Part shown: piece by piece, positions 1 to 64,000 of the stretch | Numbering within the stretch: position 1 is the first letter of the stretch | Layout: each line of letters opens with the position of its first letter | Assembly (NCBI GenBank): GCA_020073265.1 | Contig: JAIQFN010000030.1 | Coordinates: 1 to 64,000, forward strand | Reading direction: 5' to 3' | Length of the DNA: 64,000 nucleotides | Source of the DNA: Terriglobia bacterium | GTDB lineage: Bacteria > Acidobacteriota > Terriglobia > Bryobacterales > Bryobacteraceae | Made by a program: the position numbers and the translations under genes | Notes under the pieces: generated by a model | The model's database searches: none | What the model was told of the DNA's origin: nothing | What the model saw: the letters and a program-made list of their open reading frames with translations, nothing else

Positions 1-109
1 CACCGAGAGTCCCGCGAAGTATCGCAATTCGACCAGGCGCGCTTTCTTTGGGTCGAACTCTTCCAGGGCGGATAGCGCATCGTCAAGTTTTACTATTTCG
101 ACGTCCTTT
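1..109. repeat. Direct repeat copy A (3' part of ECF sigma gene)
   Basis: This segment recurs in the same orientation at 1727-1835 with only a few substitutions. It covers the part of the ECF sigma gene leading into region 4. A further stretch, 299-331, recurs at 1837-1869. The pairing shows that two closely related ECF genes once lay about 1.7 kb apart. Confidence 0.85.
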
Positions 110-468
110 TGCTCCGGCAGCAGAGACGCAGCGTCGAGTGTAACGCGTTTCGCATCCCCGCCGCGCTTGGACGCTTGCTTTTCTCGGGCGTGATCCACCA
201 GGACGCGGCGGATGATCTGGGCCGCTGCTCCATAGAAATGCGTGCGGTTATGAAAGTCGACCTGGCGTTGCCCGGCAAAGCGCAGGTAGACTTCGTGCAC
301 CAAGGCGGTGGGTTGCAGTGTATTGGGCGCCGGTTCGCGTCGCAGGTAACTCGCCGCCAGCGCCCGCAATTCCTGATAGACGATGGGGACCAGCTTCGCG
401 AGCGCGTCACGGTCGCCGCGGCTCCAGTCACCCAGCAGAGTGGTTACGTCCGGCTCCGGCCCCGTCAT
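1..468 (-). CDS. ECF sigma factor, Sig-70_X6-like (3' end beyond window)
   Basis: The frame opens with ATG at 468 and stays open for 156 codons to the left edge, so its C-terminus is outside the window. The product begins MTGPEPDVTTLLGDWSRGD and has the region-2 pattern of the acidobacterial/planctomycete ECF group (LVPIVYQELRALA, PTALVHEVYLR, then HFYGAAAQIIRRVLVDHAR). Region 4 starts at EEFDPKKARLVELRYFAGLS and is cut inside its helix-turn-helix. Such sigma factors usually sit beside a PknB-like kinase, and a kinase remnant lies just upstream (550-720). Its regulon cannot be seen here. Confidence 0.85.
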   Translation of the reverse strand, partial: MTGPEPDVTTLLGDWSRGDRDALAKLVPIVYQELRALAASYLRREPAPNTLQPTALVHEVYLRFAGQRQVDFHNRTHFYGAAAQIIRRVLVDHAREKQASKRGGDAKRVTLDAASLLPEQKDVEIVKLDDALSALEEFDPKKARLVELRYFAGLSV

Positions 469-549
469 TGCCGAGTATTATCTCATGGGGGGCAGCGCAC
501 CAACGGCGTCGCGCGCTAACGTAGGGTAAATCGTCTCACATCCTTGCAC

Positions 550-720
550 CTACGGCGAACCGCGATCCCAGGCGGGCGTCCGATGGCTCCGCAAGTCCAA
601 CGGTAAGGGTGGGTTTTCCAGATAACCGTCGGACCGCGGGCAGGCGCCACGCTCGGGTTCCGGCAACTCCAGTGCCTCACCCACTATCCGATTGATTTCG
701 GGCCAGCTATTGTCCGCCAT
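550..720 (-). pseudogene. N-terminal stub of a PknB-like Ser/Thr kinase
   Basis: A 56-codon frame starts at ATG 720 with MADNSWPEINRIVGEALELP, followed by EPERGAC. This matches the leader typical of acidobacterial Ser/Thr kinases (WP.I..I...AL.L...ER..FL...C), which precedes the kinase domain. After that the frame loses similarity and stops at 550, with no kinase motifs. I read it as a truncated kinase gene, left between the intact and decayed ECF sigma copies. The kinase assignment rests on about 27 residues, so it is moderate. The stretch 721-900 shows no other gene. Confidence 0.5.
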
Positions 721-900
721 TCATGTCCGGCAGCAGATATTCTTCAGCCAAGTTGGGCAGTCACAATCCAGGATTTTGTTAAGCCTAGTACTTTTCAGAC
801 TTTTGGATTGGCCCCATCTTCGGGTTTGTTCCGCTAGGGGTTTGTAGAGAGCCAGGAATCATCTAGACTCTTGGCTAAAGTCGGCAAGGCAGGATTGGAC

Positions 901-1533
901 ATGAGGACTATGTTTCGGTTTACGTGGATTGTGGCGCTGGCGCCGGTACTTTGTGCAACTCAGATTCCGGTGACGTCTTATTCAGGGACCACCGGCACCA
1001 CAGTGGGTTCTTTTACGTATCTAGACAGCACCGGTAGCGAATTAACCGACGGTAGCTATGGGGTGATCCCATTCGGCAGTCAAGCACAGGCCGACCCGTG
1101 GGTCGGCTGGTTTGGTGTCAGTCCACTGATCACGTTCAATTTTGGCGGACCTTTCGACATCACCCGTGTGGATTTGGACTTGGCCCTGTGGACGAACCCG
1201 GCACTAATCTATTTGCCAACGTCGATCGACATTGGCGGAACCGTTTTTGATCTGACCGGGAATGAACTGACCGATCCCAGCCGGGGGACTCTGTCTTTTG
1301 ATGTAAACTTCACCGGAATCAGTAGTCTGGATGTGACACTGAACATCGGCGGGACTTACGTTTTCATGGACGAGGCGCAATTTTTCGGAACGCAAGGCAC
1401 CACGGGACCGGAGCCAGGGGTGGTTCCGGAGCCAGCCGCCACTCCGATCGTGGGTGCGGCGGGATTTCTAATATTCGGCCTGTCGTGGCTCCGGACTCGC
1501 CGCCGCGCAGCGAATGCTCCTCACGTTCTTTGA
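901..1533 (+). CDS. PEP-CTERM sorting-domain protein
   Basis: A 210-residue exported protein starts at ATG 901. A TTG at 871 would add ten residues but would place charged sequence before the signal peptide. The N-terminus MRTMFRFTWIVALAPVLCA is a signal peptide. The body is Gly/Thr/Asp-rich beta sequence without a recognised enzyme motif. The C-terminus has the full PEP-CTERM tripartite signal: VVPEPAATP, a hydrophobic helix (VGAAGFLIFGLSWL) and an arginine cluster (RTRRR). Such proteins are processed by an exosortase and displayed on the surface or in the matrix. No exosortase gene is in the window. The gene lies between the two ECF sigma copies, on the opposite strand. Confidence 0.8.
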   Translation: MRTMFRFTWIVALAPVLCATQIPVTSYSGTTGTTVGSFTYLDSTGSELTDGSYGVIPFGSQAQADPWVGWFGVSPLITFNFGGPFDITRVDLDLALWTNPALIYLPTSIDIGGTVFDLTGNELTDPSRGTLSFDVNFTGISSLDVTLNIGGTYVFMDEAQFFGTQGTTGPEPGVVPEPAATPIVGAAGFLIFGLSWLRTRRRAANAPHVL

Positions 1534-1603
1534 GCCGCGCCACGCCAAATGGGCCACTGAAGACGGCGAAGTCCTCGGACTTCGATAGTCTGTTTAGATC
1601 GTC

Positions 1604-1869
1604 CTACGGCTTCCGCGACGGTGCCTCTCGGTCGACGTCCAGTCGCTCAAAGAGCCATCCGCGCGCGATGGCCCATTCGCGCTTGACGGTTCTTTCCGAC
1701 AGGCCCATCAGTTCCGCCGTTTGAGGCACCGAGAGTCCCGCGAAGTATCGCAATTCGACCAGGCGCGCTTTCTTTGGGTCGAACTCTTCCAGGGCGGATA
1801 GCGCCTCGTCGAGTTTGACGATTTCGACGTCCTTTGACCAAGGCGGTGGGTTGCAGTGTATTGGGCGCC
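1604..1869 (-). pseudogene. Decayed second copy of the ECF sigma factor
   Basis: Read on the minus strand, this carries the region-4 helix-turn-helix missing from the partial copy at the left edge (LSVPQTAELMGLSERTVKRE, then WAIARGWLFERLD) and ends at a TAG at 1604. Towards its 5' side it is nearly identical to copy A, but about 188 bp corresponding to 110-298 are missing. That number is not a multiple of three, so the two halves are out of frame. Homology ends abruptly at 1869 and no start remains. It is a clear pseudogene of the same family. Confidence 0.8.
1727..1835. repeat. Direct repeat copy B (inside decayed ECF gene)
   Basis: This is the partner of 1-109, in the same orientation and nearly identical. 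The extra matching block 1837-1869 corresponds to 299-331 of copy A, so the two blocks are fused here by the internal deletion. Confidence 0.85.
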
Positions 1870-1945
1870 AGGGCTCCTGTATAATGTCCAGGCGTCGACC
1901 TTCAGTGTTTCATGGGTTCGACGACAGTCGATCGATGGAGGAAAC

Positions 1946-2197
1946 ATGTCGTTTCTCGCTTGGATCGTCCTGGGACTGATCGCCGGGTTTGTCGGCAGCA
2001 AGATCGTCAATAAGAAAGGCGAGGGACTAGTCCTCGACATCATCCTCGGAATCGTGGGCGCCATCGCTGGAGGATGGCTGTTCAACATGTTTGGCGCGGC
2101 TGGAGTCACTGGACTGAATCTGTACAGTCTCGCAGTGGCGATCGTGGGCGCGGTGGTAGTGCTGGTGGTGTACCACGCGATCAGGCGCGCGGTCTGA
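1946..2197 (+). CDS. GlsB/YeaQ/YmgE family small membrane protein
   Basis: This 83-residue protein starts at ATG 1946, preceded by a good ribosome-binding site (GGAGGA at 1937-1942). It has three hydrophobic helices with glycine zipper character: FLAWIVLGLIAGFVGSKIV, VLDIILGIVGAIAGGWLF and LYSLAVAIVGAVVVLVVYH. These are typical of the transglycosylase-associated family, which is linked to general stress responses although its biochemical role is unsettled. It sits alone between the ECF pseudogene and a facing hydrolase gene. A longer frame from 1856 runs through the pseudogene and is not the start. Confidence 0.85.
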   Translation: MSFLAWIVLGLIAGFVGSKIVNKKGEGLVLDIILGIVGAIAGGWLFNMFGAAGVTGLNLYSLAVAIVGAVVVLVVYHAIRRAV

Positions 2198-2226
2198 CAG
2201 GGATGGGCGCGATCTTGTAGCGCGCT

Positions 2227-2247
2227 AGCGGCCCGAGCGGGCTCGCT
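2227..2247. terminator. G+C-rich hairpin after the GlsB-like gene
   Basis: AGCGGCCCG and CGGGCTCGCT pair around AG with one bulge, 30 bp after the stop at 2197. There is no T-run, so intrinsic termination is uncertain. The rest of 2198-2372 holds nothing recognisable. Confidence 0.3.
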
Positions 2248-2372
2248 CTAGAATGCTCCTGACCCGGCCCGCGAAATATCCGACTACAACCGCGAGCACG
2301 AAGCAGAGAATTAAAGTGGTTGGCTCTTCCAATACGGTGTATCGTCAGATCGGAAAGCCAACGATAGAGATG

Positions 2373-3467
2373 TCAGCCAACTGCGCCGAGGCGATAAAAC
2401 CGCGCGGCGGTCTCGGCAAACAGATCAGCTTTCTCCGTATTGCTTGCGCCCTTTGCCAGTAGCTTGCAGGCATTCCAGAAGACCGGATAACTGTAGGAGA
2501 CTTTGTCGACGGGGAAGTTACTCTCGAACATCGAGCGCGACGGCCCGAAGGCGGTGATGCAGGTTTCTACGTAAGGGTGAAAAGTAGCGGCCAGCATCTC
2601 CGAGGACGGCGGTTCGGGTTGCTCGTTGAAGCCGAAGCCGGTGGTGTTCATACCAAGACCACCGACCTTGATATAGACATTTTCGTGCGCTGCGAGCGCC
2701 TTGATCGATGCCGCCCAGCGTGAAAATACTTCATCGTGCTTGCCGCGGTAGGCGCCGATTCCCAGCGGCCCTCCGGCATGATTGAGGACGATCCTCGCGT
2801 TGGGGAACGCGGCGGCGAGGTTTCGAACATCGTCGATCTGCGGATGATAGAGCCAGGCGTCGAAGGAGAGGCCCAGGCGGTTGAGTACCGCAAACCCCTC
2901 GCGGAAGGTCTTATCGGCCAGCAGGCCGGGCGGCGCCGGGTAAGCCGGATTGGCGGCGATGGACGCGTCCCAGGCGGTGATGTGGCGGATGCCCCGGAAG
3001 CGATCGCCGCCGGCGCGCGCCAACGCAGCCAGGACCGGCTCGACGCGGCTGCCTAACGTCAAGTCCGCGTGCCCGACAAGGCCGGCGCACACCCTGGTCT
3101 TACCGTAGAGCCCGCTGGCGCTCATGGCCGCAACGCCGTTGACGAACTCGATCTCGCCGACCGGGCGCATTTCCACGGGGCCGCTAGCGCGGTACATCGA
3201 AGTGGCCTGCACGAACACGGTCGCGACGACGTTGTGGCCGCTGTTGGTATCGAGCAGCAGATCGTCGAGCAAATACCGCCATCCCGGGCGTTGCCACAAA
3301 TGGTGGTGAGGATCCACGATCGGCAGCTCCGGCTCGAGGATCGGTTCCCTGCGCCGATCCAGCCAATCCTGGCGAACCGGGCTGGCTGGCGTGGCCCGTT
3401 GTGCGTACGCGGTGAACGGCCAAGCGGCCGCGCCGCCCAGAAGAGTGAGGAGCTCGCGCCGGTTCAT
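2373..3467 (-). CDS. Exported amidohydrolase, TIM-barrel (Amidohydro_2)
   Basis: This 364-residue protein starts at ATG 3467. The N-terminus MNRRELLTLLGGAAAWPFTA resembles a Tat or Sec signal (paired Arg, hydrophobic stretch, AYA before the mature part). The metal-binding motif of the COG3618 amidohydrolase group follows (PIVDPHHHLWQRPGW). Later conserved stretches include GLSFDAWLYHPQ, FPNARIVLNHAGGPLG and SMFESNFPVDK with the closing aspartate. These enzymes hydrolyse lactones or decarboxylate cyclic acids, and the substrate here cannot be told. The gene is monocistronic and convergent with the GlsB-like gene. Confidence 0.8.
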   Translation of the reverse strand: MNRRELLTLLGGAAAWPFTAYAQRATPASPVRQDWLDRRREPILEPELPIVDPHHHLWQRPGWRYLLDDLLLDTNSGHNVVATVFVQATSMYRASGPVEMRPVGEIEFVNGVAAMSASGLYGKTRVCAGLVGHADLTLGSRVEPVLAALARAGGDRFRGIRHITAWDASIAANPAYPAPPGLLADKTFREGFAVLNRLGLSFDAWLYHPQIDDVRNLAAAFPNARIVLNHAGGPLGIGAYRGKHDEVFSRWAASIKALAAHENVYIKVGGLGMNTTGFGFNEQPEPPSSEMLAATFHPYVETCITAFGPSRSMFESNFPVDKVSYSYPVFWNACKLLAKGASNTEKADLFAETAARFYRLGAVG

Positions 3468-3499
3468 GGAATTATCTTACAGGAGAGCCACGGCGTTAG

Positions 3500-3754
3500 C
3501 GCTCACACGATGGCAAAGAGCTCTTCTACGTTGCGAACGATAGGACCGTGATGGCTGTGGACGTCACCACCGGATCAGCTTTCAAGGCGATACCGCAACG
3601 GCTTTTCGATGCGCCTTTCCGGGGGGCTGGCGGTAACTACGTGCTGGTCTGGGATGTGGCCGCCGATGGGAAGAAGTTCCTGATCCTGACTCAGGAATCC
3701 GACGCGACGCCGCTCACGGTGGAGCTGAACTGGGAGGCGGGGTTGAAGAAGTAG
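3500..3754 (+). pseudogene. C-terminal remnant of a PD40/TolB-like kinase
   Basis: The frame opens after a stop at 3497-3499 and has no plausible start near it. It reads RSHDGKELFYVANDRTVMAV, then DVTTGSAFKAIPQRLFDAPF, and ends LTVELNWEAGLKK. That is the usual ending of the WD40/PD40 C-terminal part of acidobacterial Ser/Thr kinases and TolB-like sensors (WS.DGKELFY...D..MAV; I.VVLNW...LK). Only about 84 codons survive. A GTG at 3548 could start a 68-residue product, but I regard it as a fragment. It lies on the opposite strand to the kinase stub at 550-720. Confidence 0.65.
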
Positions 3755-3764
3755 GTGTCAGGTG

Positions 3765-4586
3765 TCAGTGGATCGAGGCCGGAGGCGCCGCGGCTGGGCG
3801 CACGACATCCGGGAAATCCACCGAGAAGCCGATCTGGCCGCCGATCCGCGGGCTCGCGATGTACTTGCCTCCCAGCAAGGCGAAGGAGACGGCTAGGCCG
3901 TTGCGAATCGTGTACGTGCCGCCAAGCAAGCCTTGGAACTGGCTCTTGCCCAGGTCTGCATTGCTGGTGATGCCGCCGTAGATTTCGCCGCCCAGGGTGA
4001 GTCGCGGACTGAAGTCGTGCAGGATGGAGAGGCCTCCGGTGACGACGTGTCCGCGCGTAGTTTCAATGCCGATCACGCCGGTGCTGGTGTTGCCGGCGAA
4101 CAGGTAGCCAAGGTTTCCGTTGACTCTGGTCTTGTCCGAGAGCGACTTTTGCGTCATGAAGTTGAGCCAGTAATCGGTCAGGCCCGAGCTGAGCTGCTTG
4201 CGAGTGTCTCCGGTCGGAAACTCGATATACAGGCTGGCGCCCAGAGCCGGGGCGCGCGAGCCAGGCGCCTCCTTGTGAAAATTCCACTTGATCCCGAGGT
4301 CGGTGTCGCCGAGTCCCGCCGCGTCCGGCGTTCCCAGGGCCCGAAAAATCGCGAGATAAGGAGCATCCAGATCCAGCTCCAGGTTGAACGGCAGGCCGAA
4401 GTTGATTTTGTAGTTGGCGGTGTTCTGCCGCAGATCCGGAAATTGGGGATGTTGGAGCGCGTCGAACTCGTTGAAGAACTCGAAGTGCAATTTGCCGCGC
4501 TCGGTGACGGCGGGATCGTCGGTGTAGAAAGGGAGTTGAGCAGCCAGCGGCGATGCCACAGCAAGCAGCAGGAAGAATCGCAGCAT
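3765..4586 (-). CDS. Outer-membrane beta-barrel protein (Phenol_MetA_deg-like)
   Basis: A 273-residue exported protein starts at ATG 4586, two bases after the stop of hpnD (TAG-CC-ATG), so it is translated with the hopanoid operon. It has a signal peptide MLRFFLLLAVASPLAAQ followed by LPFYTDDPAVTERGKLHFEF. The rest is alternating aromatic/polar strands (NLELDLDAPYLAIF, TDLGIKWNFHKE, LTLGGEIYGGI, TYTIRNGLAVSFALLGGKY) typical of transporter-like outer-membrane barrels in the MetA family. A longer frame from 4721 runs into hpnD and is unlikely. Its place as last gene of the operon suggests an envelope job linked to hopanoids, which is inference. Confidence 0.7.
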   Translation of the reverse strand: MLRFFLLLAVASPLAAQLPFYTDDPAVTERGKLHFEFFNEFDALQHPQFPDLRQNTANYKINFGLPFNLELDLDAPYLAIFRALGTPDAAGLGDTDLGIKWNFHKEAPGSRAPALGASLYIEFPTGDTRKQLSSGLTDYWLNFMTQKSLSDKTRVNGNLGYLFAGNTSTGVIGIETTRGHVVTGGLSILHDFSPRLTLGGEIYGGITSNADLGKSQFQGLLGGTYTIRNGLAVSFALLGGKYIASPRIGGQIGFSVDFPDVVRPAAAPPASIH

Positions 4587-4588
4587 GG

Positions 4589-5410
4589 CTAACGGAAAAT
4601 CGCGCCCAGCAATATCGCGACTTTCTCCCAGGCCGGGACGCGGATGCGCTTTGCCAGAACGTCGAAGTTGGAGCGTTGGATTCGCGCTAGCAGGCGGCGG
4701 TAGATCTCGATCAGCGCCCACAGCGACCGCCGGCTGCGGGCGTGGACCAAGTCGAGCAGCGGGCGGGATTCATTGTAGTAGGTCCGCGCGCGCTCGGCTT
4801 CGAAGCTCATCAGGCGGACGAAGTTTTCGTCGTGCGTTGAAAGATCGGCGTGGAAGCGCGCGATGTCTTCGTGCGGGATGTAGACGCGCTGGTTGGCGGA
4901 ATCTTCCCGGACGTCGCGGAGGATGTTGGTCAACTGGAACGCGATGCCGCATTTTTCGGCCAGCTTCAGGGCTTCCGGCGATTCGAAGCCGAAGATGTGG
5001 ATGATGGTCAGGCCGACCACGCTGGCAACCTGATAGCAGTAGCGGTAGAGTTCATCGAAGGTCTGGATCTGGCGCGGCTCCAGGTCTGAGCTGACGCCGT
5101 CGATCATTTCGTGGAAGTAATGGCAGGGGATTTTGTAGCGCTGCACGGTGTCGTGGAAGGCCGGCCAGAGCGGGTTGGCGGAGTAGTGGCCTGCGAGCGC
5201 CTGGTCCAGGTCCTGGCGCCAGCGGTGGATGGCTTGCGGGGTCGCGCCTTCGGCTTCGCTGATGTCGTCGCAATAGCGCATGAAGGCGTAGATCGCGCAC
5301 ATGGCGTTGCGTTGGTCGCGCGAGAGCAGCAGGAAGGAGTAGTAGAAATTACGGGCGCGAGTGCGGGCGATGCTGCGGCAGAAGGCGTAGGAGGCGGCTA
5401 GGTCGGCCAT
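4589..5410 (-). CDS. hpnD: Presqualene diphosphate synthase HpnD
   Basis: This 273-residue trans-isoprenyl diphosphate synthase condenses two farnesyl diphosphates to presqualene diphosphate. The start is taken at ATG 5410 (MADLAASYAFCRSIARTRAR), matching the family N-terminus. The first Asp-rich motif is YCDDISEAE at 47-55 and the second is NILRDVRED at 162-170, both intact. An in-frame GTG at 5455 would add VPRSHSCER-type residues encoded by the palindromic repeat at 5429-5474, so I treat it as non-native. The gene follows hpnC and precedes the outer-membrane protein by two bases. Confidence 0.92.
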   Translation of the reverse strand: MADLAASYAFCRSIARTRARNFYYSFLLLSRDQRNAMCAIYAFMRYCDDISEAEGATPQAIHRWRQDLDQALAGHYSANPLWPAFHDTVQRYKIPCHYFHEMIDGVSSDLEPRQIQTFDELYRYCYQVASVVGLTIIHIFGFESPEALKLAEKCGIAFQLTNILRDVREDSANQRVYIPHEDIARFHADLSTHDENFVRLMSFEAERARTYYNESRPLLDLVHARSRRSLWALIEIYRRLLARIQRSNFDVLAKRIRVPAWEKVAILLGAIFR

Positions 5411-5428
5411 GCGTTCAAAGACCGCCGG

Positions 5429-5474
5429 GCGTTCACACGAGTGTGAACGCGGCACGCACGAGTGCGTGCGCCAC
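5429..5474. repeat. Two-hairpin palindromic element, copy 1
   Basis: This 46-bp unit is made of two perfect inverted repeats: a 10-bp stem (5429-5438 with 5441-5450, centre GA) and an 8-bp stem (5452-5459 with 5462-5469, centre GA), ending GCCAC at 5470-5474. It recurs at 8852-8896, and the shorter hairpin differs there while still pairing perfectly. It covers the last 13 codons and stop of hpnC and lies upstream of hpnD. The structure resembles REP/BIME-type elements. Confidence 0.9.
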
Positions 5475-6347
5475 TAAGGCGACGCGGTCCACTTTGGAGA
5501 CTTTGGGACGTTGGACCAGCACGTTGTAGCTTTGCTGTTCGATTTTGTCCAGAATGCGCAGGCCACCGCGACTGAACAGGTCCAGGTCGAAACCCAGCCG
5601 GCGGTCCACCATTTTCACCAGCGGCAGTCCTTCGAGGAAAAGCTTGCGGGCCACCGAGACCGCGTCGCGCATGACTGCCTGGAAGGCCGGCGTGAAGTTG
5701 CGCGCGGCCAGGTCGGCCACACTGCATCCGTGGCGCGCCAGCAGGTCGAGCGGCAGGTACACGCGGTTCTTTTCGTAATCCACGGTGACGTCCTGCCAGA
5801 AATTGGCGAGCTGCAGGGCCGTGCAGGTGGAATCCGACAGGCTATCGCGCTCTTCATCGGCGTAGCCGCACAGGCGCAGTACCAGGCGGCCCACCGGGTT
5901 CGCGGAACAGCGGCAGTAGCTGAACAGCGCGGTCCAGTCCTGGTAGCGCGTGACGGTCTGGTCCTGCTCGAAGGCGCTGATCAAATCGGAAAAGAGCTGC
6001 TTCGGCAGCTCGTACTTTTGCGCCGTGCCCTGGAGCGCGACGAAGACCGGATGCTTCACCTGACCGGCGTACATGGCCTCCAGTTCGCGCCGCCACCAGG
6101 CCAGCAGGCGCAGGCTTTCGGCCGGATCGCCGATCTCGTCGCCCAGGTCGTCGGCCCAGCGGCAGAACGAGTACACGTTGTAGAAATCCTGATGCAGCCG
6201 CTTGGGCAGCAGGAACGTGACGACGTGGAAATTCTCGTAGTGATGCGTGGCCAGCCAGCGCGTGTAGCGCTCCGCTTCCGGCTTGGTGTAGGTATCGTTC
6301 AGCGCCTCCGCCGAGTTTACGTACTCTTTGGGGGCGAGCAGCGGCAC
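5433..6347 (-). CDS. hpnC: Hydroxysqualene synthase HpnC
   Basis: This 304-residue squalene/phytoene-synthase-type enzyme converts presqualene diphosphate to hydroxysqualene in the HpnCDE route. The first Asp-rich motif is WADDLGDE at 64-71 and the second region is NFWQDVTVDYEKNRVYLP from residue 182, the Trp variant typical of HpnC. The start is GTG 6347, which shares a base with the upstream stop (TAGTG), so translation is coupled. The last 13 residues (VAHALVRAAFTLV) and the stop codon are encoded by the palindromic element at 5429-5474, so the native C-terminus has been replaced. Confidence 0.92.
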   Translation of the reverse strand: MPLLAPKEYVNSAEALNDTYTKPEAERYTRWLATHHYENFHVVTFLLPKRLHQDFYNVYSFCRWADDLGDEIGDPAESLRLLAWWRRELEAMYAGQVKHPVFVALQGTAQKYELPKQLFSDLISAFEQDQTVTRYQDWTALFSYCRCSANPVGRLVLRLCGYADEERDSLSDSTCTALQLANFWQDVTVDYEKNRVYLPLDLLARHGCSVADLAARNFTPAFQAVMRDAVSVARKLFLEGLPLVKMVDRRLGFDLDLFSRGGLRILDKIEQQSYNVLVQRPKVSKVDRVALVAHALVRAAFTLV

Positions 6348-7387
6348 TAGGGTATGATGGCGGTCTTCATGTGACCGTTGTGGCTCATCAGGTGGCGCAT
6401 CACTTCCAGCAGGTTGGTGAGCGGCTCGACACGGTTGACGAAGTCGCGCGAGCTGATGACGCCGCGGCGGACGAAATCCAGCGCTTTGCGGATATGAGCG
6501 GGCGTGTGGTGGAAGCTGGCCTTGCAGGTGATTTCCGAATAGTGCAGCAGGGCCGTGTCCAGGCTGATGCGGCTGTCATTGGGGCAGCCGCCGAAGAAGT
6601 TGACGGTTCCGCCACGACGCAGCAGGCGGACCGCGGTTTCCCAGACGTCCGGATGCCCGACGGCCTCGATAGCGATGTCGGCGCCGCAGCCGTTGGTCAG
6701 ATCCCGCACGCGGCGCACGGTCTCGTCGGTTTCGCTGGAGATGAGCAGCTCATCGGCGCCCATTTTGGCGGCGCGGTCGAGTTGGGTCTTGCGGCGGCCG
6801 ATCGCAATAACGCGCGCCCCGTAGGCTTTGGCCAAGCGGACGAACATCAAGCCGATGGGGCCCAGGCCGATGACCGCGACGTTGTCGCCGCTCTGGATGC
6901 GAGTCTCGTCCAGGCCGCGCAGCACGCACGCCAGCGGCTCAACCAGCGCGGCATCCTGATAGCTGACGTGTGCGGGCATTTCATACATATTGCGCTCGAC
7001 GATGCGAGCCGGAATGCGGATGTACTCGGCGTACGCGCCGTTGTTGAACAACAGGTCTTCACAGAGATTTTCGTTTCCGCGCTTGCAATAGAAGCATTCC
7101 ATGCAGGGAGCGGAGTTGGCGGCCACCACTCTTTGGCCGACTCGGAACCCGCGGACGTTTTCGCCGACGGCGACGATATCGCCGGCCAGCTCATGGCCGA
7201 ACAGCGCGGGCGGAACGATCATGCGAGCGTGGTAACCACGGCGAAACACCTTCACGTCCGTGCCACACGTGAGGGCCGCTTGTACGCGGACCAGCACGTC
7301 ACCGGGCTCGATTTCCGGTACCGCCACTTCCTCAATCTGCAAGTGTTCCTTGCCGTAGAGGACGGCGGCTATCATCTGAGTGTTCAC
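6347..7387 (-). CDS. Zinc-dependent alcohol dehydrogenase-like protein (MDR), first of pair
   Basis: A 346-residue medium-chain dehydrogenase. The start is taken as GTG 7387, overlapping the preceding stop as TAGTG and preceded by AAGGTGG. An in-frame GTG at 7396 lacks such spacing. The catalytic zinc site shows C41-G-T-D and G64-H-E, and the structural zinc loop has cysteines in APCMECFYCKRGNENLC. The Rossmann motif is VIGLGPIGLMFVRLAKAYGA. It sits inside the hopanoid operon between a second MDR gene and hpnC, which points to a hopanoid-related oxidoreduction. The substrate cannot be read from sequence. Sorbitol/threonine-type dehydrogenases are the nearest general class. Confidence 0.85.
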   Translation of the reverse strand: MNTQMIAAVLYGKEHLQIEEVAVPEIEPGDVLVRVQAALTCGTDVKVFRRGYHARMIVPPALFGHELAGDIVAVGENVRGFRVGQRVVAANSAPCMECFYCKRGNENLCEDLLFNNGAYAEYIRIPARIVERNMYEMPAHVSYQDAALVEPLACVLRGLDETRIQSGDNVAVIGLGPIGLMFVRLAKAYGARVIAIGRRKTQLDRAAKMGADELLISSETDETVRRVRDLTNGCGADIAIEAVGHPDVWETAVRLLRRGGTVNFFGGCPNDSRISLDTALLHYSEITCKASFHHTPAHIRKALDFVRRGVISSRDFVNRVEPLTNLLEVMRHLMSHNGHMKTAIIP

Positions 7388-8484
7388 TAAGACCACCTTT
7401 GAGGCCGAACTATAATTTTCAACGATTTAGGCTCCGGATGCAACGCCAGGTCAATGCCGGTCCGGATGTCGTTCAATGGAAAGCGATGAGAAATAAGGTC
7501 TTCGACCGGAACGGCGCCGCTGAAAACCAGGTCGGCGGATTGCTTCTGCAAGTCGACTGAGGCGCTGTAGGAACCGAAGATGACGCGTTCGGCCACGCAG
7601 ACATCGGCTCCGGAAATTTCGATGCGCTCCTGATGGGAGGTTTGCGCGAACAGGAGCATGCGGCTTCCGGGACGCGAGTAGCGGATGGCTTGAGCAACGA
7701 TGCCGGGAGCCGAGGCGGCGACGATCACTGAGTCCGCGCCACGCCCGCCGGTCATCTCGAGAACCCGTTCGAGCACGTTGGGGTCGGCTGGATCGAAGGC
7801 GGCCGCCGCGCCAAAGCGTTGCGCGAGTTCGCGGCGGTGGGGCATGCCGTCGGTGGCGACGATGGCTGCTCCGGAGCGCTGCACCAACATGCTGAACAGC
7901 AGGCCGATGGGTCCCTGGCCCAGGATGACAACCACGTCGTCGGCTTGGGGCGCCAGCTGGACCACGCCTTTGAGACAGGTATTCAGCGGCTCGACGAAGC
8001 AGGCGCGGTCGAAAGAGACGCCTTCGGGGATTTTTTCGACGCCGCGGCGGACGATCCAGTCCATCACCCGGACGTACTCGGAAAATCCGCCGCCGGCTGG
8101 TTCATAGCCCGCGGTCACGCCGACTTTCTTGTAGACCGGGCATTGGGCGTAGAGCTTGTGACGGCAATAGAAGCATTCCAGGCAGGGGATGTGATGGAAG
8201 ACGATCACGCGATCGCCGGTGGAAAATCCGCGCACGCCGGGACCGGTGGCCGCGACGATGCCGGCCGTTTCGTGGCCGAAGATCCGCGGCGGGGCCAGCA
8301 GGTTGTACTCGATCTTTTTGAGATCGGTGTGGCAGATGCCGCAGCTTTCGACGCGAATCAGCAGCTCGCCGGGACCGATCTGGGGCGTGGGCACTTCTTC
8401 CACCGAGACAGTGCTGGCACCGGTGTAGACGGCCGCGCGCATGGTGGCCGGAGCGGTGGCGAGCTCAGAATCGAGTGTCGGCAA
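7387..8484 (-). CDS. Zinc-dependent alcohol dehydrogenase-like protein (MDR), second of pair
   Basis: A 365-residue medium-chain dehydrogenase. The start is taken at TTG 8484, preceded at good spacing by AGGGGA and overlapping the end of hpnG by 20 bp. ATG 8442 is an alternative with a poor ribosome-binding site. Motifs include the catalytic zinc site VESCGICHTDLKK, GHETAG, a structural zinc loop HIPCLECFYCRHKLYAQC and the nucleotide-binding VVILGQGPIGLLFSML. It is paralogous to the next gene. The direct coupling to hpnG suggests it acts on ribosylhopane or a later intermediate, which is inference only. Confidence 0.85.
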   Translation of the reverse strand: MPTLDSELATAPATMRAAVYTGASTVSVEEVPTPQIGPGELLIRVESCGICHTDLKKIEYNLLAPPRIFGHETAGIVAATGPGVRGFSTGDRVIVFHHIPCLECFYCRHKLYAQCPVYKKVGVTAGYEPAGGGFSEYVRVMDWIVRRGVEKIPEGVSFDRACFVEPLNTCLKGVVQLAPQADDVVVILGQGPIGLLFSMLVQRSGAAIVATDGMPHRRELAQRFGAAAAFDPADPNVLERVLEMTGGRGADSVIVAASAPGIVAQAIRYSRPGSRMLLFAQTSHQERIEISGADVCVAERVIFGSYSASVDLQKQSADLVFSGAVPVEDLISHRFPLNDIRTGIDLALHPEPKSLKIIVRPQRWS

Positions 8485-9163
8485 TGAAGTCCCCTAGCGC
8501 CTTGGAGGCAGCGTTACATCTTTGATTCAATTTTAGTAGAGCCGGGAAGCTTGCGGCGGGCCGGCGCAGGGCCGCGGCCAGGATGCGGGTGCGGCTGAAG
8601 CGGCCGCTAGAGTCGCGCAGGCGATTGAAGTCCAGCGGGAAACTTTCTGAGGCCGTGTCGGTGACTACTTTGAGAGCGTAGAAGGGGATTTGCCATTCTT
8701 GGGCTCTGGCGGCGATTGCCGCGGCTTCCATTTCGACGGCTGAGGCGTTGGTTTGGCGCCGGAGTTCGGATTTTTCGGCGGCGGTGGAGACTACGTGGTC
8801 GAGCGAGAGGAGCGTGCCGGTGTGATGGGGGCGTTGTGAGATACCGGGTAAGCGTTCACACGAGTGTGAACGCGGCACGCTGAGAGCGTGCGCCACGAGA
8901 ATGTCGCAGGGCTTCAGCGCGGGATCTAAAGCTCCACAAAATCCGATGCTTGCCAAAGCTTCCAACTCCTGATGCTCTTTCAGCGTGTCAGCAGCCTGGC
9001 CGGCCAGCTTGGGCCCAGGGCCGTTGGCTACGAGCACGACTGCTCTGCCGTTCAACCACGCGCCGCGCGCGAAGTCCAGCGGCCAATCCAATCGAGTAAC
9101 GCGTTCGGCATGTCGAAGCACGCCTGAGAACTCGCGCGCTTCCGCCGCAACGAAAGCCAACAA
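8465..9163 (-). CDS. hpnG: Hopanoid-associated phosphorylase HpnG (with in-frame insertion)
   Basis: A 232-residue nucleoside-phosphorylase-fold enzyme. HpnG removes adenine from adenosylhopane to give ribosylhopane. Family features are MLAFVAAEAREFSGVLRHA, VANGPGPKLAGQAAD, SIGFCGALDPALKPCDILVA and the active-site stretch ASAVEMEAAAIAARA. The start is TTG 9163, directly after the hpnA stop (TGA-TTG). Between DILVA and the conserved HHTGTLLSLDHV, 15 codons (VAHALSVPRSHSCER) correspond exactly to the 45-bp palindromic element at 8852-8896. The reading frame continues on both sides. Whether the enzyme tolerates the insert is unknown. Confidence 0.88.
   Translation of the reverse strand: MLAFVAAEAREFSGVLRHAERVTRLDWPLDFARGAWLNGRAVVLVANGPGPKLAGQAADTLKEHQELEALASIGFCGALDPALKPCDILVAHALSVPRSHSCERLPGISQRPHHTGTLLSLDHVVSTAAEKSELRRQTNASAVEMEAAAIAARAQEWQIPFYALKVVTDTASESFPLDFNRLRDSSGRFSRTRILAAALRRPAASFPALLKLNQRCNAASKALGDFIADTRF
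8852..8896. repeat. Two-hairpin palindromic element, copy 2, inside hpnG
   Basis: This 45-bp unit is the counterpart of 5429-5474. The 10-bp stem is identical (8852-8861 with 8864-8873, centre GA). The second stem is 7 bp (8875-8881 with 8885-8891, centre GAG), with the trailing GCCAC at 8892-8896. Its sequence differs from copy 1 in the second hairpin, yet pairing is perfect in both. Its length is a multiple of three and it leaves the hpnG frame open. Confidence 0.92.
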
Positions 9164-10138
9164 TCAGACGTAACCGTTCGCCCGAAACCAGTCTACGGCG
9201 CGCCGGAGTGCGCCGTCCACCGGCTGGGGATGAAAGCCTAATTCGCGCTTCGCCTTGTCGAGCGAAACAAAAACCTTGGTGCGCGCCATTTTGACGGCGT
9301 CCAGCGGGACGCGCGGCTCCTGGCCGGTCAGGTTGGCCCAGCCGGTGCTCGCCAGGCCGGCGGCGTAGGCGATGGCATGCGGGATGCGCCAGCGAGGCGC
9401 GTGGCCTCCGCTGACCTGGGCCAGGCGCGCCAGGATCTGCTGCAAGGTCAGGTTCTCGGAACCGAGGATATAGCGCTCGCCGGGCCGCCCGCGCTCGGAA
9501 GCCAGCAGATGACCTTCGGCGGTGTCCTGGACGTCCACCAGGTTCAAGCCGGTATCCACGAAAGCCGGCATCGCTCCTTTCAAGTAATCCACCACGATCT
9601 TTCCGGTGGGGGTGGGCCGGAAATCATGATCTCCGATGGGCGCGGTGGGATTCACGATGACCACGGGGAATCCGGAGCGGGCAAACTCGAGCGCGACCTG
9701 CTCGGCTTGGAACTTCGAGCGCTTATAAGCGCCGGTCATATCATTGAGACTCACCGCTACATCCTCGCTGCCCAGCCGGTCCTTGGGGATTCCGATGCAG
9801 CCGACCGTGCTGGTATAGACGACGCGCTCGACCCCTCGATTGCGCGCCGCGGTCAAAAGATTCCGCGTCCCGTCCACGTTCGAGCGATACAGCTCGCCCG
9901 GGTCCTTGGCCCACAGCCGGTAGTCGGCCGCGACGTGAAAAACCGACCCGCATCCGTTCGCCGCGCGCTCCAGAGAGTCCGGATCGCGCAAATCTCCGGT
10001 CACCACCTCCAGGTCCAGCTCGCGCACCTGGCTGCCGGGCCTGGCCAGCGCCCGCACCGTGCATCCGCGCGCGAGCAACTTCCGGGCTACATGCCAGCCG
10101 ATGAAACCGGTGGCCCCGGTGACTAGGGTCGGCTTCAC
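9164..10138 (-). CDS. hpnA: Hopanoid-associated sugar epimerase/reductase HpnA
   Basis: A 324-residue extended short-chain dehydrogenase/epimerase. It has the NAD(P) motif TGATGFIG at residues 7-14, the catalytic YKRSK (Tyr138, Lys142), FHVAADYRLWAKDP (characteristic of the HpnA group) and NPTAPIGDHDFRPTPTG. HpnA is consistently found in hopanoid clusters, but its exact reaction is unsettled. The start is GTG 10138. The gene abuts hpnG (TGA followed directly by TTG). The 88 bp separating it from hpnH are the largest gap in the operon and hold no obvious terminator. Confidence 0.9.
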   Translation of the reverse strand: MKPTLVTGATGFIGWHVARKLLARGCTVRALARPGSQVRELDLEVVTGDLRDPDSLERAANGCGSVFHVAADYRLWAKDPGELYRSNVDGTRNLLTAARNRGVERVVYTSTVGCIGIPKDRLGSEDVAVSLNDMTGAYKRSKFQAEQVALEFARSGFPVVIVNPTAPIGDHDFRPTPTGKIVVDYLKGAMPAFVDTGLNLVDVQDTAEGHLLASERGRPGERYILGSENLTLQQILARLAQVSGGHAPRWRIPHAIAYAAGLASTGWANLTGQEPRVPLDAVKMARTKVFVSLDKAKRELGFHPQPVDGALRRAVDWFRANGYV

Positions 10139-10226
10139 GTTCCGCTAAGGGCGCACAACGGCACGCCGCGGCGGCGTTTTCTATCCAGCATGATGATGCC
10201 GCGCCGTCCTGTGCGCTCCCGTCGAT

Positions 10227-11333
10227 CTATCGAAACGCCCAAGTCATCAGCTTGAACGTATCGCCGAGTTTGGCGTTGATTCCCAGGGCCGCGGAGGGTT
10301 CGAATCCGCAATGAACCATGCAATGGTCGCAGCGCGGATCGTTGCCAGCCCCGTAGTTTTCCCACTGGGTTTTGGTCATCAGTTCTTCGAACGTCTGGTA
10401 GTGTCCGTCCGTAATGAGATAGCACGGGCCTTTCCAGCCCTTCACGTTGTAGGTGGGATTGCCCCAGGCCGTGCACGGATAGTCGCGCTTGCCCTGCAGG
10501 AACTCAAGATAAGTGGGCGTGCTGAACAATGGAAACTTGGCGGCCAGCCGGTCGATGTCTTTGAATTTCTCGTGGATGTCGTCGCGGGTCATGAAGATTT
10601 CGCGATCGTTCACCGCCGAGTAGCCATAAGCCGGCGAAATGGTGTGCCCATCGACATCGAACTGCGCGAGGTATTCGAACATCTCCTCGAGTTCGTTCAT
10701 GTCCGTCTCTTTGTAGACGGTGGTATTGGTGCAGACCCGAAAGCCGGCCTGCTTGGCTGCCTTGACGCCCTCGATCGCCTCGCGGAACACGCCTTCGCGC
10801 TCGACGGCGATGTCATGATTCTTCTCCATGCCGTCCAGGTGGACGTTGAAGAAGAACTTGTCGGCCGGCTTGAACTCCTTCAGCCGCTTCACGATGAACA
10901 TGCCGTTGGTGCACAGGTAGATGGTCTTGTTGCGCTCGATCAGTTTCGCAGCCAGCGGTCCGATCTCGGGATAGAGCATCGGTTCGCCGCCGCAAATGGA
11001 GACGATGGGGGTGCCGCACTCGTCCACGGCATTCAGGCATTGCTGGAGCGAAAGCTTCTGGGTGATGGTGGATTCGTACTCGCGGATGCGCCCGCAACCG
11101 GTGCAGGTGAGATTGCAGGTGTGCAGCGGCTCGAGCATCAGCACCAGCGGGAAGCGCTTATTAATCATGGGATGCGGCTGCCGCGGCGCGTCGGTGTGGG
11201 TGTAGACAATGTGGAAGGGATTGGCGGCGTCCGGCTGGGACAGCACGGTCTTCTGCCACTCGGGCTTCGGCCGGAACTTGTTGCGCGCGATATAACCCGC
11301 CATGCCCGCCGTCATCGAAAGAGGGAATCTCAT
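10227..11333 (-). CDS. hpnH: Adenosylhopane synthase HpnH (radical SAM)
   Basis: A 368-residue radical SAM enzyme that adds an adenosyl group to diploptene to make adenosylhopane. The cluster-binding motif is C73-NLT-C77-TG-C80, followed by CGGEPMLYPEIGPLA and CTNGMFI. The C-terminal domain carries further cysteines (DYPCTAWGNPTY, GPCYLITDG, CDHCMVHCGFEPSA), as in the DUF3463 tail of HpnH. The ATG at 11333 overlaps the shc stop as ATGA, giving translational coupling. Together with hpnG it predicts extended, C35-type hopanoids. Confidence 0.95.
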   Translation of the reverse strand: MRFPLSMTAGMAGYIARNKFRPKPEWQKTVLSQPDAANPFHIVYTHTDAPRQPHPMINKRFPLVLMLEPLHTCNLTCTGCGRIREYESTITQKLSLQQCLNAVDECGTPIVSICGGEPMLYPEIGPLAAKLIERNKTIYLCTNGMFIVKRLKEFKPADKFFFNVHLDGMEKNHDIAVEREGVFREAIEGVKAAKQAGFRVCTNTTVYKETDMNELEEMFEYLAQFDVDGHTISPAYGYSAVNDREIFMTRDDIHEKFKDIDRLAAKFPLFSTPTYLEFLQGKRDYPCTAWGNPTYNVKGWKGPCYLITDGHYQTFEELMTKTQWENYGAGNDPRCDHCMVHCGFEPSAALGINAKLGDTFKLMTWAFR

Positions 11334-13264
11334 CTATTTTTGTCCTCGGAAGCAGTCTTGGTTTTGAGGAAAGCGTTCAACGCCATCAGGGGGAACGAAT
11401 TCCGGTACAGGTGATAGCAGAGATAAAAGACCTGTGGGAATCCGGTTCCGGTGGCCAGTTCTTCGGCCCAGGTTCCGTCGCTCTTCTGGGTGCGAATCAA
11501 GTACTCGATGCCATCGTGCAGAGTAGAGCTGGTGGTGTCGCCGCCGGCCAGCAGCGCGAGCACGCCCCAGGCGGTTTGGGACGGCGTACTGGGCGCCGCG
11601 ACGTAGCTTCCCTGCTGGTAGCTCTCGCAGCTCTCGCCCCAGCCACCGTCGAAATTCTGGATGGAGCGCACCCATTCGAGGGCGCGCTGGACGTAGGCTT
11701 CGCGATCGCTGACTCCGGCTGCGGCCAGGCCGCGCAGAGCTAAAAAGGTTCCGTAGATATAGTCGACGCCCCAGCGGCCGTACCAGCTCCCGTCGGCTTC
11801 CTGCGTACGCACCAGGTACTCGATGCCTTTGCGGACGGCGGGATGGGAACTGCTGTGGCCATAGGAACACAGCGCTTCGAGCACGCGGCCGGTGATGTCC
11901 GGACAGGTGGGATCGAGCATGGCGTTGTGGTCGGCGAAGGGGACGAAGCTCAGCGGGCGCCAGTTGTTGTCCACGTCGAACGCCGCCCAGCCGCCGTCTT
12001 TGGACTGCATATCGAGCAGCCACTGGATGGCGCGCCGCTCGCAAGCTTCCTGCTCGGACGGGCTGGAGGCCTCCGACCGGCTGAGCGCGAGCAGCACCAT
12101 GGCGGTGTCGTCGATATCGGGGTAATGCTCGTTAGCGAATTCGAAATACCAGCCGGAGGGCTCGGTTTTGGGCCGCTTGACGGACCAGTCGCCTTTGCGG
12201 CGGACCTCCTTGGTGAGCAACCAGTCGGCGCACTTGCGCAGGGCGTCGCGCGGAGGCTCGCCGGACTCACCCAGGGCGAAGGCCGCTATCGCGGCGTCCC
12301 ACACCACCGAATAGCACGGCTGGAAGAAGAAGCGCCGGCCGTCGTCCACCAGCAGCGCGTCGAACTGCTTCTGCGCCTCCATGCGGTCCGGATGATCGGG
12401 CGGGTACCCGAGCACGTCCTGCGCCATGATGACGTACATCATGGGCGGGTAGATGGCGGCCAGGCCGTCGGTGTAGCGCGTGCGCTCAAGCATCCACTGC
12501 TCGGCTTTTCGAATGGCGCGGCGGCGGACGGCCTTGGAGCCGAACTTTTCCCACAGCTTCAGGGCCTTGTCCAAATGCAGGAACACGTCGCGCCAAGTGA
12601 AGCTGCGCCCGAACAGGGGAAGCCGGGCGGGGTTGGCATCCGTGAACAGCTCTTCGAGGGTGAATCCCCGCGGGACCGGGCGCCGCGGGTTGGAGGCATG
12701 CACGATCGAGAGTGGAATCACGATGGCGCGCGTCCAGGACGACATCTGATAGATGAAATTGCCGAACAGCACGATCTCGGGCGGTATGGACGGGCAGCGG
12801 TCCCGCGGATAAAGATCGAACAGGTTCAGGTTGATCTTGACGTAGCTGTTGGCTGCCTGCAGGCCGCCCAGCGACAGGATGCACTCGCGGGCGCGAACCA
12901 GGCAGGGATCGTTCGGATCCAGCCCGGCGACCTTCAGCGAAAAATAGGCTTTCACCGTGGCGCTGATGTCGGCCGGACCCTTCGGATAGATATTGAAGCC
13001 GCCGTCAGGCAACTGCCGCTCCAGGATGGATCGCACGGCTTTTTCGATCAGCGGCCGAGTGGGCGGGTTCCAGACGCCGTCCACCGGCGGGTGCAGCCAG
13101 AGCTGCAGCAGAATGTAGTCCGATTCGAGGGTCGTGTCGGCGGTGAGATCAGCCCACCAAAAGCCGGACTCCTGCTGCGAGCGGAGAAAATAATCGAGCG
13201 TGCGTCCGGCGGCCTTGGACGCGCCCGCGAGCAGCGAATCTGCAATCTGCAATTGCGGCGTCAT
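11330..13264 (-). CDS. shc: Squalene-hopene cyclase
   Basis: A 644-residue cyclase starts at ATG 13264, overlapping the ispH stop as ATGA. It converts squalene to hopene/hopanol at the membrane. The protonating motif DIDD lies near residues 383-386 within YPDIDDTAMVLLALS. Several QW repeats are visible (LERQLPDGGFNIYP, MQSKDGGWAAFDVDNN, QEADGSWYGRWGVDYIYG, IQNFDGGWGESC, TQKSDGTWAEE). Length and motif order match bacterial SHC. A longer frame from 13468 extends antiparallel into ispH and is not used. Confidence 0.96.
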   Translation of the reverse strand: MTPQLQIADSLLAGASKAAGRTLDYFLRSQQESGFWWADLTADTTLESDYILLQLWLHPPVDGVWNPPTRPLIEKAVRSILERQLPDGGFNIYPKGPADISATVKAYFSLKVAGLDPNDPCLVRARECILSLGGLQAANSYVKINLNLFDLYPRDRCPSIPPEIVLFGNFIYQMSSWTRAIVIPLSIVHASNPRRPVPRGFTLEELFTDANPARLPLFGRSFTWRDVFLHLDKALKLWEKFGSKAVRRRAIRKAEQWMLERTRYTDGLAAIYPPMMYVIMAQDVLGYPPDHPDRMEAQKQFDALLVDDGRRFFFQPCYSVVWDAAIAAFALGESGEPPRDALRKCADWLLTKEVRRKGDWSVKRPKTEPSGWYFEFANEHYPDIDDTAMVLLALSRSEASSPSEQEACERRAIQWLLDMQSKDGGWAAFDVDNNWRPLSFVPFADHNAMLDPTCPDITGRVLEALCSYGHSSSHPAVRKGIEYLVRTQEADGSWYGRWGVDYIYGTFLALRGLAAAGVSDREAYVQRALEWVRSIQNFDGGWGESCESYQQGSYVAAPSTPSQTAWGVLALLAGGDTTSSTLHDGIEYLIRTQKSDGTWAEELATGTGFPQVFYLCYHLYRNSFPLMALNAFLKTKTASEDKNR

Positions 13265-14250
13265 ACACGGGCGACAGTGGTGAGCCGGAACGCGGACCGC
13301 TCCAGGTCGGAGGGAAGCTGGAAGCGGACGTCCTCTTCTTTGAGCTCCATCTCTTCCATGTAATCGAAGCCGAATTGCGTCTCGAGCGACTGGATCAACT
13401 CCTGGACCAGGTTCTCGGGCGCCGAGGCTCCGGCGGTGACGGCCACCGTCTTCACGCCTTCCAGCCATGCGGCGTTGACTTCACGACTGTCATCTACCAG
13501 GTAGGCCGGGACTCCTTCGTTCTGGCAGACTTCCACCAGACGTCGCGAATTCGAGCTGTTTTGCGAACCAACCACCAGAAGAACTTCAGTGAGCGGCACA
13601 ACGGCTTTGACGCCCAACTGGCGGTTCTCGGTTGCATAGCAGATGTCCTGGGTCTTGGGTCCCTGGATGGCTGGGAAGCGCTGCTGCAGCCGCTCGACGA
13701 TGTCCTTGGTTTCGTCCAGGCTCAGAGTGGTCTGGGTGAGATAGGAGATCTTCTTGGGGTCGCGGACCTGGAGCTGGTCGACGTCCTGGACCGAGGAGAC
13801 CAGGATGGTGGATTCCGGGGCTTCGCCGAGAGTGCCGATCACTTCGTCGTGGCCGGCGTGCCCGATCAGGATGATGGTGTAATCCTGGCGGGCGAACTTG
13901 ACGGCTTCCAGGTGGACCTTCGTGACCAGCGGACAGGTAGCGTCGATCACGCGCAGATTCCGCTGCTTGGCCTCTTCCCGGACAGCTGGGGAAACGCCGT
14001 GGGCGCTGAAGATCACCCGCGCGCCCTCGGGCACCTCGCTGAGTTCCTCGACGAAGATCGCGCCGGCCTGGCGCAGCTCGTCGACGACGTGCCGGTTGTG
14101 GACGATTTCCTTTCGGACGTAGACCGGGGCGCCGTAGAGGTTCAGGACAATCTTGACTACGTCGATGGCCCGGACCACGCCGGCGCAAAAGCCGCGCGGC
14201 CGTAACAGAATGATCTTTTTGACAGAACCGCCCTTGGAGACCTCGCCCAT
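13261..14250 (-). CDS. ispH: 4-Hydroxy-3-methylbut-2-enyl diphosphate reductase IspH
   Basis: The last enzyme of the MEP pathway, making IPP and DMAPP, and the first gene of the hopanoid operon. It is 329 residues long. The first iron-sulfur ligand is C22 in LRPRGFCAGVVRAID, the second is in IDATCPLVTKVH and the third in TQDICYATENRQ. GSQNSSNSRRL is the substrate-binding stretch. The start is taken at ATG 14250. No Shine-Dalgarno is present, but an extended -10 lies 9 nt upstream, suggesting a leaderless message. Co-transcription ties precursor supply to hopanoid synthesis. Confidence 0.95.
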   Translation of the reverse strand: MGEVSKGGSVKKIILLRPRGFCAGVVRAIDVVKIVLNLYGAPVYVRKEIVHNRHVVDELRQAGAIFVEELSEVPEGARVIFSAHGVSPAVREEAKQRNLRVIDATCPLVTKVHLEAVKFARQDYTIILIGHAGHDEVIGTLGEAPESTILVSSVQDVDQLQVRDPKKISYLTQTTLSLDETKDIVERLQQRFPAIQGPKTQDICYATENRQLGVKAVVPLTEVLLVVGSQNSSNSRRLVEVCQNEGVPAYLVDDSREVNAAWLEGVKTVAVTAGASAPENLVQELIQSLETQFGFDYMEEMELKEEDVRFQLPSDLERSAFRLTTVARV

Positions 14251-14258
14251 GAGTACTG

Positions 14259-14281
14259 ATTATAGCAGCCATCTCGATGGC
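14259..14281 (-). promoter_or_regulatory. Extended -10 promoter with palindrome, hopanoid operon
   Basis: On the minus strand TGCTATAAT (TATAAT at 14264-14259) fits an extended -10. The expected start site falls within a few bases of the ispH ATG at 14250, which has no ribosome-binding site. The -35 position (14287-14282, CCACCT) is poor. Directly upstream of the -10 a perfect inverted repeat, GCCATC-TC-GATGGC (14268-14281), fills the spacer and could be an operator. No experiment supports this. Confidence 0.5.
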
Positions 14282-14312
14282 AGGTGGAAGGTTAGGAGCG
14301 GACGGGCATATT

Positions 14313-14381
14313 TTAAACGGATTCAAAAAATGCCTTGACAGGGCAGGCTAGCCGGCTTATGCTGTTATTGAACACGTTCAA
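14313..14381 (+). promoter_or_regulatory. Sigma70-type promoter flanked by two TetR-like operators
   Basis: TTGACA (14335-14340), a 17-bp spacer and TATGCT (14358-14363) form a strong promoter for the operon starting at 14400. Just after the -10 is the inverted repeat TTGAAC-AC-GTTCAA (14368-14381). Just before the -35 is a related imperfect copy, TTAAAC-GG-ATTCAA (14313-14326). The TetR gene in the same operon is the natural candidate to bind both. The GAGGAGG ribosome-binding site follows at 14386-14392. Confidence 0.7.
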
Positions 14382-14399
14382 AAAAGAGGAGGGATCGCG

Positions 14400-14810
14400 A
14401 TGTTCATCGTTTACAGCTATTTCTTTTACCTGGCGGTCAGTCTGGCGGTGACGGTCTGGGTGGCCCGAACCCTGCATCGCCGCGGCCGGATCTTCCTGGT
14501 GGACGCCTTCCAGGGCCAGACGGAACTGGCCGACTCGGTAAACCACCTGCTGGTGGTTGGGTTCTATCTGATCAACGTCGGGTATGTTGCGTTTGCGTTA
14601 AAGAGCACCGCCAACCCGGAGAATCTGCGCGAGGCCATCGAGCTGGTGAGCGACAAGCTGGGCCTGGTGCTGCTGGTGCTGGGGCTGATGCATTTCTTCA
14701 ACCTGTATGTCTTCTCGCGGATTCGTAGGCGCGGCCAGGAGAGCGCCGCTCCGCCACCCTTTCCACCGGACGCGATGCTGACGCAGCTCGAGCGCCCGCA
14801 GGAGGGCTGA
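14400..14810 (+). CDS. Small integral membrane protein, first gene of TetR operon
   Basis: A 136-residue protein whose ATG at 14400 has a strong GAGGAGG site. It has three predicted membrane helices: FIVYSYFFYLAVSLAVTVWVA, LLVVGFYLINVGYVAFAL and LGLVLLVLGLMHFFNLYVF. A short cytosolic loop (RTLHRRGRIFLVDAFQGQTE) lies between the first two, and the C-terminal tail is Pro-rich. No family was recognised. It is separated by 3 bp from the DCC-type gene and shares its promoter, so the two probably act together in the membrane. Confidence 0.8.
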   Translation: MFIVYSYFFYLAVSLAVTVWVARTLHRRGRIFLVDAFQGQTELADSVNHLLVVGFYLINVGYVAFALKSTANPENLREAIELVSDKLGLVLLVLGLMHFFNLYVFSRIRRRGQESAAPPPFPPDAMLTQLERPQEG

Positions 14811-14813
14811 CCG

Positions 14814-15236
14814 ATGCGGCATCTGACGGTGGCTTACGATCCCGACTGCGGACTTTGTACGCGGATCGGAACCTGGCTGGCGGAGCAGCCCAAGTGGATC
14901 CCGTTGCGCATCGTGCCTGCCGGCTCGCTGGCCAGGCTGTACCCGGCGCTGGCGGGGCGCGGGCTGCAGCAGGAATTGACCGTGGTGAGCGATGAAGGCG
15001 GCGTGTACTTCGGAGATCACGCCTGGCTGTTGTGCCTGTACGCGCTGAAGCGCTACCGCTCGCTTGCGCGACGGCTTTCGCGGCCGGCGCTGCTGCCTTT
15101 TGCGCGGCAGGCTTTCAAAATCGTGTCGGCCAACCGGCTGCGGATCTCAACCTGGCTGGGGACTCTGACCGACGCGCAGTTGGAGACCGAACTTCGCCAG
15201 ATCCACGCGCCGAGCTGCCATGCAACCGACTGTTAA
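14814..15236 (+). CDS. DCC-family thiol-disulfide oxidoreductase-like protein (DUF393)
   Basis: A 140-residue protein starting at ATG 14814. The N-terminus HLTVAYDPDCGLCTRIGTWL contains the DxxC/CxxC signature (D11-C12-G-L-C15) that defines this thioredoxin-like family, and FGDHAWLLCLYALKRYR is the usual second block. The biochemical role of the family is not established. The gene overlaps the start of the TetR gene by 17 bp and follows the membrane protein by 3 bp. Confidence 0.82.
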   Translation: MRHLTVAYDPDCGLCTRIGTWLAEQPKWIPLRIVPAGSLARLYPALAGRGLQQELTVVSDEGGVYFGDHAWLLCLYALKRYRSLARRLSRPALLPFARQAFKIVSANRLRISTWLGTLTDAQLETELRQIHAPSCHATDC

Positions 15237-15933
15237 GGCCACGCGCGTCACGCCCAAGGCCGAATCCACGCGCAGCCGGATTCTTGCCGCGGCCTTGGAT
15301 CTCTTCCGCGAGCGGGGGTTCGATCAGACCACCATGCGCGACATCGCCAACGCGGCCGAGGTGGCGATCGGCGCGGCCTATTACTACTTCGAATCCAAGG
15401 AAGCGCTGGTGATGGCGTTTTACCAGGAGGCCAATGTCGCGATGCACGAGCGCATCGAGGCGGCGCTGGAGCGAAAAACGGACCTGAAGGCGCGGCTGCG
15501 CGCGGTGGTGGACGTCAAGTTTCAGTACTTCGCGCCGAACCGGAAGTTTCTGGGGGCTCTGCTGCGCCACGCCGCCGACCCCGAGCATCCGCTGTCGCCG
15601 TTCAGCCGCGAGACGCGCGAAATTCGCGAGCGCGACATGCTGCATTTCTCCGAGGCCCTGGACGGGAGCAATCTTCGCTTGCCGGAGGATCTTCGACCGC
15701 ACTTGCCGAAATTATTGTGGCTGTCGCAGATGGGCCTGATCCTGTTCTGGATCTATGACCGCTCCGAGGGTCAGGCGCGCACCGAGCGCCTGGTGGACAA
15801 GAGCCTGGGGATCGTGGCGAGCCTGCTGAAGCTTTCGAAGTCGCCGTTCGTGCGGCCGGTGCGCAGGACCGCCATCGAATTGTTGCAAGCCGTGTCCGAC
15901 GAACCCGCGTCGGATGCAGCGCACTTACAATAG
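15220..15933 (+). CDS. TetR/AcrR family transcriptional regulator
   Basis: A 237-residue repressor starting at ATG 15220. The helix-turn-helix domain covers about residues 16-65 (STRSRILAAALDLFRERGFD, then MRDIANAAEVAIGAAYYYFE and SKEALV). The larger ligand-binding half is helical and not similar to anything I can name. It is encoded inside the operon whose promoter carries TTGAAC-type palindromes, so autoregulation is likely. It overlaps the DCC gene and is followed with zero spacing by the aldo/keto reductase. Confidence 0.92.
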   Translation: MQPTVKATRVTPKAESTRSRILAAALDLFRERGFDQTTMRDIANAAEVAIGAAYYYFESKEALVMAFYQEANVAMHERIEAALERKTDLKARLRAVVDVKFQYFAPNRKFLGALLRHAADPEHPLSPFSRETREIRERDMLHFSEALDGSNLRLPEDLRPHLPKLLWLSQMGLILFWIYDRSEGQARTERLVDKSLGIVASLLKLSKSPFVRPVRRTAIELLQAVSDEPASDAAHLQ

Positions 15934-16920
15934 ATGACCATGGAGCAACGCAGGCTGGGATCGCAGGGGCTGGCCGTGTCCGCGATTGGCCTGGGCTGCA
16001 TGGGGATGTCGGACTTCTATGGCGCCGACGCGTCCACCGAACCCGAAAGCATCGCCACCATCCAGCGGGCGCTCGATCTCGGCGTCACGCTGCTCGACAC
16101 GGGCGACTTCTACGGGATGGGCCACAATGAAATGCTGATCCGCCAGGCCATTCAGGGGCGGCGCGAGCAGGCCATTCTGTCGGTGAAATTCGGCGCGCTG
16201 CGCGACCACCGCGGCGCGTTCCTGGGTTTCGACGGACGTCCCGCGTACGTCCACACGTCGCTCGCATACACGTTGCGGCGGCTGGGGGTGGATTACGTCG
16301 ACCTGTACTATCCCTCGCGCGTCGATCCGAATGTGCCCATCGAGGAAACCATCGGCGCCATCGGCGATCTGATCCGGCAAGGCAAGGTGCGCTTTGCGGG
16401 GCTGTCGGAAGCATCCGCCGCCACGGTGCGGCGCGCGCACGCGGCGCATCCCATCAGCGCGCTGCAGATCGAGTATTCGCTCTGGTCGCGCGATCCGGAA
16501 GATGAAGTGCTTCCAGCGCTGCGGGAGTTGGGGATCGGTCTGGTTGCCTACGGTGCGTTGTCGCGCGGGTTATTCGGAGGACTCATGGCGGCTACTCCGG
16601 CGGACCGCCGCCGGGATTTCCCGCGCTTCCAAGGCGAGAACCTGGAGGTCAACCTGAAGCTGATGGAGAAGCTGAGGCAGTTGTCCGCCGAAAAGAACGT
16701 GACGCCGTCGCAGCTTGCGCTGGCGTGGGTCTTGGCGAAAGGCCGCGACATCGTGCCGATCATCGGGACGCGGCGTCGCACTCACCTGGAAGAGAACCTG
16801 ACGGCGTTGGACGTGGAGCTTTCGGCCGGCGATCTGGACGGAATCGAGCGGGAAATTCCGCGCGGCGCGGTGGCGGGCGAGCGCTATCCGGCGCCGATCA
16901 TGCCCACGCTGAACCGGTAA
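15934..16920 (+). CDS. Aldo/keto reductase
   Basis: A 328-residue NADPH-dependent (beta/alpha)8 reductase. The frame begins ATG ACC ATG GAG at 15934, directly after the TetR stop, and the second ATG at 15940 is equally possible. Motifs include [21 protein letters not shown] (Asp55, Tyr60) and SVKFG (Lys85). Where many family members have the catalytic His, this one has [18 protein letters not shown], as in the AKR13-like group with QPARVDP. A phosphate-binding end [15 protein letters not shown] is present. It probably shares regulation with the TetR gene. Confidence 0.9.
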
Positions 16921-16933
16921 GAACGTAGAGAGA

Positions 16934-16958
16934 GGCCGGCTCAAGCCGGCTGCCCCAC
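16934..16958. repeat. Hairpin with GTGGGGCA flank between convergent genes
   Basis: A perfect 7-bp inverted repeat, GCCGGCT (16935-16941) with AGCCGGC (16944-16950), has a two-base centre and is followed by TGCCCCAC. On the minus strand this reads GTGGGGCA plus hairpin, resembling the GTGGCGCA plus hairpin half of the elements at 5429 and 8852. It fills most of the gap between two converging genes and may double as a terminator. Confidence 0.6.
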
Positions 16959-16959
16959 T

Positions 16960-17466
16960 TCAGATGAACATTTCTTCGTCGCTGGTGGCCTGGTCGACGC
17001 TGGGGCGGTTGCCGCGAGCGAGATAGTTCAGCGCGGTCTTGATGCCGGCCGCGATGCCGTTAATTTCCTTCAGTGGCCGCATGATTCCCTCGTGAATGGT
17101 CGCGACCGTCTCGTGAGCGCGGCTCAGCGTATCGTCCAAAACCAGCTCGACGCGTTCCAGTTGGACTTTCGCGCGCGTGCTGGCGTCCGTGACCACATCC
17201 TCGATTACCGCGAGCTGGCTCTTGGTGGATTCCAGTATCTCGTTGGCCTTGACGGTGATTTCGGTGATCTGCTTGCGGCTCTGCTCCACGGTGGTTTTGG
17301 TGGTGTCGACCAGAGAGTTCACCTTGGGAATCAGCGGGCTAATTTCATTCTGCAGCGACTTGGCCGTCTTGGCGATCCCGAACAGCATGCCGGCTTGAAT
17401 GCAGAGCGCGATCGCGGCGATGATGACGAAGCCGGTCATTACGTAGAGCAGAGTGGTCTGGTCCAT
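16960..17466 (-). CDS. DUF948-like membrane-anchored coiled-coil protein
   Basis: A 168-residue protein starting at ATG 17466 (MDQTTLLYVMTGFVIIAAIA). It has one N-terminal membrane helix (VMTGFVIIAAIALCIQAGML), followed by a long helical region with heptad character (SLQNEISPLIPKVNSLVDTT through STRAKVQLERVELVLDDTLSRAHETV). This is the usual build of DUF948 proteins, which lie beside YtxH proteins in many genomes. The function is not established. The longer frame from 17574 would overlap the YtxH gene. It is transcribed with the YtxH gene, 19 bp downstream of it. Confidence 0.8.
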   Translation of the reverse strand: MDQTTLLYVMTGFVIIAAIALCIQAGMLFGIAKTAKSLQNEISPLIPKVNSLVDTTKTTVEQSRKQITEITVKANEILESTKSQLAVIEDVVTDASTRAKVQLERVELVLDDTLSRAHETVATIHEGIMRPLKEINGIAAGIKTALNYLARGNRPSVDQATSDEEMFI

Positions 17467-17485
17467 GGCGAAACCTAAGAGGGAC

Positions 17486-17791
17486 TCAGATACCTTCGGT
17501 CTGGTCGCCCGAGCTGGTGACGGCCTCGCGATAAGCCTGCTTGCCGGCCTCGACCGCCGCCGCCAGGTTGTCACGCTGCCGGGTCACGGCGGTGCGGCCT
17601 TTCTCGATGGTTTGGCTGGCGGATTCGCGCAGGTCGCCGGTGCGGCGCTTGAGGTAATCCTTGCCTTCGTCAGCCTTGGACCGAATCAGGTCGCGCGTTT
17701 CAGCGCCGGTCTTGGGAGCGAAAAGCAGCCCCACCGCCACGCCCAGGCCCAGACCTAGAAAGAAATACGAGAATTTGCTGTCGTCCTCCAT
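17486..17791 (-). CDS. YtxH domain-containing protein
   Basis: A 101-residue protein starting at ATG 17791. The YtxH signature is a glycine-rich membrane helix followed by LLFAPKTGAETR (FSYFFLGLGLGVAVGLLFAP). A charged, coiled-coil-prone tail follows (RDLIRSKADEGKDYLKRRTG through AAVEAGKQAYREAV). Members are small stress-related envelope proteins of unknown mechanism. It precedes the DUF948-like gene and diverges from recX. Confidence 0.88.
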   Translation of the reverse strand: MEDDSKFSYFFLGLGLGVAVGLLFAPKTGAETRDLIRSKADEGKDYLKRRTGDLRESASQTIEKGRTAVTRQRDNLAAAVEAGKQAYREAVTSSGDQTEGI

Positions 17792-17870
17792 GGAGATGCG
17801 TCCTTTCTTCTTCGGAATCAGAGGCTACTTCTACAATAGCAGCCTCCAATCTGCTAGTGTTCCTACTGTA

Positions 17871-18422
17871 GTGACGCTGCGCAAGGCAAAACTGCTTCCT
17901 TCCGACGAGCTGCTGAACCTGGCGCTCCGGGCTTTGGGCAGCCGCGCGCATTCAACCGGCGAGCTCAAGGAGAAGCTGCGGAAGCGCGCCGCCCGTCAGG
18001 AGGATGTGGACGCCGTTCTGGCGAAGCTGAAGCAGGCCGGGTATCTGGACGACCGTCGCTTCGCCGAGCATTACGCTTCGGCGCGCCTGGAAAACGAGGG
18101 CTTCGGCAAAATGCGCGTGCTGCGGGATTTGCGGCAGCGGCGCGTGGCCGGGAACCTGGCCGAGCAGGTGACCGAACGGGCTTACAAGGACACCGATGAG
18201 GTCCGGTTGATCGAAGATTTTCTCAAACGCAAGTACCGGGGCAAGCAGCTCGGGCCGTTTCTGGCGGAAGAGAAGAACCTGGCGGCGGCCTTCCGGCGGC
18301 TGCGCTATGCGGGCTTTTCAGCGGGCGCGTCGATCCGCGTTTTGAAGCGCTACGCGCGGCAGCCGGAGGCGCTGGACGCTCTGGAATCGGACCAGGCGGA
18401 ATCGCAAGGCGAGGAATCCTGA
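17871..18422 (+). CDS. recX: RecX-family regulatory protein
   Basis: A 183-residue protein. The start is taken at GTG 17871 (VTLRKAKLLPSDELLNLALR), because the frame further upstream runs antiparallel into the YtxH gene. It has three-helix RecX repeats: ALGSRAHSTGELKEKLRKRA, KLKQAGYLDDRRFAEHYASA and RVLRDLRQRRVAGNLAEQV, then AAAFRRLRYAGFSAGASIRVL. RecX modulates RecA filaments. No recA is nearby. The gene is separated by one base from the YkgJ-type gene, forming a two-gene unit. Confidence 0.85.
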   Translation: MTLRKAKLLPSDELLNLALRALGSRAHSTGELKEKLRKRAARQEDVDAVLAKLKQAGYLDDRRFAEHYASARLENEGFGKMRVLRDLRQRRVAGNLAEQVTERAYKDTDEVRLIEDFLKRKYRGKQLGPFLAEEKNLAAAFRRLRYAGFSAGASIRVLKRYARQPEALDALESDQAESQGEES

Positions 18423-18423
18423 G

Positions 18424-18834
18424 ATGACCGCCGTACGATTTGAGTGCCAGCCGGGCTGCACCAATTGCTGCCGCCAGAAGGGCTTCGTGTACATCACGGA
18501 AGGCGATCTGGCCCGCATCGCGAAATTCTTGAAGATGACGGCGGCCGAATTCGAGCGGCGCTACGTTTACCGGACCAAGCATCTGTTGCGGCTGCGCATG
18601 CCGCGCCACACGCAATGCCATTTCCTGCGGGAAGACGGCTGCTCGATTCATGCCGTGAAGCCGACGCAATGCCGGATCTTTCCGTTCTGGCCGGAGCTGA
18701 CGGACGACAAGCGCGAGTGGCGCAAGGCGGCAGCTTGGTGTCCGGGCATCGGCAAAGGCGAACTGGTGCAGATCGAGACGGCTCGCCGGCAGGCGGACGA
18801 AATGCGCGCGGCGTACCCGGGGATGTACGGCTGA
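18424..18834 (+). CDS. YkgJ-family cysteine cluster protein
   Basis: A 136-residue protein starting at ATG 18424, one base after recX. The N-terminus FECQPGCTNCCRQKGFVYIT holds the CxxxCxxCC cluster (C8, C12, C15, C16). Later cysteines in RHTQCHFLREDGCSIHAVKP, PTQCRIFPFWPEL and AAWCPGIGKGE complete a metal or Fe-S site. The family is widespread and its biochemical role is not established. It converges with the next gene, leaving only 3 bp between stops. Confidence 0.88.
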   Translation: MTAVRFECQPGCTNCCRQKGFVYITEGDLARIAKFLKMTAAEFERRYVYRTKHLLRLRMPRHTQCHFLREDGCSIHAVKPTQCRIFPFWPELTDDKREWRKAAAWCPGIGKGELVQIETARRQADEMRAAYPGMYG

Positions 18835-18837
18835 GGC

Positions 18838-19359
18838 TTAGAGCTCGGCCGGCCGTCTGAGATCGCGCGCCACATGCAGGCTCAGCAGGGCGATGGCCAG
18901 CAGGGCGGTGGAGAGCATCCAGCGCTCGGTTCCATGGTCGTGGCGGATCAGCTCGATCAAGACGATCAGGCCCGCCAGCACCAGGAGCGCGAGCGACATG
19001 CCGCGATGGAAGTGGCCCAGGGCCGATTTCAACCAGGGGTCGAGCGAAATCGCGATCTCGCGCCCGCTGTCCGAATCGGTGCAGCGAGCCTTGATGGCGC
19101 AACCGTTGCACGTATGGGCGGGCGCGCGATAGCGGATCACGCGCAGCTCGTTATCGATCTCCGCCCTCTCGAGGCGCGCGCCAGTGGGGCACTCCCAGTG
19201 ATCGGCGTGCTTGTGAAAGCGGAAGCCCGCGGTGTGATAACGATGCGCGCGTTGATGAGAATGGCGGCCCATCCACTCGAGACCGGCCGCGATTGCAACC
19301 AGCAGAAGCGCGTAGGCGGTGGCCAGCAGCGGCTCCAGATGCAAACCGGAGTACAGCAT
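18838..19359 (-). CDS. Membrane protein with transposase-like zinc-finger insert
   Basis: A 173-residue protein starting at ATG 19359, immediately after the nitric oxide reductase stop. Helices are predicted at about 8-28, 120-138 and 146-163. Between the first and second lies a soluble part, residues 45-115, with C57-PTGARL, IRYRAPAHTC84-NGC87-AIKARC93-T and then SGREI. This pattern (CP.G..L, YRA....C..C.LK..CT, GR.I) closely resembles the zinc-binding segment of IS1182-type transposases, yet the protein has no DDE catalytic domain. The function is unknown. Coupling to the reductase suggests a role in its assembly or nitrosative stress sensing. Confidence 0.7.
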   Translation of the reverse strand: MLYSGLHLEPLLATAYALLLVAIAAGLEWMGRHSHQRAHRYHTAGFRFHKHADHWECPTGARLERAEIDNELRVIRYRAPAHTCNGCAIKARCTDSDSGREIAISLDPWLKSALGHFHRGMSLALLVLAGLIVLIELIRHDHGTERWMLSTALLAIALLSLHVARDLRRPAEL

Positions 19360-19360
19360 G

Positions 19361-21640
19361 TCAGGGCTCGCTTACTTCCGCGAACAGCACCGTCTCGGGT
19401 TCTTCGGTGGACGTGCCCCGCGAGGCATGCCGAATCCCCAGCCAGCAAAGGTACAGCAGCGGAAGCACTCCGCCGGCGATGAACACGACGTCGCCGGGGA
19501 GCCGCAGCCATTCCAGGAACGCGTTCACGCCGTTGGTCAGATACTTCAGCGTGCGCGCTTCGAAGTAGCCGCTATTCACGGATTCGTAGAGCTGCATCAG
19601 CCCCAGAGGAAACAGCGTGGCGAAAACCATCCAGGCCAATCCGAGATTGAGCGACCAGAAGCTGATCTTCGCGGCGCGATCGCTCCAGCGCTCTTCCGGA
19701 ATCATGTAGCGGATGCAGAACAGCGCCAGCCCGACGGCCAGCATTCCATACACGCCCATCATGGCGGCGTGGCCGTGATTGGCGGTGAGGGCCGTGCCGA
19801 TTTCGTAGTAAGAAACTACCGGAAGATTGATCAGGAATCCGAAAACACCGGCGCCCAGAAAATTCCAGAAACCCACGGCAACCAGGAACATGACCGCCCA
19901 ATAGTGCGGGAATCGAGTGCGCGATTTGGCTTGCTGTTGCGCGCCGAGCTGCAGGAAGCTCCAGGCTTCCACGGTCAAGAACGTCAACGGGATCACCTCG
20001 GCGGCCGAGAAGAACGCGCCCAGGGCCATATGTTGCGCCGGCGTGCCGGAGAAGTATACGTGGTGCATGGTGCCGATCACGCCGCCCGCCGAATACAGCA
20101 GGATGTCGAGGTAGATGACGGTGAGCGCGACGCGTTCGGCCACCACTCCCAGCAGCACAAAGACGCAGGCCACCATGATGGTGGTGAACAGCTCCAGGAA
20201 ATCTTCCACCCAGAGATGCACCACCCAGAAGCGCCAGAAGTCGGTGGTGGTGAAGTGGCTGTCGGGCTGGGCCAGCAATCCCACCGCGTAAAAGGCCGGG
20301 ATCGCCAGCGCGGAAAACAAAAACAGCCACGGCATGTTGCCTTTGTGTTCCGAGCGCAGGCGGCCCCGCAACGCCAGATACAGCATGAAGACCCAGAAGC
20401 ACAGGCCCAGCGTGAGCAGGATCTGCCAGAAGCGGCCGAGATCCAGGTACTCGAATCCTTGATCGCCGAACCAGCTCCATCCGTTGCGGATCCAGCCGTA
20501 GACGCCGGCGTACTCGCCTGCCAGGCTTCCGAAGACGACGACGGCCAGCGCGCCTAACAAACCAATCGCCATCCACTTCTGAGATTTCGGCTCGCGCCCG
20601 CCGATCATGGGCGCAAGAAAAATTCCGGCCGCCAGGAACGACGTGGCCACCCAGAAGATGGCCAGTTGCAGATGCCAGGTGCGCGCCAGATTGTAAGGCA
20701 GAATCTGGGCCAGATCGATTCCGAAGAAATTCGAAATCTCGGCGCGGTAATGCTGCGACGCGGCGCCGACCAGCGTCTGGAGCAGGAACAGAGCCGCCAT
20801 GACAAAGAAGAACCAGGCGCAGACGCGCTGCGCCGGTGTCAGCGGAACGGATCCAGGTTCACGAAAGGTGAGCGTCTTGCGCTCGCGCCCGTGCCATCCC
20901 AGAAAGTTCCATCTGCCGAAGGCCGCAAAGAGCAGCCCGATGCCTCCCAGCAGCGCGATCAGCGACAGCACGCTCCAGACCACGGTGTTCGCGGTTACGC
21001 GGTTCGCCACCAGCGGCTCCGGCGGCCAGTTGTTGGTGTAGGAATAATCCTTGCCCGGCCGCAGCGCCGATGCCGCCCAGGCCGACCAGGCGAAGAAGGC
21101 CGTCAATTGATCGGTGTCGCGGCGGTCGCTGACGGCTCCCGGACGGAGCCCGGTTTGCGCGGAGGGCTCGTTGAAGAAGGAGTGATAGTAACCGGTGAGC
21201 TGGTTGTATGCGCTCGCCTGTGCCGCGGTGAAGACCAGCGTGTCGCGCGATGCGTCGTAACGATTGGTCTTGAACTCGTCCGTGGTCAGGCGATGCGCGC
21301 TGTCGGAATGTTGGCCGCCGTGCGTCTCCAAGACGCTGAGGGCGGCCCGGCGCAGATAGTCGGCGGTGAAGTCGGGACCCAGATACGCTCCGTGGCCGAA
21401 CACGGAACCATATTCCATGAGACCGTTGCGCAAGAAGACTTGCTGCCCGCCCAGGATGTCGTCGCGCGTGAACAGGGTGTGCGCGTTTCCATCCACTACC
21501 CGAGCCGGTATGGGCGCCTCTCCAGCGTAGGTGTCGTACGCCAGCAGCCCCAGAACGAAAAAACCGAACAGCATCACGACCGCCACTGCTTGCAGCCAGA
21601 CCTTCGACACAAGCAGGTCGCGCTTTTGAGAGGGTGCCAT
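19361..21640 (-). CDS. norZ: Quinol-dependent nitric oxide reductase (qNOR)
   Basis: A 759-residue single-subunit reductase (2 NO to N2O) of the heme-copper superfamily, starting at ATG 21640. The long N-terminal extension (after the first helix: ILGGQQVFLRNGLMEYGSVF, GAYLGPDFTADYLRR) is typical of qNOR and fused to a NorB-like core of about 12 helices. Metal-ligand regions are ARTWHLQLAIFWVATSFLAA, FWVVHLWVEDFLELF, GGVIGTMHHVYFSGTP and ALTANHGHAAMMGVYGMLAV. It probably detoxifies NO, since no other denitrification genes are present. I could not identify an NsrR or FNR site with confidence in 21641-21807. Confidence 0.95.
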   Translation of the reverse strand: MAPSQKRDLLVSKVWLQAVAVVMLFGFFVLGLLAYDTYAGEAPIPARVVDGNAHTLFTRDDILGGQQVFLRNGLMEYGSVFGHGAYLGPDFTADYLRRAALSVLETHGGQHSDSAHRLTTDEFKTNRYDASRDTLVFTAAQASAYNQLTGYYHSFFNEPSAQTGLRPGAVSDRRDTDQLTAFFAWSAWAASALRPGKDYSYTNNWPPEPLVANRVTANTVVWSVLSLIALLGGIGLLFAAFGRWNFLGWHGRERKTLTFREPGSVPLTPAQRVCAWFFFVMAALFLLQTLVGAASQHYRAEISNFFGIDLAQILPYNLARTWHLQLAIFWVATSFLAAGIFLAPMIGGREPKSQKWMAIGLLGALAVVVFGSLAGEYAGVYGWIRNGWSWFGDQGFEYLDLGRFWQILLTLGLCFWVFMLYLALRGRLRSEHKGNMPWLFLFSALAIPAFYAVGLLAQPDSHFTTTDFWRFWVVHLWVEDFLELFTTIMVACVFVLLGVVAERVALTVIYLDILLYSAGGVIGTMHHVYFSGTPAQHMALGAFFSAAEVIPLTFLTVEAWSFLQLGAQQQAKSRTRFPHYWAVMFLVAVGFWNFLGAGVFGFLINLPVVSYYEIGTALTANHGHAAMMGVYGMLAVGLALFCIRYMIPEERWSDRAAKISFWSLNLGLAWMVFATLFPLGLMQLYESVNSGYFEARTLKYLTNGVNAFLEWLRLPGDVVFIAGGVLPLLYLCWLGIRHASRGTSTEEPETVLFAEVSEP

Positions 21641-21807
21641 TGACCAGATTGTCCTTTCGGTAGAGCGTCGCTCAATGCGGTCAACCTGGCCGGTACCGCT
21701 CGCGCCGGTTATCGGGAGGTTAGCCGCAGATGTTGCCCGCGTTTGTCACTATATACAATTCGGTTCCAGTTCGGGAGCTGAGCCATGGCAGCCGCGCTGC
21801 CGCGAGT

Positions 21808-22404
21808 TCAGAGAAGCTGGCAGGCCTCATCGAAATCCAGACGCGGATTGCGCGGAAAGAGTTTCGATGTGTCGCCGTAGCCGAGATTGCAAAGGAAATT
21901 CGATTTCACCGCCGGCGGGAAAAACTCGGCGTCCACTTTGGCGTTGTCGAAGCCGGACATGGGGCCGCAGTCGAGTCCCAGCGATCGCGCGGCCAGGATG
22001 AAGTAGCCGCCTTCCAGCGATCCATTGCGGAACGCGGTGGTTCGGGCCAACTCGGGAGAGTCGGAGAACCAGCCGGGCGCGGCCGGATTGTGGGGGAACA
22101 GCTTGGGCAGGTGTTCGTAGAATTTCAGATCGTAGGCCAGGATCGCGGTCACCGGCGCTCGCATGGTTTTGTCAACGTTGTTGGCGCTCAGGGCCGGCCG
22201 CAGTCGCTCTTTGGCTTCGCGCGTTCGAAGAAACAGGATGCGGGCCGGACAGCAATTGGCGCTGGTGGGTCCCCACTTCGTCAGGTCGTAAAGCTGGCGC
22301 AGGAGATCGTCGCTGACCGGCTCATCCAGCCAGGCAGTGTGGGTTTGCGCTTTTCGAAAAATTATATCCAACGCGTCGGGACTAAGTTGAGGTCGTGCCA
22401 ACAC
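21808..22404 (-). CDS. RutE/HadB-like nitroreductase family protein
   Basis: A 198-residue FMN-dependent reductase starting at ATG 22404. Characteristic stretches of the malonic semialdehyde reductase subgroup are [57 protein letters not shown] and [20 protein letters not shown]. No other pyrimidine-degradation genes are nearby, so the physiological substrate is open. It is monocistronic and points the same way as the qNOR gene 170 bp further on. Confidence 0.85.
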
Positions 22405-22512
22405 TTTTCCTCCTTGGGGTCGTTTAATGGGATGATCGCATGGTAGTCAAGGATTCGCCGGATCGAACCTGAGGCGGGCGAACACGGGTTGATCCCATGG
22501 CCGCGCTGCGAT

Positions 22513-22917
22513 ATGAGTAGAGATATGCTGCGGACTGTTCTGGCCGCTATTGCGGGGTACGCCTTGATCGGCGTTCTGGTGGTCTTCACCGACCAGTTGT
22601 TCTCTTTGATGATCCAAGGATTCCGGGCCATGGCGACGTTGCCTGACTACTATTTCAAGGTGACCCTCGGGACGGATGCCTTCTACTCCATTCTGGGCGG
22701 ATACTTGTGCGCTGCGCTCGCTCAGAAAGCCGCGAAAGACGCCAGGCTGTGGATGATCGTCGGGGGCGAGATGGTTGGTCTGGCCGCGGTCATCGCACTC
22801 TGGAAAACCCAACCGCACTGGTTCGCGCTGGGGCTGCTGATTGTCTATCCGCCGGCGGTGTGGATCGGATCGTGGCTGGGATCGCGCGCGCAGCGGTCGG
22901 TGCCGGCCGGCGCGTAG
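22513..22917 (+). CDS. Small integral membrane protein
   Basis: A 134-residue protein, start chosen at ATG 22513 (MSRDMLRTVLAAIAGYALIG). ATG 22525 is an alternative. It has four hydrophobic segments (TVLAAIAGYALIGVLVVFTD, AFYSILGGYLCAALAQ, LWMIVGGEMVGLAAVIALW, FALGLLIVYPPAVWIGSWLG). No family was recognised with confidence. It converges with the metallophosphatase gene, 6 bp apart at the stops. The frame is confined by neighbours and has good codon use, so it is probably real. Confidence 0.65.
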   Translation: MSRDMLRTVLAAIAGYALIGVLVVFTDQLFSLMIQGFRAMATLPDYYFKVTLGTDAFYSILGGYLCAALAQKAAKDARLWMIVGGEMVGLAAVIALWKTQPHWFALGLLIVYPPAVWIGSWLGSRAQRSVPAGA

Positions 22918-22923
22918 CGAAAT

Positions 22924-24021
22924 CTACTTCGGCGCGGCGAGATCGGTAGTCTCGAGCGGCTGGCCGTCCACTTTGATCGCCTGGACGTGCGCGGTCTTTC
23001 CCTCGATCTTCACCTTGAGGAAGTGTTCCGTGCTCGCCACCATCTTGGTGATGCCCTGCGGCGGCTTGTCCACATCGTAGAGCGGTGCGCCTCCGCCGCC
23101 GGTAATGAAATAGTTCACGCCGTTTTTCAGATAGTGCTGGTAGTTGTGGTCGTGGCCGAAAAACCCCGCGGTCAGTCTGTACTTTTCGAACATCGGCAGC
23201 AGCGCGGTCATTTGCGGATTGTCCCCCTGGCGGCGGGCGACGGCGGTGAGCGGCGGGTGATGAGCGAACACAAACCGGAAATCGGCGGACTGGCTCTTCT
23301 GAAGATCCTCTTCCAGCCAGCGGCTTTGCTCGCTCCAGAACGCATCGCGGGCGATCTGGCTCTTGCTGACGTTGCCGATGTCGCTGTTCAAGACGATGAA
23401 GTGGCTGGTGCCCCAATTGAAGGAGTAGTAGGGCGTGGAGACGTCGAAAAACTCGTAGTATTGCTGGTTGTTGCGCTCGTGATTGCCGAGCGACGGAAAG
23501 AACGCGGCCTTGCGCAGCAGGTCGCGCTCGATGTCGAAGAACACCGGCCATTGCGCGGAATCGGCGCCGTCGGCCACCAGGTCGCCGGTGTGCAGGATGA
23601 ATTGGGGCGAAGAGTATTTCAGGATGGCGCCTACCACTTTGCGATGCACGTCGTGCCGCGTGCGCGTGTCGCCATACACCACGAACTCGAACGATGCAGG
23701 ACCGTTGGGCGCGGTGGTGAAAGAGCCCCGCGCGTCCGGCCGTCCCAGCGGGTCGTAGCTATAGGTCTTGCCCGGTTCCAGGCCGGTGAATGAGACTTTT
23801 TCGGCGCGCAGAACCGGCGCGGTTTTTTCCGCGGTACCGGCCTCCGGGCGCAACGAGACTTCTCCGGTCTGGACCACCCAGACCACCGTGGCGGTCCTGG
23901 GTCCCACGTTGACGACGTAGGGGCCGCCCACTAGTTTGTCCTCCGCGACGGCCGGCGCGGAGAGCGCCAGAACGATGCAGAGCAGCAGCGTCCATCTGGT
24001 CAAGCGAGTTTTACGATTCAC
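22924..24021 (-). CDS. Exported metallophosphoesterase (purple acid phosphatase-like)
   Basis: A 365-residue secreted phosphatase starting at GTG 24021, with the signal peptide MNRKTRLTRWTLLLCIVLAL and cleavage near SAPAVA. A fibronectin-III-like domain at about 30-105 (GGPYVVNVGPRTATVVWVVQ, then FTGLEPGKTYSY) precedes the metal-binding domain. The metal ligands are in VVYGDTRTRHDVH, HTGDLVADG, SLGNHERNNQQYY, FVFAHHPPL and FFGHDHNYQHYL. It lies 12 bp after the TonB-dependent receptor and in the same orientation, suggesting co-expression and an organic-phosphate or phosphorylated ligand. Confidence 0.9.
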   Translation of the reverse strand: MNRKTRLTRWTLLLCIVLALSAPAVAEDKLVGGPYVVNVGPRTATVVWVVQTGEVSLRPEAGTAEKTAPVLRAEKVSFTGLEPGKTYSYDPLGRPDARGSFTTAPNGPASFEFVVYGDTRTRHDVHRKVVGAILKYSSPQFILHTGDLVADGADSAQWPVFFDIERDLLRKAAFFPSLGNHERNNQQYYEFFDVSTPYYSFNWGTSHFIVLNSDIGNVSKSQIARDAFWSEQSRWLEEDLQKSQSADFRFVFAHHPPLTAVARRQGDNPQMTALLPMFEKYRLTAGFFGHDHNYQHYLKNGVNYFITGGGGAPLYDVDKPPQGITKMVASTEHFLKVKIEGKTAHVQAIKVDGQPLETTDLAAPK

Positions 24022-24033
24022 AATTCATCCTGC

Positions 24034-26994
24034 TCAGAAATCCAGACGCATTGCAAACTCCACGCGCCGCGGCGTGCCGGTCCCGACCGCGCCGGTGTTC
24101 AGGATCGATATGATCTGCCCGAAGCCGCCCGATGACGTGTTGCCGCTGGGGCTGGCGTAGATCGGATGGTTAAACAGGTTGAAGGCCTCGGCGCGGAAGT
24201 TCAGAGTGAAGCGCTCGGTCATCTGAAACCTCTTCTGCAGCGCGGTGTCGATCTCGTAGTAACCAGGACCGCGGGCGATGTTGCGACCGAGATTGCCCCA
24301 GGTGCCCTTGGCCGGCGCCGCGAAAGCAGCCGGATTGAACCAGTTGTCGATGGTCTGATCGGTGGCGTAGATCGATTGGCCGGGGACCAGGTTCGGACGC
24401 TGCGAACCAGTGTTGCCGTCGGGGAGCTGGCTGGCGCTGCGCTTGATGGTGATGTTCACCGGCCGGCCCGTGCTGGCGGTCGCGAGGCCGGAGAGATCCC
24501 ATCCGCCCAGCAGCCTGGACATGACATCGTGACCGTTCAGGTACCGGCGGCCCGGGCCGAAGGGGAGCTGGTAGATGGCGTTGGACGTCATGGTGTGGCG
24601 AATGTCAAACGGCGCGTCGCTGCGATCGCAGGCGCGGCAGGACATGTTCTGGATGGTCACGCTCTCGCCGGCGCCGATGGACGCGTCCGCGATTCCATGC
24701 GACCACATGTACTGGGTCTGCCAGAGGAAACCGTTGACGAAGCGGCGCTGTAGCGATAGTTGCAGCGCATTGAAGTTGTCATTCCCGTCATTGGTTTTCA
24801 AACCAAACTGCGAGAATTGCGCCAGCGGGCGCTTGCCCGTCAGCGGGTTGATCAAGTTGACCTGGTATTTGTCGAACAGGTGATGGCCTTCGCTGCCGAC
24901 ATAAGCAAGCTGGCCGGTAAAGCTTCCCGGCAGTTGCTGCTCGATGGCGAAGCTCCAGTTTTCGTAGGAGAGATCCTTGCGGTGGCGGTCGATCGCCTTG
25001 GGGCTGTACAGCGCGAATTGCGGTTGCACGAACGGATCGATGGGATAAGAGAGATTGGGCACGTCGGTGGAAGAGATGCTGTAGCGCGGCACCGCGCTTT
25101 CCATGGGATCGCTGAAATCGTCGTTTTGATTGCCGCCGTAGTAGATGCCGAATCCGGAGCGCACGACCGTCTTGCCATGCAACATCGCCGGCGCCCAGGC
25201 CAGTCCGGCGCGCGGTCCGAAGTCGCGCGGGTTCGGATCGTAGAAGGGCGTGCCCTTGGGACAGAATCCGCCGCAACCCTGGACGTCCACCACGGCGGCG
25301 CGATCCAGAATTTCGTGCGCCACGGTGTAGAACTCGTAGCGCAGCCCGAGGTTGACCGTGAGCGTCGGCGTGAGCTTGAGATCGTCCTGCGCGTAACCCA
25401 TGAAGAAGGTGCGGCGGTCGCCGCGAATGCCCTCGCCTTCCAGAATCGTGATGTTATCCGGTTGGTTGTGGATGAAATCGTCCAGCGTCGCGAAATCGAT
25501 GGACGACGATCGGATGGTATTGCCGGAGTTGTTCAGGCGAATCCGGCGAATTTCGGCGCCAACCTTCAAGGTGTTGCGACCCCGCACCAGCGTGAGATTG
25601 TCGATGTACGAGAAGGTGGTTCCGATTTCGGAGTCCAGCGAGTTGGAGTTGGTGCTGTCAAAGTACTGGCTGGATACGCCGATCGGCGAAGTGCCATAGG
25701 TCCAGTTGTGGTAGTTGGCGCGGTTGATGCCGAACCGGCTCTCATTGATGGTGCTGGGCGAGAAGACGTGTTGAAATTGCAGCACCAGGTTCTGCGGGAT
25801 GTGCGGGATCACGTTGCGCGTCCCCAGCGCGTCCTGCGGATTGTCGATGTAGGCGTTATCGATGTTGTAGCGCAGGTAGGCCGTGGATTGATCCGAGAAC
25901 CGGTAGTCGAAGCGGAACATGCCGGAATCTTCTCGCGTGGTGTTTCTGGCGGCCACCGTGAGTCTGTCGGTGAAGGCATCATTGGGCGTCTGGCCAACCG
26001 GGTAACCGTCTACTAGCGGCTTCAATACCGGCGAGGTCGCGATGATCTGCGACCGTGCGGCCGCGTTCGGCACGATGCTGATCATCGTATTCGTGAGCTC
26101 CTGGCGCAGACCTTCGTAGTTGGCGAAAAAGAACGCCTTGTCCTTGATCACCGGCCCGCCGAACGATCCGCCGAACTGATTCAAGCGAAAGGGCGGAATG
26201 TCAGGGGGATCGAAGGGCGAGCGGGAGTCGAGCGCGTTGTTGCGAAGGAACTCGAACGCCGATCCGTGAAAATTGTTGGAGCCGGTCTTCGAGACCACGT
26301 TGATTTGCGCGCCGCCGGCCGCACCGGTCTCGGCGGTGTAGGCCGCGGAGCTGACGCGGAATTCTGCAATCGAATCGAGCGAGACGTTCAGGCGCGTGTC
26401 GGCCTTCTGCGTTTGCTCTTGCACGCCGCTGGTGTCGATGCCGTCGAAGGTGAAGTTGCTGTCGTCGAGCGAGTGGCCGTTGAAACGAATGCTGCGCTGT
26501 GCGCCGTCGCCGGTGTTGATCGCGCCCGGCGCAAGCGTCATCAGGGTGGCCCAGTTGCGTCCATCGAGTGGAATCTCGCGGATTTGCGGGGCCTCCACGA
26601 CGCCGCCGATCTCGCCGTTGGTCCGGTTGAGCGCTTCTATGGTGGCGTTTACTTGCACGGTTTCGGTGGTGCCGCCTACGTCCAGCTTGGCGTCCAGCGT
26701 GCGGACCTGGCCGAACAGAAGATCCACCTGGCGGATCACCAGCGGCTTGAAGCCGGGCTTCGAAATGTTCACCGCATAGGTTCCTACCGGAAGCGAGGAG
26801 AACTCGTAGATGCCGTTCTCATTGGTCGCGGCATCCCTGCGCAGCCCGGTGTCAGACGATCGCAGTTCAACCGTCGCGCTGGACACGATGGCGCCGGAGG
26901 GATCCGTGATGGTGCCGTTGAGTGTGGCCCGATCTTGTGCGCAGAGCGGCAGCGCGAGCACAAAAACACAACCTGCCAATGTGATTCGGTTCAT
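24034..26994 (-). CDS. TonB-dependent receptor with carboxypeptidase-regulatory domain
   Basis: A 986-residue outer-membrane receptor starting at ATG 26994 after GGAGGGAG. It has a signal peptide MNRITLAGCVFVLALPLCAQ and a CarboxypepD_reg-like domain at about 22-110 (ATLNGTITDPSGAIVSSATV through LPVGTYAVNISKPGFK). A plug domain follows (NRTNGEIGGVVEAPQIREIP, LDGRNWATLMTLAPGA, NFTFDGIDTSG), then a beta barrel ending in aromatic F (RRVEFAMRLDF). This Oar-like architecture is expanded in Acidobacteriota, usually for glycan or oligomer uptake. The adjacent phosphatase is the only clue to its substrate. Confidence 0.93.
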   Translation of the reverse strand: MNRITLAGCVFVLALPLCAQDRATLNGTITDPSGAIVSSATVELRSSDTGLRRDAATNENGIYEFSSLPVGTYAVNISKPGFKPLVIRQVDLLFGQVRTLDAKLDVGGTTETVQVNATIEALNRTNGEIGGVVEAPQIREIPLDGRNWATLMTLAPGAINTGDGAQRSIRFNGHSLDDSNFTFDGIDTSGVQEQTQKADTRLNVSLDSIAEFRVSSAAYTAETGAAGGAQINVVSKTGSNNFHGSAFEFLRNNALDSRSPFDPPDIPPFRLNQFGGSFGGPVIKDKAFFFANYEGLRQELTNTMISIVPNAAARSQIIATSPVLKPLVDGYPVGQTPNDAFTDRLTVAARNTTREDSGMFRFDYRFSDQSTAYLRYNIDNAYIDNPQDALGTRNVIPHIPQNLVLQFQHVFSPSTINESRFGINRANYHNWTYGTSPIGVSSQYFDSTNSNSLDSEIGTTFSYIDNLTLVRGRNTLKVGAEIRRIRLNNSGNTIRSSSIDFATLDDFIHNQPDNITILEGEGIRGDRRTFFMGYAQDDLKLTPTLTVNLGLRYEFYTVAHEILDRAAVVDVQGCGGFCPKGTPFYDPNPRDFGPRAGLAWAPAMLHGKTVVRSGFGIYYGGNQNDDFSDPMESAVPRYSISSTDVPNLSYPIDPFVQPQFALYSPKAIDRHRKDLSYENWSFAIEQQLPGSFTGQLAYVGSEGHHLFDKYQVNLINPLTGKRPLAQFSQFGLKTNDGNDNFNALQLSLQRRFVNGFLWQTQYMWSHGIADASIGAGESVTIQNMSCRACDRSDAPFDIRHTMTSNAIYQLPFGPGRRYLNGHDVMSRLLGGWDLSGLATASTGRPVNITIKRSASQLPDGNTGSQRPNLVPGQSIYATDQTIDNWFNPAAFAAPAKGTWGNLGRNIARGPGYYEIDTALQKRFQMTERFTLNFRAEAFNLFNHPIYASPSGNTSSGGFGQIISILNTGAVGTGTPRRVEFAMRLDF

Positions 26995-27125
26995 AGGTAA
27001 CTCCCTCCCGCGGGTGTGCGGCGAATTCGTTAGGGTCTCAGGCTACCCGAGCCGGGTGTCAAATTGATGAGATCGGGATGACAGTTGTAGCAACGGCGTG
27101 TTACAGGACCATCTGGTCTGCTCGC

Positions 27126-27737
27126 TTACGTCTGCTTCTTTGCGGCGTACTGTGGATGCCGGGCCGGCGCGCGCCGCGGGGCTTCGCGGGCAAGCTTCCG
27201 CAGCCAGCGCAGTTCGACGCGGAACTGATCGATCGTCAGACCGACCATCCACACTGCCTCGTGGAACTGGTGGCCCACTTCCTTTCGAATGGCGCGGAGC
27301 GTGGCCTGCTCGCGCGCCAGTTCTTGCTCCAGGAATTTCTGGCGCCGGCGGACTTGTTCGACAAAGACGCCGGGGCGCGCCTGCCAGGACAACGCGAGCC
27401 ACGTCAGAAAGGCGGGCCGGTCGCGCTGATTGGTCCAGTCTTCCTGTTCCAGGGCGTCGGCGAGGGCGGCGCGTCCTTTCGCCGTGGTCGCGAAGGCCCG
27501 GCGCTCGGGTCCGGGCGATGGCCCCTCGCTTTCAACAGGACGGATCATTTCGCGCTCCGCCAGCTTCTCCAGCGAATAGTACACCTGTGGCCGCGAGATC
27601 CCCGCCCAGTCGCGCACCTCGCGCCGTTCCAGTTCCAGGTTGGCCTGGTAGCCGTGCATCGGCTGCTCGGCCAGCAGGCTCAGCAGCACCAGATCGGGGG
27701 TTGAAATTCTTCTTGACAGGCCGGGGGTTCGTCCCAT
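27126..27737 (-). CDS. PadR family transcriptional regulator
   Basis: A 203-residue winged-helix regulator starting at ATG 27737. The N-terminal domain has the PadR pattern (STPDLVLLSLLAEQPMHGYQ, GISRPQVYYSLEKLAEREMI, then RRAFATTAKGRAAL). The C-terminal helical domain (FLTWLALSWQARPGVFVEQV through ELRWLRKLARE) is of the Vir_act_alpha_C type used for dimerisation. It is divergent from a VOC-family gene and the intervening region contains a perfect palindrome, so it probably controls both. Confidence 0.9.
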   Translation of the reverse strand: MGRTPGLSRRISTPDLVLLSLLAEQPMHGYQANLELERREVRDWAGISRPQVYYSLEKLAEREMIRPVESEGPSPGPERRAFATTAKGRAALADALEQEDWTNQRDRPAFLTWLALSWQARPGVFVEQVRRRQKFLEQELAREQATLRAIRKEVGHQFHEAVWMVGLTIDQFRVELRWLRKLAREAPRRAPARHPQYAAKKQT

Positions 27738-27746
27738 AGACTCATA

Positions 27747-27765
27747 CTAGTCTAATTGAGACTAG
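27747..27765. promoter_or_regulatory. Palindromic operator between padR-type and VOC genes
   Basis: CTAGTCT-AATTG-AGACTAG is a perfect 7-bp inverted repeat, 10 bp from the PadR-type start codon and 27 bp before the start of the divergent VOC gene. The position fits autoregulation and control of the neighbour. No binding data exist, and the assignment to this PadR is inferred from location. Confidence 0.65.
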
Positions 27766-27791
27766 ATAGCAAGCGACCAGGAGCAAAATCG

Positions 27792-28235
27792 ATGAGCACA
27801 GCAACTTTGACAGTTCAGGAGAAAGAGAAAGCCATGACACTGAGACGGATAACGCCGGTACTGTTCGCCGAGGAAATCGAGCCTAGTGTGAGATTCTGGG
27901 TGGACCGTCTGGGCTTCGAGAAGACCATGGAAGTTCCGGAAGGCAACAAACTCGCGTTCGCAATGCTGCAGAAGGGCGCTCTGGAGCTGATGTATCAGAG
28001 CTACGCCAGCGCGGAGAAAGACGTGGCGGACATCGAGATCTCGAAGCTGGCCCGCAAGGGGCCGACGTTTCTGTATGTGGAAGTGGATAATCTCGAGGAG
28101 ACCATCGCGCGTACCAAAGGAGCGCCCGTGCTGATGCCGGTAAGGACCACCTTCTATGGCGCGACGGAGATCAGCGTCCAGGACCCGGCCGGCCACGTGG
28201 TCACGTTCGCGCAGTTCGGCGCGGCGCCGGCTTAG
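27792..28235 (+). CDS. VOC-family (glyoxalase/bleomycin resistance-like) protein
   Basis: A 147-residue protein, start taken at ATG 27792 preceded by AGGAG at 9-base spacing. ATG 27834 (MTLRRITPVLFAEEIEPSVR) would remove a 14-residue leader. It has the paired beta-alpha-beta VOC fold (VLFAEEIEPSVRFWVDRLGF, NKLAFAMLQKGALELMYQSY, PTFLYVEVDNLEETI, YGATEISVQDPAGHVVTFAQ). It probably binds or sequesters a small toxic compound that also signals through the divergent PadR regulator. Its stop overlaps the stop of the convergent aminotransferase by 3-4 bp. Confidence 0.85.
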   Translation: MSTATLTVQEKEKAMTLRRITPVLFAEEIEPSVRFWVDRLGFEKTMEVPEGNKLAFAMLQKGALELMYQSYASAEKDVADIEISKLARKGPTFLYVEVDNLEETIARTKGAPVLMPVRTTFYGATEISVQDPAGHVVTFAQFGAAPA

Positions 28236-29353
28236 AGTAGCTGGCTTAGAGCGGCCGCGAACGTCTCCAGATCCTGATCGTTGTTGTAGAAATGCGGTGA
28301 GACGCGCAAATGGCCTCGCCGCGCGGACACCAGCACCCGCTGCTCCTTGAGAGAACGGGCCAGTTGGGAGACGTCGCGGCCTTCGAATCGCGCGGCGACG
28401 ATTTGCGAAGGGAAGTCTTCGACGCTCGCGCCGAGTTCGCGCAGCATTTCTCGCGTTCTACCTGCCAGGTTCAGGACGCGCTGCTCGATCGAGTCGGGCC
28501 CGATTTCGAGCAGCAGGTCGACAGAGGCCTCCAGAGCATACAGCAATGCGGAAGAGACCGAGCCGGCTTCGTACTTTTCAGCGCTGTCGGACAATTCCGG
28601 AACGCCGTGGTGCAAGTTGTCGACGTTGCGCCAGTCGTGATGGCTGCGCCAGCCGACGGCGGCTGGCCGCAGCCATTGACGCACCTCCGGACGCACATAG
28701 AAGAAGCCCGCGCCATTGGGAGCCAGCATCCACTTGTAAGCGTGGACGGCCAGCATATCCGGCTGAATTCGAGCGGCGTCGAAGCGCAACGCGCCCAGGC
28801 TCTGCGTGGCATCGATGTACAGCATCACGCCGCGAGCGCGCAGAAAATCGGCGATCTCCGCCAGGGGCGGCGCGAAGCCGCTGTTGTAATTCACCGAGCT
28901 GATGACCACCAGCCGCGTGCTCTCATCTATTGAATCGAAGAAATCGGGCCAAGTACACTCAGCCATCCGGACTCCAAAGCGCTCCAGCATGCCGGGCGCG
29001 TAAAGATTGTTGGGGAACTCATTTTCGAGCGTGAGCACCCGGTCGCCCGGCCGCCAGTCGATGCCGGCCAGCAGTATGCCGAGCGCGGCGGAGGCATTTG
29101 GCGCGAAGGCGACATCCTGGGGCGCGCAGTGGATCAGCCGGCCGATTTTCTCGCGCAGACGGTCCGCGTCGTCGTACCATGCCAGAAAATCCCAGCAAGC
29201 CAGCTCATCGCGGTGCGCGAAGTGCTTCGCGACTGCTGCTGTAGCGCGGCCCGGCAGTTGTCCGAAGGTGGCGGTGTTGAGATATGTCCAGTTCGCAAGC
29301 GCAGGAAACTCGCGCCGGACCGCGTTCCAATCCACGGGCTTACTCGATGGCAT
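28232..29353 (-). CDS. Class V aminotransferase / cysteine desulfurase-like PLP enzyme
   Basis: A 373-residue PLP enzyme starting at ATG 29353. It has YLNTATFGQLPGRATAAVAK near the N-terminus, FAPNASAALGILLAGIDW (phosphate-cup region), YIDATQSLGALRFDA (the Asp contacting the pyridine N) and AVHAYKWMLAPNGAGFFYVR with the PLP lysine. No active-site cysteine loop of the IscS type was found, so sulfur transfer is doubtful. The substrate is unknown. The gene is flanked by a VOC gene and divergent recQ. Confidence 0.85.
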   Translation of the reverse strand: MPSSKPVDWNAVRREFPALANWTYLNTATFGQLPGRATAAVAKHFAHRDELACWDFLAWYDDADRLREKIGRLIHCAPQDVAFAPNASAALGILLAGIDWRPGDRVLTLENEFPNNLYAPGMLERFGVRMAECTWPDFFDSIDESTRLVVISSVNYNSGFAPPLAEIADFLRARGVMLYIDATQSLGALRFDAARIQPDMLAVHAYKWMLAPNGAGFFYVRPEVRQWLRPAAVGWRSHHDWRNVDNLHHGVPELSDSAEKYEAGSVSSALLYALEASVDLLLEIGPDSIEQRVLNLAGRTREMLRELGASVEDFPSQIVAARFEGRDVSQLARSLKEQRVLVSARRGHLRVSPHFYNNDQDLETFAAALSQLL

Positions 29354-29408
29354 AGGATTCTCAGTCTAGCGCGACAGTTCCTGACTTACGATTCAGGCAC
29401 AATTAAGG

Positions 29409-31280
29409 TTGGAATCCGCGATCGATTTGAGCGGGCCGCTGCGCCGCTACTGGGGCTACAGCGAGTTTCGGCCGCTGCAGGAGCGTATTATCCGCAGCAT
29501 CCTGGCAGGCCAGGACACCGCCGTCGTCATGCCCACCGGCGGCGGAAAATCTCTGTGCTACCAGTTGCCCGCGTTGGTTTCAGGGAAAACCGCGGTGGTC
29601 ATCTCGCCGTTGATCGCGTTGATGCAGGATCAGGCGGCGCAGCTCTCCGAAATGGGAATCCCGGCCGCGGTCCTCAATAGCTCCGTCCCGTGGCCGGAAC
29701 AATCGAACATCATGGCGCAAGCGGCGCAGGGCGCGTACCGGCTGCTGTATCTATCGCCCGAGCGCCTGGCGAGGCCCGAAACGGTGTCCTGGCTCGCGCG
29801 CGTGCCGATCGCATTCTTTGCCATCGACGAGGCGCACTGCATTTCCGAATGGGGACACGAGTTCCGCCCGGAGTACCGCCAGTTGAGCAGCCTGCGCGCG
29901 AACTTCCCCGACAAACCGATCGCCGCGTTCACCGCCAGCGCGACCCGCCGCGTGCGGCACGACATTCTGGCTCAGCTTCAACTCAGCCACCCGCAGAAAT
30001 ACATCCAGAGTTTCCATCGGTCGAATCTACGCTACCTGGTGAGGCAGTGCGAAACCGAACGGGAGCAGCGGCGGTTGCTGATCGCGGCGCTTAAGGCGCA
30101 TGCCGGCGACAACGTGATCGTGTACGCGCCCACCATCGCGCTAGTAGAAGCGACCGTCGATTTTCTTGCTGACAAACGCATCGCGGCCATCCCGTATCAC
30201 GCCAAGATGGATACGCGCACACGCCAACGCAATCAGGAGCGCTGGATGTCGGACGAAGTTCGCGTGCTGGTGGGCACGATCGCCTTCGGGTTGGGAATCA
30301 ACAAAGCTGCGGTGCGAGCGGTGATCCACCTGTCGCTGCCGAAATCGCTCGAACAGTATTATCAGGAGGCCGGGCGAGCGGGACGCGACGGCTTGCCATC
30401 GGACTGCGCGCTGTTGTGGAGGAAGAAGGACGCCGGCTTGCTCGCGCACTTCATCGAAGCCACCTCCGACAACGCCGAGAAGGAACGGGCCTGGCAGCGC
30501 TATCACGTGATCCGCCGCTTCGTGGAGTCGTCGGCTTGCCGGCACAGGCAGATCTGTCTGCACTTCGGCGAGACTCCCAAGTGGGATCGCTGCGAGATGT
30601 GCGATGTCTGCGGCGCTTCGCCCGCCTGGCTCGAAGACCAGCCGCACGCGACGCTGGCAGTGGAACCGCGCACCCGCAGGAAGCGGCAGGATACGCGCGT
30701 CGAGCGCGAGGCATCACCCGCGGCGGTGGATCCGGAGCTGCTCGAATACCTGCGCGAGTGGCGCCGCGGCATCGCTGTGCGCGACAACGTGCCGGCTTTC
30801 ATGGTGCTGCACGACGCCACGCTCGAAGACCTGTGCCGCAAGCTGCCGCGCACGCACTCGGAGCTCCTGGGCGTGTCCGGAATCGGCGAACGGAAGGCGG
30901 CGGCCCTCGGCGAAACGGTGCTGGGAGCGCTCGAAGCCTTTCGGAACGGGGCGCGCGCCGCTAAACGCGAAGAATCCCGGGTCTCGCCTTCCGAAGAAAC
31001 CTTGCGGCTGCTCGGAGAGGGACGCACATTCGAAGAGATCGCTCAAATCCGCGAGCGGCGGCTTGCGACCGTGATCGACCTGGTTGCGGAGTTGGTGGAG
31101 CGCGGGCGGCTGGCTTTCGATCCGAAGTGGGTTGAAGAGGAGCGCCGCCGGCAAATCGAGGCCGCGCTCGAACAGCTCGGGACCGATCGGATGAAGAGCA
31201 TCAAGGACGCGCTGCCGCCCGACATCACGTACGGCGAGATTCGTCTGGTGGCCTCGGCACGCCGCCATTCGTCCAAATAA
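29409..31280 (+). CDS. recQ: ATP-dependent DNA helicase RecQ
   Basis: A 623-residue superfamily-2 helicase. The frame starts at TTG 29409 with only a weak ribosome-binding site. Walker A MPTGGGKS is at 41-48 and DEAH at 140-143 (AIDEAHCISEWGHEFRPEYR). QEAGRAGRDGLPSDC is the motif VI arginine finger. The zinc-binding region is CRHRQICLHFGE and CEMCDVC. An HRDC domain (VRDNVPAFMVLHDATLEDLC, then LLGVSGIGERKAAALGETVL) follows, then a C-terminal helix-turn-helix extension (LLGEGRTFEEIAQIRERRLA). It acts in recombination and fork repair. Confidence 0.94.
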   Translation: MESAIDLSGPLRRYWGYSEFRPLQERIIRSILAGQDTAVVMPTGGGKSLCYQLPALVSGKTAVVISPLIALMQDQAAQLSEMGIPAAVLNSSVPWPEQSNIMAQAAQGAYRLLYLSPERLARPETVSWLARVPIAFFAIDEAHCISEWGHEFRPEYRQLSSLRANFPDKPIAAFTASATRRVRHDILAQLQLSHPQKYIQSFHRSNLRYLVRQCETEREQRRLLIAALKAHAGDNVIVYAPTIALVEATVDFLADKRIAAIPYHAKMDTRTRQRNQERWMSDEVRVLVGTIAFGLGINKAAVRAVIHLSLPKSLEQYYQEAGRAGRDGLPSDCALLWRKKDAGLLAHFIEATSDNAEKERAWQRYHVIRRFVESSACRHRQICLHFGETPKWDRCEMCDVCGASPAWLEDQPHATLAVEPRTRRKRQDTRVEREASPAAVDPELLEYLREWRRGIAVRDNVPAFMVLHDATLEDLCRKLPRTHSELLGVSGIGERKAAALGETVLGALEAFRNGARAAKREESRVSPSEETLRLLGEGRTFEEIAQIRERRLATVIDLVAELVERGRLAFDPKWVEEERRRQIEAALEQLGTDRMKSIKDALPPDITYGEIRLVASARRHSSK

Positions 31281-31292
31281 TGTGTAGAAACC

Positions 31293-32129
31293 ATGTCTCC
31301 GTCTCCCCGCCGCCTCCGCCTCGACGACATCCCAGCCTGTCTGGATCTCGCAATCAATCGCGGCTGGTTGCCCGAAGAGCCGCGCTGGAAAATGCTGCTG
31401 TCCTGCGGTGAAGGCTGGGCGATCGAAGATCCGAACGGCAGCCTCTCAGCAGTCGTCCTTCTGACGCGTTTTCCTCCGGATCTGGCCGTGATCGGCATGA
31501 TGCTGGTGCGTGAGAATCGAAGCCGCCAAGGACTGGGCCGCCAGTTGATGGAGCACGTCCTCGTGCGGGCTCACCCAGCCACGGTGTTCCTTTACGCGAC
31601 GGAAATGGGGCGGCCTCTCTACGAAAAACTCGGGTTCGTTCCAGTGGACGCAGTGGCGAGACACCTTGGAAACTGGACCTCGCCGGCCCGCGAGCCAGCG
31701 CCGCAGGTTCGCGCCATGGCTGCTCAGGACATGAACACGGTTCTCGCGCTCGATCGCCGCGCGTTTGGCGCCGACCGCAGCGATTTGCTGATTCCCCTTG
31801 TCAATATCGCCGCGTGCGCTCTGGTTCTGGAGCGAAACGGCGCCATTGACGCCTTCGGCCTCGCGTGGCAGAACGTCGGCCGGATGCAGTTGGGACCCAT
31901 CGTGGCTCCCGATCAGGAAGCCGCGCGAGCGCTGATCGATGCCTTGGCTCGCGGCCACGAGGTCCCCGTGCGCGTCGATTTGCAAGTCGGCCAGGCGGAG
32001 CTGACGAGCTGGGCCCGGGAGCACGGTCTTACCGCTCATCCTCCCACGCCGCTGATGGTGCTGGGTGGGAAAGACCTGCCGGGGGAGCGCTCGCGGCTGA
32101 TCGCTGTAGCCACGCTCGCGACCGGATAG
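31293..32129 (+). CDS. GNAT family N-acetyltransferase (two-domain)
   Basis: A 278-residue protein starting at ATG 31293, 12 bp after recQ. The first half is a GNAT fold with the acetyl-CoA motif VRENRSRQGLGRQLMEHVL and ATEMGRPLYEKLGFVPVDAV. The second half (VRAMAAQDMNTVLALDRRAF, MQLGPIVAPDQEAARALIDA) matches the Acetyltransf_18-type C-terminal domain of YitH-like acetyltransferases. The substrate is unknown. It may be co-transcribed with recQ. Confidence 0.85.
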   Translation: MSPSPRRLRLDDIPACLDLAINRGWLPEEPRWKMLLSCGEGWAIEDPNGSLSAVVLLTRFPPDLAVIGMMLVRENRSRQGLGRQLMEHVLVRAHPATVFLYATEMGRPLYEKLGFVPVDAVARHLGNWTSPAREPAPQVRAMAAQDMNTVLALDRRAFGADRSDLLIPLVNIAACALVLERNGAIDAFGLAWQNVGRMQLGPIVAPDQEAARALIDALARGHEVPVRVDLQVGQAELTSWAREHGLTAHPPTPLMVLGGKDLPGERSRLIAVATLATG

Positions 32130-32171
32130 CGCCGCGCGCATTCGCGCACCCTGCGCGCTAAACTAAGATCG

Positions 32172-33452
32172 ATGACCGATCAAGAACGAATGTCGCGCCC
32201 GCTTTCCAGCGTGGACCCGGAAATCTACGACGCCATCCAACACGAGGTGGAACGCCAGCACGGCCGCCTGGAGCTCATCGCGAGCGAGAATTTCACCTCC
32301 GAAGCGGTGCTCGAAGCGACCGGCAGCGTGTTCACCAACAAATACGCCGAGGGCTATCCGGGCAAACGTTACTACGGCGGTTGCGAATTCACGGATGTGG
32401 TGGAGAATCTGGCTCGCGAGCGCGCCAAGAAGCTCTTCAGCGCCGAACACGCCAACGTTCAGCCGCACTCGGGATCGCAGGCCAATCAGGCTGCTTTCGC
32501 GGCGGTGCTCCAGCCGGGCGACACCATTCTGGGAATGAACCTGGCGCACGGCGGCCACCTGACGCACGGGCACCCGCTCAATTTTTCCGGAAAAACCTAC
32601 CACGTGATTCCGTACGGCGTGCGCCGCGACGACGAGCGCATCGACTACGACGAGCTTCGCAAGCTGGCAGAAGAACACAAGCCCAAGATGGTGATCGCCG
32701 GCGGCAGCGCGTATCCGCGCATCATCGACTTCAAGCGCTTTCGCGAGATCGCCGATTCGGTGGGCGCCATTTTCCTGGTCGACATGGCGCATTTTTCCGG
32801 ACTCGTGGCGGCGAGCTTGTATCCGAATCCCTGCGAGTACGCCGACATCGTGACGTCCACGACGCACAAGACCCTGCGCGGGCCGCGCGCCGGCATGATC
32901 CTCTCGCGCGCGCAGTACGCCGCCGCGATCGACAAAGTGGTGTTTCCCGGAATCCAGGGCGGACCGCTGGTGCATGTGGTCGCGGCCAAGGCGGTGTGCT
33001 TCCTGGAAGCGATGGCGCCGGAATTCAAGACCTATCAAAAGCAGGTCATCGCCAACGCCAAGGCGCTGGGCGAGAGCCTGCAAGCGGAAGGTTTCCGCAT
33101 CATCTCCGGTGGAACGGATTCTCATCTGCTGCTGGTGGACGTCTTCGCGAAAGGCATTCGCGGCAAGGAAGCTGAGAAGGCGCTGGACGAAGCCTTCATC
33201 ACCGTAAACAAGAACGCGATTCCGTTCGATCAGAACCCGCCGCTCAATCCCAGCGGCGTGCGCTTGGGCAGCCCGGCTGTCACCACGCGCGGTTTCCGCG
33301 AATCGGAGATGCGCGAGGTGGGTGCGCTGATCGCCGAGGTGCTCAACAACATCACTTCCGAGGAAACGCTGGCCTCGGTGCGCCGCCGCGTTACTAACCT
33401 GGCCGAACGTTATCCTTTATACGGTTGGAAGCTGGCCCGCGCCACCGCGTAA
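32172..33452 (+). CDS. glyA: Serine hydroxymethyltransferase
   Basis: A 426-residue PLP enzyme interconverting serine and glycine with tetrahydrofolate, starting at ATG 32172. Hallmarks are [66 protein letters not shown] and the PLP-lysine motif [16 protein letters not shown]. Full family length. The next gene follows after 55 bp, with its own AAGGAGGA ribosome-binding site. Confidence 0.97.
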
Positions 33453-33507
33453 GCCTGTTGAAGCCGAACCGGCCCGGCGAGCATCGACAAGGCAAGGAGG
33501 AGACTCA

Positions 33508-34467
33508 ATGGATCGAATTGCCTTGTTCGGCGCAGCCGGCGCGATCGGCGGAAGCATCGCCGCCGAGTTGCATTCCAAGGGCCGGCCGTATCGCGTGGTC
33601 GGCCGCACGCGCAAAGAACTGGAATCGAAATTCGGCTCTGATCCCGCAGCCGAAATCGTCACCTGGAATCCGGATGATCCCGCCAGCGTCCGAGCCGCCG
33701 CGCGGGGCATCGACACTATCTTCTACTTGGTTGGAGTGCCGTATTGGCAATTTGAGCTGCACCCCATTCTGATGCGCAAGACGCTGGAAGGCGCCATCGC
33801 GGAAGGCGTCCAGCGCCTGGTGCTCATCGGCACCGTGTATCCGTTCGGGCGCGCGCGCACCGAACGCGTCAATGAAGATCATCCCCGCGAGCCGCACACG
33901 TTCAAGGGCCGGATGCGCAAGGAGCAGGAAGACGCGGTGCTGGCGGCGGACGCAGCCGGCTCGATCCGGGGAACGATCCTGAGGCTTCCGGACTTCTACG
34001 GCGCCGGTGTGGAACGCAGTTTCCTCGCCAGCGCATTTCACGCGGCCATCGGCGGCGGGCGCGCGCAGTTGATCGGCCCCATCGATACGCCGCACGAATT
34101 CGCCTACGTGCCCGATGTCGGGCCGGTCGCACTCGCGCTGGCCGATGAACCGCGAGCGTTCGGGCGCGCCTGGAACATGGCTGGCCCGGGCATCATCACC
34201 CAACGCGCCTTCGTCGAGCGGATTTTCCAGGAAGCCGGCCGCAAGCCTCGCTACATAGTCGCGAACAAGACCATGCTGCGGGCGCTGGGGCTTTTCAATC
34301 CGCTGCTGCGCGAGGTGGTCGAAATGCACTACCTGTTTGAGACCGGAGTCATCATGGACGACTCAGCGTTGCGAGGATTGCTGGGCCAGGTGCACAAGAC
34401 GTCTTATGAAGAGGGAATTCGCCGGACACTCGAGCGGATGAAGGCGCCAGCTATTCGCGCGGCCTGA
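33508..34467 (+). CDS. NAD-dependent epimerase/dehydratase family protein
   Basis: A 319-residue extended SDR-like protein starting at ATG 33508 behind AAGGAGGAG. The nucleotide-binding motif is degenerate at the start (ALFGAAGAIGGSIAAELHSK). Conserved blocks include DTIFYLVGVPYWQF, RLVLIGTVYPFGRARTERVN, GTILRLPDFYGAGVERSFL and HEFAYVPDVGPVALAL. No YxxxK is visible at the usual position (FKGRMRKEQEDAVL is there instead), so catalysis may be atypical. The substrate is unknown. Confidence 0.82.
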   Translation: MDRIALFGAAGAIGGSIAAELHSKGRPYRVVGRTRKELESKFGSDPAAEIVTWNPDDPASVRAAARGIDTIFYLVGVPYWQFELHPILMRKTLEGAIAEGVQRLVLIGTVYPFGRARTERVNEDHPREPHTFKGRMRKEQEDAVLAADAAGSIRGTILRLPDFYGAGVERSFLASAFHAAIGGGRAQLIGPIDTPHEFAYVPDVGPVALALADEPRAFGRAWNMAGPGIITQRAFVERIFQEAGRKPRYIVANKTMLRALGLFNPLLREVVEMHYLFETGVIMDDSALRGLLGQVHKTSYEEGIRRTLERMKAPAIRAA

Positions 34468-34488
34468 CCACGCGCTCTTCAGGAAGAG

Positions 34489-36072
34489 TTACCGAGGATC
34501 GTCCGCGACGGGCGGCTTCTTGCCCTGGCGCGCAACGATGGCGCGCGCCCGATCCAGAAGCGCCTTGGAAGCCGGCAGCGATTCGACGGCCTTCAGCACT
34601 TCGGGGTCGTTTTCAAACGCCACGTGGTCGGATTCCTCTTTGCTGAAGGCGGTGATGAACAATTCCTCGCGCAAGCGCTCGCGAATCCAGGAGCTGTCGC
34701 GCTCGAATTCCGCGGGGGTAAACTGGACGCCGCGCTGGGTGGCAAACGTGCGGAAATCCTGCATTGCGTTTTCGTCCGGCCGCCAATCCTTGCTGAGCTT
34801 GGCATCGTGAACGGCGAAGAACCCGGGCGCGTAAAAGAAGAACACCAGGCGGCCGTCCAGCTCGGATTCCAAGCGCGTCAGCTTGGGCGGCTCATACTTC
34901 TCGTCGGGCGTGATTCCGTCGCCGCCGTAAACGATGCGGCCGCTGTCAGTCTTCTTCATGTCCTTGAGATTGTCATGGCCCTCGTTGCGGCTCAGGTATT
35001 CGTACAAACCTTGATGGGCATAATCACGCTGGATCAGGCGGCCGCTGGGCGTGTAGTATTTCGCGATGGTCAGCAGCACGGCGCTGTTGCCGGAGAGCAT
35101 GAAGGGGGCTTGCACCAATCCCTTGCCGAAAGTCTTCTCGCCGAAGATCCAGGCGCGATCGTGGTCCTGCAGGGCGCCGGACAGAATTTCGGCGGCCGAG
35201 GCGGTGCCGCGGTTGACCATCACGACGATGGGATACTCGCGCCCGCGCTCGCCACGCTTTGCGACGAACTTGGTTTCCGCCGAAGCCCGCCCGTGGTGCG
35301 ACAGGATCAACTGGCCCTTGCGCAGAAAACGATCCGCAACGTTCACGGCTTCCTGTACCAGCCCGCCGCCGTTATCGCGGATATCCAGGATCAGTCCTTC
35401 GATGGCGCTCTCGGGAAACTTGGCCAGGGCCTGGTCCACTTCGCGGCCGGTAGTCTCGTTGAACGCTTCGATGCGCATGTACGCGATTCCGGGCCGCAGC
35501 CAAAATGCGTAGTTCACGCTGCCGCGCGGCACGTTGTCGCGAACCACCGAGAAGTGCAGCGCAGCAGCCTCTCCCAGACGGTTGACCGTAATGGTGACCG
35601 GGGTTCCCTTGGGTCCCTTGAGCATGGACGACACCTGGTTGACGGTGGAGCGCTCGGTGTTGGTGTCGTTCACCGCGACGATCTGATCGCCGGGCCGGAT
35701 TCCGGCGCGATAGGCAGGCGAACCTTCGAACGGGTACATCACCAGCACTTTGCGCTCGGGAGATCCCACGTACATTCCAACGCCGTAGTAATGTCCAGCC
35801 TGGTTTTCCCGCATGAGCTGGTAAGCTTTCGGATCGAAGAAGTTCGAGTGCGGGTCCAGGGTGCGAAGCATGGTGGGAATGGCGCCCTTGAAGACCATGT
35901 TGTCCGGATCCACTCGATCGGCGAAGTTCGTCTCCACGGCCTGGTACACCTCGGTGAACGTCTTGATGCTGGCACTCAGATCGGCGTCCGATTGCGCCAG
36001 CAGGTAAGAGTGAATCGGTGTGTAGACGACAGCCAGCAGAGCGAGTCGCAGATACCGGCGCGGGATGAACAT
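34489..36072 (-). CDS. S41 family C-terminal processing peptidase with PDZ domain
   Basis: A 527-residue periplasmic protease starting at ATG 36072, with an N-terminal signal or anchor (MFIPRRYLRLALLAVVYTPI). A PDZ domain at about 95-180 (HYYGVGMYVGSPERKVLVMY, AYRAGIRPGDQIVAVNDTNT) precedes the protease core. The core includes LILDIRDNGGGLVQEAVNVA, the nucleophile region MVNRGTASAAEILSGALQDH and the catalytic lysine in FGEKTFGKGLVQAPFML. A long C-terminal extension after YYTPSGRLIQRDYAHQG is typical of acidobacterial members. The role is probably envelope protein processing. Confidence 0.92.
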   Translation of the reverse strand: MFIPRRYLRLALLAVVYTPIHSYLLAQSDADLSASIKTFTEVYQAVETNFADRVDPDNMVFKGAIPTMLRTLDPHSNFFDPKAYQLMRENQAGHYYGVGMYVGSPERKVLVMYPFEGSPAYRAGIRPGDQIVAVNDTNTERSTVNQVSSMLKGPKGTPVTITVNRLGEAAALHFSVVRDNVPRGSVNYAFWLRPGIAYMRIEAFNETTGREVDQALAKFPESAIEGLILDIRDNGGGLVQEAVNVADRFLRKGQLILSHHGRASAETKFVAKRGERGREYPIVVMVNRGTASAAEILSGALQDHDRAWIFGEKTFGKGLVQAPFMLSGNSAVLLTIAKYYTPSGRLIQRDYAHQGLYEYLSRNEGHDNLKDMKKTDSGRIVYGGDGITPDEKYEPPKLTRLESELDGRLVFFFYAPGFFAVHDAKLSKDWRPDENAMQDFRTFATQRGVQFTPAEFERDSSWIRERLREELFITAFSKEESDHVAFENDPEVLKAVESLPASKALLDRARAIVARQGKKPPVADDPR

Positions 36073-36155
36073 GGTGATGAACCTCGGGTTATTCTATGTT
36101 ACCAGCACCTCGGCGGTTTGTCCCGGCGGGTTACGGCGGGCCGGCCAGCAGCGGC

Positions 36156-36494
36156 CTAGTTGGAGCCGGTCGAAGACGCCACGACTGGTTTCTCCGGCGG
36201 CTCGGCGGCGGATACCTCACATTCGGCGGGCTTGCGGAACTTCGAGCCGCCCGGCAACTGGTCCAGCCGCACGGTCACGCTCTCCCAGCGGTAGCGCCAG
36301 ACTGTCCGGGTGCAGATTTGCAACTCGCCGCAGCGCGCCAGTTTGGAACGCGCGGCCGCGTCGTGATTGGCGGCCTCGGGCCACATCTGGCCGGCATTCT
36401 GTTGATTGCAGGCGGGCTTCGGATCGTCGGCGGCCACGCACCCCAGTCCGAAAGCAACCAACACCAAACCGCTCCGCAAACTTCTGAAGAACAT
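36156..36494 (-). CDS. Small exported hypothetical protein
   Basis: A 112-residue protein starting at ATG 36494, with a signal peptide (MFFRSLRSGLVLVAFGLGCV, cleavage near CVAA). The mature part has four cysteines (PACNQQ, LARCGELQICTRT, AECEV), which could form disulfides, and one compact block (LQICTRTVWRYRWESVTVRL). No family was recognised. The signal peptide and isolated position between two real genes argue that it is coding. Confidence 0.6.
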   Translation of the reverse strand: MFFRSLRSGLVLVAFGLGCVAADDPKPACNQQNAGQMWPEAANHDAAARSKLARCGELQICTRTVWRYRWESVTVRLDQLPGGSKFRKPAECEVSAAEPPEKPVVASSTGSN

Positions 36495-36582
36495 CTCGGG
36501 TCCAGTCTACAAGCGACTCGGGGACATCCGCAAGAACCAACGACCCAGTTCAGCTTCATAACAGTACCAGGACGGCCGAAAC

Positions 36583-37299
36583 CTAAGCTCGCTGCAGCGG
36601 TGTTTCCACCTGGCGGCGCGCGCGACGAAACACACTGCGGAGCATCGCGGGAGTGAGTTTGCCGGTGAAGGTGTTCTGCTGGCTGGGGTGATAGGAACTG
36701 ATCAGCAACGGCTGTGCGGGACCGGTCCGGTGTTCGGCGCCATGCGCGAAAACGAAGCCGGAGCGCGAGTGGATCTTCGCCTGGCTGCGCAGGATGGCGA
36801 GGTAGGCATCGAACGCCAGCCGGCCGAGCGCGACAATCGCGCGCAGGTCTTCGAGCAGCTCCAGCTCGCGTTCCAGGTAGGGCCGGCAATTCCGGATCTC
36901 CTCGGGAGCCGGTTTGTTTTCGGGCGGTGCGCAGCGGACGGCCGCGCTGATGTAGGCATCGCGCAGAGCGAGGCCGTCCTCGCGCGAGACGCTGGTGGGT
37001 TGCGAAGCGAAACCGGCCTCGAATAGCGCCCGGTAGAGAAAATCGCCGGAGCTGTCGCCGGTGAACATGCGTCCGGTGCGATTGGCGCCGTGCGCGCCCG
37101 GGGCCAGGCCGATGATCAGCAGGCGGGCGTGCGGGTCGCCGAAGCCGGGAACGGGCCGGGCCCAGTATTCGCAGTCGCGGTACGCTCGCCTTTTCACGCG
37201 CCCAACCTCGGCGCGGTACTCCACCAGGCGCGGGCACCGGCGGCAGGCGACGATCTTCTGGTTCAGGACCTGGAGCGAGTTCAAGCTACAGCTTCGCAC
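36583..37299 (-). CDS. Type-5 uracil-DNA glycosylase (UdgB)
   Basis: A 238-residue Fe-S DNA glycosylase starting at GTG 37299. The motif GLAPGAHGANRTGR (residues 64-77) is diagnostic of family 5, whose active-site pocket lacks the usual polar residue and accepts uracil, hypoxanthine and xanthine. The second motif is SSYHPSQQNTFTGK. Four cysteines (C19, C22, C123, C138) fit the [4Fe-4S] cluster. It excises deaminated bases. The gene stands alone between a small exported protein and the HD-GYP regulator. Confidence 0.93.
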   Translation of the reverse strand: MRSCSLNSLQVLNQKIVACRRCPRLVEYRAEVGRVKRRAYRDCEYWARPVPGFGDPHARLLIIGLAPGAHGANRTGRMFTGDSSGDFLYRALFEAGFASQPTSVSREDGLALRDAYISAAVRCAPPENKPAPEEIRNCRPYLERELELLEDLRAIVALGRLAFDAYLAILRSQAKIHSRSGFVFAHGAEHRTGPAQPLLISSYHPSQQNTFTGKLTPAMLRSVFRRARRQVETPLQRA

Positions 37300-37338
37300 A
37301 GCGGATCGCGGACGAAGCGTGCGTGCGGGCCGGCGTTT

Positions 37339-38439
37339 CTACCGGGAAAGTTCCAGGTTCAGGTTTTCGAGCGAGGTTTCGAGCGAGGTCAGGTCCAGGC
37401 TGGGTTGACTTTGGATGGTACTGGCGAACAGCGACACCAGTTCCGGGTCCCGCCATCCTCTGCGAACCTCTTCCTCCATGACGCCCAGCGATTCTTCCGA
37501 CGAGAGCGCGCGTTTGTAAGGGCGCTCGGTGGTGAGGGCGTCGTAGATATCGGCGATCTGGAGAATCCGGGCCAGCAGCGGAATGTCCTCGCCGGCCAGG
37601 CCGTCCGGATAGCCGGAGCCATCCCAGCGCTCGTGGTGATTGCGGATGATAGGTAGCACCGGCCACAGGCTTTTCATGGTGCGGCAGATGGCTTCGCCGC
37701 GCAGCGGGTGGCTGCGCATTATGTTCCACTCTTCGGTGTTGAGGACACCCTGCTTGAAGAGCACCGCGTCAGGGATGCCGATCTTGCCGATGTCGTGAAG
37801 ATAGCCGCCGCGAAACAACGCCGTCAGGTCCGACTTCGGAAGGCCCACAGCTTCGCCCAGCATCACTGAAGCGACCGCCAGCCGCTGGCAATGCCGGCTG
37901 GTATGGGGGTCCCGGTGCTCGACGGCCTGCGCCAGCGCGAACAGGATGGTCTCGGCTTCTTCCAGTGAATCGATCAGCGCCTTGTTGCGAAGCATGGCGC
38001 GCACGCGCGTCCGCACCACCGCCGGATGCAGTGGCTTGATGAGAAACTCGTCGGCGCCGGATGAAATGCCGACGATCTCGTTTTCGATGCCCTGGACGCT
38101 GGTCATCATGAGGATGGGGATGAGCTGGGTGGAACGGTTGACCTTCATCCAGCGGCATAGTTCCGGTCCGCTCATCTCCGGCAGCATGAGGTCCAGGATC
38201 ACCAGGTCGATTCGCTCGGACTGCAGCACCGCCATGGCTTCCGACGCCTTGCGAGCTTCCAGGATGGTGTAAGGGGCAGTCTTGAGAATGGCTTTCAGGA
38301 GCCGGCGGTTGATCTCTTCGCCGTCCACCACCAGAACCGTGGCGGGCAGCACCGCGCTTTCCCCGCCTTCGAAGAAGGGCACTACCGGGGATGAGCCGAT
38401 TTCAAATTGCGCTTCGCTCAGTAGGGTCTTCGCCTGCAT
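37339..38439 (-). CDS. Response regulator with receiver and HD-GYP domains
   Basis: A 366-residue two-domain signalling protein starting at ATG 38439. The receiver domain at about 34-155 has phospho-acceptor D83 in LVILDLMLPEMSG and the pocket VLVVDGEEINR. The HD-GYP phosphodiesterase domain at 165-350 has EHRDPHTSRHCQRLA, HDIGKIGIPDAVLF, HHERWDGSGYPDGLAGE and ADIYDALTTERPYKRA, all intact, so c-di-GMP hydrolysis is expected. The tail repeats Leu/Ser (LTSLETSLENLNLELSR). No cognate kinase is adjacent. Confidence 0.93.
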   Translation of the reverse strand: MQAKTLLSEAQFEIGSSPVVPFFEGGESAVLPATVLVVDGEEINRRLLKAILKTAPYTILEARKASEAMAVLQSERIDLVILDLMLPEMSGPELCRWMKVNRSTQLIPILMMTSVQGIENEIVGISSGADEFLIKPLHPAVVRTRVRAMLRNKALIDSLEEAETILFALAQAVEHRDPHTSRHCQRLAVASVMLGEAVGLPKSDLTALFRGGYLHDIGKIGIPDAVLFKQGVLNTEEWNIMRSHPLRGEAICRTMKSLWPVLPIIRNHHERWDGSGYPDGLAGEDIPLLARILQIADIYDALTTERPYKRALSSEESLGVMEEEVRRGWRDPELVSLFASTIQSQPSLDLTSLETSLENLNLELSR

Positions 38440-38487
38440 CAGACACGGGGACGGGGCCCGTTCTTGCTCATCGGCAGAAGTAGGCCA

Positions 38488-38508
38488 AAGGTTTAAGGAA
38501 TAAACCTT
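38488..38508. promoter_or_regulatory. Inverted repeat upstream of HD-GYP regulator gene
   Basis: AAGGTTTA (38488-38495) and TAAACCTT (38501-38508) form a perfect 8-bp inverted repeat around AGGAA. It lies 7 bp after the lytic transglycosylase stop and about 50 bp upstream of the HD-GYP start, so it could be an operator for the regulator gene or a weak stem for the preceding gene. There is no T-run. Confidence 0.4.
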
Positions 38509-38514
38509 ACGCGA

Positions 38515-39330
38515 TCACTGCTTTGGGAGTTTGTCCAGAACGCCGTTCACGTAGTTGATGGTCTCTGGAATCGCCGGGATGCCGCCTTCCCGGTCCACTC
38601 GCCCCGAGCCGGCGTTGTAGGCCGACAGCGCCAGAGCGATGTCGCCGCCATATTTCTCCAAAAGCTGCTTCAAAAGCCTGGTTCCGGCGCCGACGTTTTG
38701 CCGGGGATCGAAAGGATCTCGAACGCCGAACTGCTCCACCGTGGCGGGCATGAGCTGCATCAAACCCTGCGCGCCTTTCGAAGAGACCGCACACGGCCGG
38801 CTGGCGGATTCCTGCCGGATTACCGAGCGGATCAAGTCTGCCTTCACGCCTTCCTTCTTGGCGGCGTCTTCGATCAGAGGATCCAGCTGATCGCTGGGCA
38901 AAGGATCGCACGGCGGAACATTGAATTGTTCCGCGAACGAAGCCGGCGCTTGAGCCGGAGTGTCCATCCAAGGCACGGTGAAGAACGAAGCCGCGGGAGT
39001 TGGGGCCTTGCCGGTGACCGCGCTCACCTGTTTCATGACAGAGGCGCGCTGCAGCGCAACCGAGGCCGCCATGCCGGACTGGGGTGTCGGCGCGTTCGTC
39101 GGAGGTGTGGCCGCTTTGGGCTGCGGTGCCGCCACGGCGGCTTGAGGTGTCGCCGGCGCGGCCCCGGGTGACGCTGATGTAGCCTGTTGTGTCGTTACGC
39201 TGGCCGGCGCAGGGTCCGGGCTGGTTTGTGGCGCCGCCGGCGGGGAAGCGGGAACGGTCTGCGCCCAGCCAACCGCCGACACCGCTGCTACCAGCCAGAT
39301 CTGCTTCAATACCATCGTCCTCTCTTTCAT
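38515..39330 (-). CDS. Lytic transglycosylase (SLT domain)
   Basis: A 271-residue exported enzyme, start taken at ATG 39330 with GGGAGG just upstream. ATG 39315 is the alternative. After a signal peptide (LKQIWLVAAVSAVGWAQ) comes a long Pro/Ala linker up to about residue 125. A C-terminal SLT domain follows with the catalytic Glu in LIRSVIRQESASRPCAVSSK, then GAQGLMQLMPATVEQFGV and ALSAYNAGSGRVDREGGIP. It cleaves peptidoglycan glycan strands. It is divergent from the GHMP kinase gene across a shared palindrome. Confidence 0.9.
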   Translation of the reverse strand: MKERTMVLKQIWLVAAVSAVGWAQTVPASPPAAPQTSPDPAPASVTTQQATSASPGAAPATPQAAVAAPQPKAATPPTNAPTPQSGMAASVALQRASVMKQVSAVTGKAPTPAASFFTVPWMDTPAQAPASFAEQFNVPPCDPLPSDQLDPLIEDAAKKEGVKADLIRSVIRQESASRPCAVSSKGAQGLMQLMPATVEQFGVRDPFDPRQNVGAGTRLLKQLLEKYGGDIALALSAYNAGSGRVDREGGIPAIPETINYVNGVLDKLPKQ

Positions 39331-39352
39331 CGGCCTCCCGAGACCGGCCCTA

Positions 39353-39370
39353 TATACCCCCGGCGGTATA
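39353..39370. promoter_or_regulatory. 18-bp palindrome between divergent transglycosylase and GHMP kinase genes
   Basis: TATACC-CCCGGC-GGTATA is an 18-bp palindrome with one mismatched pair, centred in the 72-bp divergent region. TATAGT at its right edge (39367-39372) could be the -10 of the kinase gene, and TATATA on the minus strand could serve the transglycosylase. A shared operator is plausible but untested. Confidence 0.5.
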
Positions 39371-39402
39371 GTAGAGCTTCTGAGGAACTTGCGACGCGCG
39401 GC

Positions 39403-40416
39403 ATGAAAATCATCGCGGAGGCTCCCTGTCGCGTCGACCTGGCCGGCGGCACGCTGGACATCTGGCCGCTGTTCCTGTTTCATCCCGGCGCAGTCACACT
39501 GAACTTCGCCATCGATCGCTGGACGCGCTGCATGGTCGAGACCCGGCGCGGATCTGAAATCCGGCTACGCTCGGGCGACCTGGAAACCGAGCAGACCTTC
39601 GCATCGCTGGACGAACTGCTCGCCGCACCGCGACCCCGGCTTCCCCTTGCGACGCAGGTGCTGCGCTTCTTCCAGCCGCGAACCGGTCTCGAGCTGCATA
39701 CGGATTCAGAAGCCCCGGCCGGCGCAGGCATCTCCGGATCTTCGGCGCTCATCATCGCGGTGGCCAGCGCGCTCGACCGGCTCGCCGATTCGCGCTATAG
39801 CCAGGAAAAGATCCGCGAGATCGCGCAGAACATCGAGGCGCAGATCATAAGAGTGCCGACCGGCGTGCAGGATTACTACCCTGCCCTGTACGGCGGCGTG
39901 AACGCCATCGAGCTCTCGCCGGGCGGCGTCCAGCGCGTGCCGGTGGCCGTGGATCTGGACGATTTCAACCAGCGCATCCTGCTGGCCTACACCGGCCTGC
40001 CGCGCAATTCAGGGATCAACAACTGGGAGGTTACCAAGGCGCACATCGACGGGAGCCAGCGAGTCCGCCGCAACTTCGACCAGATCACCTCGATCGCTCG
40101 CGCCATGCGGGCCGCGATCGAAAAGGCGGATTGGACAGAAACGGGCCGGCTGCTGCGCGAAGAATGGACGCACCGGCGGAAGAATTCTCCGGGAATCTCC
40201 ACGCCCGGCATCGATCACCTGGTCAGGATCACGCGCCGCGCCGGAGCGATGGGAGCCAAGGTGTGCGGAGCGGGCGGCGGCGGTTGCGTTTTCTTCCTGG
40301 TGGAACGCGGCGCGCGCGAGCGTGTGTTGCGAGCGATTGAAGAGTCCGGTGCGGAGATCCTGCCGATCAAGGTCGCCACCCGCGGCGTGACAGTGCGGGT
40401 GACGCGAAAGACTTGA
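39403..40416 (+). CDS. GHMP-family sugar kinase
   Basis: A 337-residue kinase starting at ATG 39403. It begins MKIIAEAPCRVDLAGGTLDI (the substrate-binding start of sugar GHMP kinases). The ATP-binding loop is EAPAGAGISGSSALIIAVAS and the third motif is GAKVCGAGGGGCVFFLVERG near the C-terminus. It is closest in feel to heptose- or galactose-type kinases, but the substrate cannot be set. The stop is followed directly by the ATG of the SirB1-like gene (TGA-ATG), so the two are translated together. Confidence 0.88.
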   Translation: MKIIAEAPCRVDLAGGTLDIWPLFLFHPGAVTLNFAIDRWTRCMVETRRGSEIRLRSGDLETEQTFASLDELLAAPRPRLPLATQVLRFFQPRTGLELHTDSEAPAGAGISGSSALIIAVASALDRLADSRYSQEKIREIAQNIEAQIIRVPTGVQDYYPALYGGVNAIELSPGGVQRVPVAVDLDDFNQRILLAYTGLPRNSGINNWEVTKAHIDGSQRVRRNFDQITSIARAMRAAIEKADWTETGRLLREEWTHRRKNSPGISTPGIDHLVRITRRAGAMGAKVCGAGGGGCVFFLVERGARERVLRAIEESGAEILPIKVATRGVTVRVTRKT

Positions 40417-41232
40417 ATGGACGTGCTGCGTAGAGCATTGCAAGAGGACGCCGGCGTCACACTGGACGCCGCCGCGCTGGCCATCGCCTGCATTGAATAC
40501 CCCGGGCTTGATCCTGCTCATTACCTGGGAGTCCTGGATCAGATGGCGCTCGAGCTGGCTCGCCGCTTAGGACCGTCGCCCGGCGGCCCGCTGTTTCTGG
40601 ACGTCACCAACGACTACCTGTTTCGCGAATTGGGATTCCGAGGCAACCAGACCGACTACGATGATCCGCGCAATAGCTGCCTGAACGAAGTCCTGGATCG
40701 AAAGCTCGGCCTTCCCATCACTCTGTCGGTGGTGTACATCGAAGTGGCGCGGCGTCTGGGCCAGCCGGTTGCAGGCATCGGGCTTCCCGGGCATTTCGTG
40801 GTTCGTTTCGACAACGGCGAGTTCTCTTCCTATGTCGATCCATTTCACGAAGGCAAGCTGCTCACGGAGAGCGATTGCCTGACGCTGGCGGGCGAGATCA
40901 CCGGAACGGATGTTTCCAACGAGCCATCGGCGCTTGCACCGGTAGGGGTTCGCTACATCCTGGTCCGGATGCTCAACAATCTTCGCGCGGCTTATTTCCG
41001 CCGGAAAGAATTTGCCAAGGCGTCCGCCGTCCTGGACCTGCTGGTGGAGCAGTTTCCCGCCAACGCGGAATACTACAAGGCGCGCGGCGTGGCGCGGCTG
41101 AAGCTGCGCGAGTTCGGGGCGGCGCGAAGCGATTTCACAACATATTTAAAGCACTCGCCGGAGGCCGAGGATCGCGCCGAGGTCACGCGGCAGTTGCAGG
41201 CCATACACCGCTGGCTGGGAAGGCTGAACTGA
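40417..41232 (+). CDS. SirB1-like transglutaminase-core/TPR protein
   Basis: A 271-residue protein starting at ATG 40417, zero bases after the GHMP kinase. The transglutaminase-like block is PLFLDVTNDYLFRELGFRGN, then NSCLNEVLDRKLGLPITLSV, VYIEVARRLGQPVAGIGLPG and HFVVRFDN with YVDPFHEGKLL. The Cys and His positions of that fold are kept (C in NSCLN, H in GHF). A TPR-like C-terminus follows (NNLRAAYFRRKEFAKASAVL through FPANAEYYKARGVARLKL). The function of the family is not established. Confidence 0.88.
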   Translation: MDVLRRALQEDAGVTLDAAALAIACIEYPGLDPAHYLGVLDQMALELARRLGPSPGGPLFLDVTNDYLFRELGFRGNQTDYDDPRNSCLNEVLDRKLGLPITLSVVYIEVARRLGQPVAGIGLPGHFVVRFDNGEFSSYVDPFHEGKLLTESDCLTLAGEITGTDVSNEPSALAPVGVRYILVRMLNNLRAAYFRRKEFAKASAVLDLLVEQFPANAEYYKARGVARLKLREFGAARSDFTTYLKHSPEAEDRAEVTRQLQAIHRWLGRLN

Positions 41233-41248
41233 ACCCGGATTCCGGACC

Positions 41249-42286
<1,038 letters not shown>

Positions 42287-42465
42287 AACTGCCTCTCTAG
42301 TGTTGGATTTGTCCCCCAAAACCCCGGTAAGACACCCGATCATAGCATGTCAGGGCCGTTCTGAACCAAAAATAGGGTAAAAAGTTGCAGCGCTCCGCGT
42401 GAGATCGAGAAGTCGGTGCCGGAACAAAGATGTTATACTTTGATTTCCCCCGAGTCTGGAAGTGC

Positions 42466-44031
42466 ATGTTGTCTCGTTCGGGCGTACTGATCCTCTTCAT
42501 CGCGTTAGTGCTGCTGGCCGGCTGGTTGTTCAGCGACGACCTGGAACACCCGGATCTGGCATCCGTGGTCAAGAACATCGAGCAGACCTTAAGACAACTG
42601 CAAGGCGACATAAAAGATCTCAAGTCCTCCGTGAAAGAGCTGTCGCGCAACAACAAGCGTGGCAAGCAGCCGCAGTCTATTGAGGCTTCCAACAAAGCAA
42701 CCAAGAGCATTCCCGCGTGGCAACGTCACCAGGAGGCTTACGACCGCGGCCGGCATCTGGAAGATCAGAAGCAGTACAACGATGCCATCGAGGCCTTTAG
42801 CCAGGCCATCGATCTGGACCCGAAGAGCGATGCTGCGTTCCTGCATCGCGGCTACTGCCGCTATCATCTGGGAGACTTCGCCAACGCGGTGGCGGATCTG
42901 ACGCAATCGTTGTCACTGCAGCCCAACAATTCGCAAGCCTATTCCGCGCGCGCGCTGGCGCTGGCCGACAGCGGGCAAACGGCGGCGGCGCTTGCAGACG
43001 CGGCCGAGATGATCCGGCGCTTCCCGTCCAATGCGGAAAACTATATGCTGCGAGCCAACCTGCACCAGCGCGCCGGCGAGACCCAACCGGCCATCGATGA
43101 CTTCACGCAGGCCATCGCGCTGGCGCCGCAATCGGAGAAGGCCTACCTCGGTCGCGCCGCGGTTCTGCGCAGCCAGGGTCAACTGGCGCCATCGCTGAAG
43201 GACTGCTACAAGGCCATCGAGCTCAATCCCGCAGATCCGGCCGCGTATCTGTGCCGCGCTGAGTTCTACGTCGCGAGCGGCGCCGCGCAGCCGGCTATCG
43301 AAGACATCAACCGGGCGCTGCTGAACGGGCAAAATCCGGCGCAGACCGCGGGAATGTTGAGCGCGGCGAAACAGCTTCTGGAGAACAAGGAAACCGCCAG
43401 TCAACCATCGCAGCCGTCCAACACGCCCGAGCCATTGGTGGATGTCTCGCGCGCCGTGCCGCCGTCGGTGAATCCGCCCGTACCCGCAAACGTCGTGACG
43501 CTTCCGCCGGCCAGCGGCATGCCGGCCCCGGCCGCGCCTCTGCCTTCGCCCGCAGTGGCTCCAGTTCCTCCCAAGGCGGTAGCGGCCGTACCCGTCGCTC
43601 CCGTCCCGCCCGCTGTAACGCCGCGTGTTCCCGCGAGCTCGCCGCGGAATCTGCCGGCGGCTCGCGTAGCTCCATCCAAAGGCGCCAACGCGGACTCCCT
43701 TTATCGGCAGGGTCGCCGCTTCTCCGCGGACGAGAAATTCGAGCAGGCCATGCCCTTCTACGATCAAGCCATCCAACTCGATCCCAATTTCGCCCTGGCC
43801 TTGAACGCACGCTGCTATGCCCACTTGCGGTTGCTTGAATATCACCGCGCGATCGCGGACTGTTCCGAGGCCATCCGCGTCAATCCGTCCTATTGGAACG
43901 CCTACCAGAATCGCGCGGTGGCGAGGCAACGGGCCGGCGACCGCGCGGGAGCCAACGAGGATTTCCACCAAGCCACGAAGTTCCAGCCCGTCGCCCAGGT
44001 GCAGAACCAGAACGCCGGTCAGCGCCGGTAG
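42466..44031 (+). CDS. Membrane-anchored TPR protein
   Basis: A 521-residue protein, start taken at ATG 42466 (MLSRSGVLILFIALVLLAGW), giving an N-terminal membrane anchor. A short coiled coil follows (VVKNIEQTLRQLQGDIKDLK). About five tetratricopeptide units come next (YNDAIEAFSQAIDLDPKSDA, FANAVADLTQSLSLQPNNSQ, TQPAIDDFTQAIALAPQSEK), then a long Pro/Ala linker at about 320-410, and two more repeats at the C-terminus (FEQAMPFYDQAIQLDPNFAL, YHRAIADCSEAIRVNPSYWN). Partners are unknown. A -10-like TATACT is at 42434-42439. Confidence 0.85.
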   Translation: MLSRSGVLILFIALVLLAGWLFSDDLEHPDLASVVKNIEQTLRQLQGDIKDLKSSVKELSRNNKRGKQPQSIEASNKATKSIPAWQRHQEAYDRGRHLEDQKQYNDAIEAFSQAIDLDPKSDAAFLHRGYCRYHLGDFANAVADLTQSLSLQPNNSQAYSARALALADSGQTAAALADAAEMIRRFPSNAENYMLRANLHQRAGETQPAIDDFTQAIALAPQSEKAYLGRAAVLRSQGQLAPSLKDCYKAIELNPADPAAYLCRAEFYVASGAAQPAIEDINRALLNGQNPAQTAGMLSAAKQLLENKETASQPSQPSNTPEPLVDVSRAVPPSVNPPVPANVVTLPPASGMPAPAAPLPSPAVAPVPPKAVAAVPVAPVPPAVTPRVPASSPRNLPAARVAPSKGANADSLYRQGRRFSADEKFEQAMPFYDQAIQLDPNFALALNARCYAHLRLLEYHRAIADCSEAIRVNPSYWNAYQNRAVARQRAGDRAGANEDFHQATKFQPVAQVQNQNAGQRR

Positions 44032-44110
44032 CTCAGTCAGCGAAACTTCAGAACCAGGCCGACCGCCACTCGATCCCGAGGAAACGTAGCGGCAGTCCGC
44101 CGCGTCAACG

Positions 44111-44578
44111 ATGCTTGGCTCGATGACGATGGTAACAGTGCGTCAAACCTTTGACTCTACGCTGGTGAGCACGTACTCCATCGAAGATCTGGCGCTGGAA
44201 ATCGCGCGCAGAGCCGGTTTCCGTGGCCCCAGTCTCGACCACATCAGCCTGGCGGTGCACGAGACCGCGGTCAACGCCGTAGTTCACGGCAACCAGTACA
44301 GCCAGGAAAAGAAAGTTCGTGTGGAGATCTCCGCGACCGGGAACCAGTTCCGGATCAGAATCGCCGACCAGGGACCGGGATTTGATCCCGACGCTTTACT
44401 GGATCCTTCGCAGCCCGAGGATCTGTTCCGATCCTCAGGCCGCGGGGTCTCTTTGTCCCGGCAGGTGATGGATGAATATCACGTGCGTCCGCTTTGCAAA
44501 GGCGGAACCGAGGTCACGTTAGTGAAGTATCTTGCAGCCGCGATGAGTAACTCGCTGCCGCTTGCACTTACTAAGTGA
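44111..44578 (+). CDS. RsbW-like ATP-binding protein (HATPase_c_2)
   Basis: A protein of up to 155 residues. Starts at ATG 44111, 44123 or 44129 are all possible, and no clear ribosome-binding site decides. The GHKL ATP-binding boxes are present: LAVHETAVNAVVHGNQYSQE (N box), IADQGPGFDPDALLDP (G1) and SSGRGVSLSRQVMDEYHV (G2). This is the serine-kinase/anti-sigma type that phosphorylates STAS antagonists. No antagonist or sigma factor is adjacent, so its target is unknown. Confidence 0.85.
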   Translation: MLGSMTMVTVRQTFDSTLVSTYSIEDLALEIARRAGFRGPSLDHISLAVHETAVNAVVHGNQYSQEKKVRVEISATGNQFRIRIADQGPGFDPDALLDPSQPEDLFRSSGRGVSLSRQVMDEYHVRPLCKGGTEVTLVKYLAAAMSNSLPLALTK

Positions 44579-44597
44579 TCCATGCTCAATTTCCCGA

Positions 44598-45377
44598 TCA
44601 ACCCCGTAGCTGGCCCTGAATATACTTCCACACTTCGAGCTCCGCGGGCTTGTGCGGGTAGCTCTCCTTGCGGGAATCCCAGTCGTAGAACTGGCGGATG
44701 CAGTCGATCATTTCCTGATCGGTTGCAAACTCGGGAACGGACTCCTGTTCGCCGAACTCTTCCTTCAAGAAGGTTTTTCCGTTGAAGTACAGTCTGGTCC
44801 CGCCTTCTTTGTGGGATGTGCGGAAGGATTTTCCGTCGCGCAGCGCGACCAGCACCTGCTTCTGAAGCGCGATGATGGGGTTGGGATCCTCGACGCGGCT
44901 GGCCAGCTCCATTTCCTGCTCGATGGCTTCCTTGGCCTGCTGCTCGTAGAAAGGGCGCGAGGCATCGGCCCAGGCGATCTGCTGGGAGCCACAAGGCAAG
45001 CGCAGTGTCCAATACCCGAAGGCGCGCGCGGCCGCGGCCTTGACATCCTCTTCGGTCTCCCACTGCCGGGGCGCGCTCGTCTCCGCGCGCAGGAAAAACA
45101 AGTTGCGGTACTCGCGCAATTCCGTGGGCGGCTTCCTGACATAGGGCGCGCGCGGGAGCACTGCCTCGAAGCGCAGCTCCAGAGCGCGTTTGGTCACGCC
45201 GACCACCGAAGACCCGCGGTACACCAGCTTGTCCTCGCTCGAGCGATCCAGCTCCAGCAAGGTTCCGGTGAGCTTTTCGAGGTCGTACTTGGCTTGGAAC
45301 GGGCCGCGATCATACCAGAAGTACGTCTCGCGCGTGTCCGTCCATTCGCCGGTTTTGGAAGCGTCGTTCTCGGCCAT
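44598..45377 (-). CDS. Conserved-looking hypothetical protein
   Basis: A 259-residue soluble protein starting at ATG 45377, two bases after the stop of the ankyrin gene. No signal peptide or membrane helix. The sequence is balanced and well formed (TYFWYDRGPFQAKYDLEKLT, TRLYFNGKTFLKEEFGEQES, PAELEVWKYIQGQLRG), with blocks rich in charged and aromatic residues. I do not recognise a family. Coupling to the ankyrin membrane protein suggests a shared process. Confidence 0.7.
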   Translation of the reverse strand: MAENDASKTGEWTDTRETYFWYDRGPFQAKYDLEKLTGTLLELDRSSEDKLVYRGSSVVGVTKRALELRFEAVLPRAPYVRKPPTELREYRNLFFLRAETSAPRQWETEEDVKAAAARAFGYWTLRLPCGSQQIAWADASRPFYEQQAKEAIEQEMELASRVEDPNPIIALQKQVLVALRDGKSFRTSHKEGGTRLYFNGKTFLKEEFGEQESVPEFATDQEMIDCIRQFYDWDSRKESYPHKPAELEVWKYIQGQLRG

Positions 45378-45379
45378 GT

Positions 45380-46318
45380 CTAGTGAGTCTCCAGCGCGGC
45401 TTTCACCCGCTGCGCGCCTTCCGGAAGCGATCCATCGTCTTTTTGAAAGCGCTCGAGCGCGCTCGCCGGCGTGGTGCCTTCCTTGTCGGCAAGCGCCGGA
45501 TTCGCGCCGTGGCCGAGCAGGTAAATCGCGATGTCCCAGTGGCTGGTCAGAATGGCGTGGATCAGGGGCGTTCCACCGGCGCCGCTCCAGTTCACGTCGG
45601 CGCCATGCGCCACTAGAAGCTTCACCAGGTCCAGATCCTCGGCCACGCCGAGCGGCAGCCGCTGCGTCTGCCGGTGAAGCACGTTCGGATCCGCGTGATG
45701 CTCGAGCAGCAGGCGGTAGATCTCTTTGACCTTCGGATCGCTGGTGTAGGCGAGATCGTTCACCAGGTTCAAATCGGCGGGAGTGCGCGATTGATTGGGA
45801 TCGAAGCCGGCGTCCAGCAGCATACGCACCGCTTCGACGCTGCCGTTGTTCTGCTGGACGGTCATGACGGCATAGCTCAGCAAGTCATAGCCAATCGGGT
45901 CGCGCCCCGCGAGGTTCGGCTTCTGAGCCAGGATGCTCCGCATGCGCTCCAGGTTGCCGGTGCGAATCGCCGCGGCCAGCTCGCGCTGCTGGCTGTCTTG
46001 GTACCGTCCCGTCCTTCCGGCGCTGATGCGGTAGTGGAGTTCCTGCAGCGCGCTGGTGCCCGCGGTCCCGAACAGAAACAGCAGGGGCAGCGCGAGGAAT
46101 GCCCCCGCCAGCCCGACTCCAACCCAGGAATGCGCGCGAGCGCTGAAATACAGCGCAGCGGCGGCCACCGCGACCACACTCAAGCCGATCGCTCCGATGG
46201 TGGTGCCGACGCCACGGCCGGCCGCATCGTCGCCCATGTTGCGCGCGAACAAAGCCACCAGCAACACGATGCCGTCCAGCGCAACCAGAACCCAGGCGAT
46301 GGCGATCAATATCTTCAT
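45380..46318 (-). CDS. Membrane protein with ankyrin repeats
   Basis: A 312-residue protein starting at ATG 46318. Three N-terminal membrane helices (ILIAIAWVLVALDGIVLLVA, IGAIGLSVVAVAAAALYF, VGVGLAGAFLALPLLFLFG) cover the first 85 residues or so. Ankyrin repeats follow (QRELAAAIRTGNLERMRSIL, SVEAVRMLLDAGFDPNQSRT, DLDLVKLLVAHGADVNWSGA, HWDIAIYLLGHGANPALADK). It is probably a membrane-tethered interaction platform. Upstream, 46319-46468 holds no recognised signal. Confidence 0.85.
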   Translation of the reverse strand: MKILIAIAWVLVALDGIVLLVALFARNMGDDAAGRGVGTTIGAIGLSVVAVAAAALYFSARAHSWVGVGLAGAFLALPLLFLFGTAGTSALQELHYRISAGRTGRYQDSQQRELAAAIRTGNLERMRSILAQKPNLAGRDPIGYDLLSYAVMTVQQNNGSVEAVRMLLDAGFDPNQSRTPADLNLVNDLAYTSDPKVKEIYRLLLEHHADPNVLHRQTQRLPLGVAEDLDLVKLLVAHGADVNWSGAGGTPLIHAILTSHWDIAIYLLGHGANPALADKEGTTPASALERFQKDDGSLPEGAQRVKAALETH

Positions 46319-46468
46319 GGCCGGCGCGTCTCCCGACTCGACGTAAGGGTCATTCTATGCTCTCGAAGGGATGGGCGGAAACCGGCGGCGGAATCGATCA
46401 CTGGATCGGGCCTGCCAGATGATCGATTCCAGCCGCCCCTTGCGCCGGTATGAATGGAAGGATTCCCA

Positions 46469-47221
46469 ATGTTCTGGTTCGCGCTAGTTCTGCTGGGATT
46501 CGGCACTCTGCTGCTGGGCTTCACCAATCCGTGGCAGTTCCTCGAGGTGGCCGGCCAAGGTTTTCTGGATTGGACCGAGGTGTTCTGGTACTTCCAATGG
46601 GGCGGCTTCTGGCTGATCGTCGCGAGCCTGCTCGTCTTCGGAGGCCTGGCCTGGCGCGCGCCGTCGGTGTTCGCCGCTCACTGGAAGCTGATTCCCGCGG
46701 GGATCGCTCTGGTGCTCTTCGTGATGTTCTTCTTCTGCTCCATGCCCGAGAAGTCCAACCAGCACGACTGGAAGAACGGGTGGCTGGGTGCGCGCGTCTA
46801 CTGGCGCACGAAAATCTGGATGCGCGGCGACGATGGCGACGAGCAGGCGATCGCCGGCCGGCTGGCGGGACGTTGGGAGGCGCCCGGCGGCTTCGAGTTC
46901 ACCATTTCGCCGGATTCTTTGAGCATCAAGACGCCTTCCGGCAACACTGAGTGGAACGCTCGAACGTGCCCCTGGCGTTTCCGCATGGATTACGACTTCA
47001 CGTTCCGATCGGCGTTGATCCAGCGCGCCATGACCCCCGGTCTCGCGTTCGAAAAGCTGGATTCAAGGCAGCCCGAATCCCTTCCCAACCTGCCGGACCG
47101 GCGCCTCCCGCGCCTCGATTGTTCCTGCGATTCGAAGACCACCACCTGGATTCTGATCGATATCGATCGTCTGATGGCGTTTTCCGACGACGACACTTCG
47201 CTGATCGCACGCCGCCGCTAG
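46469..47221 (+). CDS. Membrane protein of unknown function
   Basis: A 250-residue protein, start taken at ATG 46469 with GGAAGG at good spacing. It has three hydrophobic helices at the N-terminus (MFWFALVLLGFGTLLLGFTN, GGFWLIVASLLVFGGLAWRA, IPAGIALVLFVMFFFCSMPE). A soluble C-terminal domain follows (LAGRWEAPGGFEFTISPDSL, SKTTTWILIDIDRLMAFSDD), beta-rich and without recognised motifs. It converges with gyrA, stops 8 bp apart. Confidence 0.65.
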   Translation: MFWFALVLLGFGTLLLGFTNPWQFLEVAGQGFLDWTEVFWYFQWGGFWLIVASLLVFGGLAWRAPSVFAAHWKLIPAGIALVLFVMFFFCSMPEKSNQHDWKNGWLGARVYWRTKIWMRGDDGDEQAIAGRLAGRWEAPGGFEFTISPDSLSIKTPSGNTEWNARTCPWRFRMDYDFTFRSALIQRAMTPGLAFEKLDSRQPESLPNLPDRRLPRLDCSCDSKTTTWILIDIDRLMAFSDDDTSLIARRR

Positions 47222-47229
47222 AACGCCGG

Positions 47230-49770
47230 CTATTGCAGCGGGAGATCGCTCTGGCCGTTCCCTCCGTTGCTTCCGTTCCGTTCTTCGTCCGGGATCACCG
47301 AGGCCGCCGCCACCTGGTCGCCTTCTTCCATGCGCACCAGCCGGACGCCTTGCGTGGACCGGCCGGCTTGGCGGATCTCGCTCGATTCGATGCGAATGAT
47401 CTTGCCGTCGCGCGTGATGATCATCAGGTCGGTGTCTTCTTTCACCGACAGGATGGCCACCACTTTGCCGATGCGGGGCGTCACCTTCATGTTGATCACG
47501 CCCTTGCCGCCGCGCGCGGTCAAGCGATACTCTTCGAGCTCGGTGCGTTTGCCGAAACCATTTTCGGAAATCGAGAGGATGAGGCCTTCCTTCTCCACCA
47601 CCTCGGCGCCGATGATGAGGTCGCCTTCGGCCAGATCCATGGCGCGCACCCCGCGCGCGGGCCGGCCCATGGCTCGAACGTCCGTCTCGTGGAAACGGAT
47701 GGCCTTGCCTTCGTGCGTGCCAAGGAAGATGTAGTTGTCGCCATTGGTGAGACGCGCTCCCAGCAGCTCGTCGCTGTCGTCCAGCGACAGCGCGATGATC
47801 CCGCGCGACATGGGGTTGTCGAATTCGGTCAGCTCGCACTTCTTGATCACGCCGTGCTTGGTGACCATCACGATGAACTGGCCGGCCACGAAATCCTTCA
47901 CCGGAAGGAACGTCTTCACCGCTTCGTCCGGTTGCAGGTTGCACAGACTCGAGATGTGTTTTCCCTTGCCGGTGGTTCCGGCGTCGGGAATCTCGTAGAT
48001 CTTGAGCCAGTAGACGCGGCCCTTGGTGGTGAACACCAGCAGATAGGCGTGCGTGGAGGCGATCACCAGGTGCTCCACCACGTCCTCGGTGCGCGTGCCC
48101 ATGCCGATGCGCCCCTTGCCGCCGCGCGACTGGCGCCGGTACGTATCCACGGCCGTACGCTTCAGATAGCCGCCGTGGGTAACGGTCACGGCGACGTCTT
48201 CCACCTGGATCAAGTCCTCCAGCAGAATCTCGCCGGTGTCCTCGATGATCTGCGTGCGCCTCTCGTCGCCAAAATCCTTCTGGACTTCCTTCAGCTCCTG
48301 CACGATGACGCTGCGCAGTTTCTTGTCGGAGCCGAGGATTTCCAGGTACTCGGCGATCTGCTTCTGGATTTCGCCCAGCTCGTCCAGGATCTTCTGGATC
48401 TCCATCCCGGTGAGCCGCTGCAATTGCAGCTCGATGATGGCCTGTGCCTGTTTTTCGGTGAACTCGAAGCGCCCAATCAGTCCGTCACGGGCGTCCTTGG
48501 GAGTCTTCGAAGCGCGGATCAGCTTGATCACCGCGTCCAGGTTTTCCAGCGCCTTCTTGAAACCGAGCAGGATGTGTTCGCGCTCGCGGGCCTTGCGCAA
48601 CAGGTAGTCCGTGCGGCGGCGCACCACGTCGATGCGGTGATCGATGAAGCGCCTCAGAACATCCAGCAGGCCCAGTTCGCGCGGCTGCCCGTTCACGATG
48701 GACAGCATGATCACGCCGAAGTTGATCTGAAGCTGGGTGTGCTTGTACAGGTTGTTCAGGATCACCTCGGCCTGCTCGCCGCGCTTCAGCTCGAAAACGA
48801 TGCGCATGCCTTCCCGATCGCTCTCGTCGCGAATTTCAGAAATCCCTTCGATCTTTTTGTCGTTCACCAGCGCTGCCGCCGACTCGATCAGCCGCGCTTT
48901 GTTCACCTGGTAGGGAATCTCGGTGACCACAATGGCTTCGCGGTCCTTGCCGAAGCTTTCCGTGGCGGCCTTGGCGCGCAGCTTCAGCGTGCCGCGGCCC
49001 TTGGTGAAGTAGTCCAGAATGCCTTGCCGGCCCAGGATGAATCCGCCGGTCGGGAAATCCGGGCCCTGCACCAGGCTCACGATCTCGCTGGCATGCGTGT
49101 CGGGCTTCTGAACCAGCAGGATGGTGGCGTTGATGATCTCGGTGAGATTGTGCGGCGGAATGTTGGTGGCCATGCCCACCGCGATGCCCGACGATCCATT
49201 GATCAGCAGGTTCGGAACCCGCGTGGGGAGCACTTCGGGCTCCACCTTGCGTTCGTCGAAGTTCGGGCGAAAGTCGACCGTCTCTTTGTCCAGATCCTCG
49301 AGCAGCGCCGTGTCGAGCCGCGAAAGCCGCGCCTCGGTGTACCGGTAGGCGGCGGGCGGGTCGCCGTCCACCGAGCCGAAATTTCCCTGCCCATCCACCA
49401 GCGGATAGCGCAGCGAGAAATCCTGCGCCATGCGGACCAGGGCGTCGTAGACCGATTGGTCGCCGTGAGGATGGTAGTTGCCCAGCACTTCGCCCACGAT
49501 GCCGGCGCACTTGCGATAGGCTCGGTTGAACGTGAGACCCATCTCCGACATGGCGTACAGAATGCGACGATGCACCGGCTTCAAGCCGTCGCGCACGTCC
49601 GGAAGCGCGCGGCCGATGATCACGCTCATGGCGTAATCGAGATACGACCGCCGCATCTCGTCTTCGATATTGATGGGAATCAGATTCTGCTTGCCCGCGC
49701 CGCCCAGCGGCATTTGAGTCCCATCGCCGGGGGGTGTCGGTGGGATATTCGGATCTTCCGGATTCGCCAA
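47230..49770 (-). CDS. gyrA: DNA gyrase subunit A
   Basis: An 846-residue topoisomerase subunit. The start is TTG 49770, supported by AAGGAG seven bases upstream. The catalytic Tyr is Y144 in [10 protein letters not shown]. The quinolone-determining region reads [20 protein letters not shown], with Gln105 and Asp109 at the positions of E. coli Ser83 and Asp87. A GyrA-box-like [10 protein letters not shown] in the C-terminal pinwheel and the basic blades ([20 protein letters not shown]) indicate gyrase and not ParC. gyrB is not adjacent. Confidence 0.96.
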
Positions 49771-49862
49771 GAGTTAACTCCTTGAAAACACAGGGCTCGG
49801 GTGCCCAAGAAGTGGTGCGATTTGCAACCTTTATTTTACCAGTCGGCGGCCCGGATCACCAG

Positions 49863-50612
49863 CTACTTTTCAGGCGCGTGAATGAGATCGAGAAGCTCTT
49901 TGGCCGCGGCGATTTCAGGGTCCAGTCCGAGGGCCTGTCGTGCGGATGCCGCCGCTTCAGGATACTGATGCAGCGCGGCTTGAATCCAGGCCAGGTTCGA
50001 GTAGAGCGCCGCCACCGGCGGACCGAGTTTGAGCGCGGTTTCCAGTTGTGCCAGCGCTTCAGCAAAGCGTCTGGCGCGCGCATACTGGACGCCCAGGTTG
50101 ATGTGCGCCTCCCGGAAATCGGCGTCGATGCGAATGGCTTCTTCCAGCTTGGCGGTGGCCTTGGAAGTATCGTGCTCGCGCGAGTATCGCCGCGCCTGGT
50201 CGAAAGCGTGCAAAGCTTTCTTTGGCACTGGATGCTGGAGCTCCCACAGCGAGACCGTGGAGGTAACTGGCTTGGTGGTCGGACGAGCCGGTAAGTCTAA
50301 AGTTAGCGGCGAATTGAATTGACCGAGCTGCCGGGATTCGTCCAACAGCGGCTCTTCGCCAGGCCCGGTTACGACGCGAACATTGTAGTTGCCCGGCGGC
50401 ACATTGTCGAAGTGGAAGCGGCCGTCGAGATCGAGCTGGGCGCGGCTGATCGCACCCGGGCTTTGCGAACCGTACAGTTCTACGTACAAATGACTCAACG
50501 CAGCGGGGCTTGCGCCGCTGACTTCGCCGTCCACGGCGATGCTGTCTTGAGTGGGAGATTGAGCCCAGGCGCTTGCCGCGAAGATTGCCACTAGCAGGAA
50601 TTTTGTAGACAC
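49863..50612 (-). CDS. Exported TPR protein with carboxypeptidase-regulatory-like domain
   Basis: A 249-residue protein starting at ATG 50612, with signal peptide MSTKFLLVAIFAASAWAQ. Residues 25-110 form a beta-sandwich like CarboxypepD_reg (LYVELYGSQSPGAISRAQLD, LDGRFHFDNVPPGNYNVRVV). The C-terminal half carries TPRs (KATAKLEEAIRIDADFREAH, FAEALAQLETALKLGPPVAA, YPEAAASARQALGLDPEIAA). Periplasmic or outer-membrane association is likely. Partners are unknown. Confidence 0.82.
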   Translation of the reverse strand: MSTKFLLVAIFAASAWAQSPTQDSIAVDGEVSGASPAALSHLYVELYGSQSPGAISRAQLDLDGRFHFDNVPPGNYNVRVVTGPGEEPLLDESRQLGQFNSPLTLDLPARPTTKPVTSTVSLWELQHPVPKKALHAFDQARRYSREHDTSKATAKLEEAIRIDADFREAHINLGVQYARARRFAEALAQLETALKLGPPVAALYSNLAWIQAALHQYPEAAASARQALGLDPEIAAAKELLDLIHAPEK

Positions 50613-50714
50613 ACATCCTCCGGAATCTTGGTTTTGATTTTCTGACAGACGGGGGGTTAGTGAGCCGACATAGACTCTAAAAATATTCTAAAGGATGAGT
50701 GGCTCGAAGGCCCA

Positions 50715-50729
50715 ATAGAAAATTTCTAT
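50715..50729. promoter_or_regulatory. A+T-rich palindrome upstream of the DUF6351-like gene
   Basis: ATAGAAA-A-TTTCTAT is a perfect 7-bp inverted repeat in the 190-bp divergent region between the exported TPR gene and the DUF6351-like gene. A -10-like CATAAT lies downstream at 50781-50786. It may be an operator for either gene, judged from position and symmetry only. Confidence 0.4.
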
Positions 50730-50808
50730 GTGACAGATGCGTTATCAAGCTTGGTTTGCCTTGGCTGGCTCTGCTTCTGACATAATCTGAGGAGTTAAGG
50801 AGATGCCC

Positions 50809-52926
50809 ATGTCGATTCGCCCTTGGCTTTTGCTCAGCCTTTGTGCTGTTTTCTGCGGACTCGCTGTCGCGGCGCCCGCTTCCCTGACAATCACCAGCCT
50901 CTCCAGCCGGCCGGAGTTCGTGAGCGGCGGCGACGTGCTGATCGAGATCAAGACCGCGGCGCCCGCCCAGAAGGTCCAGGTAAAGCTCAACGGGCGCGAC
51001 GTCAGCAACCTGTTTCATCACGATCTGTCCCGCGGTTCGCTGGTCGGCCTGGTGGAAGGTCTAAAAGCCGGCAGCAACACCGTCACCGCCAAAGCCGGAT
51101 CGCAGAACGCGCGTCTGCAACTGACCAATCATCCGATCACCGGCCCCATCCTCTCGGGCGAGCATCTGAAGCCGTTCGCTTGCAACACCGAGGAATCCGG
51201 CCTCGGCCAGCCGCTCGATGCGGATTGTTCGGCCGCCACCAAGATTGAATACTTTTATCGCACCAAAGCGACGGGCCCGAACAGCTTCAAGCCGCTGCCC
51301 GACCTCACCGGTCCGCGTCCGGCCGACCTGGTCCAGACCACCACCAGCGACGGCCAGACGGTGCCGTACATCGTGCGTGTGGAATCGGGCACCATCAACC
51401 GCTCGATTTATCACATCGCCATCTTGGACGACCCGGGCGGCCGGCAGACCAACCCCTGGTCGCCCGGCGCCGGCTGGAATCACCGCATCGTCTACACCTT
51501 CGGCGGCGGCTGCGGGACCAATTACAACCAGGGCAAGAGTCCGGCGACCGGCGGCCTTTTCGACCCTGCGCTCGCGCGCGGCTTCGCGCACATCACTTCC
51601 ACGCAGAACGTGTTGCAGCAGCACTGTAACGACAACCTCTCCGGCGAAGCGCTCATGATGATCAAAGAGCATTTCATCGAGCGCTACGGTGTCCCGGCCT
51701 GGACCATGGGATTCGGCGGATCGGGCGGCTCCATCCAGCAGCTACTGATCGCTCAGAATTTTCCGGGGCTTCTGGACGGGCTGCTTCCGAGTCTCACCTT
51801 CCCCGACAGCGTCAGCATCAGCCCGGATGTCAATGAGTGCCGCCTGCTCATCAACGTCTTCAAACACGCCCCCCAGACCTGGACCAAGGAAAAGGAGACC
51901 GCGGTGGAAGGCTACTCCGCCGGGACTTGCGCCGCCTGGGACAGTAGCTTCGCCAATACCATCGTGGCCACTAACGCGCGGGGATGCGGCATCGCTCCCG
52001 AGCTGACCTACGATCCGGTGAAAAATCCTAAAGGGGCGCGCTGCACCATCTGGGACACCAACGCAGCGACCTACGGCCGCGATCCGGCCACCGGTTTCGC
52101 GCGCACGCCCAAGGACAACATCGGAGTTCAATACGGCCTGGCGGCGTTGAACAGCGGCGCGATTTCAAAGCAGGAGTTTCTGGATCTCAATCGCAACGTC
52201 GGCGGGTTCGATCATGACGGGATTCCGCGCGCGCAACGTTCCTCGGGCGATGTGGAGGCCATTCGGATGGCCTACCTCGCCGGCCGGATCGATGAGGGCG
52301 GCGGCGGACTCGCCTCGATGCCCATTCTGCATTTCCGCAGCTACAACGACGCGATCGGCGACATTCACGATCACGTCCGCGATTTCGTGGTGCGCGAGCG
52401 GTTGCGCAAATCCAACGGACGCGTCGACAACCAGGTGATCTGGGTTTATCCCAACGGCAACCGCGATCTGGCGGCGAAGGCCACCGGACTCGCCATCGAT
52501 ACCATGAGCAAGTGGCTGGACGCTCTGAGCGCCGACCACTCCAACGCCTCGGCAGCCGACAAAGTGGCGCGCGCCAAACCCGCGGCTGCCGTGGATGGAT
52601 GCTGGGCCAATGATGGAACCCGCATCGACGAACCCGCGACCTTGGATGGTCCGGGCAAGTGCAACCAGATGTATCCGGCGCACCGCACCCCGCGCCTGGT
52701 AGCCGGCGCGCCGCTGACCGACGACGTGATGAAGTGCCAGCTCAAGCCCGTCGATCCGTCCGACTACAAGGGCTCCTTCTCGGCCGCTGAAATCGGCGAG
52801 TTGCGGCAGATTTTCCCGGGCGGCGTGTGCGATTACTCGAAGCCCGGCGTGATGCAGCAACCGCCGGCGGGTACCTACCTGGCGTTGCCGCTTCAAGCGC
52901 CCGCGACTTCGACGGCCACGCGCTAG
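50809..52926 (+). CDS. Exported DUF6351-like alpha/beta-hydrolase-type protein
   Basis: A 705-residue secreted protein. ATG 50809 is preferred over ATG 50803 because the ribosome-binding site AAGGAG (50797-50802) abuts the first ATG but is six bases from the second. It has a signal peptide (IRPWLLLSLCAVFCGLAVAA), then an Ig-like beta domain (LTITSLSSRPEFVSGGDVLI). A hydrolase-like core follows with the nucleophile elbow WTMGFGGSGGSIQQLLIAQN, the oxyanion region RIVYTFGGGCGTNYNQG, and paired cysteines. It resembles large tannase/PHB-depolymerase-like esterases. The substrate is unknown. Confidence 0.78.
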   Translation: MSIRPWLLLSLCAVFCGLAVAAPASLTITSLSSRPEFVSGGDVLIEIKTAAPAQKVQVKLNGRDVSNLFHHDLSRGSLVGLVEGLKAGSNTVTAKAGSQNARLQLTNHPITGPILSGEHLKPFACNTEESGLGQPLDADCSAATKIEYFYRTKATGPNSFKPLPDLTGPRPADLVQTTTSDGQTVPYIVRVESGTINRSIYHIAILDDPGGRQTNPWSPGAGWNHRIVYTFGGGCGTNYNQGKSPATGGLFDPALARGFAHITSTQNVLQQHCNDNLSGEALMMIKEHFIERYGVPAWTMGFGGSGGSIQQLLIAQNFPGLLDGLLPSLTFPDSVSISPDVNECRLLINVFKHAPQTWTKEKETAVEGYSAGTCAAWDSSFANTIVATNARGCGIAPELTYDPVKNPKGARCTIWDTNAATYGRDPATGFARTPKDNIGVQYGLAALNSGAISKQEFLDLNRNVGGFDHDGIPRAQRSSGDVEAIRMAYLAGRIDEGGGGLASMPILHFRSYNDAIGDIHDHVRDFVVRERLRKSNGRVDNQVIWVYPNGNRDLAAKATGLAIDTMSKWLDALSADHSNASAADKVARAKPAAAVDGCWANDGTRIDEPATLDGPGKCNQMYPAHRTPRLVAGAPLTDDVMKCQLKPVDPSDYKGSFSAAEIGELRQIFPGGVCDYSKPGVMQQPPAGTYLALPLQAPATSTATR

Positions 52927-52932
52927 TTTAAG

Positions 52933-55215
52933 ATGACCGCTGTGCGAAGCCGGTGGTGGCGCGCTGCCGCTGCGATTGCGGCCGGTGCGGTGGCCGCCAT
53001 CCCGTTCTTCGCCGGCGCTCAGAGCGTCCCCATCCGCGACTCGGTCGACTCGCGGACCTGCGCCACCTGTCACGCGAAGATCTACGAAACGTATCAGCGA
53101 ACCGGCATGGCGCGCTCGTTTTATCGGCCGCAGTCGGACAATGTTGTCGAAGACTATCGCACGAACAATCGCTATTTCCACCAAGCTTCCGGTACGTATT
53201 TCACGATGCTCGAGCGCGGCGGCAAGTACTATCAGCGCCGCTATCAACTCGGCTTCCAGGGCAAGGAAACCAACGTCGACGAAAAGGAAATCGATTACGT
53301 GATGGGCTCCGGCAATCACGTCCGCACCTACTTGCACCGCACCGGCGCCGGCGCTCTGCTCGAGCTTCCGCTGGCCTGGTACGCCGAGAAGGGCGGCTAC
53401 TGGGCCATGAATCCGGGCTACGACAAGCCGGACCAGCCCGACGCGCGCCGCAAGATCAGCTATGAATGCATGTTCTGTCACAACGCCTATCCGCGGATTC
53501 CGGCGGGAAGCGACCAGCTTCGGGCGGAACCGCTTTTTCCCGGCGCGTCGCCGGAAGGAATCGACTGCCAGCGATGCCACGGGCCGGGCCGGCGGCACGT
53601 CGAGATCGCGCGGACTGCCGGCGCCTCTGAGCAGGCGATCCGCAGCGCCATCGTGAATCCCGCGCGCCTCGATCCCGACCGCCAGATGGAGATTTGCATG
53701 CAGTGCCATCTGGAGACCACCAGCTTTCCGTTCCCGCACTCGATTCTCAAATACGATCGCGGGCAATTCTCCTACCGGGCCGGCGAGCCGCTCGCGGATT
53801 TTTTGCTGGCCTTCGATCACGCCGCCGCAGGCCCGGCCGAGGACCGCTTCCAGATCGTGAACTCGGTGTACCGGCTGCGCATGTCCGAATGCTTTCTGAG
53901 AAGCAGCGGAAAACTGCAATGCACCACCTGCCACGATCCGCACGACATCCCGCGCGGCGAGCAGGCGGCGCGGCACTATAACGGCGTGTGCCTGGAGTGT
54001 CACACCGGCGCGTTTCGAAATTTGGTCGCAGCCGGGCGCCACACCGCTGCCACCGCTTGCGTGGATTGTCACATGCCCAAACGCAGGACCGCCGACGTGG
54101 TGCATGCCGTCATGACGGACCACTACATCCAGCGCAGGAAGCCGGAGTCCGATCTGCTGGCCGAAATGCCTGAGCCGCACGGTCCCGAAATCGTGTATCA
54201 CGGCGAAGTGGTTCCCTACTATCCGAAGCCGTTGGACTCGACCGGCGAGAACGAGCTGTATCTGGCGCTCGCGCAGGTCCGCGAGGAAAACAATGTCGAA
54301 CGCGGCCTCGCGCAATTCAGCGCGGCGATCAAGAAGCTGCGTCCCAGCCGCGCGGAGTTTTACGTCGAACTCGCCGACGCCTGGGTGAAGCGCAGTCAGG
54401 CGGAGAACGCCATTCCTTTGTATCAGGAAGCCGTGCGGCGCAAACCCGATTCGCTGGCGGGATGGCTGGGGCTGGGCAACGCTTTTGAGCAGGTACGCCA
54501 TGAGAACGATGCCGTCGCGGCATTCCGGCGCGCAACAGAGTTGTACCCGGCCGACGCAGCGGCTTGGCAGAAGCTGGGCGAGGTCTACGTCAAACAAGGC
54601 CAGAAGGCCGAGGCTGCAGCGGCTCTTGAGAAGTCCATCGAGCTGGATGGCGAGGTGCCCGAGGCTCACTACGCGTTGGCCACGCTCCGGGCGCAACCGG
54701 GCGGCGAACCGGATCGCGCCGAGGCGTCCTTTCGGGAAGCGATTCGGCTCCAGCCGGACTACGCCCAGGCTCGCATGAATCTCGCGATTCTTCTGTTCCG
54801 GCGGAATCGCGCCGACGAGGCCGAGTATGAGTTTCAGGCCGCCCTCCGCGCGCGGCCGGACTACGCGCTCGGGCACTTCAACTACGGTCTCATGCTCGGC
54901 GTCCTGCATCGCGTCGGCCAAGCCCGATCTGAGTTCACGGCCGCGCTACGGGCGGATCCGAAATACGCGGAAGCCCACCAGGAGCTCGCGAAACTGGCGG
55001 AAGCGGGCGGGCAGGCGGACGAAGCGATCCGCGAGTATTCCGAGGCTGTTCGAATCCGTCCCGAGTTGAGCCAGTCGCAGTTGGCCTTGGGCGCCGCGCT
55101 CGCCAGAAGAGGCAACTTGACCGAAGCGCGGCCGCATCTCAACCTCGCCGCCCGTAGTTCGGACCCGGCAATTCGCGAAAGCGCGCTGCGCCTGCTGCGC
55201 GAACTCGGCCAATAA
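52933..55215 (+). CDS. Seven-heme c-type cytochrome with C-terminal TPR domain
   Basis: A 760-residue exported protein starting at ATG 52933, 6 bp after the DUF6351-like gene. After a signal peptide come seven CxxCH heme sites, at about C43, C179, C212, C255, C330, C353 and C376 (CATCH, CMFCH, CQRCH, CMQCH, CTTCH, CLECH, CVDCH), as in cytochrome c554-like proteins. From about residue 415 to the end there are many TPR units (AIPLYQEAVRRKPDSLAGWL, FREAIRLQPDYAQARMNLAI, FQAALRARPDYALGHFNYGL). It probably carries electrons in the periplasm. The redox partner is unknown. Confidence 0.93.
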   Translation: MTAVRSRWWRAAAAIAAGAVAAIPFFAGAQSVPIRDSVDSRTCATCHAKIYETYQRTGMARSFYRPQSDNVVEDYRTNNRYFHQASGTYFTMLERGGKYYQRRYQLGFQGKETNVDEKEIDYVMGSGNHVRTYLHRTGAGALLELPLAWYAEKGGYWAMNPGYDKPDQPDARRKISYECMFCHNAYPRIPAGSDQLRAEPLFPGASPEGIDCQRCHGPGRRHVEIARTAGASEQAIRSAIVNPARLDPDRQMEICMQCHLETTSFPFPHSILKYDRGQFSYRAGEPLADFLLAFDHAAAGPAEDRFQIVNSVYRLRMSECFLRSSGKLQCTTCHDPHDIPRGEQAARHYNGVCLECHTGAFRNLVAAGRHTAATACVDCHMPKRRTADVVHAVMTDHYIQRRKPESDLLAEMPEPHGPEIVYHGEVVPYYPKPLDSTGENELYLALAQVREENNVERGLAQFSAAIKKLRPSRAEFYVELADAWVKRSQAENAIPLYQEAVRRKPDSLAGWLGLGNAFEQVRHENDAVAAFRRATELYPADAAAWQKLGEVYVKQGQKAEAAAALEKSIELDGEVPEAHYALATLRAQPGGEPDRAEASFREAIRLQPDYAQARMNLAILLFRRNRADEAEYEFQAALRARPDYALGHFNYGLMLGVLHRVGQARSEFTAALRADPKYAEAHQELAKLAEAGGQADEAIREYSEAVRIRPELSQSQLALGAALARRGNLTEARPHLNLAARSSDPAIRESALRLLRELGQ

Positions 55216-55299
55216 AAGATAAACCGCCGACCACCTGCCCCCCTTGCGAACGTCCCCCGGCTTGAATATGATCGTTCGGATCACTCAAAAGGAGGCAGT

Positions 55300-55761
55300 A
55301 TGGGCAAGATCAACATCAGTCGCGTGATTTTGGGCGGTATTGTCGCCGGAATCGTGTTCAACATTCTGGGCTACCTTGTGGACGGCTTGATGCTTGCGCC
55401 GCAATGGGCGGAGGGCATGAAAGCCCTCGGCAAAGCGGAGTTTTCGGTCAACCAGATCGTGGGCTTCAACATCATTGGCTTCGCCAACGGCATCTTCGCC
55501 GTGTGGTTGTACGCTGCGATTCGTCCGCGCTACGGCGCGGGCCCCGGTACGGCGGTCTTCGCGGGTCTGATGGTTTGGGCCATCGGCGTACTGCTGCCCG
55601 ACGCCATTTTCATGGGCATCTTCGGCCTGTTCCCCTCGAGTCTGATAGCGGCGACCACTGGCGCTTCGATCGTCACTTCGGTGGTTTCCACCCTGGCGGG
55701 CGCTGCCATCTACAAAGAGGCGAGTGCGGAAACGCCGCGGTCCATGGCGGCTCGCGTCTGA
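55300..55761 (+). CDS. Integral membrane protein, four-helix
   Basis: A 153-residue protein starting at ATG 55300, with an AAGGAGG ribosome-binding site. Four hydrophobic helices are seen (VILGGIVAGIVFNILGYLVD, NQIVGFNIIGFANGIFAVWL, AVFAGLMVWAIGVLLPDAIF, LIAATTGASIVTSVVSTLAG). The pattern resembles small DUF1761-like proteins, but I cannot assign it firmly. Its stop directly abuts the stop of the convergent SDR gene. Confidence 0.75.
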   Translation: MGKINISRVILGGIVAGIVFNILGYLVDGLMLAPQWAEGMKALGKAEFSVNQIVGFNIIGFANGIFAVWLYAAIRPRYGAGPGTAVFAGLMVWAIGVLLPDAIFMGIFGLFPSSLIAATTGASIVTSVVSTLAGAAIYKEASAETPRSMAARV

Positions 55762-56610
55762 TTATTCCGCGGCGGAAATACCCGCCAGCCGTTCGCTTTC
55801 CTGCCACAGCCGCCGGGCGGCATCGTCGTCCTGAGCCGCCCTTGTCGGCGTTGCCTTCCGGCATTTGTAGAAGTACTCGCCGCTCACGCTGGCTGCTTCA
55901 TCGGAGGAAGCCAGGTAAACCAGCGTCTCTGCTCCCTGTTCCGGAGATAGGGCAAACACCTTCGCTACCCGGACCAGCGTGGAAAACGCTCCGCCGCTTT
56001 GATCGCCGAAGCGAGTGGCGACGAAACCGGGATGCAAACTGTTCGCCGTGACCCCGCTCCCGGCCAGGCGTCGTGAGAGCTCTCGCGTAAACAGAATATT
56101 GCACAGCTTGGAAACGCCGTAGACCCGAAATCCGGAGTAGCCCCGCTCCGTTTGCAAGTCGGCGAAATCGAGCTGGGCGCGCCGGTGAGCGTCGGAGGAC
56201 GTGTTGATCACTCGCGCGGGCGCCGATGCCAGCAGCCGTTCCCGCAGACCGTGCGTCAGCAGGAAGTAAGACATGTGATTGGTGGCGAAAGTCAGCTCCA
56301 GGCCGTCTTCGGTCAACGTGCGCTGATTGAACAGCGCGCCGGCGTTGTTGATGAGCACGTCGATGCGCGGTTCGGCCGCGGCGATCGCAGCGGCGGCCCG
56401 CTTCATTTCCGCCAGCCGCGAGAGGTCGGCATAGTGGACGCCGTGCGCGATCCCCGGCGCCTTCTCGCGCAGCCGCGCCAGCTCTGCTTCGCCCCGCTCC
56501 CGGTCGCGCGCCACCAGCACGATGCGCGCCCCCATGCCCGCCAGCTTCTCCGCCGCGACTTGTCCGATTCCGGAAGTCGCCCCGGTGATGACAACCGTTT
56601 TCCCGCGCAT
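55762..56610 (-). CDS. Short-chain dehydrogenase/reductase
   Basis: A 282-residue retinol-dehydrogenase-like SDR, start taken at ATG 56610 (MRGKTVVITGATSGIGQVAA). Motifs are TGATSGIG (cofactor), INNAGALFNQR, INTSSDAH (Ser) and YGVSKLCNILF (Tyr and Lys, YxxxK). A longer frame to 56997 overlaps the hydrogenase-like small-subunit gene and is rejected. It lies 23 bp after that gene and could be read through from it, but nothing ties it functionally. Confidence 0.88.
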   Translation of the reverse strand: MRGKTVVITGATSGIGQVAAEKLAGMGARIVLVARDRERGEAELARLREKAPGIAHGVHYADLSRLAEMKRAAAAIAAAEPRIDVLINNAGALFNQRTLTEDGLELTFATNHMSYFLLTHGLRERLLASAPARVINTSSDAHRRAQLDFADLQTERGYSGFRVYGVSKLCNILFTRELSRRLAGSGVTANSLHPGFVATRFGDQSGGAFSTLVRVAKVFALSPEQGAETLVYLASSDEAASVSGEYFYKCRKATPTRAAQDDDAARRLWQESERLAGISAAE

Positions 56611-56633
56611 GCCTGCTGTTAGTCTAGCGTGCT

Positions 56634-57479
56634 CTAGCGCGCCGAACTGATCCGGTCGACCGCCAGCAGAATTCCGTGCAGCAGCGCTTCCGGCCGCGGC
56701 GGACATCCGGGGATGAACACGTCCACGGGAATCACCTGGTCGACGCCTCCGCGGGTAGCATAGTTGACGCCGAATATTCCGCCGCTGATGCCGCATGTGC
56801 CCACCGCCACCACCACCCTGGGTTCCGGCGTCGCCTGGTACGTCTTGCGCAACGCCATCTCCATGTTGCGAGTTACCGGCCCGGTTACCAGCAGCATGTC
56901 GGCATGGCGCGGCGATGCCACGAAGTGAATGCCGAACCGCTCGATGTCGTGCACCGGGTTGTTCAGGGCGATGATCTCCAGCTCGCAACCGTTGCACGAA
57001 CCGGCATCCACCTCGCGGATGGCGAGCGATCGGCCCAGCGTGCTGCGAATCTTCTCGCGAAGCTCCCGGCCGGACGCCTCGGCTGCGCGCGCGCGATCCA
57101 CTGTGGAAGCCGACGTCAACGCCCGATGGCTTCCGTCCGGATTCAAAGCGTACTCGGCCGTCCGGATGAGATCGCGGCGGTCGCGAGTGGCCATTTCAAA
57201 CTCCCGCGTCACGCGCACGGCTCCATCGGAGGAGACCTCGGCGCACTGGCCGCAGAAGACGCAGCGTCCGTAGTCGATCGTCACGCGCCGCGCCGCCTCG
57301 CCTTCCACCAGCGTGATCGCCTCGGTGGGGCACACGTCGGCGGCGGGCCGGGCATCTTTCCAGCGCGCCAGATCAAACTCCGGCTTGCCGCGGAAGCTCT
57401 CAGAGAGGCGGGCCGGCACTCTCGGGTAGGGCGCCGTGACCACGCCGGTTGTCAGAGCTTTCTGAAGGATCTTGAACAT
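56634..57479 (-). CDS. Hyf/Hyc-type small subunit (NuoB-like) fused to ferredoxin domain
   Basis: A 281-residue subunit starting at ATG 57479, one base after the large-subunit stop. The C-terminal half is NuoB/HycG-like with all four ligands of the proximal [4Fe-4S] cluster: C162-NG-C165, C229 (AVGTCGISGG) and C259 (FIPGCPPRPEALLHG). The N-terminal half is HycF-like but keeps only C50 (DVCPTEA) and C73/C76/C79 (RCVFCGQC), so it can hold one cluster where HycF-type domains have two. It forms the electron-transfer arm of the Ehr-type complex. Confidence 0.88.
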   Translation of the reverse strand: MFKILQKALTTGVVTAPYPRVPARLSESFRGKPEFDLARWKDARPAADVCPTEAITLVEGEAARRVTIDYGRCVFCGQCAEVSSDGAVRVTREFEMATRDRRDLIRTAEYALNPDGSHRALTSASTVDRARAAEASGRELREKIRSTLGRSLAIREVDAGSCNGCELEIIALNNPVHDIERFGIHFVASPRHADMLLVTGPVTRNMEMALRKTYQATPEPRVVVAVGTCGISGGIFGVNYATRGGVDQVIPVDVFIPGCPPRPEALLHGILLAVDRISSAR

Positions 57480-57480
57480 G

Positions 57481-59058
57481 CTAACGGTCCGTGCCCGAGT
57501 ACGAAAGATTGAAACTCTTGTTGATCACCGGGAAGTCGGCGATGATGTTGTCTTCGACCGCTTCCACCAGCGCCGGCCAATTGTTGACGGACGGGTCCTT
57601 GATCTTGCAGCGTTCCAGGCGATTGCCGGGAGCGGTGCGGACCCAATGGATGATTTCGCCCCGCCATCCTTCCACCACCCCCAAGGCACACCGGCCAGCC
57701 GGGATATCCTGAGCCGGCGCGCGGTGCGGTCCATCAGGCAAATGCGCCAGCGCCGCTCGAATCATGCCGATGGACTCCCGCACTTCGTCGATGCGCACTT
57801 GCATTCGGTGCAGGACGTCGCCGTCGGTGTAGACCGGCACGCGGAAATCGAGGCAGTCGTACGCGGCATAGGGATGATCCCGCCGCGCGTCCAGGTCGAC
57901 GCCGGAAGCGCGGCCACCCACGCCGACGATTCCGAGCGCCTTGGCTTTGTCGGGATGCAGGTAGCCGGTGCGCTGCAGACGGTCCCGAGTGGAATCGGAG
58001 GACTTCACCAGCGCGACCAGCTCTCCGAACCCGTGCTCGACGAGACCCAGTGTGGTTTCCAGCGTCTCGCGCTGGCGCCGCGTCCAGTCCCGCCGCACGC
58101 CGCCCACGCACACGCAACCGCGCAGCAGCCGGCTTCCCGTCAACTCTTCATTCAGTGTCACCACCGATTCCCGCAGCGAACCGGCGTGGGCGTTGGCCAC
58201 CACGAACCCGACGTCGGTGGCGATGGCGCCAATGTCGGCGACATGGTTGTAGATCCGCTCCAGCTCCAGCAGGATAGTGCGCATCACCCGGGCGCGGAAC
58301 GGCACTTCGATGTCGGCCGCTCGCTCGATGGCCTGGCAGAAGGCAGTGCCGTGCGAGAAGGACGAGTCGCCCGAGATGCTCTCCGCTAGAAACACTGCCC
58401 GATGAATCGGGAGGTGCTCGAACAGCTTCTCCGTTCCCTTGTGCGTGTAAAACATGCGCAACTGCAGATACAGGATCGGCTCGCCCGCGACCGCGAAGTT
58501 GAAGTGGCCCGGCTCGATGATCCCGGCATGCACCGGACCAACCGGAACTTGAAAGACTCCCTCGCCCAAGGTCGGACGATACTCATGCTGCTCGCCCTCG
58601 AACGGGGGCAGCACCTGGTGGAGCGCGAAGTCTTTTCGCAGCGGATGAACGTCGGGCCAGTTGTCGTGCAGCGCGACGCGCCGCGGATTGGGATGTCCGG
58701 CGGCTTCCAAGCCGAACCAGTCCTGAATCTCGCGCTCCTGCCAGTTCACGCCGGGCAGCTCCACGGCCAGCGAGGGGAAGCGCGGCTGTTCGGGTGCGAT
58801 GGCGGCGCGCAGAATCAGGTAGGCCGGATCGCCGCGGCGCTCGAACACGTAGTAGTTGTAGAAAGCGCCCTCGACGTTCACGCGATCCTCGGCAAAGACC
58901 GTGACCAGCCTGGCTCCATGCTGCGTCAACAGGCTGCGCGTCACCTCCTGCAAGTCCGCCGTGTCCAGGCTGGCGTAGATCTCGTTCGCGGAGCGCGATT
59001 CCAGAAGACGCATCCGTCCGGGGAAATTATCCAGCAGATTTTGACAAACGGCCATCAT
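57481..59058 (-). CDS. Hyf/Hyc-type large subunit (NuoCD-like) lacking NiFe ligands
   Basis: A 525-residue fusion starting at ATG 59058. The N-terminal NuoC-like part (residues 1-150, EIQDWFGLEAAGHPNPRRVA) precedes a NuoD/HycE-like part. Where hydrogenases have RICGxC this protein has ESISGDSSFSH (Ser229, Ser232). Where they have DPCxSC before TDR it has NLSYSGTDR (Ser519, Gly522). The protein ends exactly at TDR, without the C-terminal peptide removed during NiFe maturation. It therefore cannot bind a NiFe centre. The fold and quinone-chamber framework look intact. Confidence 0.92.
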   Translation of the reverse strand: MMAVCQNLLDNFPGRMRLLESRSANEIYASLDTADLQEVTRSLLTQHGARLVTVFAEDRVNVEGAFYNYYVFERRGDPAYLILRAAIAPEQPRFPSLAVELPGVNWQEREIQDWFGLEAAGHPNPRRVALHDNWPDVHPLRKDFALHQVLPPFEGEQHEYRPTLGEGVFQVPVGPVHAGIIEPGHFNFAVAGEPILYLQLRMFYTHKGTEKLFEHLPIHRAVFLAESISGDSSFSHGTAFCQAIERAADIEVPFRARVMRTILLELERIYNHVADIGAIATDVGFVVANAHAGSLRESVVTLNEELTGSRLLRGCVCVGGVRRDWTRRQRETLETTLGLVEHGFGELVALVKSSDSTRDRLQRTGYLHPDKAKALGIVGVGGRASGVDLDARRDHPYAAYDCLDFRVPVYTDGDVLHRMQVRIDEVRESIGMIRAALAHLPDGPHRAPAQDIPAGRCALGVVEGWRGEIIHWVRTAPGNRLERCKIKDPSVNNWPALVEAVEDNIIADFPVINKSFNLSYSGTDR

Positions 59059-59062
59059 GCGC

Positions 59063-60565
59063 TCACTCTCCCGTCACCACTCTGGCCGCTCCGCGAATGA
59101 GGGCGAGCAACGGAGCAGGCAGCCAGAAGCCGATCACCACCAGCACCGCCGCCAGGAACAGCATGGGAGTGTTGCGCCAGGGATGCCACTCGGCGGCCGG
59201 CGCTCCATCGGACGGTCCTAGCACCAGGCTGCCGATGTGAATCAGCGCGCCGGCGAAGACGCCCATGCCAAAAACGATGAACAAGACGCTGGCTACCGAA
59301 TGGCCGCCGGCCAGCGCCGCGCGAACAATCAGGAATTCACTCTGAAACAAGCTGAACGGCGGCATTCCGATGATCGCCAGGATCGCCATCAGAAAGATGA
59401 CGCCGGTCACCGGCATGGCTTGGATCACGCCGCCTTTGATCTTCCGGAACAGATCGGTCTTGAAATGTTGGGACACATTGCCGGCGCACAAGAACAGCAG
59501 CCCCTTGGCCACGGTGTGAAAGGTCATGTGCAGCATCAGCGCCAGTGAACCCAGCGCGCCGCCCACGCCCAGCGCTGTGGCCATGATGCCCGCGTGATCG
59601 ATGGTGTGATAGGCCAGCAGGCGCCGGTAGTTTCGCTGCACCAGCACGAACGGCGCCGAAACCCCCATCGACAATATGCCGAACGTGATCAGCAGGCCGC
59701 CGGCGAAATCGGGACCCAGGCATCGGGTGCTCAGGATATAGAAGCGGACCAGTCCGTAGAGCGCGCAGTTCAACATGGCCGTCGACAGAATCGCCGCCGC
59801 GGGCACCGGCGCTTCGCTGTATGCATCCGGCTTCCAGGTGTGCATCGGCGCCAGGCCTGCTTTGGTGCCGTAGCCAAGCAACGCGAGAATGAACGCCAGC
59901 CGCATGGTGGTCTTGTCCAGTTGCGCGGCGTGCGACGCCAGAACCGACCAGTTCAAACCGGCCAGCGTCTCCGAACCGGCCAGGTTGTGGGCTGAATAAT
60001 AGGCCAGCACGGTTCCGAACAGCGCCATCGACAAGCCCACGCCGCCGATGATCGCGTACTTCCAGGCCGCTTCGAGCGATGTGACCTTGCCATAAAACAT
60101 CACCAGAAAGACGGATGCCAGCGTGGTGGCTTCGATGGCCACCCACATCACGCCCAGGTTGTTGGCCAGCGTGACCAGAAGCATGGCGAAGACAAACAGC
60201 GGCGTGAGGGCGTAATACTGGCGGAGTTTGGAATTGGCCGTGGCGCCGCTATCGTCGGACGCCAAAGCGCCGCTGCGCTCGTCTTCGCGCATGTAGCCGA
60301 CCGCGTACACGGAACACACCATTGCCATGGATGCCGTCAAAAGAATCACCAGCGCGCTGAGTTCGTCGGCGTAGAAAAAGCCGTCCCATAACGCCACCGG
60401 CCCCGATGCGAGCACTTGGCGGCCAAGCAGCAGCGCTACCACCAGGATCACGGTGAAGGCCGCGAGGTTGACAGCCTCCATCGCCACGCGCGTGCGGGCA
60501 AAATACGCTAGCCCGGCGGCGGCCAGTGGAACGATAAGCAAGGCGACCAGAAGCATTGCGTTCAC
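59063..60565 (-). CDS. Antiporter-like membrane subunit (HyfF/NuoN-NuoM-like)
   Basis: A subunit of about 500 residues, start taken at GTG 60565 with AAGG five bases upstream. ATG 60556 is three codons further in. About 14 helices are seen. Proton-channel residues typical of Mrp/NuoLMN proteins are visible: the Glu in MWVAIEATTLASVFLVMFYG, the Lys in LGYGTKAGLAPMHTWKPDAY and histidines in LLAYHTIDHAGIMATALGVG with FHTVAKGLLFLCAGNV. It follows the HyfE-like gene by one base. It pumps ions in the predicted complex. Confidence 0.92.
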   Translation of the reverse strand: MNAMLLVALLIVPLAAAGLAYFARTRVAMEAVNLAAFTVILVVALLLGRQVLASGPVALWDGFFYADELSALVILLTASMAMVCSVYAVGYMREDERSGALASDDSGATANSKLRQYYALTPLFVFAMLLVTLANNLGVMWVAIEATTLASVFLVMFYGKVTSLEAAWKYAIIGGVGLSMALFGTVLAYYSAHNLAGSETLAGLNWSVLASHAAQLDKTTMRLAFILALLGYGTKAGLAPMHTWKPDAYSEAPVPAAAILSTAMLNCALYGLVRFYILSTRCLGPDFAGGLLITFGILSMGVSAPFVLVQRNYRRLLAYHTIDHAGIMATALGVGGALGSLALMLHMTFHTVAKGLLFLCAGNVSQHFKTDLFRKIKGGVIQAMPVTGVIFLMAILAIIGMPPFSLFQSEFLIVRAALAGGHSVASVLFIVFGMGVFAGALIHIGSLVLGPSDGAPAAEWHPWRNTPMLFLAAVLVVIGFWLPAPLLALIRGAARVVTGE

Positions 60566-60566
60566 G

Positions 60567-61253
60567 CTAGCCTTGCAGCCTCCGCATTCTGCTGACATCC
60601 ATCGAGTCGAACGTTTCGCGGATGCGATACACCAGAATCGCCAGCACCAGCACGGCCACCAGGACATCGAAGAAGACTCCCAGCTCGACGATCAGCGGCA
60701 TGCCGTAAGTCAGAGAAATGGTGGCCAGGAACAAGCCATTTTCGAGCGAGAGCAACGCCAGGACCTGGGTCAGCGCCTTGCGCCGGTTAATCATGGTGAA
60801 GAAGCCAATCAGAAAAAGAGAGATCGCGACCGCCAGCGTGTTGTGGCCCAGGGCGGCGGAACTGGTGTGTGGATCCGACCGGTAGATCGACTCCGAAACG
60901 ATGTACCCGGCCAGCGTGAGCGCGCCGGAAATCAACACCGACAACGGCGCGTTGATGAACGGCTCGATCTCCTGGCGGATTCCGATGCGGTCCACTAGCC
61001 GCTCCAGCAGGATCGGAACCAGAATCGCTTTCACCAGCAGCGTCAGAACAGCCGCCATGAACAAGTGCGGCGCTCCATTGAAGACCGCGATGGTGCCGGC
61101 GATGAAAGCCAGCAGAAACGACTGCAGTCCGAAGATGCGGATGTTGGTGACAAGCCACCGCTGCGCCGCCATGGCGATCTGCAGCACCAGCACCATCGCG
61201 GCCGTCAGGGTCACGATCTTGTCGCCGAACTCCGGATTGAGAACGCTATGCAT
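60567..61253 (-). CDS. HyfE-like membrane subunit
   Basis: A 228-residue protein starting at ATG 61253 with about six helices, resembling HyfE, whose N-terminal helices correspond to NuoK (HNTLAVAISLFLIGFFTMIN, RKALTQVLALLSLENGLFLA with the conserved Glu, and the ending FFDVLVAVLVLAILVYRIRE). HyfE-type subunits are diagnostic for Hyf/Ehr-like complexes as opposed to complex I. It is embedded between the HyfC-like and HyfF-like genes with gaps of 1-6 bp. Confidence 0.9.
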   Translation of the reverse strand: MHSVLNPEFGDKIVTLTAAMVLVLQIAMAAQRWLVTNIRIFGLQSFLLAFIAGTIAVFNGAPHLFMAAVLTLLVKAILVPILLERLVDRIGIRQEIEPFINAPLSVLISGALTLAGYIVSESIYRSDPHTSSAALGHNTLAVAISLFLIGFFTMINRRKALTQVLALLSLENGLFLATISLTYGMPLIVELGVFFDVLVAVLVLAILVYRIRETFDSMDVSRMRRLQG

Positions 61254-61259
61254 GGAACC

Positions 61260-62201
61260 TCAGAACAGAAACGTGGACGCCAACGCGAGCGCACCCAGCG
61301 TGAACGCCACCGCCAGCAATTCGGGCACGCGGAACAGGCGCATTTTTGCGTTGGTCGTCTCCACCAGGACGATCGCGCAGCTTAACGCTGCCAGCTTCAG
61401 CAGCAAATAGACCAGGCCGGTCACAACGCCGGGCGCGGACCAGCCGGCTTCGAGTCCGAACGGCCAGAAGCAATTGATCAGCAGCATCATTAGTAGAAGC
61501 TGCTTGATGGCGCCGCCCCATTCGATCAGCGCCAAATATGGGCCGGAGTATTCCAGAATCATGGCCTCATGGATCATGGTGAGTTCCAGGTGGGTGGCGG
61601 GATTGTCCACCGGGATCCGGCCGGTCTCGGCGATCAACACCAGAAACAGCGCGGCGAACGCCAGCATCTGCGATGGCGCCAGGAAGTGCCATTGTTGTCC
61701 CACGGCCGCTTTGACGATTTCCGCCAGGCTGGTGGAGTTTGCGCCGATGGCCACGGTGAAGATGGCCAGCATCATGGCCGGCTCGGCCAGCGCGGAGATG
61801 GTCATCTCGCGGCTGCTGCCCAGCCCGCCGAACGAGCTGCCTGTATCCAGGCCGGCCAGCGCGGTCATGAAGCGCCCCAGCCCCAGCAGGTACACCACGG
61901 CCAGCACTCCGCCGAATAGCGCGAGCGGCGCTTCAGCCGAAACCATGGGGATCATTAGGCCCGCCAGGATCGCGGTGAGGAACACGAAGTAAGGCGTTGC
62001 TGTGAACAGCCACGAAGCCGTGCCGGGGATCACCATGCCTTTGCGAAGCAGCTTGTACAAATCGCGGTACGGCTGGAACAGGCCGGGACCTCGCCGGGTC
62101 TGCAGCCGGGCCTTCAGTTTCTTGATGAAGCCGCTCACCAGCGGGGCCACCGCGAGCAGCAACATCAGTTGCAGCAGAGCCTGGAGCGCCGCTTCCATCA
62201 T
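61260..62201 (-). CDS. HyfC/NuoH-like membrane subunit
   Basis: A 313-residue protein starting at ATG 62201, overlapping the preceding gene as ATGA. It is the quinone-site membrane subunit. Family blocks are RRGPGLFQPYRDLYKLLRKG, GLGRFMTALAGLDTGSSFGG, LGSSREMTISALAEPAMMLA and ETGRIPVDNPATHLELTMIH with EAMILEYSGPYLALIEWGGA. The charged residues of the NuoH/HycD interface are conserved. About eight helices are seen. It links the large/small subunits to the antiporter arm. Confidence 0.93.
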   Translation of the reverse strand: MMEAALQALLQLMLLLAVAPLVSGFIKKLKARLQTRRGPGLFQPYRDLYKLLRKGMVIPGTASWLFTATPYFVFLTAILAGLMIPMVSAEAPLALFGGVLAVVYLLGLGRFMTALAGLDTGSSFGGLGSSREMTISALAEPAMMLAIFTVAIGANSTSLAEIVKAAVGQQWHFLAPSQMLAFAALFLVLIAETGRIPVDNPATHLELTMIHEAMILEYSGPYLALIEWGGAIKQLLLMMLLINCFWPFGLEAGWSAPGVVTGLVYLLLKLAALSCAIVLVETTNAKMRLFRVPELLAVAFTLGALALASTFLF

Positions 62202-64000
62202 CCGCGCGCTCCGAACAGCAGCAGGATAATCAGCGTGATGAAGATGTAGGCCAGGTAGGCGTGGATGCTGCCTGCCTGCAACGCGCGCATGCGGTTGGCC
62301 AGCGCCAGGATTCGCTCCTTGATCGGATCGTACAGATGCTTTTCAAAAGCCGGCTCGATCTCGCTCTCGAACCGGATCGCGGTCGGATAGTAGGGCGAAA
62401 CTTCGAACTCCGCCTGGATCTCGCGGCGCGGCCGATACAGCGCGGAAAAAATCATCCGCAGCGGTTTGGAAAACGCCGTGGCCGTGTACTCGTTCGCGGC
62501 GGTCAAGCCGGGCAGTCCGCAGTCCCACACCGGTCCGCTCGTTCGGCGCGACCGGCGTCCCCAGGCCAGCCACAGCAGCACAGGCACGATGGACAGCAAC
62601 AGCAGCGACGCTGCGATACCCACAGTTGAGATGGTGCCGCTGCGCGGAGATCCTGCGGAAATGACAAACCCATTGGACGCCACCAGGGCCGAACTCATGC
62701 GCACCCCCAGCGCCTGCTGCGTGATGGGATCAAATACCGGAAGGAACCAGCTCGCGCCCAGACCCAGCACCACGCAGCCTACGGCGAGAATCGCCATCCC
62801 CAGTCGCATCGAGAAGGCCGTTTCGCGAGCCTGCTCCGCTTCCGCGCTTCTCGGAAGAGCCAGGAAGGTAATTCCGAAGGCTTTCACAAAACATGCCGCG
62901 GCCAGAGCCGCCGTCAATGCCAGCAGGGCGCCAGCCAGGGGGAACATCACGCGCGTGAGGCTCTGAGTGGTGCCAAATCCAGCCAGCAATGCCTGATAAG
63001 TAAGCCACTCGCTGACGAAGCCGTTCAAGGGCGGCAGCCCGGAGATGGCCACCGCGCCGATCAGGAAACAGAAAGCGGTCACCGGCATCTTGCGGATCAG
63101 TCCGCCCATCTTCTCCATGTTTCGAGTGTGCGTGGCGTGGAGCACCGCTCCGGCGCCGAGAAACAGCAGACATTTGAAGATCGCGTGGTTCAAGGTGTGG
63201 TACAGACCGGCGATCAACGCAATGGCGGCCAGAGTCGGATGCCCCAGCGAGTGGAACATCAGCGCGGCGCCGAACCCGATCAGAATGATGCCGATGTTCT
63301 CGATGCTGTGATAGGCCAGCAGGCGCTTCAGATCGTGCTCCATCAGCGCATACAGGACGCCCAGCAGCGCCGAGACGACGCCGATCGCCAGCACCAGGAT
63401 CCCCGCCCACAGCGGAGGCACGTCGAAGAAATCGAAAAAGACGCGCGCCATGCCGTAAATCCCCGCCTTGATCACGATGCCCGACATGAGTGCCGAGATG
63501 TTGCTCGGCGCCACCGGGTGCGCAGCCGGCAGCCACACGTGAATCGGAATGATGCCGGCCTTCACTCCGAATCCCAGGAAGAACAGCACGAAGATCGCGC
63601 CTTGCTCCCCCGCTGGCAGCCTGGATGCCAGCAAATGGAAACTCGAGAAATCCAGCCCGCCGGCCGCCACCGCCAGCAGCAGAAAAGCAATCAACTGAAG
63701 GCCGGTACCGGCGTGAGACATGATCAGGAACAGAACGCCGGCCTGGCGCGTTTCTTCCTTTTCGTGCTCGAAGCTGACCAGGCAATAGGTCGCCAGGGCC
63801 ATCACTTCCCAGGCCACCAGGAAGAAGAACGCGTTCGCGGCGGTGAACACCAGCACCAGACTGAGCAGCAGAAGATTGTAGAAGAATCCTAGAGCGCCGG
63901 CATTCCTGGGCTTCTTCCAGTCCCGCAAATAACCGAACGAGTAGATGGAAACGGCGGCGCCCAGGATCCCGAGCGCCAGGCAGAAGTACGCCGACAACGG
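62198..64000 (-). CDS. HyfB/NuoL-like antiporter subunit (5' end beyond window)
   Basis: The frame is open to the right edge, so at least 600 residues are seen and the start lies outside. The visible part begins LSAYFCLALGILGAAVSIYS, which in homologues follows some 70 residues of N-terminal helices. Channel residues include VAWEVMALATYCLVSFEHEK (Glu), FGVKAGIIPIHVWLPAAHPV (Lys, His) and LLAYHSIENIGIILIGFGAA with NHAIFKCLLFLGAGAV. A C-terminal amphipathic/transmembrane tail follows. It is the first visible gene of the complex, and more subunits may lie upstream. Confidence 0.92.
   Translation of the reverse strand, partial: PLSAYFCLALGILGAAVSIYSFGYLRDWKKPRNAGALGFFYNLLLLSLVLVFTAANAFFFLVAWEVMALATYCLVSFEHEKEETRQAGVLFLIMSHAGTGLQLIAFLLLAVAAGGLDFSSFHLLASRLPAGEQGAIFVLFFLGFGVKAGIIPIHVWLPAAHPVAPSNISALMSGIVIKAGIYGMARVFFDFFDVPPLWAGILVLAIGVVSALLGVLYALMEHDLKRLLAYHSIENIGIILIGFGAALMFHSLGHPTLAAIALIAGLYHTLNHAIFKCLLFLGAGAVLHATHTRNMEKMGGLIRKMPVTAFCFLIGAVAISGLPPLNGFVSEWLTYQALLAGFGTTQSLTRVMFPLAGALLALTAALAAACFVKAFGITFLALPRSAEAEQARETAFSMRLGMAILAVGCVVLGLGASWFLPVFDPITQQALGVRMSSALVASNGFVISAGSPRSGTISTVGIAASLLLLSIVPVLLWLAWGRRSRRTSGPVWDCGLPGLTAANEYTATAFSKPLRMIFSALYRPRREIQAEFEVSPYYPTAIRFESEIEPAFEKHLYDPIKERILALANRMRALQAGSIHAYLAYIFITLIILLLFGARG

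Follow-up and report, generated by a model that had tools for sequence, protein, structure and literature searches.

An Ehr-type membrane complex encoded by a Terriglobia bacterium and the loss of redox ligands among its relatives

Ehr complexes are an already published class found in nitrifiers, CPR bacteria and others. A cytoplasmic redox reaction coupled to ion translocation has been proposed for them in the literature and is not established. We analysed a window of 64,000 nucleotides, meaning the whole stretch of DNA under study, and compared its operon with described systems. The published Ehr of N. moscoviensis (PMC12342949) and of comammox bacteria (PMC10284858) had the operon order and the NiFe-ligand loss in common with the window. 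They also carried the same SGD[ST]/NLSYxG motif and belonged to the same Cys-less group. Nitrospira small subunits (L058-L067) had no ferredoxin domain, whereas the small subunit of the window was fused to a one-cluster ferredoxin domain. This fused protein is an addition over the published class.

The hydrogenase 4 and formate hydrogenlyase of E. coli (HyfB-I, HycB-G; 7z0s) had homologous subunits. Unlike the window, they carried a NiFe site, a separate 8-Cys ferredoxin subunit, HycB/HyfA and a C-terminal peptide. Respiratory complex I (NuoCD/B/H/L/M/N) shared its homologous core and proton-path residues with the window; unlike the window operon, it has an NADH module and quinone-site residues. 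In M. tuberculosis, the regulator Rv0081 controls the six-gene cluster Rv0082-Rv0087, annotated oxidoreductase-oxidoreductase-hycD-hycP-hycQ-hycE (PMC6901956). This "formate hydrogenlyase-like" locus, Rv0081-Rv0087, was likened to the window by gene layout and annotation.

The operon and its large subunit

The operon was complete. Its order along the minus strand was hyfB, hyfC, hyfE, hyfF, large subunit and ferredoxin-small subunit, with the following features in window coordinates.

62198 to 64000, minus strand: HyfB-like antiporter subunit, truncated at the window end (NF005086 above cut-off)
61260 to 62201, minus strand: HyfC/NuoH-like subunit (Pfam NADHdh, 2.7e-49)
60567 to 61253, minus strand: HyfE-like membrane subunit (NCBIfam NF008556, 102.8 bits, cut-off 136)
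59063 to 60571, minus strand: HyfF-like antiporter subunit, E147, K237 and E412 kept, start codon uncertain
57481 to 59058, minus strand: Ehr large subunit (NuoC+NuoD/HycE-like), 525 aa, no NiFe cysteines (translation, structure alignment)
58360 to 58380, minus strand: codons of S227-S233 (SISGDSS) in place of the first NiFe Cys pair RxCGxC
57484 to 57510, minus strand: codons of N517-R525 (NLSYSGTDR) in place of the second NiFe Cys pair DPCxSC
56634 to 57479, minus strand: fused ferredoxin-small subunit, 281 aa (Pfam Fer4 and Oxidored_q6)
57165 to 57479, minus strand: HycF/HyfH-like ferredoxin domain, residues 1-105 (aligned to HycF 7z0s_F)
56637 to 57038, minus strand: small-subunit domain with the proximal/N2-type cluster cysteines C162, C165, C229 and C259

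A sequence-only reading of the window had described HyfB, C, E, F and I-like genes as intact. All of them were intact, but the "hyfI" proved to be the fusion of a ferredoxin domain with a small subunit. On the contig (C117 of the window genome), hyfB was complete at 62198-64237 and encoded 679 aa. It scored 708.5 bits against the NCBIfam model "hydrogenase 4 subunit B" (cut-off 667). In the case of the large subunit, no NCBIfam model was above its cut-off, and the best was NuoD with 231 of 360 bits. The forecast that automatic annotation would mislabel the complex as a hydrogenase was therefore only partly right. The gene set and order recurred in most of the 80+ loci examined, and in another set of loci the small-subunit gene came first.

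The NuoB-like small subunit and the NuoH-like and Mrp-antiporter-like membrane subunits of an Ehr were all found. The pump residues were intact in HyfB (E/K/K/E) and HyfF (E/K/E), which agreed with the ion-translocating architecture claimed earlier. The equivalents of E. coli NuoM E144, K234, K265 and E407 were kept in HyfB of nearly all relatives; in HyfF, E and K were kept and the last E mostly so. The HyfC-like proteins at L103:5579-7177 and L107:5895-7496 were about 533 aa long, and a separate hyfE gene was not found there. These are possibly HyfC-HyfE fusions.

The large-subunit product of 525 aa had the C-terminus ...KSFNLSYSGTDR followed by the stop codon. Its best structure match was E. 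coli HycE 7z0s_E (E 1e-80, near full length). Next came P. furiosus MbhL and T. thermophilus Nqo4, and MbxL (6u8y_L) was a weaker match than HycE (E 3e-28). The AlphaFold2 model, with a mean pLDDT of 92.6 (53 sequences), gave a TM of 0.95 to HycE 7z0s_E and about 0.90 to E. coli NuoCD. In the alignment with HycE, S229 and S232 fell on RVCGIC, and S519 and G522 fell on DPCYSC. The two CxxC motifs by which a group 4 [NiFe] hydrogenase binds NiFe were replaced by these four residues, leaving a group-4/NuoD-like large subunit without any of the four NiFe cysteines. The claim that all four had become Ser or Gly was thereby confirmed, and the residue numbers given with it (229, 232, 519 and 522) were exact. 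A sequencing error was excluded as the source of the loss because independent genomes carried the same motif. The stop directly after TDR was also real, but it lost its diagnostic value, since 12 of the 12 four-Cys sisters among the matches listed stopped there.

The ferredoxin domain kept one [4Fe-4S] ligand set (C50, C73, C76 and C79). The first three cysteines of motif 1 (CxxCxxC) and the last Cys of motif 2 were gone. In two-cluster ferredoxins, the cysteines equivalent to C50, C73, C76 and C79 bind one cluster. The kept cluster presumably corresponds to N6b of complex I, the neighbour of N2. With the N2-type cysteines, the window protein keeps ligand sets for two FeS clusters, and nearly all members of its close clade retained both sets of cysteines.

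Relatives, altered ligand site and gene surroundings

One genome scan returned at least 580 related stretches, of which 80 were kept; the tree was built quickly and contained several long branches. Among the matches listed, the ligand columns formed two classes, a Cys-less one (SSSG, STSG, SNSG and similar) and 12 four-Cys sequences. All family sequences of both classes were separated in the quick tree from HycE and HyfG of E. coli, which stood on a fully supported branch (support 100). Among the matches listed, this tree placed the window in a 15-member Acidobacteriota clade (support 100), with Verrucomicrobiota joining (99). L067, identified as the N. moscoviensis Ehr through PMC12342949, fell among the Cys-less sequences with the window. 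The Ehr label proposed from the letters was borne out by this placement. The claim that the complex was not a hydrogenase also held, with the NiFe ligands gone, the protein in a Cys-less clade and no maturation genes alongside the operon.

When the 80 Cys-less sequences among the matches listed were held together, the likelihood increased by 8.8, and one clade was not rejected (p-AU 0.695). Because this arrangement gave the higher likelihood, a single loss of the NiFe site was compatible with the data. The quick tree had left room for several independent losses of these cysteines (4 changes), a reading set aside on the same comparison. In a relative from the window's family (G022), L029 and L030 represented a divergent Ehr-like type in which ERFSAKS and LSATECDR replaced the usual motif.

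The Ehr-specific residues were S229 and D231 at the first ligand site and N517, S519 and G522 at the second. Among the matches listed, all 80 Cys-less relatives had Ser at positions 229 and 519; Asp at 231 was present in 91-100% and Gly at 522 in 91-97%. Since the two serines were invariant and D231 and G522 were nearly always kept across the family, the NiFe site, judged from its residues, is remodelled and not decayed.

The four-Cys sisters (L057, L061, L064, L078, L083, L087-L089 and others) had the operon, the fused ferredoxin-small subunit, the pump residues and the end at TDR as in the window. Unlike the window, they had all four NiFe cysteines. Nine large-subunit columns were type-specific between Ehr and these sisters (207, 224, 229, 231, 282, 489, 517, 519 and 522), and five of them lay inside the ligand motifs. 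The small subunit, HyfB, HyfC and HyfF had three type-specific columns altogether (HyfE left out). The comparison with the sister hydrogenases shows no apparent alteration of the pump and points to the catalytic site as the part that differs. We looked for an Ehr-specific quinone residue gained in HyfC relative to the four-Cys sisters, and no clear one was found. At the loop position of window HyfC A202 (E. coli NuoH E216), 10 of the 11 four-Cys sisters had D, and most Ehr sequences had A.

A strong Ehr match was found in 9 of the 37 genomes of the window's family, so Ehr is an accessory trait there. In one of these family genomes (G024), the large subunit was identical over the tree columns to L044 from a Bryobacterales MAG. 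The window genome carried hypD twice, on contigs C129 and C86, neither of them the Ehr contig. Two hydrogenase large subunits were also encoded on contig C86, and each had its cysteine pairs at the two ligand sites. No hypD match was found in the near-complete Ehr-bearing genomes G034 (99%) and G058 (100%). No dependence of Ehr on Hyp proteins was thus found, and Ehr can do without Ni-Fe maturation.

Upstream of hyfB, an ArsR-family gene (Pfam HTH_5) was located at 64527-64958 of the contig (L019:11028-11459), and such a gene was similarly placed in several other Ehr loci. A SulP transporter lay between regulator and hyfB at L045:1896-3656 and L047:1883-3643, and a DabA inorganic-carbon transporter gene was near L055 (L055:1-1638). 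The operon itself held no donor or acceptor gene. In the operon and flanks examined, no formate dehydrogenase or HycB-type subunit of a formate hydrogenlyase was found, and the NADH-oxidising module NuoEFG of complex I was absent. Two neighbours were rejected as partners. No SDR gene adjoined the operon in the relatives examined, as one does in the window (minus strand, 55762 to about 56600). The multihaem TPR protein at 52933-55215 had no counterpart beside the operon in the relatives examined; it is convergent with the operon, and its TPR repeats come after several CxxCH haem motifs.

Electron transfer and its alternatives

The window operon encodes a membrane complex of the Ehr type whose ancestor was a group-4 hydrogenase, and a non-hydrogenase, ion-translocating complex is the best reading of it. 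Redox chemistry probably still drives the window complex, with electrons running through two FeS clusters to an acceptor. In the full explanation, which we favour with modest confidence, a soluble low-potential carrier would deliver electrons to the single ferredoxin-domain cluster (N6b-like). The electrons would pass to the N2-type cluster on the same polypeptide, arrive at the metal-free large-subunit pocket (S229-G-D231, N517-L-S519-Y520-x-G522) and there reduce a small non-H2 acceptor. As in complex I, this reduction would power the movement of ions through HyfC, HyfF and HyfB. The carrier, the acceptor, the direction, the coupling and the ion are those that we infer. The window's pump residues appear compatible with such a mechanism, and the conserved operon, the fixed motif, the retained FeS cysteines, the fold and the dispensable hypD argue for it. 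The missing donor or acceptor gene, the missing quinone residues and the same-pocket relatives without an FeS set argue against it.

These relatives formed the end of a graded series. Most four-Cys hydrogenases of the family had ligand sets for two ferredoxin clusters, N2 and NiFe. L087-L089 had one ferredoxin cluster together with N2 and NiFe, the window clade had one ferredoxin cluster and N2 without NiFe ligands, and Nitrospira and others had N2 only. Among the matches listed, three or all four of the N2 cysteines were missing at 11 loci. These were mostly from CPR bacteria but also from Thermoleophilia, a Methanosarcina MAG and others, and most were MAGs.

Cofactor-poor loci: L068, L073, L076, L082, L085, L090, L096, L103, L107, L116, L119
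F1-ATPase genes with the Ehr operon: L068:1226-10485, L107:241-10545, L103:762-10545, L073:494-9368

In the cofactor-poor small subunits, C229 and C259 were mainly replaced by Asp, and GSCNGC became GSDNAC-like. The large-subunit residues S229, G230, D231 and S519 were kept in 11 of 11 loci, as were the HyfB pump residues. Since relatives with the same pocket and the same pump had no FeS ligand set, electron transfer cannot serve every member. The CPR paper (PMC7304191) reports Cys loss in the large subunit only, and a limited literature search found no earlier report of N2-Cys loss in the small subunit. The graded cofactor loss is a new lead within a class that is itself already known.

This series bears on a reading without redox chemistry, in which the pocket would bind a ligand or relay protons and gate the exchange of ions through the antiporter subunits. 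Any FeS clusters present would then be leftovers or regulators. We consider it unlikely for the window but keep it in serious consideration because the pocket outlived the wire that would feed it. It is consistent with the kept pocket and HyfB pump of the 11 loci among the matches listed. In three cofactor-poor genomes searched (MAGs, maybe incomplete), no other PF01058 protein was found. F1-ATPase genes directly preceded the Ehr operon on the same strand in L068, L073, L103 and L107; atpD was present in all four, with atpC between it and the operon in L068, L103 and L107. However, the window's own clade retained the ligands of two clusters, and uphill transport would have no evident energy source. 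The cofactor-poor forms, mostly from MAGs, may also be one derived clade (not rejected, p-AU 0.484) and hence a special case.

A complex I-type quinone reductase fed by ferredoxin appears improbable. Nitrifiers use quinones, and Ehr occurs in nitrifiers; the fold was near NuoCD (TM 0.90) and a NuoH-like subunit was present. However, the key Tyr and His positions were lost: in the alignment, T. thermophilus Nqo4 H38 corresponded to window I181 and Y87 to G230, both of which we take to be quinone-site residues in complex I. The operon showed no NuoA-like gene, HyfC scarcely differed from that of the four-Cys hydrogenases, and Ehr-bearing Margulisbacteria had no quinone synthesis genes.

Persisting proton reduction, or another metal bound through Ser/Asp ligands, would fit the hydrogenase-like pocket shape and the surrounding H177, E182, H236, D390 and R392. 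It is very improbable, with the thiolate ligands all gone and Ehr present in genomes without hypD, and H2 does not induce the N. moscoviensis Ehr (PMC12342949). A decaying, functionless hydrogenase operon, suggested by the lost catalytic residues and the patchy distribution in the family, is hardly credible and was already contradicted by the conserved operon of six intact genes and by motif residues fixed across many phyla.

Implications for the Ehr class

The residue signature, the sister hydrogenases, the one-cluster fusion and the cofactor-poor relatives are added here to the published class. The signature, the near-unchanged membrane arm and the stepwise ligand loss allow a direct test of whether electrons are needed. 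We tentatively suggest, as an idea that may well prove wrong, that Ehr are hydrogenase-derived ion translocators whose function resides in the remodelled, metal-free pocket, with redox cofactors that are optional and lost stepwise. If true, Ehr would amount to a machine resembling complex I that works without redox chemistry, with CPR forms that have no redox ligand set, some of them beside ATP synthase genes. The relatives that lost their remaining redox ligands but kept pocket and pump suggest that the Ehr class may not always work by electron transfer. If some members need no electrons, the coupling of complex I would be open to study in a natural redox-free variant.
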